This document shows positions 1 through 50,164 of a stretch of 50,164 bases of DNA, one piece after another. Position numbers and translations under genes: made by a program. The notes beneath the pieces were generated by a model. The model made no database searches, was not told where the DNA came from, and saw nothing but the letters and a program-made list of their open reading frames with translations. The stretch is taken from positions 1 to 50,164 of the forward strand of contig VGOE01000006.1 in the NCBI GenBank assembly GCA_016876035.1, written 5' to 3'. The number at the start of each line of letters is the position of its first letter. The first letter of the stretch is position 1. Origin of the DNA: Chloroflexota bacterium (GTDB lineage Bacteria > Chloroflexota > Dehalococcoidia > UBA2247 > RBG-13-53-26).

Positions 1-75
1 CTAAAGGCAGCCGCCGCCAAGCGCAAGGAGGTGAACAGACTGAGTGAGTTGACCAAAATCGAGGTCGGGGTCTAA
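1..75 (+). CDS. C-terminal end of an unrecognised protein (cut by left edge)
   Basis: Frame 1 is open from the window edge to a TAA at 73-75 and encodes 24 residues rich in Ala, Lys and Arg, ending in TKIEVGV. The composition looks like the basic tail of a real protein, but too little is present to name a family. The reading frame is inferred only from openness and composition. The next gene begins about 170 bases later behind its own promoter candidate. Confidence 0.4.
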   Translation, partial: LKAAAAKRKEVNRLSELTKIEVGV

Positions 76-170
76 CATTTTGGCAGGGTCGTTTTGTCCG
101 AAAACGACTGAAGCATTACAGTTGGACTCCACCACTGGTCATAAAGGCCACACAAAGGACTGGCGTGCTG

Positions 171-179
171 TGATATAAT
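171..179 (+). promoter_or_regulatory. extended -10 promoter candidate for the zf-TFIIB/lemA/htpX group
   Basis: A consensus TATAAT at 174-179 is preceded by TG at 171-172, giving an extended -10 element. No convincing -35 is visible at the usual spacing, which is common for extended -10 promoters. Predicted transcription would start near 186, about 58 bases before the GTG of the first gene. Confidence 0.45.
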
Positions 180-243
180 GGACGATATTACGTTTCAACC
201 TGAGGCAGAGTTGAGCGGCACTTAGTATCAAAGGGGGAAAGCC

Positions 244-669
244 GTGGAGTGTCCGGCATGTAAGGGGGTAATGGTGGTGGCGGAGTTCCAGAAGATTGAG
301 CTCGACCATTGCACCAGATGCCTGGGGGTCTGGTTTGATGCCGGGGAGCTGGAACTGCTGGCGGAACGCCTGGCGAGGGATGGGGCGGTCCTGACCATGG
401 ACGAGATCATGGCCTTGCCTGCGGAGGAGGTGGTGGAAAAGGCCAGGCGATGCCCGATATGCGGAGAGAAGATGCTAAAAGTGGGTCTTGGCTCCCAACC
501 CAGGGTGCTGGTTGATGTCTGTCCCCGAAGGGACGGGATATGGTTTGACCACGGTGAACTCAGCCAGGTCATAGCCCAAACCAGAACCACCCAACCCGCC
601 GGCGCCACGGAAGCTAAACCCACAAGGATGATTCGCTTTCTAGGAGAGGCCTTCGAAGCTGAGGGATAG
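244..669 (+). CDS. zf-TFIIB domain protein (two zinc-ribbon units)
   Basis: This 141-residue protein has two zinc-ribbon half-units. The first is CPAC near residue 3 followed by CTRC and the WFDAGEL block; the second is CPIC near residue 71 followed by a Cys and WFDHGEL. The paired CxxC and W-F-D-x-G-E-L signature is typical of the bacterial zf-TFIIB family, small zinc-binding proteins of unknown biochemical role. The chosen GTG at 244 follows a GGGGGAAA ribosome site. In the second unit the second Cys pair is incomplete (C-P-R-R). It lies 27 bases before lemA and is probably co-transcribed with it, which suggests a link to membrane protein quality control; that link is inference. Confidence 0.8.
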   Translation: MECPACKGVMVVAEFQKIELDHCTRCLGVWFDAGELELLAERLARDGAVLTMDEIMALPAEEVVEKARRCPICGEKMLKVGLGSQPRVLVDVCPRRDGIWFDHGELSQVIAQTRTTQPAGATEAKPTRMIRFLGEAFEAEG

Positions 670-696
670 CCCCAATTCATTTTTGGAGGTGTTTTT

Positions 697-1260
697 ATGG
701 TTGCAGTGTACGTTGTCGTCGGCATCCTCGTAATCCTTGCCCTCTGGTTTGTGTTGATCTACAACGGCCTGGTAAGGCGGCGCAATCAGGTGAAGAACGC
801 CTGGTCGCAGATTGATGTCCAGATCAAAAGGCGGCATGACCTGATACCGAATCTGGTGGAGACAGTCAAAGGCTACATGAAGTTCGAGCGGGAGACTCTG
901 GAAGCAGTGACAAACGCCCGCAACCTGGCCCAGAGGGCCATCGGCACCGGCGTGGGCGCCCAGGCCAAGGCCGAGAGTGAGCTGGGTGGGGCTTTGGCCC
1001 GGCTGCTGGCGGTGGTGGAGAGATATCCCGACCTGAAAGCCAACCAGAACTTCCTGGCCCTCCAGGAAGAGTTGACCGCGACGGAGAACCGGATTAGCTT
1101 TTCCCGCCAGTTCTACAATGACTCGGTCATGGGCTATAACAACAAGATTCAGATGTTTCCCTCTAACATGGTGGCGGGCATGACGGGTTTCAAGATGAGC
1201 GAGTTCTTCGAGATCACCGTGCCGGCGGAGAGGGAAGTACCCAAGGTCAGCTTCGCCTGA
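697..1260 (+). CDS. lemA: LemA family protein
   Basis: The 187-residue product starts with one hydrophobic N-terminal helix (about residues 3-23). It continues with the LemA hallmark YNGLVRRRNQVKNAWSQIDV and the RRHDLIPNLVETVKGY block, then a helical body ending in the conserved FPSNMVAGMTGF region. Length matches the family. LemA proteins are membrane-anchored helical bundles with most of the chain outside; their function is not settled, but they often occur beside HtpX-type M48 proteases, as here. The ATG at 697 is preceded by GGAGGT. The neighbouring genes suggest a membrane-stress or proteolysis unit. Confidence 0.9.
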   Translation: MVAVYVVVGILVILALWFVLIYNGLVRRRNQVKNAWSQIDVQIKRRHDLIPNLVETVKGYMKFERETLEAVTNARNLAQRAIGTGVGAQAKAESELGGALARLLAVVERYPDLKANQNFLALQEELTATENRISFSRQFYNDSVMGYNNKIQMFPSNMVAGMTGFKMSEFFEITVPAEREVPKVSFA

Positions 1261-1278
1261 TGTATTGTCGCCTTCTGG

Positions 1279-1298
1279 ATTCCCGCTTGCGCGGGAAT
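1279..1298. repeat. short palindromic element (ATTCCCGC/GCGGGAAT)
   Basis: ATTCCCGC (1279-1286) and GCGGGAAT (1291-1298) form a perfect 8-bp stem with a TTGC loop just after the lemA stop codon. The core resembles widespread REP-like intergenic elements. It has no U-tract, so it is more likely a dispersed repeat or mRNA 3'-end stabiliser than a simple terminator. Confidence 0.5.
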
Positions 1299-1423
1299 GA
1301 CAGGAATGACCGGGTGACTATATTGGTAGGTCTTTTCAGAGACACTGCACCAGTGCTTCGTAACGCGCGACCCTTCTGCTTCCCCCTTCAGGAAGGATCA
1401 GGGTGACAGCGCCCATAGGTGTC

Positions 1424-1453
1424 ATTCTTCCCCGCCTGCGGCGGATCAGAATC
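1424..1453. repeat. dispersed repeat, copy 1 (CCGCCTGCGGCGG core)
   Basis: A sequence beginning ATTCTTCCCCGCC and ending GGCGGATCAGAATC lies just upstream of htpX. A related copy is at 25190-25226 (ATTCTTCTCCCGCC, then GGCGGATCAAAATAA). Both carry a G+C-rich palindromic core and the same flanking bases, so they are probably members of a dispersed intergenic repeat family. Confidence 0.45.
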
Positions 1454-1489
1454 TCGGTTGTTAAGCGGCACGATAAGAGACTGTGAGGC

Positions 1490-2707
1490 ATGTGGGAACA
1501 GATCAGGTCTAACCAGATCAGGTCAATAGTGCTGGTAGCCATGATAGCGGGGCTGCTGCTCCTGCTGGGCTATGTTTTGGGTGCAGCCTTCCTGGGCAGC
1601 GGCATCGGCGGACTGGCTATCGCTCTGGTGATATGGGCAATACTGAATCTGGTGGCCTACTTCCAGGGAGATAGTATCCTGCTCTCGATGTCGCGGGCAA
1701 GGAAGATAAGCCGCGACGACAACCCCCGTCTGTACAACGTGGTGGAGGAGATGAAGATCGCCTCCGGGCTGGAGAAGATGCCGGACATCTATATCATCGA
1801 CGACCCGGCACTGAATGCCTTCGCCACGGGACGGGACCCCAACCGGGCCTCGGTGGCCATCACCTCCGGGCTGCTACAGAAACTGAACCGCGATGAGCTG
1901 CAAGGCGTCATCGCCCACGAAATATCCCACATAAAGAACCGCGATGTCCTGTTGATGTCGCTTTGCAGTATCCTCCTGGGGACCATCGTCATTCTGGCCT
2001 GGTACGCCTCGCGAATCATGATCTACGGGGGTATGCGGGGCGGGCGTCGGGGGGGGCGGGGAGGGGGCGGGGGGCAGGTGGTCATCATTGTGGTAGCTAT
2101 TGTCTTGATGATAATAGCGCCAATCCTGGCGCAACTGATTTACTTCGCCATTTCCAGAAGGAGAGAATATCTGGCTGACGCCTCGGGGGCGCTGTACACC
2201 AGGTACCCGGAGGGACTGGCCTCAGCACTGGAGAAGATAGCCGCTTCCACCGCCCAGTTGAAATCAGCGAATAAGGCCACCGCGCCGATGTACATCATCA
2301 ATCCCTTCCGCAGCGAAGGAAGGGCAGCCAGCGACTGGACCAGCACCCACCCTCCGATCTCGGAGAGGATAAGAATACTGCGGAGTATGGCCGGGGGCGC
2401 CTCACTGACGGACTATGACAAGTCCTACCAGCAATTTCACCGATCCGGCAAGGGGGTGATTCCGGCTTCGGCTCTTGGTGTGGTGAGTGTTATGGCGGTC
2501 ACGCCCGAGCCCGAAGCTTTAGCAGGGGAAGCAGATAAGATCGAGCGGGCGAGGGAGACCTCCGACATGCTGTGGAAGTTCAGCGAACACAGGCTGGTCA
2601 ACTGCGAATGCGGCACGAAGTTGAGGGTGCCCCCGGAGTTCAAGAGCGACACTATCCAGTGCCCCCACTGTGGAAGAACCAACCCCGTGCCCCCCAGGCA
2701 TAAATAG
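1490..2707 (+). CDS. htpX: HtpX-like M48 membrane metalloprotease with C-terminal zinc ribbon
   Basis: This 405-residue membrane protease carries the M48 zinc motif HEISH (H143, E144, H147), with the third ligand probably E226 in the RRREYLAD block. Hydrophobic segments lie near residues 12-32, 38-58, 155-175 and 197-220, matching HtpX topology with a cytoplasmic active site. Family members degrade damaged membrane proteins. Two additions are unusual. One is a Gly/Arg-rich loop at about 181-195. The other is a C-terminal CxC...CxxC zinc ribbon (C372, C374, C391, C394), making the protein longer than the roughly 290 residues of classical HtpX. The ATG at 1490 has only a weak ribosome site. Confidence 0.88.
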   Translation: MWEQIRSNQIRSIVLVAMIAGLLLLLGYVLGAAFLGSGIGGLAIALVIWAILNLVAYFQGDSILLSMSRARKISRDDNPRLYNVVEEMKIASGLEKMPDIYIIDDPALNAFATGRDPNRASVAITSGLLQKLNRDELQGVIAHEISHIKNRDVLLMSLCSILLGTIVILAWYASRIMIYGGMRGGRRGGRGGGGGQVVIIVVAIVLMIIAPILAQLIYFAISRRREYLADASGALYTRYPEGLASALEKIAASTAQLKSANKATAPMYIINPFRSEGRAASDWTSTHPPISERIRILRSMAGGASLTDYDKSYQQFHRSGKGVIPASALGVVSVMAVTPEPEALAGEADKIERARETSDMLWKFSEHRLVNCECGTKLRVPPEFKSDTIQCPHCGRTNPVPPRHK

Positions 2708-2832
2708 AAGTAGCACACTTCAGTAGCGCGGCCTTCCGGGGCGTTTTGCAGGGGGTAATGCTTGGCCACCACCACTTGCCAGTTTTCGGGAAATCAGTGT
2801 ATTCTTGTATGTCCCATGGCGACTAAATAGGC

Positions 2833-2861
2833 AACCGAGGTAAATAGCTAACCGAGGTAAA
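2833..2861. repeat. tandem direct repeat AACCGAGGTAAA x2
   Basis: Two identical 12-mers, AACCGAGGTAAA, occur at 2833-2844 and 2850-2861, 17 bases apart. They lie 25 bases before the start of the first FAD oxidoreductase. A regulator binding direct repeats is possible; no regulator gene is adjacent. Confidence 0.45.
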
Positions 2862-2886
2862 ACTGTCTGCTGGAAAGGGGGTATCC

Positions 2887-4614
2887 ATGAGCAAGGACGA
2901 GAGATATGACGTTGTGGTAGTAGGCGGGGGGCCCAACGGGATGACGATAGCGGCATATCTGGCCAAGTGCCGTCTCCGCGTCTGTGTGCTGGAAGACAGG
3001 ACAGAGGCTGGCGGGGCCTGCGAGACCGCCGAGCCCCTGGCCGGATTGCGCGTCTATCCCCATGCCATGCTGATGTATGCCGCACCAGCTCCGGGCTTTG
3101 AACAACTGGAGCTTGACAAATATGGCTTCCGCATGTCCTGGGACCCGAGGGATATGACCACTCCGGCCTACACTGCCCTGGCCTGCACTGATGGCTGGAG
3201 GCCCACCAGCGAAAAAGACCAGTTGGGCTGGGCCAAGCTGGCTGGCATGCTGGGTGATCCGCCCTTTACCCAGGAGCTGCTGCGGGCCACCTTCTGGTGC
3301 CCACCCCACCCCCCAGAGGTGGAGGTGACAGACGAGAACACCCCCTACATGCAGGTGTATAAGCAGTTCCAGCCGGACGTCTGGACGCCGGAGCTGCGTG
3401 AGATGACCATGTTCGAGCTGATGGACGAACATCTCGAGACAGAGCAGTTCAAGGTAGCGATGGCGGGCGCAGCCTGGTGGTCAGGGGCCACAGCTCACTG
3501 GGAAGGCGTGGCTATCCCGGCCTCTGCCTGTGTCTGGCTCCTGATGCTGCCGGTGACTGGCGGCGGTAGCATCCCCCGCGGCGGACTGCATGCCTATTTC
3601 CACGCCATACATCGCTGTGCGGTGCACCACGGCGCTGTGATACGCACCTGCTGCCCTGTGGATGAGATCATTGTCCAGGACGGGCGGGCGGTAGGGGTGA
3701 GATTGAGGGAGACTGCGGCGCCGGGTGGCAGGACGATTTGGGCTAACAAGGCGGTCATCGCTGCGGTGGATGTCCATCAGACCTTTCTCAAGCTGGTCGG
3801 ACCGAAGCACCTGGACCCCGGCTTCAGCCAGAAGATAAAGGATATCAGCCTCAAGGGGGGCACTTTGTATGTGAGCCACGTTATGACCAAGAAGCCTCTA
3901 CGCTTCCAGCGCAAATTCGCCAACATAGGTGAAGAGCGCGGCGTAGGCCCCTGGAAGAGCCCCCAGTGCGGCATCTACCCCTGTGACTCGCGGGAAATCT
4001 ATTATGAGGCGCTGGCCGACGTAGACGGCCGAAAGGGCAACCCTACGGTGCCACCGGAGAGGGCGTTCTGGTTCCAAACCCCACCCCAAAGCTGGGACCC
4101 TACAGATCGGGAATACTACCATCCTAAGGGGTATCTGCACCCGCCCTTTGAGATGGGTGTTACCCCACCGGACTACCACAAGGAGGGTGAGGATGCCCAG
4201 GACAAGATCAAGGACAGCATGGATCAATACATGATCAGTTGTTACAGCCAGATGCTGGAAGGCCTCGATGAGAGCAATATCCTTCACTTCTGGTCGGCGA
4301 CAGGGCGGGAGGTGGAGTTTCGTAACACCGGGCTCATCGGGGGCACCTGGTGCGGCAGACGCCACTGCCAGGACCAGCTATGGGTGAACAGCCCCATACC
4401 GGAGATGGCGCGCTACCGTACTCCCATCGAGGGCCTGTATCACTGTCATCAGACGATGGGGCATCCCGGGGGTCTGTGCCTGATGGCCATACCGTACAAC
4501 TTGATGCACATCCTGATCGAGGACGGGATCGCTCAACCCAGCGCCGAGTGGTGGTACCCCTCGCCGTGGTACATACCGCAGCAGGGCAAGATTTCGGCCG
4601 TACCACCGAAATAG
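2887..4614 (+). CDS. FAD-dependent oxidoreductase, phytoene-desaturase (CrtI)-like, copy 1
   Basis: The 575-residue protein opens with an FAD/NAD-binding Rossmann motif VVVVGGGPNGMTIAAYLA (about residues 9-26), followed by the acidic beta-strand end CVLEDR and the GGAC turn. The C-terminal FAD-binding part is recognisable around TPIEGLYHCHQTMGHPGG. This is the CrtI/PDS amine-oxidase-like fold, whose members desaturate, isomerise or saturate isoprenoid and related hydrophobic substrates. The substrate is unknown. Start ATG follows AAAGGGGG. It is 32 bases before a second, related oxidoreductase, so the pair may form one complex or act in sequence. The middle (about 110-200) is enriched in Trp and Pro relative to the paralogues. 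Confidence 0.82.
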   Translation: MSKDERYDVVVVGGGPNGMTIAAYLAKCRLRVCVLEDRTEAGGACETAEPLAGLRVYPHAMLMYAAPAPGFEQLELDKYGFRMSWDPRDMTTPAYTALACTDGWRPTSEKDQLGWAKLAGMLGDPPFTQELLRATFWCPPHPPEVEVTDENTPYMQVYKQFQPDVWTPELREMTMFELMDEHLETEQFKVAMAGAAWWSGATAHWEGVAIPASACVWLLMLPVTGGGSIPRGGLHAYFHAIHRCAVHHGAVIRTCCPVDEIIVQDGRAVGVRLRETAAPGGRTIWANKAVIAAVDVHQTFLKLVGPKHLDPGFSQKIKDISLKGGTLYVSHVMTKKPLRFQRKFANIGEERGVGPWKSPQCGIYPCDSREIYYEALADVDGRKGNPTVPPERAFWFQTPPQSWDPTDREYYHPKGYLHPPFEMGVTPPDYHKEGEDAQDKIKDSMDQYMISCYSQMLEGLDESNILHFWSATGREVEFRNTGLIGGTWCGRRHCQDQLWVNSPIPEMARYRTPIEGLYHCHQTMGHPGGLCLMAIPYNLMHILIEDGIAQPSAEWWYPSPWYIPQQGKISAVPPK

Positions 4615-4646
4615 GCGAGATAAAGTGGGATAAGTAGGAGGCTATA

Positions 4647-6293
4647 ATGACTCTAGACCAATTCCCCAAGATGTTCAAAGAGTTCCCCCAGGAGTCGGAG
4701 TTCGACGTCGTTGTCATAGGCGGGGGGCCCAACGGGTTGATAGCAGCAGCCTATCTGGCCAGGGCAGGGGTGAAGGTGGCTCTGGTGGAGCGCCGCTGGG
4801 AGATTGGAGGGGGGCTGGCCACGGAGGAGATCATGTATCCCTGCTACTCCTCTAGCCCCCACGTCGTCTATCACATGATGGTGGACTATATGCCGGTCAT
4901 CAGGGACTTCGATCTGGACGGTCCGGCACTCACCTGGATCAAGCCTAACGCCCAGACAGGCATGGTGTTCGAGGACGGGACGTCGCTGCTCTTGACACGC
5001 ATGATTGAGGACACAAAGGACTCTATCAGCAAGTTCTCCTACAAGGATGCGGCGGCCTTCGGCAAGGTAATGCGAAGCTGGCGGAAGATAGTCAGCGATA
5101 TAGTGGCGCCGGCCACCTATGTCCCTCCTATGTCTCCAGTGGACATGATCGTAGCGCTGCAGCGCACCAAGGTTGGGGCGGAGATGCTGGAGCTTATTGA
5201 GCAAAGCCCCTTGCAGATTATCAGCAACACCTTCGAGAATGACCGGGTGCGGGCCCTCTTTCTATACGCCAGTTGCCAGTGGGGGCTGGACCCCAGGGAG
5301 ACTGGCATTGGTTTCTTTGTGCCTCTCTTAATCGACCGTGGGATGAACAAGTGTTACTGCTATGGAGGTTCGCACAAGTTTGGCAGCGCCCTGGCGCGAG
5401 AAATCGTCAAAGCTGGGGGCCTGATTCTGGAGGCCGCTGGAGCGGACAAGATCTTGATGGAAAGGGGCCGCGTTGCCGGCGTCCATATTGCCGAGGGCCG
5501 CACCCTGCGCAGCAAAGTGGTCATGTCCACCCTGGACCCGCACACCACCTTCCTGGACCTGGTGGGAGCAGAGAACATACCAGCGACGCTAAAGCAGTCA
5601 GTGCAAGGCTGGAAGTACGACAAGTGGAGCTACAACACCGTGCACATTGCTACCGAGGAGCCGCCGCGCTACAAGTGCGATGATCCCTGGATCAACGAGG
5701 CCTTCATGGTGGTCTTTGGCATTGAGGGCACAGACCAGCTTCTGGCCCATTGGGACAAAGTGGTGGCTGGCAAAGTCGATGTCAAGAACTTTGGCGGCCA
5801 TGCCACCTGCGAGAGCTTCTTCGACCCCCACCTGAGCGACAAGCCTGGCAAGCATATTTCGTTTTTCCAGATGCATGCCCCCTACGAATTAGAGGGTGGC
5901 TGGGAGAAGCGGGGCAAGGAGCTACAGGAGGCTATCCTGGCCAAATGGCAGAGGGTGGCCCCTAATGTCAAGCGGGAGAAAATAATTGCCACTAACATGG
6001 AGACGCCTAAGGACATCGAGACGCGTTTCCCGAACATGCGCCGCGGCGCTATAAAGCACGGCGACTACATGCCTATCCAGTTGGGCCGCTTCCGTCCCAA
6101 CGAGGATTGCTCCAGCACGAAGACGCCCATCGAGGGGCTTTACGTCTGTGGCGCCTCTACTTACCCTGGGGGGCTGGTGCTGGGGGGGCCTGGCTATTTA
6201 GGGGCTAACAAAGTGGCTGAGGATATAGGGGTTAAGAAGTGGTGGAGACCCACTTCAGAGATGGAGAAGTACATTAAAACGTACCTGGAATAG
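4647..6293 (+). CDS. FAD-dependent oxidoreductase, phytoene-desaturase (CrtI)-like, copy 2
   Basis: This 548-residue paralogue has the dinucleotide-binding motif VVVIGGGPNGLIAAAYLA at about residues 20-37, the strand end ALVERR, and a GGGLAT turn. Its C-terminal FAD motif is TPIEGLYVCGASTYPGGLV followed by GGPGY. There is a short, probably flexible N-terminal extension before the Rossmann strand. No signal peptide or membrane segment is visible. The ATG at 4647 has a TAGGAG site at 4635-4640, and the gene lies 32 bases after copy 1, so one transcript is likely. Oxidation or saturation of a hydrophobic CoA- or isoprenoid-type substrate is the family expectation; the exact reaction is not readable. 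Confidence 0.84.
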   Translation: MTLDQFPKMFKEFPQESEFDVVVIGGGPNGLIAAAYLARAGVKVALVERRWEIGGGLATEEIMYPCYSSSPHVVYHMMVDYMPVIRDFDLDGPALTWIKPNAQTGMVFEDGTSLLLTRMIEDTKDSISKFSYKDAAAFGKVMRSWRKIVSDIVAPATYVPPMSPVDMIVALQRTKVGAEMLELIEQSPLQIISNTFENDRVRALFLYASCQWGLDPRETGIGFFVPLLIDRGMNKCYCYGGSHKFGSALAREIVKAGGLILEAAGADKILMERGRVAGVHIAEGRTLRSKVVMSTLDPHTTFLDLVGAENIPATLKQSVQGWKYDKWSYNTVHIATEEPPRYKCDDPWINEAFMVVFGIEGTDQLLAHWDKVVAGKVDVKNFGGHATCESFFDPHLSDKPGKHISFFQMHAPYELEGGWEKRGKELQEAILAKWQRVAPNVKREKIIATNMETPKDIETRFPNMRRGAIKHGDYMPIQLGRFRPNEDCSSTKTPIEGLYVCGASTYPGGLVLGGPGYLGANKVAEDIGVKKWWRPTSEMEKYIKTYLE

Positions 6294-6352
6294 GCGCTCG
6301 ATGACAGTGGCAAAACAAACAGAATTGGAGGAGATGGTCTTTGCCCTCTTGG

Positions 6353-6389
6353 AACGGGACGGATAAAGCTAAAGCTCTGTCCCCACATT
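6353..6389. repeat. dispersed 'AAAGCTCTGTCCC' repeat, copy 1
   Basis: An imperfect hairpin built from GGGAC and GTCCCC around AAAGCTAAAGCTCT, followed by ACATT. Related elements occur at 25028-25060, 25151-25179 and 26254-26287, all between genes. The shared part is AAAGCTCTG plus a downstream ACATT. Confidence 0.5.
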
Positions 6390-6460
6390 CCGGATTTTGC
6401 AAATCTATGGGCCGAGTCGCCGTAGCGATCCACCTCCAATAAAGCAAAGGAGTGAAGGAA

Positions 6461-7927
6461 ATGGCAGAAAAATCCTATGATGTCATTGTAGTTGGGGCTG
6501 GGTTTGGAGGCAGTACCTGTGCTGCCTTGCTGGCAAAGCGGGGACTGAACGTATTGCTCCTGGAAAAGAATGCCAAGGCTGCGGGCAAAGCCATGTCCAT
6601 CTCCAAAAAGGGATTCACTCACACCGCCTGGTTAGTCCACAGTGCCCCAGCACAGGACAACCTCCACGAGGCTATCCTGAAAGAGCTGGGGGTCGAGGAT
6701 CGGGCGGAGTTGATAATAGCTCCAGAGAACGGCAGCAGGTACAGGAACTCCTCCGGGCAGTACGCCATCGGGCCGCAGGGTTCCACCCCCGACCCCGATG
6801 CCACCTTCGCCTGGCTGGAGGTCAGGGAAGAAGAGAAGGACGATGCCATCACGCTCTTAACCGACCTGATCTCCATCAGTCCACAGGACATCGACGCCCT
6901 GGACGACATCAGCTTCCAGGAGTGGCTCGGCCGTTACAAGGTGCCCCGCGGAGTGTACAGCTTCCTCAACTTTATCTCCGACGGTTGCTTTATGGTGCCG
7001 CTGGACCTGGTGGCTGCCTCAGAGGCCCTGAGGACTGTTCAGGCCGTCTTCCTCCGTGGAGGTGGAGTCTTCGGCAAAGGTGGCATTGGCCACGTCGCCG
7101 AGGCCATCGCCCAGGCGGTAGAAGAATACGGCGGCAAAATGATCACGCGCGCCAGGGTGGAGAAAATCACCGTGGATCAAGGCAGGGTCACCGGCGTGAT
7201 CACCAGCAAGGGTGTCTTCCAGTCCCCCATCGTGGTCAGCAATGCTGGCATCCAGCCCACGGTGCTCAAGCTGGTCGGCGAGGAGCAGTTCGACAAATCC
7301 TATGTACATTATGTAAAGGATTTGGTTCCTTCCTGGGCAATGATGGGTGTCCGCTATTTCCTGGACAAGAAGGTGATTAACGAGCCAAGTGCCTGCCTAT
7401 TCTCCGATGAGACCGGTTGGACACTGGAGCGGTGGCTGAAGACCGAGTCAGGCGATATCCCTAAGGAAATTTCTGTCTGGATTGAGGTCCCCTCGAATTA
7501 TGACCCGGCCGCGGCTCCACCTGGTAAGCAGATCATACTGACAGGGACATGGTGCCCGGCCGACCCGCAGATGACCAGGAAAGAGAACCAGGCCTGGTGG
7601 GACAAGGTAGACGAGATGATGTTCAAAGCCTTTCCCGATCTGAAAGACCACATCGAGTCAAAAGAAGGCTACTCATCACACGATGTCTCTGCCCTTACCC
7701 GTGACCAGGTGCTGCCAGGCCAGGGCGGGGAGTGCATCGGTCTGGGACAGATAGTGGGGCAATGTGGTCGTCACAAACCCTCCATCAAGGCTCCGGTGCG
7801 GGGGCTGTTCTACGTTGGCTGTGACGCCGGTGGACGGGGCATTGGCATCCAGCAGGCAATAGACTCAGGCATCAACGTGGCCCAAACCGTGCTCCGGTAC
7901 CACGGCCTGCGTCAGGTCTTCCCGTAG
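6461..7927 (+). CDS. FAD-dependent oxidoreductase, CrtI-like, copy 3
   Basis: A 488-residue protein with the Rossmann motif VIVVGAGFGGSTCAALLA near residues 8-25, the strand end VLLLEKN and the later VVSNAGIQPTVLKLVG block. Its C-terminal FAD-binding part is GLFYVGCDAGGRGIGIQQA. It is closer in size to classical CrtI than copies 1 and 2. I place the start at ATG 6461 because AAAGGAG at 6446-6452 sits 8 bases before it; an in-frame GTG at 6452 overlaps that site. The gene is separated from copy 2 by 167 bases carrying a dispersed repeat, so it may be transcribed separately. Substrate unknown. Confidence 0.84.
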   Translation: MAEKSYDVIVVGAGFGGSTCAALLAKRGLNVLLLEKNAKAAGKAMSISKKGFTHTAWLVHSAPAQDNLHEAILKELGVEDRAELIIAPENGSRYRNSSGQYAIGPQGSTPDPDATFAWLEVREEEKDDAITLLTDLISISPQDIDALDDISFQEWLGRYKVPRGVYSFLNFISDGCFMVPLDLVAASEALRTVQAVFLRGGGVFGKGGIGHVAEAIAQAVEEYGGKMITRARVEKITVDQGRVTGVITSKGVFQSPIVVSNAGIQPTVLKLVGEEQFDKSYVHYVKDLVPSWAMMGVRYFLDKKVINEPSACLFSDETGWTLERWLKTESGDIPKEISVWIEVPSNYDPAAAPPGKQIILTGTWCPADPQMTRKENQAWWDKVDEMMFKAFPDLKDHIESKEGYSSHDVSALTRDQVLPGQGGECIGLGQIVGQCGRHKPSIKAPVRGLFYVGCDAGGRGIGIQQAIDSGINVAQTVLRYHGLRQVFP

Positions 7928-8266
7928 AGCAAACGAAAGGGGAGAGGCGATCCTTCGAGGCGGCACCGGACACTGACCCACAATGGATCCAACACGGTGC
8001 CGCCCACTTCGTAGTCGGTTGTTGTGCTGTCTTTCGGCATCGACTCTCGCCTGGTTTCGTGCCCTTTCGGTCATGACGTCTGGCACTCCAATACCACAAT
8101 GCGTTGCCACACGGGATCGCATCTATCAAAAGCTCGCATCGCACATCTCCTAATTGACAATGCAGTTCTCGGCTAATAGACTATTGACTGCTACCGCCTG
8201 GGCTGTGGTGAGTGCCTCTGGGCTAACGGATGTTTCCCAGTACTCTCATGGCGCTGGAGGTTTGAC
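7928..8266. other. intergenic stretch with an inverted repeat
   Basis: No convincing gene is visible. GGCGGCACCG (7959-7968) pairs perfectly with CGGTGCCGCC (7995-8004) around a loop that itself holds TGGATCCA. Minus-strand frames over 7865-8144 are open, but show no recognisable family. The tldD promoter candidate lies at the right end. Confidence 0.5.
8154..8182 (+). promoter_or_regulatory. promoter candidate for tldD/tldE
   Basis: TTGACA at 8154-8159 is followed after 17 bases by TAGACT at 8177-8182. The -35 is perfect and the -10 matches four of six consensus positions. Transcription would start near 8189, about 78 bases before the TTG start of tldD. Confidence 0.4.
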
Positions 8267-9628
8267 TTGTATAGGGATCAGATTACTGAAGCACTGAAAC
8301 TCCATGATGCTGAATATGTAGAGATTCGCCTGGAAGAGAGCGAAGCTACCCGCATCCAGTATCGTGGAAGGGAACTGGATGACATCAGCCAACCCGCCAG
8401 TTTTGGGGGTAGCGTGCGGGCATTGGTGAGGGGGGGGTGGGGCTTTGTCAGCTTCAATGATCCGGCTAACCTGCGAGCAAAGGTTGATCTGGCAGTGAAG
8501 CAGGCGAAGCTGGTGGGAAGAGATGTTAGCCAGTTGGTTTCAGCCAATCCTGTGGTGGATTTTGTCGAAGAGGCGGCGGAGAAAGACAGCAGGTCTATCT
8601 CGTTAGCCGAAAAGAAACGTCTCCTGGATGAATACAATGACGTGATCTGGGGCATCCCCAAGATTGAGACCTCCATTATTGGCTACGGAGACAAAAGGAA
8701 GAGGGCCATTTTCGCCAATTCAGAGGGCAGCTACATTGAGCAAAAGAACAGCGATCTTTCTCTTCGGATTACCGTCATTGCCAGGGATGGTGGTGACATC
8801 CAGCAGGCTGGACTAAGCCTGGGAAGCAGGGGGGATTTCACGCAGATAGAGGGGCTTCATCAACAGGTAGGGGAGACTGCGCGGCGGGCAGTAGGATTGC
8901 TTACCGCACCGCAGGCGAAGAGCGGGGAGTATTGCGTGGTTCTGGATCCCGTGCTGGCCGGAGTCTTCACTCACGAAGCCTTCGGACACTTGTCTGAGGC
9001 TGACTTTACCTATGAGAATGAGCGACTGAAAGAAATAATGGTCCTGGGACGCAGGTTTGGCGGCGAGCATTTGAACATTGTCGACGGAGCAGCCGTTCCC
9101 AATTTGAGAGGCAGCTATAAGTACGACGATGAGGGGATACCGTCTACCAGAACCTACTTAATCAAGGAAGGGGTGCTAGTGGGCAGGCTGCATTCCCGCC
9201 AGACAGCAGCAAAGATGGGGGAGACAACAACAGGTAATGCCAGGGCAGTAGACTACCACTATCCTCCTATTGTGCGCATGACTAACACCTTTATTGAGCC
9301 ACAGCGGACTTCCTTTGATGAGATGATCGGTGACATTGAGGAAGGAATCTACGCTAAGAACTGGTACGGGGGCACCACCAGCATGGAGATGTTCACTTTT
9401 TCTGCTGGTGAGGCCTACAGGATTCGCCACGGGAAACTGGACGGTCTGTTGCGCCCGGTAGTCCTTACGGGAAATGTCTTTGATACCCTGAAGAATATAG
9501 ATGCTGTTGGAAATGACCTGGAGATGAATCAGGGTGGTGGTTGTGGCAAAGGGGAACAGTTCCCTCTGCCCGTATCTAATGGCAGTCCCCATATTCGTAT
9601 TAAGCGTTGTCTGGTGGGAGGGAAGTGA
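8267..9628 (+). CDS. tldD: TldD-type metalloprotease, catalytic subunit
   Basis: This 453-residue protein carries HEAFGH at residues 236-241, the zinc-binding HExxxH motif that marks TldD. It also has the N-terminal TldD/PmbA domain and the C-terminal GNARAVDYHYPPIVRMTN block of the family. TldD forms a heterodimer with TldE and trims unfolded peptides, including modified peptide precursors in some bacteria. The start is a TTG at 8267 with GGAGG at 8256-8260, a 6-base spacing. The subunit partner follows 55 bases downstream. No peptide-modification genes are nearby, so a general peptide-processing role is more likely than a dedicated natural-product one. Confidence 0.9.
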   Translation: MYRDQITEALKLHDAEYVEIRLEESEATRIQYRGRELDDISQPASFGGSVRALVRGGWGFVSFNDPANLRAKVDLAVKQAKLVGRDVSQLVSANPVVDFVEEAAEKDSRSISLAEKKRLLDEYNDVIWGIPKIETSIIGYGDKRKRAIFANSEGSYIEQKNSDLSLRITVIARDGGDIQQAGLSLGSRGDFTQIEGLHQQVGETARRAVGLLTAPQAKSGEYCVVLDPVLAGVFTHEAFGHLSEADFTYENERLKEIMVLGRRFGGEHLNIVDGAAVPNLRGSYKYDDEGIPSTRTYLIKEGVLVGRLHSRQTAAKMGETTTGNARAVDYHYPPIVRMTNTFIEPQRTSFDEMIGDIEEGIYAKNWYGGTTSMEMFTFSAGEAYRIRHGKLDGLLRPVVLTGNVFDTLKNIDAVGNDLEMNQGGGCGKGEQFPLPVSNGSPHIRIKRCLVGGK

Positions 9629-9683
9629 CCGGGGTGGGGAAGCGCCAGATGCCAAAGTATAGCACCAAATCTGGACTTCTGAA

Positions 9684-10988
9684 GTGGAAGAGCTTCTTTC
9701 TCTAGCAAAGAAGGCTGCTGAAGAGGCCGAGGTCTTCCTGGTTTCCTTTGAGGAGATGCCGGTGGTCTTTGAGGCCAACCGGCTAAAGCAGTTGCAGACC
9801 CGCCAGGGTGTATCGGTAGCTCTTCGGATTGTGCATCATGGGAGGATCGGGTTCTCCACGGCGACCAGGCTTGAGGATAGGGCTTCGCTGGTGGAGCGGG
9901 CGGTCGCGGTATCCCAATTCGGCACACCGTCAAGGTTTGAGCTCCCAGAGCCGCAGCCATATCCCAAGGTGGAAATCTACGACCCTGGGGTGGAAGCTTA
10001 TACAGCAAAACAAATGGTCAATCTTGGTGAAGACCTCATATTGAGGGTTCGGGAGCACACACCGGATATCCTCTGTGAGGCGACTATAGCCAGAAGCATC
10101 GTTTCGGTACGAATTCTGAACTCGCGGGGTGGAAGGGCAGAATTCCGTCGCAGCTCCTTTGTCATCAGTCTGTGGTGTAACCTTATTCGAGACACGGATA
10201 TGCTCTTTGTCGGCGATGCTGAAAGCTCGTGCCGACCGATTGACGACGTTGGCCGGGTCGCCAGTTCGGTAATCAATCAGCTCGAACTGGCTAAGAGACG
10301 GGCATCGGTATCGAGCGGACGTTTGCCAGTGATCTTCACTCCTCATGGGGTAGTAAGTGCTTTCATTGCCCCGCTGGCTGTGGCTTTCAATGGGAAGATG
10401 GTCCTGCAAGGTGCGTCTCCCCTGGTGAATAGGCGAGGGGAGAAGATATTCGATGAGAAACTATCCCTGAAAGATGACGCTACTGTTGTTCACCGCCCTG
10501 CCAGCCGTCCCTGTGATGACGAGGGAGTGCCCAGCCAGAAGACATTTCTCATCACAAATGGTGTCGTGGGGGATTTCTTGTATGACCTACAGACGGCTGG
10601 CCTGGCTGGCGTTCAAAGCACGGGTAGTGGAGACAGAAATGGTGGCACGCGGCTACCCGGGCCCTCGGTCAGCAGCCTCGTCTTTGAACTGGGCCAGGTT
10701 AGCTTCGAAGACATGCTCCGAGATATGGGCGAGGGGCTGGTGGTAGAGCAGCTTATGGGGGCAGCGCAGACTAACGTCCTGGGTGGCGAGTTCAGTGGCA
10801 ATGTTCTCCTCGGGTATAAAGTGGAGAGAGGAGAGATAGTTGGGCGGGTGAAGGACACCGTGGTCTCGGGAAACGTTTACCAAGTGCTGAGCAACCTTGC
10901 TGGCATCGGGCGCGAGGCAAGGTGGGTTGGGTCAGTTTTCACTCCGGCATTCTACTGCTCTGACTTGACTATAGGTAGCAAAGGATAA
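9684..10988 (+). CDS. tldE: TldE/PmbA-type protease subunit
   Basis: The 434-residue product is a TldD/PmbA family member that lacks the HExxxH zinc motif, as expected for the TldE (PmbA) partner. Visible family blocks include RQGVSVALRIVHHGRIGFS near residues 40-58 and GVPSQKTFLITNGVVGDFLYD near 270-290. Together with the upstream tldD it should form the TldD/TldE heterodimer, with the active site in TldD. The GTG start at 9684 has only a loose ribosome site (TCTGAA), so a nearby alternative start is possible. The C-terminus ends 6 bases before the next gene's GTG, so all three genes are probably one operon. Confidence 0.85.
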   Translation: MEELLSLAKKAAEEAEVFLVSFEEMPVVFEANRLKQLQTRQGVSVALRIVHHGRIGFSTATRLEDRASLVERAVAVSQFGTPSRFELPEPQPYPKVEIYDPGVEAYTAKQMVNLGEDLILRVREHTPDILCEATIARSIVSVRILNSRGGRAEFRRSSFVISLWCNLIRDTDMLFVGDAESSCRPIDDVGRVASSVINQLELAKRRASVSSGRLPVIFTPHGVVSAFIAPLAVAFNGKMVLQGASPLVNRRGEKIFDEKLSLKDDATVVHRPASRPCDDEGVPSQKTFLITNGVVGDFLYDLQTAGLAGVQSTGSGDRNGGTRLPGPSVSSLVFELGQVSFEDMLRDMGEGLVVEQLMGAAQTNVLGGEFSGNVLLGYKVERGEIVGRVKDTVVSGNVYQVLSNLAGIGREARWVGSVFTPAFYCSDLTIGSKG

Positions 10989-10994
10989 AGATCC

Positions 10995-11519
10995 GTGATA
11001 AAGGGCAAAAAGGTGATACTGCGCGAAAAAAGGCTGGAAGATGCCTGGGACGACTACATGTGGAAAAAGGATGCTGACCTGGCTTATCTGGATGCCACAT
11101 TTCCACTGGATGTCCCTTTCTCTGTCTATTTGGCTAGCTACAGTGACGAGCTTCGTTATCCAGACTCGAGATCATACCGCTATGCGATAGAAACGGCGGA
11201 AGGCAAACATATTGGCAATTGCAGTTGTTACAATGTTGATCACCGTTCAGGGGAAGCCGAGCTAGGCATCCTCATCGGGGAGCCTGAGTATTGGGCCAAA
11301 GGATACGGTAGTGATGCTGTGACTGCACTGGTAGACCATGTTTTCAGGAAGAACCATCTCAAGAGGATATACCTGCACACCTTGGAGGATAACATAAGGG
11401 CGCAGAGGTGTTTCCAGAAATGCGGCTTTGTGGTTCGTGGGCACGTCGTCAGGGGAATATACAAGTTTGTACTTATGGAAATCAAGAGGGGAAAGGTTTC
11501 CTCCACGGAGGGAGTCTGA
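10995..11519 (+). CDS. GNAT acetyltransferase (RimJ/RimL-like)
   Basis: A 174-residue GNAT protein. The acetyl-CoA binding region is GEPEYWAKGYGSDAV (about residues 95-109), followed by the typical LHTLEDNIRAQRCFQKCGF block near 128-146. This pattern is that of the Acetyltransf_3 / RimJ-RimL subgroup, which acetylates protein N-termini or small amines. The GTG start at 10995 lies 6 bases after tldE with no strong site of its own, suggesting translational coupling. The target is unknown. Confidence 0.8.
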   Translation: MIKGKKVILREKRLEDAWDDYMWKKDADLAYLDATFPLDVPFSVYLASYSDELRYPDSRSYRYAIETAEGKHIGNCSCYNVDHRSGEAELGILIGEPEYWAKGYGSDAVTALVDHVFRKNHLKRIYLHTLEDNIRAQRCFQKCGFVVRGHVVRGIYKFVLMEIKRGKVSSTEGV

Positions 11520-11603
11520 TTAGGCATTTGTAATCAGGGCTTCTGTTGACCGTGTGTTGTCTGGGCCGTTGTTAGGTCAGAGTATTCTGTGATAAGAACT
11601 AGA

Positions 11604-11634
11604 CGGTGGCTGCCTCTCCAAGAAGCAGCCACCG
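11604..11634. terminator. bidirectional terminator between convergent genes
   Basis: CGGTGGCTGC (11604-11613) and GCAGCCACCG (11625-11634) form a perfect 10-bp stem with an 11-base loop, followed by CTTATTATCT. It lies between the end of the acetyltransferase gene and the convergent SDR gene, so it could serve both. Confidence 0.6.
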
Positions 11635-11682
11635 CTTATTATCTCAAGTTCTCCCTGCTGCCCGCGGCTAAGCGCGCAGTTG

Positions 11683-12624
11683 CTATTTCTTCTCCTTCTC
11701 CTCTGGTGGCGCCGGGTTGACGTAGCCCTTGAGCAGATTCGGCACGCACTTCTCCACTTCGTCTATGGTCCATTTCCCGTAGGTGTCCCAGTCCCTGTTG
11801 TAGATCGCGGTCTCCTTTGACGGCGCCCAGTAGGAGAAGAACGCCCCCGCCGCACCGAAGATGCAGCCGTTGATATGGCCGGCCTTGTCGGTGGCCAGGT
11901 AAGCCGGAATAGCCGCCAGGTAGTCGGCGGTAGCCACATGGGTTACCTCATCGTACTTCTCTTTGGTCCACAGCCCGGATTCCACCCTCTTCTTGTAGCC
12001 GGCCAGCACGTCTGGCCCCATGGTCATCCTGGTCGCTGCCCTGGGACAGATGGCGTTGCAGGTTACCCCGTACCGGCCAAGCTCCCAGGCCACGGCATAG
12101 GTCAGGCTGGTGATGCCGCCCTTGGCAGCCCCATAGTTCACGTGCCCCACTGTTCCCACAAAGGCCTCCGAGATGGTGTTGATGATCCGGCCGTACTTCT
12201 GCTCCCTCATCAGCGGGGCGGCATGTCTGATGGTGTTGAACGTCCCCTTGAGATGGACCGCTATCACCACGTCCCAGTCCTCTTCCGAGAGGTTCCAGAT
12301 CATTCTGGCCCTGTCGATGCCGGCAACATTGACCAAGATGTCTATCCTGCCGAAGTTGCTCACGCAGGCCTGGATCATGGCCTCCGCAGCCTTGAAATCC
12401 GCCACGCTGCCGTACTGCGGAACCGCTTGAACGCCCAGCTTCTTGCACTCGTCAACGGTGGCGTCGGCCAGAGAGGTGCTGGCTCCCTTGCCATCAACGC
12501 CTCCTCCCAGGTCGCAGACCACGATGTTGGCACCCTCGGCGGCCAGCGCCAGTGCCACTGCCTTGCCGATGCCGCTCCCGGCACCAGTCACCACCGCATT
12601 CCTGCCTTTCAGTCTGTCAGCCAT
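11683..12624 (-). CDS. SDR family dehydrogenase, paralogue 1 of 3
   Basis: The 313-residue short-chain dehydrogenase has the cofactor motif TGAGSGIG near residues 13-20, the NVAG block, and a catalytic Tyr-x-x-x-Lys in YGAAKGG with an upstream Ser in TISEAF. An acidic residue ending strand 2 (VVCDLG) points to NAD rather than NADP. The C-terminus continues past the usual 250 residues to a KGYVNPAPP tail shared with the next two genes. Start is ATG 12624, 9 bases after an AGGAGGA site; an upstream TTG abuts that site and is less likely. Family and context suggest oxidation of a hydroxyacyl-CoA or alicyclic alcohol; the substrate is unknown. Confidence 0.82.
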   Translation of the reverse strand: MADRLKGRNAVVTGAGSGIGKAVALALAAEGANIVVCDLGGGVDGKGASTSLADATVDECKKLGVQAVPQYGSVADFKAAEAMIQACVSNFGRIDILVNVAGIDRARMIWNLSEEDWDVVIAVHLKGTFNTIRHAAPLMREQKYGRIINTISEAFVGTVGHVNYGAAKGGITSLTYAVAWELGRYGVTCNAICPRAATRMTMGPDVLAGYKKRVESGLWTKEKYDEVTHVATADYLAAIPAYLATDKAGHINGCIFGAAGAFFSYWAPSKETAIYNRDWDTYGKWTIDEVEKCVPNLLKGYVNPAPPEEKEKK

Positions 12625-12657
12625 TGTATCCAATCCTCCTTATCGAATGATCTGTCT

Positions 12658-13602
12658 CTACTTCTTCTCTTCCGGCTTCGGCGGAGCCGGGTTAACATAT
12701 CCCTTGAGCAGTTTGTCTGCTGAGAATGCCGATTTGATGGCCTCCAGCGTCCATGGCCCTTCACTCGGGTTTTCCACCTGGGCCACCGTCTCCGGCTTGC
12801 TGTAGCGGGCCACAGTGAGGGCAGTGGTCAGGAACACCTGCCCGTTGATCAGGGCAGCGTCATCGCTGGCCAGGAAGGCCACCACCTTGGCAAATCCCGA
12901 AGGATCAACCATCTCCCGGTCCATTCTCTTCAGGACGGAGGGGTCCATCAGTCCCTTCTCCACGCGCTTCACCACCATCTCGCGCACCTTGGGATCATCT
13001 GTCATCCGCGTCTTCGCTCTGGGGCAGATGGCGTTGACCGTTATCCCTGACGGGCCCAGCTCCTGTGCTGCCCCCCAGGTGAGGGTCACGATGCCGCCCT
13101 TGGCTGCGCCGTAGTTGAGGTGGGTCACACCGCCCAGCCAGGCCTCCGAAGTGCAGTTGATGATCCTGCCGTACTTCTGCTCCCTCATCAGCGGAGCCGC
13201 CTGCCGCATGAAATTGAACGTGCCCTTCAGGTGGACGGCTATCACCTGATCCCATTCCCCCTCGGACATGTTCCAGATCATCTTGGGCTTGTCTATCCCG
13301 GCGATGTTGCACAGGATGTCTATCCTGCCGAAGTTGTCCACGCAGGCCTTGACCGCCGCCTCGGCATCACTGAAGCTGGCTACGTTGCCGAACTGGGCTA
13401 TCGCTTTCACCCCGTGCTTCTTGCACTCGGCCACCGTCTCGCTGGCCGGGCTCTGGTCGGTCCCCGAACCGTCCACGGCTACGCCGAGGTCGCAGGCCAC
13501 CACGTTGGCGCCCTCCTCTGCCAGGGCCACGGCCACCGCCTTGCCGATACCTCTCCCGGCACCGGTAACCACGGCATTTCTTCCCTTCAGTTTATCGCCC
13601 AT
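12658..13602 (-). CDS. SDR family dehydrogenase, paralogue 2 of 3
   Basis: A 314-residue SDR with TGAGRGIG near residues 13-20, an ACDLG strand end, NIAG, catalytic YGAAK, and Ser in CTSEAW. The C-terminal tail LLKGYVNPAPPKPEEKK nearly matches paralogue 1, which supports tandem duplication. ATG 13602 is preceded by AAGGAGG. The spacing to the next gene is 33 bases on the same strand. The extended C-terminal region (about 240-314) beyond the Rossmann core is larger than in standard SDRs and may give substrate or partner specificity. Role in an acyl-CoA or ring-alcohol oxidation step is inferred. Confidence 0.82.
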   Translation of the reverse strand: MGDKLKGRNAVVTGAGRGIGKAVAVALAEEGANVVACDLGVAVDGSGTDQSPASETVAECKKHGVKAIAQFGNVASFSDAEAAVKACVDNFGRIDILCNIAGIDKPKMIWNMSEGEWDQVIAVHLKGTFNFMRQAAPLMREQKYGRIINCTSEAWLGGVTHLNYGAAKGGIVTLTWGAAQELGPSGITVNAICPRAKTRMTDDPKVREMVVKRVEKGLMDPSVLKRMDREMVDPSGFAKVVAFLASDDAALINGQVFLTTALTVARYSKPETVAQVENPSEGPWTLEAIKSAFSADKLLKGYVNPAPPKPEEKK

Positions 13603-13762
13603 ATTAAGCCCTCCTTAAATTCTTCGATTCCTGATTCTGGGGTACACAGTATCTACCTACTACTAGAGACCAAATCCAGGTGTACTTGTGTGGTAAGGCA
13701 ATCGGTGCTCCAATTCGACACCTATCTCTACGGCGCCCACAATCACAGCAGTGAACCCATCT

Positions 13763-14710
13763 TCAGTCTTTGCGCGGGGCTGGGTTAACGTAGTCCACCA
13801 GCAACTGCTGAGGCACCAGCTTCTCCAGTTCGTCAACACTCCACTTCCCCCCAGACTCCCAGTCCTGGGAAAGCGTCCTAACTATCTGAGGATGGTTCCA
13901 GATTCCAATAGTAACTCTTGAAGCAACGAAGACGCAGCCGTTGATGTCGGCAGCGGCATTGCTGGCCAGATAAGCTATGAAGGGAGCAAAGTACTCTGGA
14001 TCGGCACCATCTCTCCTGGTTTCTTCCATGCCTTTGAGTCGTTCCTCTGTTATCAGCCCCGCTGCGATCCTCTTTTCCAGTCCTTCTGTTAGAGAATCGT
14101 CACCGACGCTTAGCCTTGTCCGTGCCCTGGGGGCGAAGGCATTGCAGGTCACTCCATATCTTCCCATCTCCCGGGCAATGGCGTAGGTCAGGCTAACGAT
14201 GCCTCCCTTGGCAGCAGCATAGTTGGTGTGGCCCACAGTCCCGGCGTAGGCTTCGGAGGTGCAATTGATTATCCTGCCGTAGCGCTGCTGCCTCATCAGA
14301 ACGCAAGCGTGCCGGCAAAGGTTCCAGGTTCCCTTGAGATGGACAGCCAGCAACCGGTCCCATTCCTCTTCCGACATATTGAAAATCATTTTGGGCCTGA
14401 GAATGCCAGCTATGTTGCATAGAATGTCTATCTTGCCAAAACTGTTGACGCAGGTTCGGACTATGTCTTCAGCAGCCCCGAAGTTTGACACGTCCCCATA
14501 GTGCGGGACAGCCTTTACCCCTAGCTTACGACACTCTTCTGTTACGCTATCGGCAGGCGAGGCGTCCTTCCCAGCCCCATCCGTGCCTCCACCCAGGTCG
14601 CAGACGACGACATTAGCCCCTTCCTCAGCCAGGGCTAGAGCAACAGCTCTGCCTACTCCTCTCCCGGCGCCAGTGACTATGGCATTTCTGCCTTTCAGTC
14701 TTTGCCCCAC
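13763..14710 (-). CDS. SDR family dehydrogenase, paralogue 3 of 3
   Basis: This 315-residue SDR shows TGAGRGVG, VVCDLG, NIAG and YAAAKGG with Ser in CTSEAY. It ends with DYVNPAPRKD, the degenerate form of the tail seen in paralogues 1 and 2. It is the most diverged of the three. Start is GTG 14710 with a GGGAAGAG stretch upstream. About 160 bases separate it from paralogue 2, the longest gap in the group, so an internal promoter is possible. It follows the MaoC gene by only 24 bases. The three SDRs may act on related intermediates or form hetero-oligomers. Confidence 0.8.
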   Translation of the reverse strand: MGQRLKGRNAIVTGAGRGVGRAVALALAEEGANVVVCDLGGGTDGAGKDASPADSVTEECRKLGVKAVPHYGDVSNFGAAEDIVRTCVNSFGKIDILCNIAGILRPKMIFNMSEEEWDRLLAVHLKGTWNLCRHACVLMRQQRYGRIINCTSEAYAGTVGHTNYAAAKGGIVSLTYAIAREMGRYGVTCNAFAPRARTRLSVGDDSLTEGLEKRIAAGLITEERLKGMEETRRDGADPEYFAPFIAYLASNAAADINGCVFVASRVTIGIWNHPQIVRTLSQDWESGGKWSVDELEKLVPQQLLVDYVNPAPRKD

Positions 14711-14734
14711 CCTGTGCTTTCTCTTCCCGCCAGT

Positions 14735-15163
14735 CTACTTCTTGGAGGGCAACGCCACTACGGCTGTACCCGGGGTGATCTGTTTGCCTTCAGGATTTTC
14801 AACCCAAATCTGGCACTCTACCAGATTCTCACCACCCTCGCTATATTTCTTGGTTACCTTACCACTGAGCTTGAGCGCTTGTCCGGGTAAGGCATTGCCT
14901 CGATATTGCACGCTGAGTTTCCGCAGTTCGCCCTTATCGCCAATCCAATCGGTAAGCAATTGCGAAAGGAAAGCTGCCTCCAGCCTGCCATGAACAATCG
15001 GTCCGGGGAATCCCAGGGATTGAGCAAAATCCTTATCGTAGTGGAGCTCGAAGTAGTCGCCTGAGGCCCCGGCCCACCTGACCAGCGTCTGTGTGGTAGG
15101 AGTCTTCTCCATAACGGGCAGGCTCATGCCTTCTTGGACGTCGTCGAAATAAAGCTGCGCCAT
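14735..15163 (-). CDS. MaoC-like hydratase/dehydratase subunit
   Basis: A 142-residue single hot-dog fold protein of the MaoC family. The hydratase-2 region is visible as SGDYFELHYDKDFAQSLGF (about residues 34-52), containing the usual Asp/His pair, followed by PIVHGRL. Such proteins hydrate 2-enoyl-CoA to the (R)-3-hydroxy form. ATG 15163 has an AGGAGGA site. The upstream gene encodes a partner of the MaoC N-terminal type, so the two probably form a heterodimer, as known for some steroid-degrading actinobacterial hydratases. Downstream SDRs could oxidise the hydroxyacyl product. Confidence 0.8.
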   Translation of the reverse strand: MAQLYFDDVQEGMSLPVMEKTPTTQTLVRWAGASGDYFELHYDKDFAQSLGFPGPIVHGRLEAAFLSQLLTDWIGDKGELRKLSVQYRGNALPGQALKLSGKVTKKYSEGGENLVECQIWVENPEGKQITPGTAVVALPSKK

Positions 15164-15181
15164 GTATCATATCCTCCTTCG

Positions 15182-15604
15182 CTAGTAGCTCATGATGGTG
15201 TTGGTGCTTACTGCCACCACTTCACCCTTCTGGTTGGTGTGGGTGGATTTGTATACCATGAGAGCCCTCGGCCCTTTATCGCTGGACTTGTCCTGAAGCT
15301 CGAAGAACTCGTGGGTGGTGTTGATGGTGTCACCTGCTTTGATGGGCTTGAAAAAGTCCCAGTCTGCGCCAGCGGCTACACTCCGCTTGAAAGGGAGGGG
15401 GATACCCAGTGCCAGCGCCCCCCCGCTGATCATTGCTGTGGTAATCATGGATGGTGGAACAGTATCCTTCCACTTAGGATTCCGGTCTTCAATGCAGTCG
15501 CAAAGCAGACGAATCATGTGTTTGTCGATCTCCATCGATTCTTTGCTCTTCTTGCCTTGCAAGGACTTTATTTCGTCCATGGGGGCGATTCGCCGTTCAA
15601 CCAT
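15182..15604 (-). CDS. MaoC N-terminal-type hydratase subunit (FAS1-like dehydratase)
   Basis: This 140-residue protein matches the pattern of the MaoC_dehydrat_N group: a short N-terminus, the APPSMITT-like stretch (here VPPSMITTAM), then ADWDFFKPIKAGDTINTTH near residues 80-98. These chains usually lack the catalytic Asp/His and bind the CoA substrate in a heterodimer with a MaoC chain such as the one 18 bases downstream. ATG 15604 has a GGAGG site. It is the first gene of the minus-strand MaoC-SDR operon. Confidence 0.75.
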   Translation of the reverse strand: MVERRIAPMDEIKSLQGKKSKESMEIDKHMIRLLCDCIEDRNPKWKDTVPPSMITTAMISGGALALGIPLPFKRSVAAGADWDFFKPIKAGDTINTTHEFFELQDKSSDKGPRALMVYKSTHTNQKGEVVAVSTNTIMSY

Positions 15605-15715
15605 ATACCCTCCTTTAGAAGTTAGAAGTCGCTGCTTTCATAGAATATCGTAAAACGAGCGTCACTGTCAAACCTGACGCCTGTCGCGGACGGCTGGAGG
15701 TGGAAGGCCGACCAG

Positions 15716-16031
15716 CTAACATCCAGCCTTATTGGGCGCCGAGTCATCCTTGGCGAAAGAACGGGCATCAGCACAGAATCCACCGGGGCAGACGACAACG
15801 CCATTGGGGCCATGCTGGTGCTCAGGCAACAACGCCATTCAACTGGCGCACCACTTTGACCCTTGCGGGGCTTTGGTAATTCTTGCACTGGATGCACAAC
15901 ACGACTTCGTTGCCTGCTTCCATAACACGACTGGCCTTGAAATCAATTCCCACGTCGCCAGTCAGCAGGGTGTTTCTACTACCCAATCCCGGTGTTCCAG
16001 GAGACCCTCCACATATTGCCCAAATTCTCAA
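15716..16031 (-). pseudogene. degraded Mrr-like restriction endonuclease fragment
   Basis: The frame from 16031 to a stop at 15822 encodes TGDVGIDFKAS, then CIQCKNYQSP and VRQLNGVVA. This is the D...QxK nuclease core typical of Mrr-type endonucleases. After the stop, a frame shifted by one base continues as GPNGVVVCPGGFCADARSFAK to a stop at 15716, matching the next conserved strand and helix of that fold. The gene therefore looks frameshifted, and its N-terminal half is missing or unrecognisable. It starts in a TTGA overlap with the SNF2 helicase stop, so it was probably the last gene of that operon. Assembly error could mimic the frameshift. Confidence 0.6.
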
Positions 16032-17920
16032 CCGCTCAGGTTGCTGTGATCAGGTGGTGGGCCTAGTCTCTTGGCAGAGGGCTTAGAACCCATTGGCGGG
16101 GTCAACCCGAATAGGCCGAATAGCTCTTCTGCACTCAAGCGTGTCTTAAGGTCGATAGAAACATCATCGACCACTTCGTCGAATAACAACTGCTTCTCCT
16201 GTAGAATTTGGTCAATTCTTTCTTCGATGGTAGCTTCGCAGACATACTGATAGACGTGCACCGGAAAAGATTGGCCCAGGCGATGGCTCCGATCTTCTGC
16301 CTGGTGCTCTACAGCGGGGTTCCACCAGCGATCGAAGTGAAAGACGTAGGACGCCTCCTGCAGGTTCAGCCCTAGCCCGCCAGCCCGCAAAGAAAGCACC
16401 AAAATCTTGTGAGAAGGGTCTTCTTTGAAGGTCTGAATGATTGCCTGCCTCTGTGGAGTCGTGAGAGCGCCAGTATATTCGAGAGGGCGGAAGTCATCTA
16501 ATGCAGAGGCTACGGCCTTAACCCCAAACTGCCCGCCAGCAAACTGTGAGAAGATCAATGCTCGATATCCCTCGCTCACCAATGTGCCGAGCCGTTCCCG
16601 GATATCATGCAGCTTAGCCGATTCCCCGGTCTTAGGGCAGAAATTGCAAATCTGTTTCAGTCTGAGTATCAACTCCAGAACGTTTTCGACATGAACCTCT
16701 TCTCCCAGGCTTCGTAACCACAGAATGCCTTGTTCTTCGGCTCTTTTGTAGCTCTCGCTCTGCGAATCACCCAGTGGTAGCATGACAGTGTTGATGATTT
16801 TGGGCGGGAGCTGTGTCAACACGTCAGCCTTCTTTCGGCGTAGCTGTACCTGCCGGTGCCTCTCTAACATCTTGGACTTGGCCTGGAATCTGACGGGTGT
16901 TTCACCTTTGTCAAGGGGGAACAGATACTCCAAGATAGACGCAAGGTCGTCCAGGCAGTTCTCCAGAGGCGTCCCTGTCAGTGCCCAGGCTCTTTTTCTG
17001 GCCAGGAGCTTGCATTTTTTGCTGGCCTCCGTCTCCCGGTTTTTGATCTTTTGCGCTTCATCAAGGATAGCCACATCCCAGGTTCGCCGACGGGGTGGTG
17101 ACGCTGGGTTACTTGTAAAATCGGAGCGTAATGTCTCATAAGTGGTCAAATACACATGGGCCGGCGCGCTCCATTGATACGCACGCTCTGCCGCTAGCCC
17201 ATGCACGGTTGAAACACGCAGCTCGGGTGCCCAGGTACGTATCTCTTTTCTCCATTGTGCCAGGAGACTCGCGGGAGCAATCACCAGCGCTGCTTCCATG
17301 CGGCGCTGGATGATGAGTATACGAAGGGCTGCAATTGCCTGGATCGTCTTTCCCAGGCCCATGTCGTCGGCGAGCAGCAGGGCATTGCTAGACATGAGTG
17401 CTTCGACACCTTCGACCTGGTAGGGAAAGAGTGTTCCGTGCCATTCCAATGGGCCTGAGGGGGAAATCAGGAGGCTTGTAGGTGGTTGAAGAAGATAGGC
17501 AAGGCGCCTGGCCAGCGAAGGCTTCTCTTCTGTTGTGGCTGCGGCTGGGCCGCGCAGTTTAATGCGTTCCCATAAGCGGTTTTCCGGAGTGTCTTCGGCG
17601 AGGATCGGACTCGCTGACTCTGTATCAGCCAAGACAGCAACGAGAACTACACTACCCCCTCCTGAGTTAGCCAATGCCATCTCTTTGCTGGGGACATTTT
17701 GGGCGGACGGAAAGGATGACTCTGCTGCCAGTATTGTCGGTTGGTCTGTCGAGATCTGGCAGTTAAGAGTGCTGGCCGGTGCTGTTCTTGCTGTCGGGAT
17801 GGATAGCAAGGCAGGAATAGCGGGTTTCAATGGCAGGGCGCGCTGGAATAGCCCCAACCAGCGAGCATTGGGCTCATGGACATTCTTGTCAAGTACCCAC
17901 CATGGTTCTGGAGAAGGCAC
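16028..17920 (-). CDS. SNF2-family DEAD/DEAH-box helicase/translocase
   Basis: The 630-residue protein has a full SNF2 ATPase. Walker A is DDMGLGKT (about residues 185-192), motif II is DEAQ (287-290) and motif III is LTGTPLEN (314-321). The C-terminal lobe shows SLRAGGLGLNLQEA, the FDRWWNPAVE block and HRLGQ. SNF2 proteins use ATP to translocate on double-stranded DNA and move bound proteins. The first 150 residues are not helicase and are unrecognised. Start is GTG 17920 with AGGAG upstream. It follows an unknown gene by 27 bases and the BrxD-like ATPase upstream of that. SNF2 or other helicases are standard parts of BREX, DISARM and TerB/DUF2791 gene sets. Confidence 0.88.
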   Translation of the reverse strand: MPSPEPWWVLDKNVHEPNARWLGLFQRALPLKPAIPALLSIPTARTAPASTLNCQISTDQPTILAAESSFPSAQNVPSKEMALANSGGGSVVLVAVLADTESASPILAEDTPENRLWERIKLRGPAAATTEEKPSLARRLAYLLQPPTSLLISPSGPLEWHGTLFPYQVEGVEALMSSNALLLADDMGLGKTIQAIAALRILIIQRRMEAALVIAPASLLAQWRKEIRTWAPELRVSTVHGLAAERAYQWSAPAHVYLTTYETLRSDFTSNPASPPRRRTWDVAILDEAQKIKNRETEASKKCKLLARKRAWALTGTPLENCLDDLASILEYLFPLDKGETPVRFQAKSKMLERHRQVQLRRKKADVLTQLPPKIINTVMLPLGDSQSESYKRAEEQGILWLRSLGEEVHVENVLELILRLKQICNFCPKTGESAKLHDIRERLGTLVSEGYRALIFSQFAGGQFGVKAVASALDDFRPLEYTGALTTPQRQAIIQTFKEDPSHKILVLSLRAGGLGLNLQEASYVFHFDRWWNPAVEHQAEDRSHRLGQSFPVHVYQYVCEATIEERIDQILQEKQLLFDEVVDDVSIDLKTRLSAEELFGLFGLTPPMGSKPSAKRLGPPPDHSNLSG

Positions 17921-17947
17921 CCTGATTTCTCCTGGAGGCGACCCTGT

Positions 17948-18514
17948 TCAGTGCTTCACAGTTGTGTGGTCGGAGTAGATCTCTTTCAGTCCTACCACGG
18001 CTCTGTCGAAGGGTTCAAGCAAAAGGCCGCGAGTGAGGAGGCGGTGGAGCAAGCGATGCTCATTGGAGTCGCCCGCGGGTTTGTCTGGAAACCAGAAGAG
18101 GTGATGCGGCTGTGGGTCTTCCACGGTTGTCTTCACTTCCAGCTTAGAGAATGAGGTTGCCTTCATAACAGAGGCAACACGACAGATTGGTATGGAGAGG
18201 CGTATTTCATTGCAGAACAGATCGTGATCAATCTCATCAGCCAGACAGATGATAAACTTGGGAACTCTAGGGCATGTGCCAAGCAAGGAAGTGACCAACT
18301 TGTGGATAGCATGTCTGCGTACATCAGCCTGTCGCCACAGAAAAGTGTGTGGCGCATCGACGCGGTTGTAGGTAAATTCCAGTGGTTCGCCTCTGGCATT
18401 GACCAGAAACAGTCCTCCTCGGAACGTACTGCCGTCATCTGAAGCATCGATTTTCAGATACCCTGCTGCTCCCAACTCCTCCACTTCGTCAGCATCGCGA
18501 AAGGGGATTGGCAT
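17948..18514 (-). CDS. unrecognised operon protein between BrxD-like ATPase and SNF2 helicase
   Basis: A 188-residue soluble protein with no family that I recognise. It has alternating beta-strand-like segments (GGLFLVNARGEPLEFTYN near residues 33-50; KFIICLADEIDH near 86-97) and ends with a helical, Leu/Arg-rich region. No signal peptide, membrane segment or Cys cluster is visible. It begins 24 bases after the BrxD-like gene and ends 27 bases before the SNF2 gene, so it is part of the same transcript. The position suggests an adaptor or effector of the system; this is inference only. Confidence 0.65.
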   Translation of the reverse strand: MPIPFRDADEVEELGAAGYLKIDASDDGSTFRGGLFLVNARGEPLEFTYNRVDAPHTFLWRQADVRRHAIHKLVTSLLGTCPRVPKFIICLADEIDHDLFCNEIRLSIPICRVASVMKATSFSKLEVKTTVEDPQPHHLFWFPDKPAGDSNEHRLLHRLLTRGLLLEPFDRAVVGLKEIYSDHTTVKH

Positions 18515-18538
18515 GGAGCTAGCCCTTATTCATCGCAT

Positions 18539-19816
18539 TCATAACTTCGTGTCGTTCTCATTGGGACTGTCCTCTGTCGTCATTTCCATCTCTGGCATCT
18601 CGGATAGATCCTGTTTTAACTCAGCCACCTCAATATCAGGTGTGTAACCCGGGTACAGGCGTTTCAAGTCCCACTCATTTATCCATCTTTTGATGTGCTG
18701 TCTGATGCGTAGTGTCCTGTCAATGACCCTGTAATCAGTGGAGGGGTTCCAGTCATAGGCGCTCGCATAGACGGCACGCACCTTATCATAGATCGCATGA
18801 ACAGTAGCCTCCGTGGGATCTTCTAGAGGTATCTTGTCTCGCCGGATGATGCGCATTCCTCGCTCAGCCTCGCTGGCCAGCAGTCGCTCTTCGTCAGTGT
18901 CTCCTGCTAGCAAACGGCCGGAGATCTTCTCTTCGTCGTTACGCTGATCAAGAACTGCGCTCTCAAAGTCGTCTGTGATAGAGAGCACGGTCGTTATTCC
19001 GGGAGCGTGACCCCTTTCCAACTTCCCCAGCAAGCGAGCTACCTCCGCATAAGACTTGGCCCGTTGTTTAAGGGAATATCGGCCAATAAGCTCGACTTCA
19101 TCTACCAGGATCACCCAACCAGCATAACCTGCCGCAATCATCAACCGGGGAGCAAACTGCCAACGCTGGGATGCAAGCTCTTTCGCCGACACTTTGTCAA
19201 TCTTGTAGGTGGCAGCCTCCCCCAACTCCTTGAGCCAAGTTCGCAATTCCCCCACCATTATGGGATCTCCTGACCAGAACTGTGTGATGCGGTGTGAGAA
19301 CTCGGGATAGCGATCACCCTTTCCCCGTTCGAAAACAAATACTGCAGCAGCAAAGCGTGTACTTAGTCCACTGTCTGTACGATTCACCCATTTGTAGAAC
19401 TCGGCATACTCAGTGCTTCTGAAATCCAGCTTCTGGGCGACTGCTGCAAGGGCGGCTCCGGCACGGTCTGGGACTATTGCAGATTGCACCGCAGCTTTGT
19501 ATACTTTGGCAAGATCATAGAGAGGCGTCTCCTTACTTACGACCACTTTGCTGCACACGAAATTGTTTTCTAGAGCAATATGCTGCAAGTATTCCAGCAA
19601 ATGGGACTTGCCTGAGCCAAAGCCTCCGGTAATGAGTGTCCCTTGCGTGGCTAATCCTTGAGAGAATGTCTCTCTTGCAGCGGCCAGTTGCTGTCTGAAC
19701 CGTTCTTCAATCCTGGACTGTGAGGTGCCCAGCGCTTGTACAGCGTCTCGGTTTGGCACCCCAGCACGCAGAGCCTCGATAGCACGCCAACTCTGGACTT
19801 GGACCGCTGATTTCAT
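18539..19816 (-). CDS. BrxD-like ATP-binding protein (BrxC/BrxD, DUF2791 family)
   Basis: This 425-residue ATPase begins with RAIEALRAGVPNRDAVQALG, the N-terminal signature I associate with BREX BrxD. It has Walker A GGFGSGKS (residues 64-71), the SKETPLYD block near 94-101, and Walker B VILVDE (235-240). Family members are AAA-like ATPases of BREX type 2 and of TerB/DUF2791-helicase gene sets. The ATG at 19816 overlaps the upstream gene's TGA as ATGA, so translation is coupled. The longer upstream frame, which would add 35 residues, is out of place within the previous gene. No pglX methylase or pglZ gene is present in the window. Confidence 0.85.
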   Translation of the reverse strand: MKSAVQVQSWRAIEALRAGVPNRDAVQALGTSQSRIEERFRQQLAAARETFSQGLATQGTLITGGFGSGKSHLLEYLQHIALENNFVCSKVVVSKETPLYDLAKVYKAAVQSAIVPDRAGAALAAVAQKLDFRSTEYAEFYKWVNRTDSGLSTRFAAAVFVFERGKGDRYPEFSHRITQFWSGDPIMVGELRTWLKELGEAATYKIDKVSAKELASQRWQFAPRLMIAAGYAGWVILVDEVELIGRYSLKQRAKSYAEVARLLGKLERGHAPGITTVLSITDDFESAVLDQRNDEEKISGRLLAGDTDEERLLASEAERGMRIIRRDKIPLEDPTEATVHAIYDKVRAVYASAYDWNPSTDYRVIDRTLRIRQHIKRWINEWDLKRLYPGYTPDIEVAELKQDLSEMPEMEMTTEDSPNENDTKL

Positions 19817-20820
19817 AGAGAGCCTCCTGTAGACTGCAGAATGACCGTGGTGGCTTGTCCAGAGAGGCGAACCAGTGACGAAAGTGGATTGGGTCTTTGC
19901 TGGTCGCGGACTTCGTCCCAAATGCGCAGCTTAAGCGCCTGATAGGCACTCAAGCCTCGTTTGTCTGCCTCTGGTGCCAGAAAGTCTGGCGGAGCTAAGA
20001 CAATCATCAGACAGAACTGAAGCTCGTCGGTGCCATCGACGAACTGGCGCAGAACTTCATACCCATCCAGAACACCAGGGCCACTGTAGTATATCGTTCC
20101 GTTTGGCTCTTTGGGTCGTCTTGCTTCCAGGAAGCGTGAAATATCCAGAGTTATGACAAGGCCTGTCTTGCCCGCAGCATGTAACCAGTGAGATAAAGAG
20201 AATAGCATGTGTCGTCCGTTGTGGCGGCCGATCTTCTGGAATATCGACGCTGATTTCAATGCAGAGATCAGGCGCAGTTCTCCGCGAAGCCATTCCCTAA
20301 CGGCCTCTGCCGTCCCTATCCCAACATCTTGTGGGTCCAATTGCGTCTGGCAGAGCCTGAGCATAGCCATTCGGAACTCTTGTGTCATGTGATAGTCTTT
20401 GTAAAGGCGATCCCTAAGCCTATTATTGACCACGCGCCGCATCTCACCCACTTCTAGACCATTGAGCAACGCAAGTTGCGATAGGCCAAGGTCAGCTCGA
20501 CTGGCAGGCACAAGATAGTGACTTTCTGACAAAGTGGAGCACAGAAAGCTGCAGACAAGATCCTCCCAATTCACCTGTCTGGCAACGGTGTGGAATATCT
20601 TGTCGATCATGTGGGCTTTGGTGGTGGCGGCGTCCACGGAGGCAAAAAGATAACCGCTGTCTTCGGCTACTTGCCTCAGTTTACTCAATACAACCTTGTG
20701 CTCTCGCCACTCTAGTGGTACCACGAACTTGACGGCAGCGCCCCCTCCCTTGATAAAATCCCCCAGATACTCCTGGGAAAGCACTACCAGCCAATCATCG
20801 ACAGGCATCGATTTTGCCAT
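19813..20820 (-). CDS. BrxC/D-like protein apparently lacking Walker A
   Basis: A 335-residue protein resembling the partner often found just before BrxD-like ATPases. It has YLGDFIKGGGAAVKFVVPL (about residues 12-30), VDAATTKAHMIDKIFHTVARQ, and TGLVITLDISRFLE as a Walker B-like strand near 213-226. No GxxxxGKS/T is visible, so it is probably not an active ATPase but may assemble with the next protein. Start is ATG 20820, 8 bases after AAGGAG; an alternative GTG at 20829 overlaps the previous stop. It ends in a 4-base overlap with the BrxD-like gene. Family assignment rests on pattern memory, not on a search. Confidence 0.65.
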   Translation of the reverse strand: MAKSMPVDDWLVVLSQEYLGDFIKGGGAAVKFVVPLEWREHKVVLSKLRQVAEDSGYLFASVDAATTKAHMIDKIFHTVARQVNWEDLVCSFLCSTLSESHYLVPASRADLGLSQLALLNGLEVGEMRRVVNNRLRDRLYKDYHMTQEFRMAMLRLCQTQLDPQDVGIGTAEAVREWLRGELRLISALKSASIFQKIGRHNGRHMLFSLSHWLHAAGKTGLVITLDISRFLEARRPKEPNGTIYYSGPGVLDGYEVLRQFVDGTDELQFCLMIVLAPPDFLAPEADKRGLSAYQALKLRIWDEVRDQQRPNPLSSLVRLSGQATTVILQSTGGSL

Positions 20821-20825
20821 AATTG

Positions 20826-21632
20826 TCACTCCTTGGAGCCCTTGATGAAGGAGATACCATAGTAGCGTTTTTCTTCCCCTGTCTCGGTGATAACGCCAAT
20901 TGTGCGGCTAGGGGTCTTGGTTCCGGTGCTCGATGGAAAACGCACCTTGGCTCCGCCTTTTGTACTATCAACGCCGCTGCGGTGAAGAAGATAGATGTCA
21001 CGAGCGAACTCTTGCTTGGTGTATTCCTTAGCTTGCCCCGGCAGCAATGTCAAAAGGTCGTAGATGTCCACCAATGGGATGACAGGGGCCATTTGCAGGA
21101 GTTCCTTGCCGCGCATAGCCACGGCTTTCGAATAGGCCTTATACAATGCTTCCAGGAAGGCCTCTGGCCTAAAGAGAGGGGGTTTGCGCTGCAATTCTCG
21201 CAGTCGGCTCACCAATACAGATGGACGAATGCGAGTCTCACGCTTCTTGTCAACGAATACGGCCTTATCGCTGGAGGATATTTTGATGAGTACAGGATAG
21301 CAGTACAAGCGATCGTCGCGCTCGAAAATGCTCACGTCCATTTGCCGACCGACGGCGACGATCTCTCTGGAATAGAGCCCCCCGGCGAAATAGCTCTCTT
21401 CGTCAAATGTCCAGCCCTCTTTGGCATTGGCAAATTGTTGCCGGAGAGCAGCCATGCCTTTCTCAACAGCTTCTACGGAAGAGCGCAGTTCTCGGAGGTT
21501 GCCCACCTTGGCTGCAGTACGGAATCTACGCAGACTGCGCACAATGGCATCGGCTGCCTTCAGGGTGACTACAACATCCGCTTCGGTCTTAGCCAGGGCC
21601 TGCTCAAGACTCTGTCCATCACTGCTCTGCAT
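20826..21632 (-). CDS. first gene of the BrxD/SNF2 operon, unrecognised
   Basis: The 268-residue protein has a helical N-terminal half (residues 1-75, rich in Ala, Leu, Arg and Glu), a strand-rich middle (EESYFAGGLYSREIVAVGRQM; FERDDRLYCYPVLIKIS) and a helical C-terminal region ending with a basic loop before YYGISFIKG. I do not recognise a named family. Start is ATG 21632 with an AGGAGG site; an upstream in-frame GTG at 21662 has no site. The gene lies 78 bases after a strong predicted promoter and leads into the BrxC/D-like gene. The basic tail may bind nucleic acid, which is inference. Confidence 0.7.
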   Translation of the reverse strand: MQSSDGQSLEQALAKTEADVVVTLKAADAIVRSLRRFRTAAKVGNLRELRSSVEAVEKGMAALRQQFANAKEGWTFDEESYFAGGLYSREIVAVGRQMDVSIFERDDRLYCYPVLIKISSSDKAVFVDKKRETRIRPSVLVSRLRELQRKPPLFRPEAFLEALYKAYSKAVAMRGKELLQMAPVIPLVDIYDLLTLLPGQAKEYTKQEFARDIYLLHRSGVDSTKGGAKVRFPSSTGTKTPSRTIGVITETGEEKRYYGISFIKGSKE

Positions 21633-21716
21633 ATTTCCTCCTGATACACTGTAACTGCCCACCCCCGGTTTCTATGCCTGATGAAGCTCTTCTTATTGTT
21701 GCTGTTCTCAACACAG

Positions 21717-21745
21717 AGAATATCGCGCTAATATTGGGCTGTCAA
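21717..21745 (-). promoter_or_regulatory. promoter of the BrxD/SNF2 operon
   Basis: On the minus strand a perfect TTGACA (21745-21740) is followed after exactly 17 bases by TATTCT (21722-21717). Transcription would start near 21710, leaving a leader of about 78 bases before the first gene. This is among the best sigma-70-type promoters in the window. Confidence 0.6.
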
Positions 21746-21915
21746 GCCGTCCAGCTTTCATAGTTTTTCCACTCCAGATTAGTAGAGTTGATCCCCACTA
21801 CCCCCAAGACCTCCTCAATACACCAAGAGCATATCCATAGCCTGAAAACTGTATAGTGGCTCCTGGACGCGGCACACTGGCTTGTTGCGAAATGCTCTTG
21901 ACAGGGAGTAGTATT

Positions 21916-22527
21916 ATGATAATAGGATTGTATGAAATGCAGACCAACATCTACAGAAGAAAACTACTTAATAGCATATTGTTCCTTGCCAAGAAAACCA
22001 AGCATCTGAATACCACCAAGCTAGCCAAGCTGCTCTATTTCTTGGACTTCGACCACTTCAAGCAGACTGGATATCCTTCTATAGGCCTTAGATATTACGC
22101 ATTTAAGTGGGGGCCTGTGCCAAAAGAATTTTGGCTAGAGATGAAGGATGGCAATATACCAGAAGACTTTAAGGGTAAGCTGGCAATAATACCGAGAACA
22201 GACGAACTTGACCCGGACTCTAAGGGAGGATACGAATTCAAGGCTATCTCAGAACCAGATTTATCCGTTTTCACCCCTCGAGAAAGGAAGATATTGGATC
22301 GGCTGGCTGAGATTTATAGGGATGCTAAGGCCTGGCAGATTTCAGAAGTCTCTCATTTACCAGGGCAACCTTGGGATGTCACGATCAAGAAATGCGGTGA
22401 GAACTGTCCTATAGATTATCTTCTCGCCATCGATGAAAAATCAGAGATTAGCTTTGACGACGCAAAAGAATGCCTGAAAGAACACTTTGAAGCTGTACGC
22501 AACCTCGACCTTGAACCAACGAAATAG
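21916..22527 (+). CDS. Panacea-domain (DUF4065, SocA-like) protein, probable antitoxin
   Basis: This 203-residue protein contains the Panacea pattern: LNTTKLAKLLYFLDFDHFKQTG (about residues 30-51) followed by RYYAFKWGPVPKEFW. Panacea domains act as promiscuous neutralising domains in many toxin-antitoxin pairs and as proteolysis adaptors (SocA). The ATG at 21916 follows GGGAG by seven bases; an ATG at 21937 is an alternative. Fifteen bases downstream is a small protein with MazF-like beginnings, so the two look like a bicistronic toxin-antitoxin unit. The pair is visibly more A+T-rich than the surrounding metabolic genes, which suggests transfer. Confidence 0.75.
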   Translation: MIIGLYEMQTNIYRRKLLNSILFLAKKTKHLNTTKLAKLLYFLDFDHFKQTGYPSIGLRYYAFKWGPVPKEFWLEMKDGNIPEDFKGKLAIIPRTDELDPDSKGGYEFKAISEPDLSVFTPRERKILDRLAEIYRDAKAWQISEVSHLPGQPWDVTIKKCGENCPIDYLLAIDEKSEISFDDAKECLKEHFEAVRNLDLEPTK

Positions 22528-22542
22528 CTTCATAGAGGCTTG

Positions 22543-22953
22543 ATGCCGCAACCTGGAGAAATCCTCTGTTATTACGACTGGTCGTTCGAAAACGGTTCAA
22601 AGGCAGACAAGCTTCTCGTTGTTCTGAATGTAGCTGATACTGATTGCCCATGCCTAGTTCTTAAGACAACTTCACAATCAAGACGATACCAAAATGTGGT
22701 CAGAGGCTGTAATGTGCAGAAACGAGTATTCTTCATTCCCGTTGATTGGGAAGATTGCTTTTCACTCGATACATATGTTCAGCTACCACAGATTCTGGAA
22801 ATATCTACGCGAGACCTGTTGCAGGGACATTTTGCAGGGCAAATTCGTAGGCTAGGCTGCCTCTCAGTCGATTGCTTTACCCAACTCAAGAATTGTCTCA
22901 AGCAATTTAGAGCAGACATATCTGCACAGCATTGGAAGCTAATCTTCGGCTAG
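22543..22953 (+). CDS. small protein with PemK/MazF-like start, probable toxin partner
   Basis: The 136-residue product opens PQPGEILCYYDWSFENGSKAD KLLVVLN, resembling the GDIV...F...KRRP-x-LVLS opening of PemK/MazF-like barrels, although the Arg-Pro after the loop is replaced. Later strands (CPCLVLKTTSQ; RVFFIPVDWEDCF) and the short helix after EISTRDLL fit the same small beta-barrel layout. MazF-like toxins are mRNA interferases or ribosome poisons; the key residues are not certain here. GAGG precedes the ATG at 22543. Pairing with the Panacea gene is the main support for a toxin role. Residue spacing is broken here only for readability. Confidence 0.55.
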   Translation: MPQPGEILCYYDWSFENGSKADKLLVVLNVADTDCPCLVLKTTSQSRRYQNVVRGCNVQKRVFFIPVDWEDCFSLDTYVQLPQILEISTRDLLQGHFAGQIRRLGCLSVDCFTQLKNCLKQFRADISAQHWKLIFG

Positions 22954-23063
22954 GCATTTGTTGAGTTGCCTAGTAACTGAAGAAGTACGTCTCTCTAGAC
23001 TGGAAGCTCGCCAACGGCAACCGTAGAGAGCCAGGAAAATCCCCCTCCAAAGCCCCTCGGGTT

Positions 23064-23093
23064 TTGACACTCAGGCGACCTGTCCTGTAGTAT
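23064..23093 (+). promoter_or_regulatory. promoter candidate for the acyl-CoA dehydrogenase gene
   Basis: TTGACA at 23064-23069 and TAGTAT at 23088-23093 are 18 bases apart, with TG just before the -10. Transcription would start about 30 bases before the GTG at 23130. Confidence 0.5.
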
Positions 23094-23129
23094 TGACGCG
23101 GCAAGCCAAATCTTTCACTGGGGGAGACT

Positions 23130-24254
23130 GTGGACTTTGAACTAACTGATGAGCAAAGGATGTTCCAGAAGCTAGCCAAGGACTTTGCGGACAGGGAAAT
23201 CGAGCCTATAGCAGAGCAGATAGAACGAGAAGCGAAGATTCCGACAGATATGCAACTGAAATTGGGCAGGGTGGGGCTGCTAGGCATAACCGCTAAAGAG
23301 AAATACGGGGGCCTGGAGCAGGGCTTCCTCACCGGTATCCTGGCACTGGAGCAAATACATTATCCCTGCACGCCCTGTACCTGGCTGGCGGCTTCCGGCG
23401 GCATGGCCGAAGTGATCGAGGCCTTTGGAACTGAGGAACAGAAACAAGAATACATTCCACCAATGATCGAGGGCAAGGTCTGCCCCAGCACCGCCTTTAC
23501 CGAGCCAGCGACAGGCCTGGATCCGAAGATGTTGACCACCACAGCTATCCTGAAGGATGGCTACTGGGTGATAAATGGGACGAAGAGCTTCTGCACCTTT
23601 GGCCACCTCGACGGCCCCAGCGTCGTCTATTGCAAGACCGATGGGGACAACATCAGCGCCATTATTGTGCCCAAGAACATACCTGGGTATACCTGCTCAA
23701 AGCCGTGGGCATTGATGGGGGTGAGGGGTCTGGAGGCAGTGGATGTCTATTTCCGGGATGTACGGGTGCCAGAGAACAACCTGCTGGGACAGAGAGGTCA
23801 GGGCCATGCCATACCATCGGCGATAATGGAGGCGGGAGGGGTGATGCATGCCATCATCTCGGTAGCCTGCGGCCAGCGTGCCATGGATGAGGTCATTAAA
23901 TATGCCAAACAAAGGAAAACTCGCAAAGGCCCGATCTCGGATATGCAGGGGCATCGCTGGCTTCTGGCTGAGATGGCCTCCAGGGTGGAAGCAGGCCGCT
24001 GGCTGGCCTATCGGGCGGCATTCTTGAGAGAGCAAGGTAAGAGCGCCCGAACCGAGTCTGCTATGGCCAAGCTATATGCCGGCGAAGGTGCAGAGTGGGT
24101 GGCATCACAGGCGCTCCGACTCCACGGCGCCTATGGCTACACTAAGGAATACAAGATAGAGAGAATCCACAGAGCAACCCTGATGCTGGAAATAGTTGAA
24201 GGAACAAATGAAGTGCAGAAATCGGTGATCGGGGCGGCTCTGGTGAAGGACTAA
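23130..24254 (+). CDS. acyl-CoA dehydrogenase
   Basis: A 374-residue flavoprotein of normal family length. It has the N-terminal DFELTDEQRMFQ start, a middle domain with PSTAFTEPATG and the IIVPKN strand, and the C-terminal ALRLHGAYGYTKEYKIERIHR block. The region around the catalytic base is IVEGTNE near residues 352-358. These enzymes form the 2,3-double bond of an acyl-CoA and pass electrons to ETF. The GTG start has GGGGAG at 23121-23126. No etfAB is in the window. The 3' end overlaps the convergent rimI gene by four bases. Substrate chain type cannot be deduced. Confidence 0.9.
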   Translation: MDFELTDEQRMFQKLAKDFADREIEPIAEQIEREAKIPTDMQLKLGRVGLLGITAKEKYGGLEQGFLTGILALEQIHYPCTPCTWLAASGGMAEVIEAFGTEEQKQEYIPPMIEGKVCPSTAFTEPATGLDPKMLTTTAILKDGYWVINGTKSFCTFGHLDGPSVVYCKTDGDNISAIIVPKNIPGYTCSKPWALMGVRGLEAVDVYFRDVRVPENNLLGQRGQGHAIPSAIMEAGGVMHAIISVACGQRAMDEVIKYAKQRKTRKGPISDMQGHRWLLAEMASRVEAGRWLAYRAAFLREQGKSARTESAMAKLYAGEGAEWVASQALRLHGAYGYTKEYKIERIHRATLMLEIVEGTNEVQKSVIGAALVKD

Positions 24255-24952
24255 GCCGGCGGGATCTCCCTGGTCGCCTGCCACCTCTGCACATAACGCT
24301 GCCTCAGTTCCCGTAATTTTGCCTGATAGGAAGCCGAGGTGATCCTGTCAGTGGTCATGATAACAGCGTCCTCCCCATTGTCCGAGTAATAGCGGCGACG
24401 CATTCCCACCTTGGCGAAGCCATACTTCTCGTAGAGGGCTTGCGCCTCCAGGTTGGAGACTCTTGTCTCCAGCGTCATCACCTGGGCCTTGAGTTGCAGT
24501 GCCAGATCCATCATGCAGATGAGTAGCAGTTCGCCGATTCCCAAACGGCGGTGGGTTCCACGCACGGCAATGGAGGTTAGATGAGCTTCGTCTACCATGA
24601 GCCACATGGCGGCGTAGCCAATGACGGTGTCCTGGTTTTGGGCAGCTTTTTCATCAGCAGAGGGGGATTCTCTGAGGAACAGCCGCTTGAGCCTGGAGAT
24701 CAGTCTCCGCAAAGTCCCTTTAGATTTCTGAGCAGTGATTTCAGGTCGGGGATGCGGATGGTCACCTTCCTCCAAAGCAACTAGATAGCGGACTATGTTA
24801 TTGTCCAGGTCCCTTCTGAAAGGGGGAGGTGGCCACTGATCGGGGAAAGCCTCTCGATCGATGGCGCTGACCTGAGGGATATCCTCCTTTTGCATGGGAC
24901 GGACGGTGTAACGCGTCGGCATTTCAGCTATGACAGAGTCTAATTTTACCAT
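24251..24952 (-). CDS. rimI: RimI-like N-acetyltransferase
   Basis: The 233-residue GNAT protein has the acetyl-CoA loop VRGTHRRLGIGELLL (about residues 130-144), the LTSIAV strand before it and LEAQALYEKYGFAKVGMRRRYY near 168-190. This is the RimI pattern; RimI acetylates the N-terminus of ribosomal protein S18 and others. It is longer than the usual 150-160 residues because of a basic insertion (about 70-105) and a C-terminal extension rich in Arg and Gln. It is transcribed alone, convergent with the acyl-CoA dehydrogenase. Confidence 0.8.
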   Translation of the reverse strand: MVKLDSVIAEMPTRYTVRPMQKEDIPQVSAIDREAFPDQWPPPPFRRDLDNNIVRYLVALEEGDHPHPRPEITAQKSKGTLRRLISRLKRLFLRESPSADEKAAQNQDTVIGYAAMWLMVDEAHLTSIAVRGTHRRLGIGELLLICMMDLALQLKAQVMTLETRVSNLEAQALYEKYGFAKVGMRRRYYSDNGEDAVIMTTDRITSASYQAKLRELRQRYVQRWQATREIPPA

Positions 24953-25027
24953 AACTGGCGGTGGGTGGGACGATGCGATGTGGATACAGCTTGTTGAGGC
25001 AGGGAAGAGTCTTTAGATTCCCCGAAG

Positions 25028-25060
25028 GGACGAACAGAGCCAAAGCTCTGTAACTACATT
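25028..25060. repeat. dispersed 'AAAGCTCTGT' repeat, copy 2
   Basis: ACAGAGC (25034-25040) and GCTCTGT (25045-25051) form a 7-bp stem with a CAAA loop, followed by AACTACATT. It matches the elements near 6353, 25151 and 26254. Confidence 0.5.
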
Positions 25061-25094
25061 TGCCACCAACGTCTGCCCTGAACCGGGTTTCATT

Positions 25095-25128
25095 CGGGTA
25101 GGCTGCCTGACGTCAGGCAGCCTACCCG
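25095..25128. repeat. perfect 34-bp palindrome
   Basis: Each 17-base arm is the exact reverse complement of the other, with no spacer; the centre is GACGTC. The left arm begins CGGGTAGGCTGCC. It is followed by TTTCTG, so a terminator role for the leftward or rightward transcript is possible, but the loop-free design is also typical of an operator or a structured repeat. Confidence 0.75.
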
Positions 25129-25150
25129 TTTCTGATCCGTATTTTTGACA

Positions 25151-25179
25151 CAGGCCCTCAAACTCTGTCCCTACATCTG
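25151..25179. repeat. dispersed 'AAACTCTGTCCC' repeat, copy 3 (diverged)
   Basis: This half-element keeps the AACTCTGTCCCTACAT side of the family seen at 6353, 25028 and 26254, but its other arm (GGCCCTC) no longer pairs well. Confidence 0.35.
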
Positions 25180-25189
25180 GGCGACGGGG

Positions 25190-25226
25190 CATTCTTCTCC
25201 CGCCTCAGGCGGGCGGATCAAAATAA
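25190..25226. repeat. dispersed repeat, copy 2 (CCCGCCTCAGGCGGG core)
   Basis: The palindromic core CCCGCCTCAGGCGGG sits between ATTCTTCT and CGGATCAAAATAA. The flanks match the copy upstream of htpX at 1424-1453. Confidence 0.45.
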
Positions 25227-25255
25227 CATTAACAGTTACCTTGGTCGTGGTTGAA

Positions 25256-25285
25256 TTGACACTCCGATCAGCAGGGGTGTATATT
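25256..25285 (+). promoter_or_regulatory. promoter of the enoyl-CoA hydratase gene
   Basis: TTGACA at 25256-25261 is perfect and TATATT at 25280-25285 matches five of six; the spacer is 18 bases. The start site would be near 25292, giving a leader of about 23 bases before the ATG. Confidence 0.65.
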
Positions 25286-25314
25286 AGAGGCGACTGATTA
25301 GAACGGAGGGAGAC

Positions 25315-26187
25315 ATGAAAGACTACAAGTACGTGATCTACGAGAAGGAGGGTGAGATTGCCACCATCACCTTCAATAAACCAGAGAAAATGAACTCGTA
25401 TGTGATCATCTCCGTGGGAGAAGACTTTGCCGAAGTGCTGGATGCTATTACCCGGGCAGAGGAAGACGATGACATCAAGGTAATCATTTTCAAGGGGGCA
25501 GGCCGCTGCTTCTCGGCGGGGCAGGACCTGAGCAAGGTGGGCTTTGTCTACGGCTTCGGCACCAAGAAGGATGAGCGGCGTCCCAGCCAGAGAATAAGGC
25601 TGAAGATGGACAGAATGGGGATCAGCGAGGGATACAAGAGATTCTTCTTTTGTCCGAAGCTGACCATTGCCCAAGTGCATGGCTACGCTCTTGAGGCTGG
25701 CTTGATGATCGCCATGCTCTGTGACTTCTTCGTATGCTCCGATGATTGTATGATGGGTTTCCCGGGGCAAAGGATAGGGTTTGCCGGCGGCGGCGAGCAC
25801 ACTTTTGGTCACCTGATGATGACGGTGGGGATGAGGCGGGCGCTGGATCTTTATATCAGTGGCCGGCAGATCGACGGGAAGGAAGCAGAGCGAATAGGGC
25901 TGGTGACCAAGTCAGTACCTCCTGAGAAGCTAGAGGAAGAAGTAAGGACGCTGGCGAAAGACCTGTGTCTCATGCCTCGTGATGGCATTGCCATAGGCAA
26001 GGCTTGCCGTCACCTGTTCTACGACCGGATGGGGCTCACCGACTCCTTTACCTACGGGTACATCACGCATACGATGTTCACCAATGTGCGCCATGAGCCG
26101 GGCGAGTTTAACTTCTTCCGTGAGAGAAGGGAGAAAGGCGCTAAAGCAGCCTTCCACGAAAAGGACGATATCCGCAAGCTTTCGTAA
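25315..26187 (+). CDS. enoyl-CoA hydratase/isomerase (crotonase family)
   Basis: The 290-residue protein shows the crotonase core: GEIATITFNKPEKMN near residues 11-25, CFSAGQDLSKVG (about 64-75) for the oxyanion hole, and VHGYALEAGLMIAMLCDFFVCSDD (about 118-141). The glycine-rich GGG loop usual at the second oxyanion position is LEAG here, and the second catalytic Glu region reads PGQRIGFAGGGEH. So standard hydratase chemistry is not assured; isomerase or hydrolase activity is possible. ATG 25315 follows GGAGGGA. Confidence 0.82.
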   Translation: MKDYKYVIYEKEGEIATITFNKPEKMNSYVIISVGEDFAEVLDAITRAEEDDDIKVIIFKGAGRCFSAGQDLSKVGFVYGFGTKKDERRPSQRIRLKMDRMGISEGYKRFFFCPKLTIAQVHGYALEAGLMIAMLCDFFVCSDDCMMGFPGQRIGFAGGGEHTFGHLMMTVGMRRALDLYISGRQIDGKEAERIGLVTKSVPPEKLEEEVRTLAKDLCLMPRDGIAIGKACRHLFYDRMGLTDSFTYGYITHTMFTNVRHEPGEFNFFRERREKGAKAAFHEKDDIRKLS

Positions 26188-26253
26188 GCTGTGGAGAGAG
26201 CGCGGGCGGGCAGGTTGGTGGGGTTGTAGGGCGCTTACGGTATCGCAGTCTGG

Positions 26254-26287
26254 TCGGGCAGGGCGAAAGCTCTGCCCGATTACATTT
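26254..26287. repeat. dispersed 'AAAGCTCTGCCC' repeat, copy 4; terminator-like hairpin
   Basis: TCGGGCAG (26254-26261) pairs with CTGCCCGA (26272-26279), followed by TTACATTT. It belongs to the same family as the elements near 6353 and 25028, and here lies between convergent genes where it could end both transcripts. Confidence 0.5.
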
Positions 26288-26376
26288 CTAGGCGTCCTCA
26301 GCGATTACATTGATCGTACGGTGGGCTGGGGCGGGGGGCGGTAGGAGGAATGAGGGCAGCGGACTTCAGATACTCT

Positions 26377-26880
26377 CTATATTAGACCCTGCAGTTTTTC
26401 GTAGGTGGCTGCCAGAGCCTCTGGCAGTACCCTTGTATCAGCCAGTACAGGCATAAAATTGGTATCTCCGTCCCACCGCGGAACAACGTGCGTGTGAATA
26501 TGGTCGCCGATGCCGGCCCCGGCTGCCCTGCCTATGTTGATACCGATATTGAAGGCAGCTGGGCTGAAGGCCTGGCGCAGGGCCTTAGTGCTCCTTCTCA
26601 CTAGATCGAAATGTTCCAGCATCTCCGCATCAGTCAATTCTTCCAAGCCAGGGATATGCCGGTATGGCGATATCATCAAGTGCCCCGGGTTATAGGGGAA
26701 TCTGTTCAAGATGACGAAGTTCTGTTTCCCCCGGTAAAGGACGAGATTGGATTTATCATCCTTTTCCTGCGGCCTCTGGCAGAGAATGCACCCCTTCGGC
26801 TTCTCTCCCAGTATGAATTCGACTCTCCAGGGTGCCCAGATATGTTCCACTTGGCCCTCTGGAGGGTATTTTAAGCTCAT
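26377..26880 (-). CDS. HIT family hydrolase/nucleotidyl transferase
   Basis: A 167-residue HIT protein. The catalytic triad is HIHTHVVPRW near residues 130-139, and CILCQRP near 31-37 is the first half of a zinc-binding site often present in this branch. FPYNPGHLMISPYRHI is the conserved substrate strand. Such proteins split dinucleoside polyphosphates (Ap4A phosphorylase/hydrolase group) or nucleoside phosphoramidates. I choose ATG 26880; an in-frame TTG at 26889 adds three residues and neither has a strong ribosome site. Confidence 0.85.
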   Translation of the reverse strand: MSLKYPPEGQVEHIWAPWRVEFILGEKPKGCILCQRPQEKDDKSNLVLYRGKQNFVILNRFPYNPGHLMISPYRHIPGLEELTDAEMLEHFDLVRRSTKALRQAFSPAAFNIGINIGRAAGAGIGDHIHTHVVPRWDGDTNFMPVLADTRVLPEALAATYEKLQGLI

Positions 26881-27026
26881 GGCGTCCAAGAGTCAAAATG
26901 GACTGACGGGACCATCAATTTCTTGAATTTACCCTGGCGGCAGCCTACAATAAATAGCGAGGACAAGGTTTTCCAGCCATAAGCTGGTGAAGCTGTGCTA
27001 GGGCACCTAGGAGCACGGAATTAGCT

Positions 27027-27209
27027 ATGCCGACGAGAACGGGGCGCCAACCAGGTTGGAAAGATAGGGTGAGGCTTCGCATCAACAAGATGCTAGGGAG
27101 GCAGGTCATCCTGTGCGATAGCTGCAAGTGGGACTGGCGCAGCGCATGCCATAACCCTGAGCGTCCCAATGCCAGATGGTGCTCGGACTACGAGAAACGG
27201 GGGACATAA
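27027..27209 (+). CDS. small Cys-rich protein of unknown function
   Basis: This 60-residue ORF encodes a basic N-terminal half (KDRVRLRINKMLGRQ) and a Cys/Trp cluster CDSCKWDWRSACHNPER followed by WCSDYEKRG. The four Cys and one His could bind zinc or an iron-sulphur centre. AGGAG is about 13 bases before the ATG. I do not recognise a family. The patterned Cys residues and clear start/stop make it likely to be real; it stands alone between a HIT gene and the thiolase gene. Confidence 0.5.
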   Translation: MPTRTGRQPGWKDRVRLRINKMLGRQVILCDSCKWDWRSACHNPERPNARWCSDYEKRGT

Positions 27210-27414
27210 CCGATCCTCCCCCGCCATTCCCCGAAGCTCCCATCGAAAGGCATCTTTGCCATGTGGCGCGGGCATGTGCAGCAGTTGAAGGCAGTAGCCA
27301 GATTCGGGTTATCGCGGTCAGTTTGCTGCTATGTTTGGGCTGTAGCTTCGGCTCGGCGTTCCAGCGGGGCAATTGTGTTTGCAACCAGATTTGAACAGTT
27401 CCAAGGAGGGATTA

Positions 27415-28743
27415 ATGGACAACAATCAACCGGTGATCGTTAGTGCAGTGAGGACGGCGGTGGGAGGGTTCGGGGGGGGCTTAAAGGATGTGCCTGTGGT
27501 TGATCTGGGCAAAGTGGTGATCAGGGAGGTGTTGAGGAGAGCCGGGGTGAGACCGGCATTCCCGGAGGACCTTAAAGAGATCAGGCCCGGGATTCTAAGG
27601 GACGTGGAAAAGAGCGAGATAGAGTCGAAATACATGGGCTGGGATGCCAGTTTGCAGCCCATAAGGATAGATGAGGTCATCATGGGCAACGTGCTCCAGG
27701 GGGGCCAGGGGCAAAACACGGGCAGACAGGCGAGCATCAGAGCTGGAGTGCCTCAGGAAACCAACGCCTTCACCATCAACAAGGTGTGCGCTTCCGGGAT
27801 GAAAGCAGTGGCTCTGGCGGCTCAGGCGATAAAGGCGGGCGACGCGGAGGCCATCATAGCTGGCGGTATGGAGAGCATGAGCAGCGCGCCTTATGCATTG
27901 CCCAAGGCACGCTGGGGCTACCGCATGGATATCGGCGCTAAGGCGGAAGCGCTGGATCTGATGGTCTTCGACGCGCTGTATGAAATATTCTATGACTATC
28001 ACATGGGGGTTACGGCAGAGAACATCGCCAGAGATTACAAGATATCGCGGCGGGAGCAAGACGAACTGGGTGCTGAGAGCCATCACCGGGCATTAAAAGC
28101 AATCCGGAGCGGCATATTCAAGCAAGAGATCGTGCCGGTGGAAGTTCCTCAAAAGGGGGGGCCTAAGCCGTTTGACACCGACGAAAGGCCGATGGACACA
28201 GACGTGGAGAAGATGAGCAAGCTGGCCCCGGCTTTTGTCAAGGGAGGAACCGTCACCGCCGGGAATTCCTCGGGGATAAATGATGGCGCGGCTGCCCTGC
28301 TGATCACCTCCAGGGAGTTTGCCGAAAGAAACGGATTGAAAATCAGGGCGTCTATCCAGGGATATGCCACGGGCGGCGTAGACCCCAAGTATATGGGGCT
28401 CGGCCCTATACCAGCGACGCGGAGACTCATGAAGAAGACGGGTTACCGTATCGCTGATATGGATGTGATCGAGCTAAATGAGGCCTTCGCTTCCCAGACC
28501 ATTGCCTGCATGAAGGAGCTGGACATTCCCTGTTATGGCGAAAGCAAGGACTTCTGCCAGGACGGCTGCGAGAAGGTGAATCCTCACGGCTCGGGGATAT
28601 CTCTGGGGCATCCGGTGGGATGCACCGGAGCCAGGATACTGGTGACGCTGCTTCACGAGATGGAGAGAAGGGGTGCCAGGCGGGGTCTGGCCAACCTCTG
28701 TATTGGCGGTGGCCAGGGCATGGCCATGATCCTGGAGCGGTAG
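27415..28743 (+). CDS. thiolase (acetyl-CoA C-acyltransferase)
   Basis: The 442-residue enzyme has the nucleophilic Cys in NKVCASGMKA (near residues 121-130), the GGMESMS block, and the C-terminal GSGISLGHPVGCTGAR with the catalytic His and second Cys. It cleaves 3-ketoacyl-CoA with CoA or runs in reverse. The protein is longer than the usual 390-400 residues, mostly from an insertion of about 40 residues after the first helix (about 35-75) and another near CYGESKDFCQDGCEKVN, which adds three Cys. ATG 27415 has AAGGAGGG before it. Confidence 0.9.
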   Translation: MDNNQPVIVSAVRTAVGGFGGGLKDVPVVDLGKVVIREVLRRAGVRPAFPEDLKEIRPGILRDVEKSEIESKYMGWDASLQPIRIDEVIMGNVLQGGQGQNTGRQASIRAGVPQETNAFTINKVCASGMKAVALAAQAIKAGDAEAIIAGGMESMSSAPYALPKARWGYRMDIGAKAEALDLMVFDALYEIFYDYHMGVTAENIARDYKISRREQDELGAESHHRALKAIRSGIFKQEIVPVEVPQKGGPKPFDTDERPMDTDVEKMSKLAPAFVKGGTVTAGNSSGINDGAAALLITSREFAERNGLKIRASIQGYATGGVDPKYMGLGPIPATRRLMKKTGYRIADMDVIELNEAFASQTIACMKELDIPCYGESKDFCQDGCEKVNPHGSGISLGHPVGCTGARILVTLLHEMERRGARRGLANLCIGGGQGMAMILER

Positions 28744-28984
28744 AGAGCAGACCTCGTCTCACTCATTTCAGCAGGCTCCTGCTTATTCCATTCACAAACA
28801 AATTAGTGGATGTCAAGTTCCTGACTCGATGTCCAATTTGCGGTGCCCCGTGATTTCAGCGCCAGATGAATTACTCTCCGGACAGGCGCTATCAGAAGAA
28901 CAAAGGCGAAGATCGTTTATTTAGTGTGTTCGTATTGTTCTGACAACCACGCCTGTGGCTGTATCTAACACGATCCTATGGCAC

Positions 28985-29485
28985 TTATACTCTCAGGAAT
29001 GGTGGTATCGAGACCAGCTCTTCAGTGGCCTTCTGGCGCAGCTTGGTCAAACTCAACTTTAACCGGCGTCTTTCTTCAGGGGAGAGTACCCCGATGACCC
29101 TGGGAACGACCTCTCGTTTGCGCGCAAAAGCGATGTAGGTCTCTCTGCCCTTATCAGTCATCTCCACTCGAACCTGCCTGCGTCCCCCGGTATTTTCAGT
29201 GCATGTAATGAGCCCTAGCTTCTCCATCCGACTGAGCAATGCCAGTATGGTTGGTGGCTGTCGGAAGAGCCATCGGGATATCTCGGCCGGCGTAGCAACC
29301 ACGCCAGCCTTCTCCAACGACCTCAAAACCCAGAGAACACCACCCTGCATCGACGTAACGCCCAAGGGTCTTACCTCCCTGTCCCGCAGACGCATCATCG
29401 CATCGCGTACCTGGTTAAGAAGCCTCCAGAGCTCGTATTCTTCTTCGGGGCTAAGCTCGGTTTGTCTCTCTAATTCCTCGGACAT
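28985..29485 (-). CDS. MarR family transcriptional regulator
   Basis: A 166-residue winged-helix regulator. The recognition region is TPAEISRWLFRQPPTILALLSRMEKLGLI (about residues 70-98), followed by the wing GGRRQVRVEMTDKGRE. Dimerising helices flank it. MarR proteins usually repress nearby genes and release DNA on binding a small aromatic or acyl ligand. ATG 29485 is chosen because a longer frame to 29545 has no site; AGGGGG precedes the ATG. It is divergent from an SDR operon, and two 16-base dyads in the shared upstream region are candidate operators. Confidence 0.85.
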   Translation of the reverse strand: MSEELERQTELSPEEEYELWRLLNQVRDAMMRLRDREVRPLGVTSMQGGVLWVLRSLEKAGVVATPAEISRWLFRQPPTILALLSRMEKLGLITCTENTGGRRQVRVEMTDKGRETYIAFARKREVVPRVIGVLSPEERRRLKLSLTKLRQKATEELVSIPPFLRV

Positions 29486-29597
29486 GTTGTACCCCCTGAT
29501 CTGGCATCTATGTTTTGCTGCCCCTTGTCCAGGCATCGGCTCCACGGTCGACGCAATCGCAGGATGCCAGAGTAAGCCTTGGGTTTCCTGCCCAAAA

Positions 29598-29626
29598 TTG
29601 ACAGACAGCAGATAGGGTGCTAGACT
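29598..29626 (+). promoter_or_regulatory. promoter candidate for the SDR/tandem-domain operon
   Basis: TTGACA at 29598-29603 is followed after 17 bases by TAGACT at 29621-29626. Transcription would begin near 29633, inside the first of the two dyad operators, which would allow direct repression. Confidence 0.45.
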
Positions 29627-29631
29627 GACTG

Positions 29632-29669
29632 CTAGTATACTTACTAGACTGTGTCATAGCATACTATCA
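29632..29669. promoter_or_regulatory. two tandem dyads, probable MarR operators
   Basis: CTAGTA-TACT-TACTAG at 29632-29647 is a perfect dyad. TCATAG-CATA-CTATCA at 29654-29669 has the same 6-4-6 layout with one mismatch. Their centres are 22 bases apart, about two helical turns, so two dimers could bind one face of the DNA. The site lies between the divergent MarR and SDR genes. Confidence 0.55.
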
Positions 29670-29830
29670 TTGATTGTATACCATTTAGGATACCGCTGCT
29701 AGTCCAGTCTGAATACCTCCGATCAAGAGAGACAGGGAACAATCATGGCAACGGCAGATTCTTGCAAGACCAAGTTACAGGCGCATTTGGTTTTCAGGGA
29801 CAGGCAATCAGGAGTGAAAGGAGAAGGAAG

Positions 29831-30640
29831 ATGGCACTAGATGAGTTCTCACTGACCGGCAAGGTAGCTATTATTACCGGGGCCGGCAGAGGCATAGGGA
29901 GGGGCATTGCCCTCAAGTTTGCCGAGGCAGGGGCAGACATCGTATGCGTGGCTCGCACTGCCAGCGAGATCGAGTCTGCGGCGGAGCGCGCTCGCGCCCT
30001 GGGGCGCAGGGCTTTGGCTATCCCTGCCGACGTTGCTGATGGCGAACAGGTGCAAGCGTTTGTTGACAGAACAATGAAGGAGTTGGGACGTATAGACGTT
30101 CTGGTCAACAATGCGGGAGGAGCAACATCCTTTGGTGCATTGATGAGAACCAGCGAAAAGGCTTTCCTGGCGACGTTACGACTCAACCTTTTGGCTCCCT
30201 TTCTCTGTAGCAAAGCAGTAGCCAAAGTGATGCTGGAACAGAAGTCGGGATCCATCATTAACATATCGAGCGGCGACTCCCTGATCCCCTGTACTGGTCT
30301 AGCCCCCTATGGTGCGGCCAAGGCAGGGTTGAACTCCCTAACCAAGACCATGGCCTGGGAGCTGGCTCCGTACGTTAGAGTCAATGTCATCCTGCCCGGT
30401 GCTATCTGGACTGAAGGGAGTGGCCCATTCCTCGGGACGGTGAAGGACGAGATTTTGGCCGGCACTCCAATGAAACGTTTTGGTAAGCCAGAGGATATCG
30501 CTATGGCGGCTCTATTCTTGGCTTCTTCGGCTTCCGAGTGGGTTACTGGCAAGTTGTTCCAGATAGATGGTGGCATAGAGTTCGTTCATGTGGATCCGAG
30601 CGATCTTATGAAACAGCATAGAACACAAGGAGGCAAGTGA
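29831..30640 (+). CDS. SDR family oxidoreductase (FabG-like)
   Basis: The 269-residue SDR has TGAGRGIGRGIA near residues 15-26, NNAGG near 95-99, Ser in NISSGDS and catalytic YGAAK. C-terminal VTGKLFQIDGGIEF is the classical tetramer-interface end. Length is standard, unlike the 313-315 residue SDRs at 11.7-14.7 kb. ATG 29831 follows GGAGAAGGAAG. It is the first gene after the divergent MarR regulator, and is followed four bases later by the tandem-domain protein, so the two are co-transcribed. Confidence 0.85.
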   Translation: MALDEFSLTGKVAIITGAGRGIGRGIALKFAEAGADIVCVARTASEIESAAERARALGRRALAIPADVADGEQVQAFVDRTMKELGRIDVLVNNAGGATSFGALMRTSEKAFLATLRLNLLAPFLCSKAVAKVMLEQKSGSIINISSGDSLIPCTGLAPYGAAKAGLNSLTKTMAWELAPYVRVNVILPGAIWTEGSGPFLGTVKDEILAGTPMKRFGKPEDIAMAALFLASSASEWVTGKLFQIDGGIEFVHVDPSDLMKQHRTQGGK

Positions 30641-30643
30641 GAA

Positions 30644-31807
30644 ATGGCAGAGATAAACGACTACAGCGGTCCCTTCAATCCGAATCTAACCTTCGACGAT
30701 CTGTCTAAGGATTTCCTGCTTAAGGTGATCAGGGTCTGGCAGTGGTCATGGCTTCAACTGGATGCCGCCTGGTTTGATGAGGTCAAGACCAGGTGGGGGC
30801 GAGAAGTCGGTTACGGCTGTGACCTGGAAATGTGGTTGAGGTGTGCCGAGCGCTGCAATACCAGATATGCCAAGATAGCCAAGATTCCAAACAAGAACGT
30901 AATAGACGTCCTGAAAGTCTTACAGATGCCTCTGGACAACACTATGGGTGCGGTCTATCCCACAAAGCATGAGATCAGGGACGAGAACTACGCTGTAGTC
31001 ACCGTGGAGAAATGTCCCTCGCTGGAATGGTGTGAGAGGAATGACCCAGAGCGCATAGTGCCGATGTGCGTCATCATGGAGCCTCATCTGATACACTGGT
31101 ATAAGGTGAACACAGACGTTGTAATGGCCGCCACCCAGCTTCCACCTCGGAAGAGCCCGGACGACATCGCTTGCCGCTGGGAATACGTCTACAAAGCGCC
31201 GAAGGGAGCCAAAGTCCGCAGCAAGGAGGAACTAGTGGACGAGACTACCACTCCTCCTGAGATAGACGATCAGAGCGGGCCGTATTACCCGCATCTAACA
31301 CATGCCAATTTCTCCAAGCCCTTCCTTGTCAAGATGATGTACGCCTGGCAGTATGCTTGGCTGGTCATGAACGAGGGCTACTACCTGGCAGTCATGAAGA
31401 GATATGGATCGAAAGTGGCCGATGAAATTGAGCAGATAGCCTGGGTGAGAGTGGCTGAGAGGTGCAATCGGCGATATGCCGCGGCGGCCAATACCAAGCT
31501 GAATACGGTGACCGACTCACTGAAGACCCTGCAGTTGACCATGGACAGCACCATGGGGTACTTCCCTGCCAGGTACGAGATCAAGAACCCCAATCACGTC
31601 ATCATGAGTATAGGCAAAGCACCTACTCCGGACTTCCTTGACAATGCCGTGGCACAGAGGACCCCACCCATGTACCACGCCGGCGGAAAGCCGGTCATGG
31701 AGAAGTACCTGGTTAACCCCAAGATCAAGGTGACACCCCTGCGTTTGCCCCCGCGAAATGAATATGACGACATTGACTGCGAGTGGGATTTGAGGATTGA
31801 AGAATGA
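30644..31807 (+). CDS. unknown protein with two tandem copies of one domain
   Basis: This 387-residue protein consists of two homologous halves, about residues 1-185 and 205-385. Shared blocks are SGPFNPNLTFDDLSKDFL versus SGPYYPHLTHANFSKPFL, WQWSWL versus WQYAWL, RCAERCNTRYAK versus RVAERCNRRYAA, LDNTMG versus MDSTMG, and LPPRKSPDDI versus LPPRNEYDDI. It resembles proteins annotated as DUF6125, but that is from memory. Conserved Cys/His (AERCN; PHLIHWY) could bind a metal or substrate. It lies between two SDR genes under MarR control, so a role in the same pathway is likely. No signal peptide. Confidence 0.75.
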   Translation: MAEINDYSGPFNPNLTFDDLSKDFLLKVIRVWQWSWLQLDAAWFDEVKTRWGREVGYGCDLEMWLRCAERCNTRYAKIAKIPNKNVIDVLKVLQMPLDNTMGAVYPTKHEIRDENYAVVTVEKCPSLEWCERNDPERIVPMCVIMEPHLIHWYKVNTDVVMAATQLPPRKSPDDIACRWEYVYKAPKGAKVRSKEELVDETTTPPEIDDQSGPYYPHLTHANFSKPFLVKMMYAWQYAWLVMNEGYYLAVMKRYGSKVADEIEQIAWVRVAERCNRRYAAAANTKLNTVTDSLKTLQLTMDSTMGYFPARYEIKNPNHVIMSIGKAPTPDFLDNAVAQRTPPMYHAGGKPVMEKYLVNPKIKVTPLRLPPRNEYDDIDCEWDLRIEE

Positions 31808-31915
31808 TGAGCTTTAGGACAAGCAGTGGATAGACCGGTATGAACAACGCGATACTGACCGCCAGGCCGCCTTTCGGGAACTGACGGGCCTGTAATCCAA
31901 TATTGAGGAGGGGAA

Positions 31916-32662
31916 ATGCTGGCAGACAAGTTCAGGCTGAACGGTAAGGTGGCAGTCATAACGGGCTCTGGTAAGGGCATTGGTCGAGGCATCGGCCTAG
32001 TCTTTGCCGAGGCCGGGGCCAATGTAGCCTTCGCTGCAAGAACAGAGAAGGATATTCAGGCCGCCGCAGAAAAGGCGAAGGCATTCGGCGTGCAAGCCAT
32101 CGCTGTTCCGTGCGATGTCAAGTATGACAGTCAACTGCAAAATCTGGTTGACAAGACCATTCAGACCTTTGGCAAGATTGATATTGTGGTCAACAATGCT
32201 GGAGGGAGTTTGCCCAAACCGATCCCCCAGATTACCCGCCAGCAATTCGCTGAAGATTTTGATTTCAACGTCGGCTCGGCCCTTTCTTTTGCCCGCATTT
32301 GCCTGCCGCATCTGAAAGAAAGCAAGGGTTGTGTCATCAACATAAGCTCGGCGGCGGGACGGTTGGTAGCGCCTTATTTCATTAACTATGCTGCCAGCAA
32401 GGCCGCCCTTACCTTTATGACCAGACTAATGGCTGCTGAGCTGGCCCCGGATGTGAGGGTGAACGCTATCGCCCCAGGGTTCATACCGACAGATGCCACG
32501 GCTGGCTTCTACGATAAGGCCACGTTTCAGAAGATGTCCGTCATGAACCCGTTGAGGACGCCCGGCGATGTAGAAGATGTTGCTCTGGCTGCTCTGTACC
32601 TGGCATCGCCGGCAGCCAGATGGGTGACAGGCAAGATTTTGGAAATTGATGGCGGTACTTAG
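31916..32662 (+). CDS. SDR family oxidoreductase (FabG-like), second of the MarR cluster
   Basis: A 248-residue SDR with TGSGKGIGRGIG near residues 16-27, NNAGG, Ser in NISSAAG and catalytic YAASK. The C-terminus ends TGKILEIDGGT. It is similar to the SDR at 29.8 kb and not to the long SDRs at 11.7-14.7 kb. ATG 31916 follows GAGGAGGGG. The 108-base gap before it could contain a weak promoter, but it probably belongs to the same operon. The following gene is a ferredoxin. Confidence 0.86.
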   Translation: MLADKFRLNGKVAVITGSGKGIGRGIGLVFAEAGANVAFAARTEKDIQAAAEKAKAFGVQAIAVPCDVKYDSQLQNLVDKTIQTFGKIDIVVNNAGGSLPKPIPQITRQQFAEDFDFNVGSALSFARICLPHLKESKGCVINISSAAGRLVAPYFINYAASKAALTFMTRLMAAELAPDVRVNAIAPGFIPTDATAGFYDKATFQKMSVMNPLRTPGDVEDVALAALYLASPAARWVTGKILEIDGGT

Positions 32663-32712
32663 GTGCGAGGGTGCGTTTTTGATTCATACGCATAGAGTAT
32701 TGCAGGTGGGAA

Positions 32713-32883
32713 ATGGTTATCTGGAATGAAGAGAAATGTGATGGGTGTGGCATCTGCGTGCATTTTTGTCCTGTGGATGCGCTGAAAAGCTGGGGAGTGA
32801 TCGAAATAGACCGAGAGAAGTGCACCGATTGCCAGGAATGTATTGGGGCCTGCCCTGTGGATGCGCTGGAGGTCAAGGAATGA
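32713..32883 (+). CDS. 2[4Fe-4S] ferredoxin, 56 residues
   Basis: The short ORF carries two complete cluster motifs: CDGCGICVHFCP and CTDCQECIGACP, each with CxxCxxCxxxC followed by Pro, the classical clostridial-type low-potential ferredoxin. The protein needs no longer length. Its TGA overlaps the ATG of the next gene (ATGA at 32880-32883), so the FAD oxidoreductase is translationally coupled to it. It is the likely electron acceptor or donor for that enzyme. GGTGGGAA precedes its ATG. Confidence 0.9.
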   Translation: MVIWNEEKCDGCGICVHFCPVDALKSWGVIEIDREKCTDCQECIGACPVDALEVKE

Positions 32884-33644
32884 AGCAGGTCAAATACGAC
32901 ATAGTGGTTATTGGCAGCGGGATAGGGGGCACTACTTCGGCAGCCCTGCTGGCTAAGGCAGGCTACAAGACCCTGGTGGTGGAGAAGCTGCCCTTTGCCG
33001 GAGGTCGATGCGCCACGCTCGACTACCATGGCTACAAAATAAACACTGGATTGAATACGGTTACTCAGGAATGCCACGGAGCGTTGTGCCGGGAGGTGGG
33101 CGCTGAGTTTGAGATGCGTATCACCGAGAACGAATGGGTCTACCGCATTAAGGGAAAGGACTATCCGCAGCCCAAGTCGGGCAAAGGTGTCCTGAAAGTC
33201 ATGATTGGCCACGCTGCTCGCGATGATGCTGAGGCGGAAAGGGTGATGCAGGCCATCAAGCGGGGCATCGGCTGGGCGGAGCCTTCTTACTCTATGTCCC
33301 TGGACGAATGGCTGAGGCAATATACGGACAATCCAGCCATATTGGGCATGTTCCAGAACTACGTGGCCGCAGCAGGCGCCATAAGGAACTCCGAGTTACC
33401 TGCTGGTGAGTATTTTCGCATGATGCGGGAGATTGACGCGTCCGGCAGAGTCTGGGGTCACCTTCCTCTAGGGGGCGGCCAGCTAACGGATTCCCTGCTG
33501 AAGGCTATCAAGGGGAGGGGAGGGGAGGTGTGGGCCTGTTGCCCGGCAGTGCAGATAAATGTGAAGGGTGGGGTAGCTACCGGCGCGGTTGTGAGAAAGG
33601 ACAGCGAGGACATTGAGATCATTGCCCAGGCGGTGGGGTGGTGA
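32880..33644 (+). CDS. FAD-dependent oxidoreductase, CrtI-like: N-terminal part (frameshifted)
   Basis: This 254-residue reading frame has the Rossmann motif VVIGSGIGGTTSAALLA, the strand VVEKLP and the GGRCATL turn of CrtI-like oxidoreductases. It ends abruptly at a TGA (33642-33644) after DIEIIAQAVGW. The following frame continues with VSDAGAKRTVGLVG, which aligns with the VVSNAGIQPTVLKLVG block of the paralogue at 6.5 kb. So one base appears missing near the GGGG at 33635-33638. The ATG overlaps the ferredoxin stop. Together the two parts make a normal-length enzyme of about 440 residues. Confidence 0.8.
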   Translation: MKQVKYDIVVIGSGIGGTTSAALLAKAGYKTLVVEKLPFAGGRCATLDYHGYKINTGLNTVTQECHGALCREVGAEFEMRITENEWVYRIKGKDYPQPKSGKGVLKVMIGHAARDDAEAERVMQAIKRGIGWAEPSYSMSLDEWLRQYTDNPAILGMFQNYVAAAGAIRNSELPAGEYFRMMREIDASGRVWGHLPLGGGQLTDSLLKAIKGRGGEVWACCPAVQINVKGGVATGAVVRKDSEDIEIIAQAVGW

Positions 33645-34201
33645 GCGATGCGGGAGCCAAGCGCACTGTGGGTTTGGTGGGCAAAGAACATTTCCCCTCT
33701 GGGTATCTGAAGGATGTGGCGGCTATAAAAGGCGCTCCTCAAACCATTATTTACTTTACCCATGATAGACCTCTCATCGAGGCCAACTCTGTGATATGTC
33801 TGACTGAGGCACGACGGGTCTTCATGATGAGCACTAACACCAACATCTGCCCGGAGAGGGCACCCAAAGGAAAGCATCTATCAGGGGCGGCGGCCTACCT
33901 TGGCTCCTCTTTACCACCCCTCGACATCAAAAAAGAGGTGGAGCTGGTCCTTCAGGACCTGAGGGACAACATACCAGGCTTTGACAAGTATGCTCAGGTA
34001 ATGAGAATCAACATCAACCGAGGGGATTGGGGGCTGATGAAAACCTGGCCCGGCTACACCGTACCTGTGAAGACGCCTGTTGTAGGGCTATATACAGTGG
34101 GTGATGATGCGGGCCCCTTGGGTTGGTGGTGCTCACCTGCTGCGGTGATGAGCGGACGCCGGGCCGTGGAAGATATTACCCGGCGCTATAGACCTGCCTG
34201 A
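33638..34201 (+). CDS. FAD-dependent oxidoreductase, CrtI-like: C-terminal part (frameshifted)
   Basis: This frame encodes the C-terminal 187 residues of the oxidoreductase begun at 32880. It contains VSDAGAKRTVGLVG at its start and the FAD-binding end PVVGLYTVGDDAGPLG. The GTG at 33638 may let it be made separately, but no ribosome site precedes it and a lone C-terminal FAD half would not be functional. Most likely it is joined to the first part either in the true genome (assembly or sequencing indel) or was lost by a recent mutation. Confidence 0.75.
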   Translation: MVSDAGAKRTVGLVGKEHFPSGYLKDVAAIKGAPQTIIYFTHDRPLIEANSVICLTEARRVFMMSTNTNICPERAPKGKHLSGAAAYLGSSLPPLDIKKEVELVLQDLRDNIPGFDKYAQVMRININRGDWGLMKTWPGYTVPVKTPVVGLYTVGDDAGPLGWWCSPAAVMSGRRAVEDITRRYRPA

Positions 34202-34228
34202 GAGGCCAATGTGCGACTCTTATCTGCC

Positions 34229-34258
34229 CCCGAGGCCCTGTGTGCTCTGGGCCTCGGG
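34229..34258 (+). terminator. intrinsic terminator after the FAD oxidoreductase
   Basis: CCCGAGGCCC (34229-34238) and GGGCCTCGGG (34249-34258) form a perfect 10-bp G+C-rich stem with a 10-base loop, followed by CACTTGTTTAG. It marks the end of the SDR-ferredoxin-oxidoreductase transcript. Confidence 0.6.
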
Positions 34259-34323
34259 CACTTGTTTAGTGGGCGTCAGATTAGCCGCCGGTAAAGATGG
34301 CATGGCTCCAAGGGCTTTAGAAC

Positions 34324-34734
34324 ATGGACAGGCGTGTGTTCGACGAGTTCCTGGCAAGCGCTGACACCCTCCGCGTATACAAGGATGCAGCGCTTGTCTT
34401 TGCATCCAGAAAAGGGGCGCTGCTGGCGCTCATCGAGTACATTGATGGGTTTGCCGCTGACCACCAGGGAGTCGTCATATTAGACAAGGTCATGGGCAAT
34501 GCTGCGGCCTTGCTGTCGATCAAGGCAGGCTGCCGGGAAGTATTCAGCCCGTTAGGAAGCCGACTTGCCATTGCCACTCTCGAAAGATATAACATCAGGT
34601 ACCATCTCGACCAGGTTGTGTTTCATATTCGGCAAGCTCAGGGAGAGGGGATGTGTCCCATGGAAAGGCTTTCGCTGGACAAAAGCCCTGAAGAATTCTA
34701 TGCTCTCGTAAAGGAAAGGTTGAATAGGCGGTGA
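34324..34734 (+). CDS. DUF1893 family protein
   Basis: The 136-residue protein has the DUF1893 pattern as I recall it: an N-terminal helix, VILDKVMGNAAALLSIKAGCREVFSP (about residues 57-82), a middle ERYNIRYHL, and GMCPMERLSLD near 105-115. The fold is related to cytidine-deaminase-like proteins, but the function is not known. No clear ribosome site precedes the ATG. It lies between a terminator and the molybdopterin oxidoreductase gene 92 bases downstream, so it may lead that operon. Confidence 0.75.
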   Translation: MDRRVFDEFLASADTLRVYKDAALVFASRKGALLALIEYIDGFAADHQGVVILDKVMGNAAALLSIKAGCREVFSPLGSRLAIATLERYNIRYHLDQVVFHIRQAQGEGMCPMERLSLDKSPEEFYALVKERLNRR

Positions 34735-34826
34735 GCAGATTCACGCTTTGCTCCTTGCGAAAATCCGAAATGGGCTTCTTCACAATGCCAGGGTCGATAT
34801 AAGAAGAATCGAGGAGGTATAAGCAA

Positions 34827-37691
34827 GTGGCCAAGAGGTACGGATTGGTTATCGATCTGGAAAGGTGCACTGGATGTCATACCTGCACTGTGGCCTGCAA
34901 GGTGGAGAACAAAATAGAGGTAGGTTCAGGGATAAGGGTGGAGACAGTTGGGGGAGGGCATCGGGATGCGCCAGCGGGCAAATACCCCCAGCTAAGCATG
35001 CACTATTTACCCATGACTTGCATGCATTGCGCCCAGCCGCCGTGCCGCGATGTTTGCCCCACCGAGGCCATAAACCAGCGCCCCGACGGCGTTGTCCTCA
35101 TAGATGAGGGAAAATGCAATGGCTGCCAGGAGTGTATGACGGCGTGCCCGTACCAGGCGCTGGTTTATGATGCTGAAAGGGTTGTGGTGCGGAAGTGCAA
35201 CCTGTGCCTGGAGCGAATCGACCAGGGCTTTCAGCCCTTCTGCGCTGTGTGTTGTGGAGACGAGGCCATATTCTTCGGAGACCTGTCGGATCCGCAGAGC
35301 AAGGTTTCAAAACTGATAGCCGAAAGAAGTGCCTATACCCTTAACCCGGAACTGGCCACAGTGCCTGCGATCTATTACTGCCCTCCGTATAACCGGAGGC
35401 AAACCCAAAGCGCTCCGGCTGGAGCGCCAAGAACAGGCATTTTGGAAAGTGCCACATCGACCGATAATCGAGTGATGGTGAAGCCGGGTGAGAAGGTAAT
35501 ACGCACGGCATGTCCTCTCTCCTGCGGGCCTGGCTGTGGGATTCTGGCGCATGTCAAGGATGGTGTCCTGGTCAAGGTTGAACCTGGCGATTTTCCAGGT
35601 ACCAGCCATGTATGTCCCCGGAGCTTGGCGGTTACAAAGCTGGTGTATCATCCGGACCGGCTGAAATATCCCATGAAGCGTGTGGGCGATAGGGGCGAGG
35701 GCAAATGGCAGCGCATATCCTGGGAAGAAGCACTCGACACAATAACATCGAAGCTGAAGGAAATTGGCGGCAAGCATGGCCCCAATTCTGTGGCCTGGGT
35801 GCATGGCTCACTGGGCGTCGTCTCTGTGAGTTCCGTTATCGGCCTGGCTGGTGCTTGCCAGGGCACGTTTATCGACATGACAGGCTGCGGAGATGCTGCT
35901 GGGCCATGTGCCGATATAGCCTGCTATGGTGCCCCCTGGTGGTACGGAGAGGACTACACCACGGAGTTTGATAACCCTGCCCTGTGCCTGATATGGGGAG
36001 AGAACACTGTGGAAACTGAGCCGTTCAAATGGCGCAAGATCAGAGCTGCCAAGGAGAAAGGGGCCAGGTTAGCAGTCATTGATCCGAGATTCACTCCCAC
36101 TGCATCCAAGGCTGACGAGTACGTGCCGATCCGGCGTGGCACCGATGCAGCCCTAGCGCTGGGAATGATGAATGTTATCCTGGATCGGGGGCTTGAGGAT
36201 GTCTCTTTTATCAGCGAGCACACGGTGGGGCCTTTTCTGGTGCGCAGCGATAACGGCTTGTTCCTCAGGGAGAAGGATATCGGCCTTCCGGAGTCTCAGA
36301 ACTATATCGTCTGGGATACCAGGACAGATGCGCCTCAGAGCTACGATACGCCCAACGTAGCGCCAGCCTTGACCGGCATTTACAGGGTGAAGGGAGTGGA
36401 GTGCAAGCCGGCGTTTCATCTCCTGAAAGATCTAGTGCAGCAATTCCCACCAGGCAGAGCCTCTGAGATAACAGGGGTACCAGCCGATACCATCGTCAGG
36501 CTGGCTGTCGAATATGGCACCTATAAGCCGTCAGCTTCCTTCAGGGGTATGGGCTGTACCAGAGGTAGCTTCCACGGCGACCTCAGCTTTCGAGCCATAA
36601 ATACGCTGGCGGCTCTTACCGGCAACATCAGCTTCAGAGGTCATACGCCATTTGAGCTGAACCGCCCAGCCCTTATGGCGGCCTGGGGACTCCCGACCTT
36701 CATTACGCTGCTGCGGTTCTACGACGCTGTACTCACTGGCGAGCCCTTTCCCATCAAGGCGCTCTGGATAACCAGACACAATCTAGTGAACCAGGACCCA
36801 AACTTCAATAGGATCACTCGGGAGCTTATTCCTCGACTGGAGTTCATAGCCGTAACCGAAATGTTTATGACCACCAGCGCCCAGTATGCCGATATTGTTT
36901 TGCCTGGCAGCAGCTTCTTTGAGCACAATGACGTGGTTCAACCTGCTGGGGTGGCAGCGCACAACTACCTCCAGTTACAGCAGAAGGTGATAGAGCCCCC
37001 GTACGAATGCAGACCAGACCTGGACATCATGGCCGAAGTGGCCAAAAGAATGGGCATAGACGGGTGTTTGACCCAGACTCATGAAGAATATGTTGAGTTA
37101 TTGCTTGCCTCGGGCCATCCCTCCATGGAAGGCATAACGTTAGAGAGGCTAAAGGAGAGCCCCATGCCTCCAGCAGCGCATAGCGTCCCTGACTTCAACA
37201 CGCCCTCCGGGAGGCTAGAGTTCTACACGGAGAGGCTGAAGGAGTTCGGCCAAGAACTGCCTGTCTACTTGGAGCCCAGAGAGAGCAGCCGCACACCTCT
37301 GGCTCAAAAGTATCCACTTTCCCTTATTACGGCTCATACCAGATACCGTTATCATTCCATGTTCGCCAATGTGTCCTGGATCCGAGAGCTTGATCCGGAG
37401 CCAGTCCTGGAAATGAATCCTGCAGATGCTGCGCCTAGAGGCATTCAGGACGGAGACCTGGTTCGTGCCTTCAACGAGAGAGGCGAGGTCAAGCTCAAAG
37501 CCAGATTGCATCAGGGGGTCGGGCCGGGGGTGGTCAATATATGCCAGGGTTGGTCCCCTGCTCATTACGTTGCGGGCACCCACCAGGCATTGATCGACAA
37601 TGTGGTAAACCTGGCCCAGGAAGCTATCTTCGAGCCAAACGCGGCCCTCTTCGATACCCTGGTCGAAGTCGAGAAGGTTGAGGAGGCATGA
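34827..37691 (+). CDS. fused ferredoxin-like and molybdopterin oxidoreductase (CISM family)
   Basis: One 954-residue chain joins two subunits that are normally separate. Residues 1-150 are a DmsB/PsrB-like electron-transfer domain with four Cys groups (C14-C24, C65-C77, C97-C107, C124-C143). After a linker of about 75 residues the catalytic subunit follows. Its own 4Fe-4S site is C229, C233, C237, C263, and it has the molybdopterin-binding blocks CLIWGENTVETEPFKW, FRGMGCTRG, and a C-terminal MopB dinucleotide-binding domain starting near LSLITAHTRYRYHS. No Tat signal is seen, so it is cytoplasmic. GTG 34827 has GAGGAGG 9 bases before it. The substrate is unknown; no membrane anchor gene follows. 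Confidence 0.88.
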   Translation: MAKRYGLVIDLERCTGCHTCTVACKVENKIEVGSGIRVETVGGGHRDAPAGKYPQLSMHYLPMTCMHCAQPPCRDVCPTEAINQRPDGVVLIDEGKCNGCQECMTACPYQALVYDAERVVVRKCNLCLERIDQGFQPFCAVCCGDEAIFFGDLSDPQSKVSKLIAERSAYTLNPELATVPAIYYCPPYNRRQTQSAPAGAPRTGILESATSTDNRVMVKPGEKVIRTACPLSCGPGCGILAHVKDGVLVKVEPGDFPGTSHVCPRSLAVTKLVYHPDRLKYPMKRVGDRGEGKWQRISWEEALDTITSKLKEIGGKHGPNSVAWVHGSLGVVSVSSVIGLAGACQGTFIDMTGCGDAAGPCADIACYGAPWWYGEDYTTEFDNPALCLIWGENTVETEPFKWRKIRAAKEKGARLAVIDPRFTPTASKADEYVPIRRGTDAALALGMMNVILDRGLEDVSFISEHTVGPFLVRSDNGLFLREKDIGLPESQNYIVWDTRTDAPQSYDTPNVAPALTGIYRVKGVECKPAFHLLKDLVQQFPPGRASEITGVPADTIVRLAVEYGTYKPSASFRGMGCTRGSFHGDLSFRAINTLAALTGNISFRGHTPFELNRPALMAAWGLPTFITLLRFYDAVLTGEPFPIKALWITRHNLVNQDPNFNRITRELIPRLEFIAVTEMFMTTSAQYADIVLPGSSFFEHNDVVQPAGVAAHNYLQLQQKVIEPPYECRPDLDIMAEVAKRMGIDGCLTQTHEEYVELLLASGHPSMEGITLERLKESPMPPAAHSVPDFNTPSGRLEFYTERLKEFGQELPVYLEPRESSRTPLAQKYPLSLITAHTRYRYHSMFANVSWIRELDPEPVLEMNPADAAPRGIQDGDLVRAFNERGEVKLKARLHQGVGPGVVNICQGWSPAHYVAGTHQALIDNVVNLAQEAIFEPNAALFDTLVEVEKVEEA

Positions 37692-37810
37692 GCAAAGTGA
37701 CCACACGGGGTGTCTTTGCTGAATGGTGGCTGGCCCATGCAGAAAAGAGCATCGCAGGTAAGCGAGAGCCGCAAAGGGACGGCATCTTTGTGCAGAACTT
37801 TGAAACTTGA
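37688..37810 (+). CDS. 40-residue ORF coupled to the molybdopterin oxidoreductase gene
   Basis: The ATG at 37688 overlaps the preceding TGA as ATGA, and AGGAGG at 37681-37686 sits directly before it. The product begins MSKVTTRGVFAEWWLAHAEK and ends VQNFET. It is hydrophilic with two adjacent Trp and has no Cys. The coupled start suggests real translation; it may be a small accessory protein or the stump of a lost chaperone or third subunit. Not recognised. Confidence 0.4.
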   Translation: MSKVTTRGVFAEWWLAHAEKSIAGKREPQRDGIFVQNFET

Positions 37811-37845
37811 GGCAAGGTGATCGTCTCTCGACGTAACAGGACGAG

Positions 37846-38493
37846 TCAATAGACGATGATGATTCCAGCAATGGTCCCTTTCGGGATTGCCTCAATCGAT
37901 GCATCCATTCCGATGGGATAGATATCCCACCCTGCGGCTGCGACCATGTGAAAGACATCAATGCCGACGGCTTCCATAGAAGGCCTGGCTCTGAAATAGT
38001 GCCTGCAACTCTGCCCTTCCAAAGCCGCACAGGTGTCCTGCCCAGCGCACAGCGTATGCCGGCATGATCCAGCAGCAAAACCAACGGCTAAGTAGTAGCC
38101 ATCATAGAAGGCTTGGGACTCGACCTCGCTGACAATTCTGTAAATGTCGAGGTACGCGGCGATCAGGTCTTGATACGTCTGCTCGCTTGCTCCCATAATT
38201 CTGGCGGGGAGATCCTTGGTGAAAAATATGGCCTTGTGGTAGCTCTTCAGCATCTTCCGCAGTTCTTTCGCTCTCAGCGTGTGTGGAGGGCAATGAGCGC
38301 TTACACCATAAGAGATGCATCTGGGAACCTGACACTTCAGAGTCACCTTCTCGTCTACCGGAATTTCACTGGTACTGACGATCTTAGCCTTTGTAGCCCC
38401 CGATCGCAGGGCTATCTCTCTGTAGTTTTCCAAGTCACGCTCACGTTTCCCCACATCCAAATCAAGAGTTATTCTACGTGAAACTCTGGCAAT
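37846..38493 (-). CDS. DUF2284-like metal-binding protein
   Basis: The protein of about 215 residues has a Cys pattern typical of DUF2284: CQVPRCISYGVSAHCPP near residues 55-71, then SCRHTLCAGQDTCAALEG and CRHYFRARPSMEA. These Cys probably bind an iron-sulphur centre or zinc; many members are linked to corrinoid or methyl-transfer systems, without a proven role. The start is unusual. A strong TAGGAGGA at 38498-38505 is followed after five bases by ATT (38493-38491), and the sequence after it (IARVSRITLDLDVG) looks coding. A TTG at 38460 is an alternative without a ribosome site. It converges with the 40-residue ORF. Confidence 0.75.
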   Translation of the reverse strand: MARVSRRITLDLDVGKRERDLENYREIALRSGATKAKIVSTSEIPVDEKVTLKCQVPRCISYGVSAHCPPHTLRAKELRKMLKSYHKAIFFTKDLPARIMGASEQTYQDLIAAYLDIYRIVSEVESQAFYDGYYLAVGFAAGSCRHTLCAGQDTCAALEGQSCRHYFRARPSMEAVGIDVFHMVAAAGWDIYPIGMDASIEAIPKGTIAGIIIVY

Positions 38494-38945
38494 GAGTTCC
38501 TCCTATGGCAGCCACATTTTTCAGATAAGATAACACCGACCTGCACCCACAGTCAATTGATCAGCCGTTCGTAGTCATCCCATGTTTCATGGTGTTTGCT
38601 CTGTCAGGTCGATCCCATTTGACGGTGCAGTCGCAGGAGGCAGCCAGCGTCAGCCCAGCCTGCAGTGCCGAAGCTTGACGTTGTCAGATATAGAGTCTAG
38701 TTGCCGGGAACAGGCTCTGAGGTGACAACGACACCTTGCAGTCATTAATCACACTACCACGAGCGCGCCGAAACGGCTTCCTTTTGGATTTGGAGCGTCT
38801 TCTGCTATAATGTTGGCATCTCAAATATGCCTATCGATGGGGCAGTAAATATCTGAAGTGAGTATGCTGTAGATGGTGCGGATAGACCAATAAAGTCTGT
38901 CGGCAGTTAACCAGAACTATAGGAACGACGAGGAGCGGAGCGGCG
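38494..38945. other. intergenic stretch upstream of efp
   Basis: Apart from the DUF2284 ribosome site at its left end and the promoter near 38784, nothing convincing is seen: no tRNA, no open frame with coding character, and no strong hairpin. A leader of about 128 bases is predicted before efp. Confidence 0.5.
38784..38811 (+). promoter_or_regulatory. promoter candidate for efp-epmA
   Basis: TATAAT at 38806-38811 is perfect. TTGGAT at 38784-38789 matches four of six positions of the -35, with a 16-base spacer. Transcription would start near 38818. Confidence 0.55.
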
Positions 38946-39512
38946 ATGGAAATCTCAGACGTACATAAGAACAGCAAGGTCCTGATCGATGGCATTCCCT
39001 ATGAGGTGGAAGACATGGAATTCATGAAGCCAGGGAAAGGCCGCGCCATCTACCGCCTCAAGCTGCGAAACCTGTCTGACGGCAGCACCATCGAGCGTAC
39101 GTATCACTCAGGCGATAGGATTGATGAGGCTCGTATAAGCACCCATGAGATGCAATACCTCTACCAGGAAGATGATCACTATATATTCATGGACACTGAA
39201 ACCTTCGAGCAGCATTTCCTTAGCGGAGTACAGTTGGGCAACAAGAAGCACTTTCTCAAGCAGGGTGTGGTGGTTGCCATACAGATGATGGGTGACAAGC
39301 CCCTAGGCATAAATATGCCTACCTTTGTGGAGCTCGAGGTGATGGGAAGCGGGATCGGCGATAAGAAGGATACCTTTAGCGCCCAGACTAAGGCCGCCGT
39401 CCTGGAAACAGGCTATACCATCGCAGTCCCCACCTTCATCAAAGAACACGATATCATCAAGGTTGATACCCGCACCGGAACGTATGTAGAACGGGTAAGC
39501 ACCAGGAAGTGA
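38946..39512 (+). CDS. efp: elongation factor P
   Basis: The 188-residue protein has the three-domain EF-P layout. The modification loop reads EFMKPGKGRAIYRLKLRN, placing Lys31 where E. coli EF-P carries its lysylated Lys34. Middle-domain QYLYQEDDHYIFMDTETFEQ and C-terminal FIKEHDIIKVDTRTGTYVERV are conserved. EF-P relieves ribosomes stalled at poly-proline. GAGGAGCGGAG precedes ATG 38946. The next gene, four bases downstream, encodes the lysyl-modifying enzyme, so Lys31 is probably beta-lysylated or lysylated. No epmB is in the window. Confidence 0.95.
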   Translation: MEISDVHKNSKVLIDGIPYEVEDMEFMKPGKGRAIYRLKLRNLSDGSTIERTYHSGDRIDEARISTHEMQYLYQEDDHYIFMDTETFEQHFLSGVQLGNKKHFLKQGVVVAIQMMGDKPLGINMPTFVELEVMGSGIGDKKDTFSAQTKAAVLETGYTIAVPTFIKEHDIIKVDTRTGTYVERVSTRK

Positions 39513-39515
39513 AGT

Positions 39516-40445
39516 GTGCTAGGAAATGATCACGATCGGCTCCTTGGTATCAAGCCTAATCTCCAGCGCCGGGCACTGATCTACCACCATACGCGCGCCT
39601 TCTTTCTGGAACAGGGTTTTCTTGAAATAGAGACACCCATCCGCACGCCAGCCGTGGCCCCAGAGCAGCACATCATGCCATTCAAGAGCGAAGACTGGTT
39701 TCTGTCCACATCTCCAGAGCTGCACATGAAACGGCTGCTCGCCTCTGGATATGACAGGCTTTTTCAGATTAGCCGTTGCTTTCGCAAAGGTGAGCATGGC
39801 CGGCAGCACAATCCGGAGTTTACGCTGCTAGAGTGGTATCGCACCGGCGCAGATTACAGACATATGGTTTACGATACCGAACAACTGGTTCTCACAGTAG
39901 CTACTAGGCTTGGGCTCGGTCACGTGATCCGCTACAAAGATGAAGGGATTGATCTCACCCCACCGTGGCCGAGAACCACAGTCCGCGACGCCTTCCTGCG
40001 TGCTGCGGGCTGGGATCCCGTTGTAGAGCCTGATCCCTTGCGGTTCGACACAGACCTGGTGACCAGAGTGATCCCCAGCTTTGCCCCAGGCCGACCCACC
40101 GTACTCCTCGACTACCCCGCGCCTATGGCCTCGCTGGCCCGTCTGAAGCCAGGCCAGCCCACAGTTGCCGAACGCGCCGAGGTCTTTATCGGCGGAATAG
40201 AGATAGCCAACGCCTATAGTGAGCTAGTAAATGCGCAGGAGCAAGGGATGCGCTTCCGAGCGGAGGTAGAGACTATTGAACGGGAACATGGTCAGAAGAT
40301 GCCCCTACCCCACCGTTTCCTTGATGCGCTAGCGCACCTTCCCGAGTGCGGCGGTATCGCTCTGGGCATGGACAGGCTGGTAATGCTCTTCTGCAATGCA
40401 GATTCTATTGACGAGGTCGTGGCCTTCACCGTAGATACGGCTTGA
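39516..40445 (+). CDS. epmA: EF-P lysyltransferase EpmA (GenX/PoxA)
   Basis: This 309-residue protein is a class II aminoacyl-tRNA synthetase-like domain related to lysyl-tRNA synthetase without its anticodon-binding domain, the mark of EpmA. Motif 2 is RLFQISRCFRKGEHGRQHNPEFTLLEW (about residues 86-112). Motif 3 is GGIALGMDRLVML near 282-294. EpmA attaches a lysine to EF-P. A GTG at 39516, three bases after the efp stop, is the likely start and depends on translational coupling. The gene pair is the first indication in the window for modified EF-P. Confidence 0.9.
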   Translation: MLGNDHDRLLGIKPNLQRRALIYHHTRAFFLEQGFLEIETPIRTPAVAPEQHIMPFKSEDWFLSTSPELHMKRLLASGYDRLFQISRCFRKGEHGRQHNPEFTLLEWYRTGADYRHMVYDTEQLVLTVATRLGLGHVIRYKDEGIDLTPPWPRTTVRDAFLRAAGWDPVVEPDPLRFDTDLVTRVIPSFAPGRPTVLLDYPAPMASLARLKPGQPTVAERAEVFIGGIEIANAYSELVNAQEQGMRFRAEVETIEREHGQKMPLPHRFLDALAHLPECGGIALGMDRLVMLFCNADSIDEVVAFTVDTA

Positions 40446-40498
40446 GCCGCTCCCGGATTCCACACTCCCGGACAGGCAGAGCACCAGCCGTATCGATC

Positions 40499-41734
40499 CT
40501 ACTCTAATACCAGAGGCACCCAACCACCGACCCATACCAAGTCCTTCGCCGAGGCGTCAAACTTGTATGTCGCTATGTGGTCTGCCAGGTAGCGCTTGGT
40601 CTCGCTGAAAGACCACTCCGGTTGACCTTGCCACAGAGGACTTTTCGTCTTATACTTCACAGCCTCATCATAGAAGGCCTTCGGGCTGAAGTTTTCCGCC
40701 CCCACCGTCTTAATGGCTGCTTCAATTATCTCAAACACACCCACCAGATTCTTGACTCCGCCCACGTATGCTAGTCCTGCATATATGGCTTTCTCTGCCT
40801 CAGCCTTGGAGTGGTATCTGTAAAGGAGCGTTTTAGCAAAGTTGACCACAGGAACGTCTTCATTCCACATCAGAGACATATTGGGGGTCAAGACTCCATC
40901 CAGAGCCGCCCAGCCAAGCTGGTCCACCAGGAAGCCGCGGTAAGAAGATGCAGTACCCACATCAAAGAAGCGGGTCTTGTAGCCCTTGCTTTGGAACTCC
41001 TTAATGAAGGCGCCCATGGGGAAGCCCTTGGCTTCTATGTAATCGCAGTTCTTCAGGGCCTCTACCTCGGCAATCCACCCTATTGAGCCAAAGGGTTTTA
41101 TGCGAGCGCCCACATACTCAATGTGATCTGGATGTGCACTGGCATACTCTTTCAACGCCCTATCATCATCATGGATGGCCGCCTCATCCCAACCCACCAG
41201 ACCAATCTTGGGGATCTTCCCATCAGGGTAATCCCAGTCAACATCATGGATCCATTTGAGGAAAGTCTTCATCATTCGGTAGTGAGAGTTAGAGAAGCAG
41301 AATATCCATCCTGGGGGATCCATCATCGCCTCAGTCGTGCTGAGGGAACAAATGGGGAATTTGTCCCTGTCAGCGAAAGGCTTCAATGTCACTGGTGTTG
41401 GTGGCGGTACGGCCACGATCAGCTTCGCTCCACGCCCTCTTACCCAGTCATAGCCTGGTATATCTCTGGAAACATCATACCTGGTGTCCCACGAAACCAT
41501 GCGAAATCTCACTCCCGGGATAAGTTCTTCCTCGTTATAGTACCGAACCATATCCTGGAGGGCCCAATGAAGGGGGATAATGGCAGGTGATGCTGGACCC
41601 GTAAGATCGGTGAGTTCCCCTATTGTAATAGCCACCCGGTGATCAGAAGTACCACCGCAGCCTGGCAGAAGCACTACCAAAGGTAACAGGACTAAAAGGC
41701 AGTAGATCACCCTTTTCCTCAGCATCTTGGTCAT
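40499..41734 (-). CDS. ABC-transporter substrate-binding lipoprotein (branched-chain amino-acid type)
   Basis: The 411-residue protein has a lipoprotein signal with lipobox LPGC (Cys26) and then the Leu/Ile/Val-binding (Peripla_BP_6) pattern: ITIGELTDLTGPASPA at the start, VSWDTRYDVSRDIP, and a middle LIVAVPPPTPV strand. It would be anchored outside the membrane and bind a small ligand. No permease or ATPase gene is adjacent, so it is an orphan or works with a distant transporter. ATG 41734 has GGGGG before it. The fold is clear; the ligand (amino acid, amide, aromatic acid) is unknown. Confidence 0.85.
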   Translation of the reverse strand: MTKMLRKRVIYCLLVLLPLVVLLPGCGGTSDHRVAITIGELTDLTGPASPAIIPLHWALQDMVRYYNEEELIPGVRFRMVSWDTRYDVSRDIPGYDWVRGRGAKLIVAVPPPTPVTLKPFADRDKFPICSLSTTEAMMDPPGWIFCFSNSHYRMMKTFLKWIHDVDWDYPDGKIPKIGLVGWDEAAIHDDDRALKEYASAHPDHIEYVGARIKPFGSIGWIAEVEALKNCDYIEAKGFPMGAFIKEFQSKGYKTRFFDVGTASSYRGFLVDQLGWAALDGVLTPNMSLMWNEDVPVVNFAKTLLYRYHSKAEAEKAIYAGLAYVGGVKNLVGVFEIIEAAIKTVGAENFSPKAFYDEAVKYKTKSPLWQGQPEWSFSETKRYLADHIATYKFDASAKDLVWVGGWVPLVLE

Positions 41735-42048
41735 GATACCCCCTTTTTCCTAATGTCTATCTTCGGTGCTCATTATCAAGGTCGCGTACAAGTTGTGTTA
41801 GCTAACCTTTGCCCTATCAATGCTGCCAGCTATGCTCTCTGTGCTTGCCAGCCGTGCCGCACCCGGTGCTGCTACAGGCGATAGTTATCTCCCAACCCCC
41901 CCACACAACTATTTCGATGGCGATGCGGACGTTTCCCAGTTCCTTTGTGCTGCTCGTGTGCCAGTCATCAGCCACGACTTAGAACACTATAATACGAGCG
42001 CACTGTCTCGATGTCAAGCTTCCTCTGTTTCGGAGTCCTCACTTCAAA
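41735..42048. other. intergenic stretch
   Basis: No gene, RNA or strong hairpin is seen between the two minus-strand lipoprotein genes. The promoter of the substrate-binding gene must lie here, but no good match to TTGACA/TATAAT was found. Confidence 0.4.
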
Positions 42049-44043
42049 CTATGGCTTCCCGTCCCGTATGCAAAGCAGGCCTCCCAGGGTGCCGATATGC
42101 ACTGTTTTGCCATCGGGGCTGAGGGTTATAGGCGCGCCGAAGTCAGTATACCAGAGCCCTGTGCCGGTAGGAATCTTAAATACCGTCTCACCAGTTTCTA
42201 CATCCAGGGCTGCCAGGTACCAGGCGTAGTCGTCGCCGGGCAGGAGTTCATAGGTGTACAGATAAAGCATCCCATTCGCCAGAGAGACCTTCGGCACGGT
42301 GGTAGGGGAGTTCTCGGCGCTCCTCCATATCTCCTTGCAGGTGTAGCCACCCATGCCGTCCGGAACCAGATCGATGCGGCTAATTCCGCCCACGTTTTCT
42401 TTGGCGATGCCTCCGGGGGCAAAAATATTCTCGCTCACTCTCCCATAGTTGTTTTCCACGATCACCGAATACTCCAGACCCTCCTCACCCTGACGAACCC
42501 AGCCGGGCGTGGAATTTTCGGTGGTACTCTGGCCCTCTTCAAATACCGGGATCTTGCCGACCAATGCGCCGTCGGTACGCCTCAAGAACAGGATGTTCAT
42601 GCGGGGATCAGCGTTGTCAGCAATGGCCACCATGTCGCCGAATAGTGTTGGTGTCGTTCCCGAGCCCTGGTTAATCATACCGGGTTTGACATGGGTGCCT
42701 CGATCATACGCTGTACGCCAGTCCTGCACCACCTGTCCATCAACATCTGCATGGAAGCGATACATCGCGTGATCCGTAACGATGTAGACGCCGTCCTCGC
42801 CCACGGTAAAGGAGTTCTGCATCTCCTCACCGACAAGCTCGATAGTGTGAACCTGACCGCTCTCCGGATCCAAGGTCCCCACTATTCCGAACCGAGTGGC
42901 GAACCACCACACCTGGCCGCTCCAGTCGGGTATTGCCATCTGCACATGGTCCCTTGTCGGAAGTTCCATAGGCACAAGATAGTTCTCCATCTCATATTTG
43001 CGCACCAGCTCAAACTGGCCTTCAGTCTCCACATATTGAATGACCTGGATGGCATTATCCGCGTCCGCCACCAGGATGCGGTCCTGGTTGTCCAGGACGA
43101 AATAAGCCCCTCCCGACGTATCGTAATAAGGATAAAGGGGATCGTCCGCATGCCTGGGAGGCAGGAGGTAGGATGCCAGTTCCTCCAGGGTGTCCGGGTC
43201 GATAGCGAGCACGTAATACCCATCAGGACGTGCGTTGACCGTTAGAATCCGCCCGTTGCTGTCAAAAGTGATGGTGACGCACAGGTTTGTGAAGTCCCCG
43301 TACCTCTGGAAGATAACTTCTGGGTTTATCCCCAGTGGCCCGCTAATCTCATAAGTGTCCGACATGTAGGCATCGTTGTGCATATTGCTTTTCCCATTGG
43401 GCGCCAGATACGGATGCTGGGGAAAGGCCAAGTGAGGCACTGAATTCTGGTAGCCTTCAGGGTACAGGGGATTGCGGAGGTAGGTCATCGTTGCAGTCTG
43501 TACCTCCACCAGTGTGGAAATGGTCAGGGGCGGTATCTGGGAGAAGTTGGCCGCAACCGTCTTGCTCGAATGCAAGGTCACGGTAGTAGCGGCAGAGAAG
43601 GGATCTGCCACATCTCCGCTCCAGTTAATGAACTGCCAACCGCCGCCAGCGGTAGCAACGATGTTGACCACCGTTCCCGGATCGTAGATATGGTCGCCCA
43701 CTGTTGGGTCAACAGCACCGCTGCCATTAACTGCCATGGTCAGGGAATAAGTGATTCTTGAGAAGTTGGCTGTCACCCTCTTGTTTCCATCTATATGAAT
43801 GGCAACCGTTGCATTGGTGCCTGAGGCGTCACCACTCCAGTGGTCGAACCTCCAGCCAAAGGCGGGGGTAGCAGTAATAGTCACATCCTCGCCCTTGTTG
43901 TAGGCATAGGTGCCAGCACTAGGGTCCGTTGTTCCCTGACCGTTGACAGCAATGGTGAGAGAATACTCCTTCTTACCACACCCACCGGTGGCAGGGGACA
44001 GAAGGAGCAACACAGCTACGATCAGAAGTACCCACTTCTTCAT
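42049..44043 (-). CDS. surface protein with two InlB-type repeats and a beta-propeller-like domain
   Basis: The 664-residue protein has a signal peptide (about residues 1-21, possible lipobox Cys22) and two Bacterial_repeat-like units, about 26-95 and 97-170, both with the FDHWSGDASG or FINWSGDVAD core. A beta-rich body follows with strand blades such as VLAIDPDTLEELASY, GIVGTLDPESGQVHTIE, LAALDVETGETVFKIP, resembling a PQQ-type or similar six-to-eight-bladed propeller. It is probably exported and attached to the cell surface. The function is unknown; neighbouring Ig-repeat proteins suggest a surface role. No strong ribosome site is visible before ATG 44043. Confidence 0.75.
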   Translation of the reverse strand: MKKWVLLIVAVLLLLSPATGGCGKKEYSLTIAVNGQGTTDPSAGTYAYNKGEDVTITATPAFGWRFDHWSGDASGTNATVAIHIDGNKRVTANFSRITYSLTMAVNGSGAVDPTVGDHIYDPGTVVNIVATAGGGWQFINWSGDVADPFSAATTVTLHSSKTVAANFSQIPPLTISTLVEVQTATMTYLRNPLYPEGYQNSVPHLAFPQHPYLAPNGKSNMHNDAYMSDTYEISGPLGINPEVIFQRYGDFTNLCVTITFDSNGRILTVNARPDGYYVLAIDPDTLEELASYLLPPRHADDPLYPYYDTSGGAYFVLDNQDRILVADADNAIQVIQYVETEGQFELVRKYEMENYLVPMELPTRDHVQMAIPDWSGQVWWFATRFGIVGTLDPESGQVHTIELVGEEMQNSFTVGEDGVYIVTDHAMYRFHADVDGQVVQDWRTAYDRGTHVKPGMINQGSGTTPTLFGDMVAIADNADPRMNILFLRRTDGALVGKIPVFEEGQSTTENSTPGWVRQGEEGLEYSVIVENNYGRVSENIFAPGGIAKENVGGISRIDLVPDGMGGYTCKEIWRSAENSPTTVPKVSLANGMLYLYTYELLPGDDYAWYLAALDVETGETVFKIPTGTGLWYTDFGAPITLSPDGKTVHIGTLGGLLCIRDGKP

Positions 44044-44622
44044 CTTATTCTATTATGGCACCAGCAGAAGCATACTCTATGTCACCCAGACAACTCCATA
44101 TCACCTGGCCCGCCTTCGCTGTGGGGCAGGCGACTCTCACATAGCCTGGCTGAAATTTGCCGATAGAATAAGAACCGGAGATACCGTCTTTGCCTGTTTT
44201 CAACACATGGGGAGTAGTCGAACCGGTGGTTGGTTCAGCAACCCCATAGTATCCTCATATCGCACTCTGATTAGCTGGAGGCTACTTTCTCGACTTACGA
44301 CGAGGCAAGCGCTAGCTTTCATATTCGGTGGTTCTGGTGTGAACCAGCACACTTGATTCCGACCCTTCCGAAGGAGAAGATGTTCTGAGATCTCGTCGTC
44401 GGCTCAGGCGGACGACGAAAATGACCCCAGTACAACCACCTCTGGCTATAGCGGATCTTCGTGTTCTGCCGCTATCTAACTCACGTCACCAGATAGTAGC
44501 CCGTGCCCCACCACACCCCCCCGTCCCCAGGCCAACCACCAGCCCACCGGCGGAGGTCCTTGACCCCGAGCCACAGCCGCAAAAACCAATCTCGCCTTGC
44601 CACGCTGAATGGGAGGCCGCTT
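44044..44622. other. intergenic region with G-rich minus strand and a small stem-loop
   Basis: No credible gene. TCGTCGTC (44393-44400) and GACGACGA (44411-44418) can pair around a 10-base loop. At 44506-44528 the minus strand has four or more G-runs. Plus-strand open frames here are of low complexity and Pro-rich and are probably not coding. Confidence 0.5.
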
Positions 44623-47163
44623 CTATCTCTTACGGCTACTATACGCCAAACCACCGACGATCACCGCCACAACCACTAACCCTATCACCACCCACACCCA
44701 CGCAGCCATCCCCTTGGAAGCAGCAGTGACGCTGAAGGAGAAGGGGGCTGTCCATGCCGACACATTCCCCGCTCCATCCACCGCCCTCACCCGCCAGTAG
44801 TAAGTCCCCTTGGAGAGGGCCTCGCCTCCAGTAAGGGTGTAGGTGCTCCCGGTAAGCCCCTGCCTGGAGATTATGGGGCTGGAGAAATCAGCATTGTCGT
44901 CTATCTGAAGGCTGTAGGTCACCCCGCTGGCATCGGTAACATCGCTCCAGTCCAGGGTGGGCGTCTTTTTGCTGAATCTGGCTTCATTAGCCGGAGTCAG
45001 CAAGGTTGGGGCTGACGGTGGAGTAGTATCCACCGTCCAGCTAGCGGTGGTAGCGCTAGCCTCTGCTTGCCAGATGCCAAGGGCGTTTTTCCCGATGACA
45101 TAGACCGTGTGCTCACCCGTGCTCAAACTAGAAAGGATGATATGAGTGTTAACTGGTCTCTCGTTACTCCAGTCGCCATCATCCAGTTTGTACTTGTAAG
45201 ACACCACACCTGCGCCACCCACAGTGATATCAGCGGTGTTGTAATTCACTCGTCCGCTGGGCTGACCCGACAAAGTGGCCACCGGCGGCGTCGGTGCCGT
45301 GGTATCCACTGTCCAGGTGGCGGTGGTGGCCGCAGCCTCTGTCTGCCAGGTGCCGAGGGCGTTCTTGCCGCGGACATAGAGCGTGTGCACACCATCGCCC
45401 AAACCAGAAAGGACGATATTAGTGGTGACCAGTGTCTCTGCGCTCCAGGCACCATCATCCAGCTTGTATTTGTAAGCCACGATACCTACGCCGCCAACCG
45501 TGATATTGGCGGTGTTATAGTTCACCACCCCGCTGGGCTGACCCGACAGAGTGGCCACGGGTGCCGTGGTAATCACTGTCCAGGTGGCGGTGGTAGCCGC
45601 AACCTCTGCCTGCCAGGTGCCGAGGGCGTTCTTACCGATGACATAAAGCGTGTGCACACCATCGCCCAAACCAGAAAGGGTGATATGAGTAGCAACCGGT
45701 GTCTCTGCGCTCCAGGCGCCATCATCAAGTTTGTACTTGTAAGCCACGATGCCTTCGCCACCAACGGTGATATCAGTCGTGTTGTAGTTCACAGTTCCAC
45801 TAGGTGCCCCACTTATGGTAGCCACGGGTGGCCCGCTCTTTATAGTGATAGACCAGGCCTCACTCCAGCCGCTTTCCTGGCCGTCCTTAACCGTCTTCAC
45901 ATGCCAATAGTAGGTGTCATCGGCCAGGGCTTCGTCGGCACTGAGGGTATAGGTCAATCCAATTATGCCCTCTTTGGTCACTTCGGTCGGGGGGCTCCGA
46001 GGATCAGGATCAAAGTCACTGCTGCCAATCTCAAGGATGAAGGTTACGCCCTCGGTGTCATCACAGCTCCACTCAAAGGTAGGCATATTATCCGCGGTTA
46101 TGGCCCCATCCGGTGGGGATACCAGCAGCGGGGTCTCTACGTCTGTCTCCACGATGAAGAACCATGCTGCGCTCCACTCACTCTCTTTACCTGCCCCGTC
46201 CACTGCCTTTACCCTCCAGTGATAACTGCCAAGGAGTGGGTTTGAACCTGGCACAGTATATTCAGAAGTGATACACGTCTCAATCCACAGCGGGCTGGAA
46301 AAATCAGCATTATCGTCAACCCAGAGCGTGTAACTCACACCCGTAGGGTTTTCGACAGGCGTCCAGCTAAAGGTGGGGGTGGTATTGTCTATCCTGGACC
46401 CATTCTCTGGAGACATCAAACTAGGGGTATCTGGTGGAGTCGTGTCCACCCCCCAGCTAGCTACCGTAGCCAAATCCTCTGGTTGCCACCCGGCGTTTCC
46501 GCCTATTACATAAACAGTATGCCAACCTTCGGACAGATCAGCCAGCACAATATGCTCGCTTACGGGAAACTCATCGCTCCAAGCGCCATCGTCTAACCTG
46601 TATTTGTATTTCTCCACACCCTCCCCGCCCACGGTGATATTAGCAGTGCCGTAAGTCACCCATCCGGTGGGCTGACCAGTCAGGATAGCTACAGGCGTGG
46701 CGGTATTTATGGCCAGGTCTACCCAGACAAACCCTCCCCACTCCCAGATGCCAGTTTGAGCCGCCTGGTAGTCCGTATCCCCATACGTCACCCTGAAACG
46801 AACGATATCCCCATCTATACCCCCATCCTTTGGTTGTGTCCAAGGCTTGTCGCCGGAGACAGTCACAACATACACTGATTTCCCTACATAAGGATCAGGG
46901 TCCTTAGGAGTAAACGTCTTTGCCCACCAGCTGACGGTGGCACCATCTATCAAGGCCGTTATCAACGTGTCATCAGCCACCCAGTCCCCATCTACCTTGA
47001 CTGTGCCCCAAAAACGGCAAGGCTGAGGTTCTACTTGCGCCACTGCTGCTTGCGGAAGCGCACACAGCACCAAAGCCAGGACTATCAGGCCCGCACCTAT
47101 CCAGCGGGGCAGCAAATAGCTGCCCCGCGACTCTCCTTGTTTCGCTTTCGTCAAGAACTTCAT
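44623..47163 (-). CDS. Ig-repeat cell-surface protein with C-terminal membrane anchor (1)
   Basis: The 846-residue protein has a signal peptide (hydrophobic GLIVLALVLCALPQAAVA near residues 25-42). It then has a CRFWGTVKVDG domain, fibronectin-III-like units with WTPVENPTGVSYTLWV and WSDVTDASGVTYSLQI, and three near-identical Ig-like units in the middle (about 90 residues each, YKYKLDDGAWSAE...LSGLGDGVHTLYV). It ends with a TM helix (WVWVVIGLVVVAVIVGG) and SSRKR stop-transfer. It is a surface-displayed, membrane-anchored protein, possibly an adhesin. ATG 47163 lies 11 bases after the previous stop; ATG 47184 is an alternative overlapping the upstream gene. Confidence 0.8.
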   Translation of the reverse strand: MKFLTKAKQGESRGSYLLPRWIGAGLIVLALVLCALPQAAVAQVEPQPCRFWGTVKVDGDWVADDTLITALIDGATVSWWAKTFTPKDPDPYVGKSVYVVTVSGDKPWTQPKDGGIDGDIVRFRVTYGDTDYQAAQTGIWEWGGFVWVDLAINTATPVAILTGQPTGWVTYGTANITVGGEGVEKYKYRLDDGAWSDEFPVSEHIVLADLSEGWHTVYVIGGNAGWQPEDLATVASWGVDTTPPDTPSLMSPENGSRIDNTTPTFSWTPVENPTGVSYTLWVDDNADFSSPLWIETCITSEYTVPGSNPLLGSYHWRVKAVDGAGKESEWSAAWFFIVETDVETPLLVSPPDGAITADNMPTFEWSCDDTEGVTFILEIGSSDFDPDPRSPPTEVTKEGIIGLTYTLSADEALADDTYYWHVKTVKDGQESGWSEAWSITIKSGPPVATISGAPSGTVNYNTTDITVGGEGIVAYKYKLDDGAWSAETPVATHITLSGLGDGVHTLYVIGKNALGTWQAEVAATTATWTVITTAPVATLSGQPSGVVNYNTANITVGGVGIVAYKYKLDDGAWSAETLVTTNIVLSGLGDGVHTLYVRGKNALGTWQTEAAATTATWTVDTTAPTPPVATLSGQPSGRVNYNTADITVGGAGVVSYKYKLDDGDWSNERPVNTHIILSSLSTGEHTVYVIGKNALGIWQAEASATTASWTVDTTPPSAPTLLTPANEARFSKKTPTLDWSDVTDASGVTYSLQIDDNADFSSPIISRQGLTGSTYTLTGGEALSKGTYYWRVRAVDGAGNVSAWTAPFSFSVTAASKGMAAWVWVVIGLVVVAVIVGGLAYSSRKR
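45025..45835 (-). repeat. three tandem ~270-bp coding repeats
   Basis: Three units of about 270 bases, starting near 45025, 45300 and 45569, encode Ig-like repeats in the surface protein. Their DNA similarity is high (shared CACTGTCCAGGTGGCGGTGGT), suggesting recent duplication. Unit number could vary between strains. Confidence 0.7.
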
Positions 47164-47173
47164 TTTGCTGCTC

Positions 47174-49651
47174 TTACCCTCCATATGTCAAGTAGCAACC
47201 ACTGGTTACCTTGATCCAGTAGGACTGGTTGTTCTTTAGCTCTGCCAGGTCATTAGCCCAGGCAGGCATATTGGGATTATACCCATACCACTTGCCAGTC
47301 TCGCTATCAAAGAACCAGACTACCGATAATTTGTCCCCTATCGAACTCAAAGCCTCTGTCAATGGTTTATCCGGTCCCAGATAGGCAACTGAATTCCACC
47401 CCTTATTGCCATCCCAGTATAGCTGTTTGCTTTGGAAACTCAGGCTTTGCGACGCCAGATTGCCGGCGGCATCGCTGGCTCTAACATCAACAGTACGGGA
47501 CCCATCGGCCAGAGCCGCCAAGGTGAAGCTATACCCCTCGCTTGGCCCGTTAAAGGCCCCGTCCGAGGCGGTGGCATTCACCCAGCCCCCACCATCCAGC
47601 CGGTACTGGACCGAGGCTATGTAACTGGTAGCATCGGTAGCCGTGCCGCTGAAACTAAGCCCGTCCCGCGCCACAGTAATTGCCGGCGGAACGGTATCTA
47701 AAGTGAAGCTATCTGAGGCCACTGATGACTCATTCCCCGCCTTGTCAATGGCCTTCGCCTTCACCTCATACGCTTTACCATTGACGAGCGACGGCATGGA
47801 GTAGCTCCAGGAAGTTGTCCCGGTAGCATTAAGCCACGTCTCTCCTGCTACCCAAGAACTCCCGTTCCAGTAAGTGCTGTCAGTGGCGTTCTTTATCTGC
47901 ACCTGAACCTTATCCACTTGCCCCGGCGCCGTGTCAGCCGCTGTACCACTTATCGAGGCCAGCGAGTTCACAAAGTCCGGAATGTTGTTCAAGGTCACGG
48001 TAGGATTGGCGGCATCAAAGGTGAAGCTATCCGAGGCCACTGATGACTCATTCCCCGACTTGTCAATGGCCTTTGCCTTCACCTCATACGCCTTGCCATT
48101 GACTAGCGACGGCATGGAATAACTCCAGGAGGCTGTCCCGGTAGCATTGAGCCACGTCTCTCCTGCCACCCAAGAGCTCCCGTTCCAGTAAGTGCTATCA
48201 GTCGTATTCTTTATCTGCACCTGAACCTTATCCACTTGCCCCGGCGCAGCGTCAGCCGCTGTACCACTTATCGAGGCCAGCGAGTTCACAAAGTCCGGAA
48301 TGTTGTTTAACGTCACCGTAGGATTGGCAGTATCAAAGATGAAGCTATCCGAGGCTACTGATGACTCACTCCCCGCCTTGTCAATGGCCTTCGCCTTCAC
48401 CTCATACGCTTTGCCGTTGGTGAGCGAGGGCATGGCGTAGCTCCAGGAGGTCGTCCCGGTAGCATTGAGCCAGGCCTCCCCTGCTACCCAGGAACTCCCG
48501 TTCCAGTAGGTGCTGTCTGTCGTGTTCCTCACCTGCACCTGAACTTTGTCCACTTGCCCCGGCGCCGTGTCAGCCGCTGTACCACTTATCGAGGCCAGCG
48601 ATTTGACAAGGTCCGCGATGTCGTTCAAGGTCACCGTGGGATTGGTGGCATCAAAAGTGAAGCTATCCGAGGCTGCGGCGGACTCATTCCCCGCCGTGTC
48701 AATGGACTTCGCCTTCACCTCATACGCCTTGCCGTTTGTGAGCGAGGGCATGGCGTAGCTCCAGGAGGTTGTCCCGTCAGCATTAAGCCAGGTCTCCCCT
48801 GCCACCCAGGTAGTAGTCCCGTTCCAGTAGGTGCTGTCAGTGGTGTTCTTCACCTGCACCTGAACCTTGTCCACCTGCCCCGGCGCTGTGTCAGCGGCTG
48901 TGCCACTTATCGACGGTAGCGTCTTCACGAAGTCGGCAATGTTGTTCAAGGTCACCGTGGGATTGGTGGCATCCACGGACCAGCTAGCGGTGGTAGCGTT
49001 TGCCTCGGCCTGCCAGTTGTTAAAGGAATCCTTGCCGATGACATAGACAGTATGCGCGCCGTCTGCCAGGCCGGAAAGGGTGATAAGAGTGACAACTGGT
49101 GTCTCAGCGCCCCAGGCGCCGCTGTCCAGCTTGTACTTGTAGGCTACCACGCCGTCACCGCCCACTGTGATATTGGCGGTTCTGTAGTTCACCATCCCGG
49201 TGGGCTGGCCGGATAGAGTGGCAGCAACGAGGGATATCTCCAGATTAACCTGCTTGTATTCTCCGGCAGACCAAACACCGGTCTGAGTCGCCACATAGTC
49301 ATGGCCTCCATACCTCACCGTGAACCGCACCACGTCACCATCCACGCCGCCATCCTTTGTCGGAGTCGAGGGTTCGTCACCATAGACAGTCAGAACATAG
49401 GCATACGCCGGTTGCCCCGCTTCACTACCTGTATTGGCCGTCCAGCTACCAGCAGTACCCTCAATCCAGGCCGTTATCAGCGTCCCGCTGGCTACCCAGT
49501 TCCCATCTACCTTGACTGTACCCCAAAAACGACAGGGATGGCTGGGCCCAGCGGCTATTACCGCCTGTGGCAGCACGAAGGCCACCAGCAGCAGAAGTAT
49601 GCCCAACGCCACCAGAACCTTGAACCCTGCCCCCCTTCTCATCTTATCCAC
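47174..49651 (-). CDS. Ig-repeat surface protein with four near-identical repeats (2)
   Basis: The 825-residue protein has a signal peptide, with hydrophobic residues 11-33, followed by the CRFWGTVKVDG N-terminal domain shared with the other two. It has one YKYKLDSGAWGAE Ig unit, then four tandem repeats of about 106 residues (VTLNNI...AADTAPGQVDKVQVQ...WVAGE...SWSYAMPSL...AYEVKAK). It ends with a W/Y-rich domain (WDGNKGWNSVAYLGPD to NQSYWIKVTSGCYLTYGG) without a TM helix. It is probably exported; how it is attached is unclear. GTG 49651 has AAGGAGG nine bases before it. Its stop is 11 bases before the chosen start of protein 1. Confidence 0.82.
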   Translation of the reverse strand: MDKMRRGAGFKVLVALGILLLLVAFVLPQAVIAAGPSHPCRFWGTVKVDGNWVASGTLITAWIEGTAGSWTANTGSEAGQPAYAYVLTVYGDEPSTPTKDGGVDGDVVRFTVRYGGHDYVATQTGVWSAGEYKQVNLEISLVAATLSGQPTGMVNYRTANITVGGDGVVAYKYKLDSGAWGAETPVVTLITLSGLADGAHTVYVIGKDSFNNWQAEANATTASWSVDATNPTVTLNNIADFVKTLPSISGTAADTAPGQVDKVQVQVKNTTDSTYWNGTTTWVAGETWLNADGTTSWSYAMPSLTNGKAYEVKAKSIDTAGNESAAASDSFTFDATNPTVTLNDIADLVKSLASISGTAADTAPGQVDKVQVQVRNTTDSTYWNGSSWVAGEAWLNATGTTSWSYAMPSLTNGKAYEVKAKAIDKAGSESSVASDSFIFDTANPTVTLNNIPDFVNSLASISGTAADAAPGQVDKVQVQIKNTTDSTYWNGSSWVAGETWLNATGTASWSYSMPSLVNGKAYEVKAKAIDKSGNESSVASDSFTFDAANPTVTLNNIPDFVNSLASISGTAADTAPGQVDKVQVQIKNATDSTYWNGSSWVAGETWLNATGTTSWSYSMPSLVNGKAYEVKAKAIDKAGNESSVASDSFTLDTVPPAITVARDGLSFSGTATDATSYIASVQYRLDGGGWVNATASDGAFNGPSEGYSFTLAALADGSRTVDVRASDAAGNLASQSLSFQSKQLYWDGNKGWNSVAYLGPDKPLTEALSSIGDKLSVVWFFDSETGKWYGYNPNMPAWANDLAELKNNQSYWIKVTSGCYLTYGG
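47700..48975 (-). repeat. four tandem ~318-bp coding repeats
   Basis: Units begin near 48975, 48654, 48336 and 48018 (minus strand) and end near 47700. They are almost identical at DNA level; the last two differ at only scattered positions. This indicates recent unequal recombination or gene conversion and is a risk site for assembly collapse. Confidence 0.75.
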
Positions 49652-49769
49652 CTCAGTTTACCTCCTTGTTTGCAGTCCCCTTGGTCGCAGCGAATCAGAG
49701 ACACCTCCCCCACAGCTTCATGTCCTTGTGAGCTAGGAGGAGGAATCCGGTGATTTGCCGCGGCTTTTC

Positions 49770-50164
49770 CTATGTTGCCAGTTCCTTCAGCTTGCTGCGG
49801 CGACGCCGCTGCACGATGGTCAGCACAGCAACCAAAGCAGCCGCCAGGATCACCGCCATCAGAATTATCCACCACCATCCAGCCTCAGTTACTTTGAACG
49901 ACCGGGTCTCCGACCAGAGGCTGCTATTCCCCGCCCCATCCACTGCTTTCACACGCCAGTAGTGCTTCCCGCTCTTCAGCTTCTCGGTCACGGTATAGCT
50001 CGTGATAGAGATATCCTTTATCTGTAACTTAAGGGAGCTGAAGTCCTCTTTGTCCGCTATCTGAAGGACATAGGTCACTCCACTGGGATCAGTGACTGCC
50101 GACCATTTGAACTCCGGGGTGCTATCCCTGGTCTTAGCTCCATCCTTGGGAGATAGCAAACTGG
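49770..50164 (-). CDS. C-terminal part of a third Ig-repeat surface protein (cut by right edge)
   Basis: The open frame runs off the right edge. The visible 131 residues contain one fibronectin-III-like unit (FKWSAVTDPSGVTYVLQIAD, then GKHYWRVKAVDGAGNSS), a TM helix (WWWIILMAVILAAALVAVLTIV) and a basic tail QRRRRSKLKELAT. This matches the C-terminal layout of surface protein 1, so it is probably another anchored paralogue upstream in the same operon. The N-terminus and repeats are outside the window. Confidence 0.8.
   Translation of the reverse strand, partial: SLLSPKDGAKTRDSTPEFKWSAVTDPSGVTYVLQIADKEDFSSLKLQIKDISITSYTVTEKLKSGKHYWRVKAVDGAGNSSLWSETRSFKVTEAGWWWIILMAVILAAALVAVLTIVQRRRRSKLKELAT

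What the first reader, a model, noticed from the sequence alone, without database searches (positions are those of the whole stretch)
21916..22953. Panacea antitoxin with a divergent MazF/PemK-like partner next to the defence operon
The Panacea domain pattern is clear. The downstream 136-residue protein starts like PemK/MazF but lacks the usual Arg-Pro after the first loop. Panacea domains are known to neutralise unrelated toxins, so a new pairing is plausible. The pair is A+T-richer than its surroundings, suggesting recent arrival.
Basis: partly seen in the sequence, partly recalled or inferred. Interest (0 to 1): 0.6.

Follow-up and report, generated by a model that had tools for sequence, protein, structure and literature searches.

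The report
Panacea antitoxin with MazF-fold toxin
Two adjacent genes in a Chloroflexota genome look like a bacterial toxin-antitoxin pair, a MazF-shaped RNA-cutting toxin held in check by a Panacea-domain protein, which is a genuine but already described kind of pairing.

Summary
Window 21937-22527 encodes a Panacea protein (PF13274, E 4.5e-17). Window 22543-22953 encodes a 136-residue protein that no tested sequence library recognises. The pair recurs, antitoxin first and 15 bases apart down to overlapping by 4, at six other loci spanning Chloroflexota, Nitrospinota and Proteobacteria. An AlphaFold2 model of the small protein (pLDDT 87) has the MazF/Kid/CcdB/CptN toxin fold: the 28 best PDB matches are MazF/Kid/CcdB/CptN or named toxin structures. 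A profile-profile comparison with class-level PemK proteins beats 300 of 300 column shuffles. The MazF catalytic Arg-Pro is replaced by an invariant Lys-Leu, while the Thr-Thr-Ser motif is kept. Most likely this is a type II panAT module whose toxin is a divergent MazF-fold endoribonuclease; toxicity and neutralisation are inferred, not shown. The pairing is not new: Kurata et al. 2022 validated two Panacea-neutralised toxins predicted to be MazF-like RNases. The neighbouring BrxC/D-helicase operon is a separate unit, since a relative carries it without the pair and the other pairs lack it. What is new is a toxin family without a library profile and its Lys-for-Arg active site.

The parts
21937..22527 (+). 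panA-like antitoxin gene: standalone Panacea (SocA/DUF4065) domain plus C-terminal helix, 196 aa; alternative upstream start at 21916
   Evidence: PF13274 E 4.5e-17 and weak NF047745 SocA hit far below cut-off; conserved start and 62-66% identity in Chloroflexota homologues, 36-39% in other phyla; only Panacea match in this genome
22528..22542 (+). 15-base spacer between the two genes
   Evidence: same 15-base spacing in L008 and L009; genes overlap by 1-4 bases in L010, L011, L012
22543..22953 (+). panT-like toxin gene, 136 aa, MazF/Kid-fold; invariant G5, D22-K23-L24, T42-T43-S44, G55-C56, P66, F73, T77, E86
   Evidence: no Pfam/NCBIfam/PADLOC/PHROG/PDB-sequence match; AlphaFold2 pLDDT 86.9, pTM 0.82; Foldseek best hits MazF, Kid, CptN, CcdB; hhalign to PemK 29.5 against shuffles 11.2 +/- 2.1
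21898..21936 (+). putative promoter/operator and leader of the pair: TTGACA...AGTAGTATTAT...; similar sequence before L009 and L014, part of it before L011
   Evidence: side-by-side comparison of the 120 bases upstream; not tested statistically

Best explanation
The two genes form one self-contained type II toxin-antitoxin module of the panAT kind. The second gene makes a small MazF-fold protein that most likely cuts cellular RNA and stops translation, using Lys23 and Thr43/Ser44 where MazF uses Arg and Thr. The first gene makes a Panacea protein that binds the toxin directly and keeps it off. The antitoxin gene comes first and the two are probably co-transcribed. Shown here: the domain, the pairing across phyla, the fold by prediction, and purifying selection on both genes. 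Inferred: toxicity, RNA cleavage, direct neutralisation, and release of the toxin under a trigger such as phage infection.
For: Panacea domain. Antitoxin-first pair conserved at six other loci in three phyla, with spacing from 15 bases to a 4-base overlap. Toxin model pLDDT 86.9; the top 28 PDB matches are all MazF/Kid/CcdB/CptN or named toxin structures, best E 6.1e-4, TM-score by target mostly 0.61-0.74 and 0.50 for CptN; viral library top hits are PemK/endoribonuclease. Profile-profile match to PemK beats 300 of 300 shuffles and the reversed profile. Third codon positions change about two to three times as often as second positions; NG86 dN 0.2-0.4 with dS above 1 or saturated. A read-through model of the two genes as one chain has pTM 0.81 despite a disordered join (pLDDT about 36 at 191-200), which suggests a confident relative placement of the two proteins. 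Panacea-neutralised toxins predicted MazF-like inhibit translation in published assays.
Against: No toxicity or neutralisation data exist for this family. The catalytic Arg-Pro is absent. PF02452 does not match even at E 10. Only one PDB fold match passes E 0.001. The read-through model ties the two proteins together by a short join and has no negative control.
Confidence: 0.8

Rival explanations
1. Panacea-neutralised toxin of the same fold that is not an RNase but acts on another target, for example DNA gyrase as CcdB does.
For: CcdB shares the fold and appears among the matches (2vub, E 0.031); the MazF Arg-Pro is missing.
Against: MazF structures score better than CcdB; the Thr-Thr-Ser motif and a basic residue at the Arg position are invariant in the seven close family members; the PemK profile match is significant.
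Confidence: 0.1
2. A non-toxic regulatory or structural pair in which the MazF-fold protein has lost catalysis and merely binds RNA or the Panacea protein.
For: Loss of the canonical Arg; no experiment shows toxicity.
Against: Conservation of the putative active-site residues and of the pair in three phyla, with patchy distribution typical of toxin-antitoxin modules.
Confidence: 0.07
3. The pair is an accessory part of the adjacent minus-strand BrxC/D-helicase operon.
For: It lies 0.27 kb from the operon's first gene, divergently oriented.
Against: Relative G005 has the operon at 58-70% identity and no Panacea gene; none of the six other pairs lies beside that operon in the flanks held.
Confidence: 0.03

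Closest known systems
panAT systems with MazF-like PanT (P. moraviensis, B. ruminantium; Kurata et al. 2022, PMC8832971)
   Same: Panacea antitoxin next to a small toxin with no CDD hit that is predicted to be EndoA/PemK/MazF-like; translation inhibited, Panacea neutralises
   Different: sequence relationship to those two toxins could not be tested here; this family's Asp-Lys-Leu / Thr-Thr-Ser signature and hosts are its own
MazF/PemK/Kid mRNA interferases (PF02452)
   Same: fold, order of strands, Gly-Glu-Ile start, Thr-Ser motif, C-terminal Gly-x-Leu-Ser helix
   Different: no PF02452 match, Arg-Pro replaced by Lys-Leu, inserted Gly-Cys loop (residues about 50-65), Panacea rather than a MazE/AbrB antitoxin
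ToxN/CptN type III endoribonucleases
   Same: fold (4rmo, E 0.018); ToxN uses Lys33, Thr52, Ser53 (PMC5086642), comparable with Lys23, Thr43, Ser44 here
   Different: no PF13958 match; protein antitoxin, whereas type III uses an RNA antitoxin; equivalents of ToxN Tyr29 and Lys55 not evident
SocAB (type VI)
   Same: antitoxin shares the Panacea/SocA domain
   Different: NF047745 SocA score 40 against a cut-off of 190; SocB is a replication inhibitor removed by proteolysis (PMC8832971), with no sign of relation to this toxin

Membership tests
Panacea-containing antitoxin (PanA) | PF13274 above curated cut-off | tested here: met
   63.4 bits against 25.7
Panacea-containing antitoxin (PanA) | conserved two-gene neighbour with a putative toxin | tested here: met
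   six other distinct loci in three phyla
Panacea-containing antitoxin (PanA) | neutralises the partner by direct binding | not testable with these tools
   only indirect: read-through model pTM 0.81
MazF/PemK (PF02452) | PF02452 above curated cut-off | tested here: not met
   no match at E 10 in six members
MazF/PemK (PF02452) | MazF/Kid fold | tested here: met
   Foldseek best hits, TM-score up to 0.74, on a predicted model
MazF/PemK (PF02452) | catalytic Arg(-Pro) after first loop | tested here: not met
   invariant Lys23-Leu24 at that column
MazF/PemK (PF02452) | Thr/Ser at the end of the third strand | tested here: met
   Thr42-Thr43-Ser44 invariant and aligned to PemK ...TS(Q)
MazF/PemK (PF02452) | sequence-specific RNA cleavage | not testable with these tools
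   needs an assay
ToxN/CptN type III | RNA antitoxin of tandem repeats upstream | not tested
   no repeat search was run on the upstream region; a protein antitoxin gene occupies the place
ToxN/CptN type III | PF13958 match | tested here: not met
   no match for P0002 at E 1 against Pfam

The most novel reading that the evidence does not exclude
A MazF-fold ribonuclease family with a ToxN-like Lys/Thr/Ser active site that is controlled by a Panacea protein, bridging protein-neutralised (type II) and RNA-neutralised (type III) RNase toxins and possibly with its own RNA specificity.
Probability: 0.2. Interest if true: 0.5.

Novelty: new member of a known kind. Interest (0 to 1): 0.32.

Why it matters
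It adds a clean, phylum-spanning toxin family to the Panacea network that profile libraries miss, with an invariant Lys where MazF has its catalytic Arg. If active, it tests directly how far the MazF active site can drift, and how a standalone Panacea domain reaches a MazF-fold toxin.

Tried and rejected
Single-sequence and profile searches of the small protein against Pfam, NCBIfam, PADLOC, PHROGs and PDB sequences gave nothing credible; the profile's peptide deformylase (E 0.029) and telomerase protein (E 0.097) hits are taken as chance, since they do not agree with the fold. tblastn against plasmids and phages found no relative of the toxin. A PF13958 search of 197 genomes rang nowhere, controls included, so it says nothing. 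The idea that the pair belongs to the adjacent defence operon was rejected. In L068 a canonical PemK gene lies about 330 bases after an HTH-Panacea gene, but a separate mazEF cannot be excluded, so it was not counted as a Panacea-PemK pair.

Full report
What is there. Window 21937-22527 (+) encodes a standalone Panacea protein and 22543-22953 (+) a 136-residue protein, 15 bases later. PF13274 matches the first at E 4.5e-17, over its cut-off. Similar promoter-like sequence lies just upstream in the window, L009 and L014, with part of it in L011. The genome has no other Panacea gene.

The partner is unknown to sequence libraries. No match for it was found in Pfam, NCBIfam, PADLOC, PHROGs or PDB sequences, nor for six family members in Pfam or NCBIfam at E 10.

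The pair is conserved. Relatives of the small protein were found in 3 other genomes of 393 sampled in the class, one of them only a 34-residue remnant, in none of the phylum sample but the window's own genome, and by collection scans in Chloroflexota, Nitrospinota, a Proteobacteria bin and two viral contigs, one of which matches the Proteobacteria bin. All six distinct full-length loci besides the window have a Panacea gene immediately upstream on the same strand. Spacing runs from 15 bases to a 4-base overlap. Between Chloroflexota members and L014 both genes change mostly at third codon positions; dN is 0.2-0.4 with dS above 1 or saturated.

Fold. AlphaFold2 with six sequences in the alignment gave pLDDT 86.9 and pTM 0.82. 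Foldseek against PDB: ranks 1-28 are MazF, Kid, CcdB, CptN or named toxin structures; the best is E. coli MazF 5cr2, E 6.1e-4, and TM-scores by target reach 0.74, among others for M. tuberculosis MazF-mt3. Top viral hits are PemK and endoribonuclease proteins. Independently of structure, an hhalign comparison of the family with 21 PemK proteins from the same class scored 29.5; 300 column shuffles gave 11.2 +/- 2.1, maximum 20.5, and the reversed profile 12.8. The protein is therefore a distant relative of PemK, outside PF02452 as curated.

Active site. A joint alignment puts invariant Asp22-Lys23-Leu24 on the PemK x-Arg-Pro position and Thr42-Thr43-Ser44 on the PemK ...Thr-Ser(-Gln) position. 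That this Arg and Thr are the catalytic pair of MazF is from my own knowledge of the family. ToxN, a type III toxin of the same fold, uses Lys33, Thr52 and Ser53 (PMC5086642), so Lys in this place is compatible with catalysis. That review also notes that ToxN and Kid active sites do not match well, so this is a lead only. A wider set of Panacea partners in the class (L053, L054, L063, L064) matches the family profile at E 6e-8 to 4e-6 and has Pro-His-Tyr/Phe and Ser-Ser at these positions.

Neutralisation. Panacea proteins are shown in the literature to bind their toxins (PMC8832971), and either the domain core or an added segment does the work (PMC10440598). Here the two genes are in frame, and reading the TAG between them as Gln let both be modelled as one chain: pTM 0.81, with the join disordered. 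My estimate is that two independently floating domains of these sizes would give about 0.55-0.6, so the value suggests a definite interface.

Neighbourhood. On the minus strand, 16028-21662 holds a 278-aa protein, two BrxC/D-type ATPases, a 188-aa protein and an SNF2 helicase. G005 of the same family has the same block at 58-70% identity without a Panacea gene. In G003 and G004 the acyl-CoA dehydrogenase that lies downstream of the pair (67 and 64% identical) is preceded by what I read, from unsearched ORF sequences, as electron-transfer flavoprotein genes, whereas in the window it is preceded by the pair. No other genome of the family or order that was sampled has the pair. With 44% G+C against 52-54.5% around it, acquisition by transfer is likely. 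In most other hosts the pair is also A+T-richer than its flanks, so low G+C is partly a property of the pair itself and does not date its arrival.

Comparison and verdict. Kurata et al. 2022 reported PemK among Panacea neighbours and validated two Panacea-neutralised toxins predicted MazF-like that block translation. The present pair is therefore a new member of a known kind. Its distinguishing points are the lack of any library profile, the invariant Lys and the spread across three phyla at low frequency. Toxicity, RNA cleavage and neutralisation remain to be tested.

Noticed in passing
window 16028-21662, minus strand: Five-gene block: 278-aa protein of unknown family, two BrxC/D-type ATPase proteins (overlapping genes), 188-aa protein, SNF2 helicase related to ZorD/DpdE. 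No single PADLOC system fits; same order in G005 and partly in G058. Possible undescribed defence system.
   Followed up: partly
L010 around 1908-1922 (same locus as L002): The Panacea gene of this homologue has an in-frame TAG at its fifth codon, so the antitoxin would need an internal start or may be damaged while the toxin frame is intact.
   Followed up: partly
L053 2005-2442, L054 890-1342 (-), L063 686-1207, L064 890-1360 (-): A second, more distant set of Panacea partners with IRPGSV(Y/F)YF...PH(Y/F)FIV(V/I)N and SSQ/SSK motifs, without a meaningful Pfam match, that matches the present toxin profile.
   Followed up: partly
window 21898-21936; L009 and L014 upstream; L011 upstream in part: Similar sequence TTGAC[AG]...AGTAGTATAAT/TATTAT directly before the Panacea start; a shared promoter or operator, although these Panacea proteins have no obvious HTH.
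   Followed up: partly
L006 about 1501-1602 (minus): Remnant encoding only the last 34 residues of the toxin in genome G306: a decayed copy.
   Followed up: no
L014 1-1334 (minus): In this viral contig the pair lies about 0.56 kb from a large restriction-modification type protein with an N-6 methylase motif.
   Followed up: no
L068 1111-2601: HTH-Panacea gene followed about 330 bases later by a canonical PemK gene (PF02452 E 2.4e-24); may be a Panacea-PemK pair or a separate mazEF.
   Followed up: no
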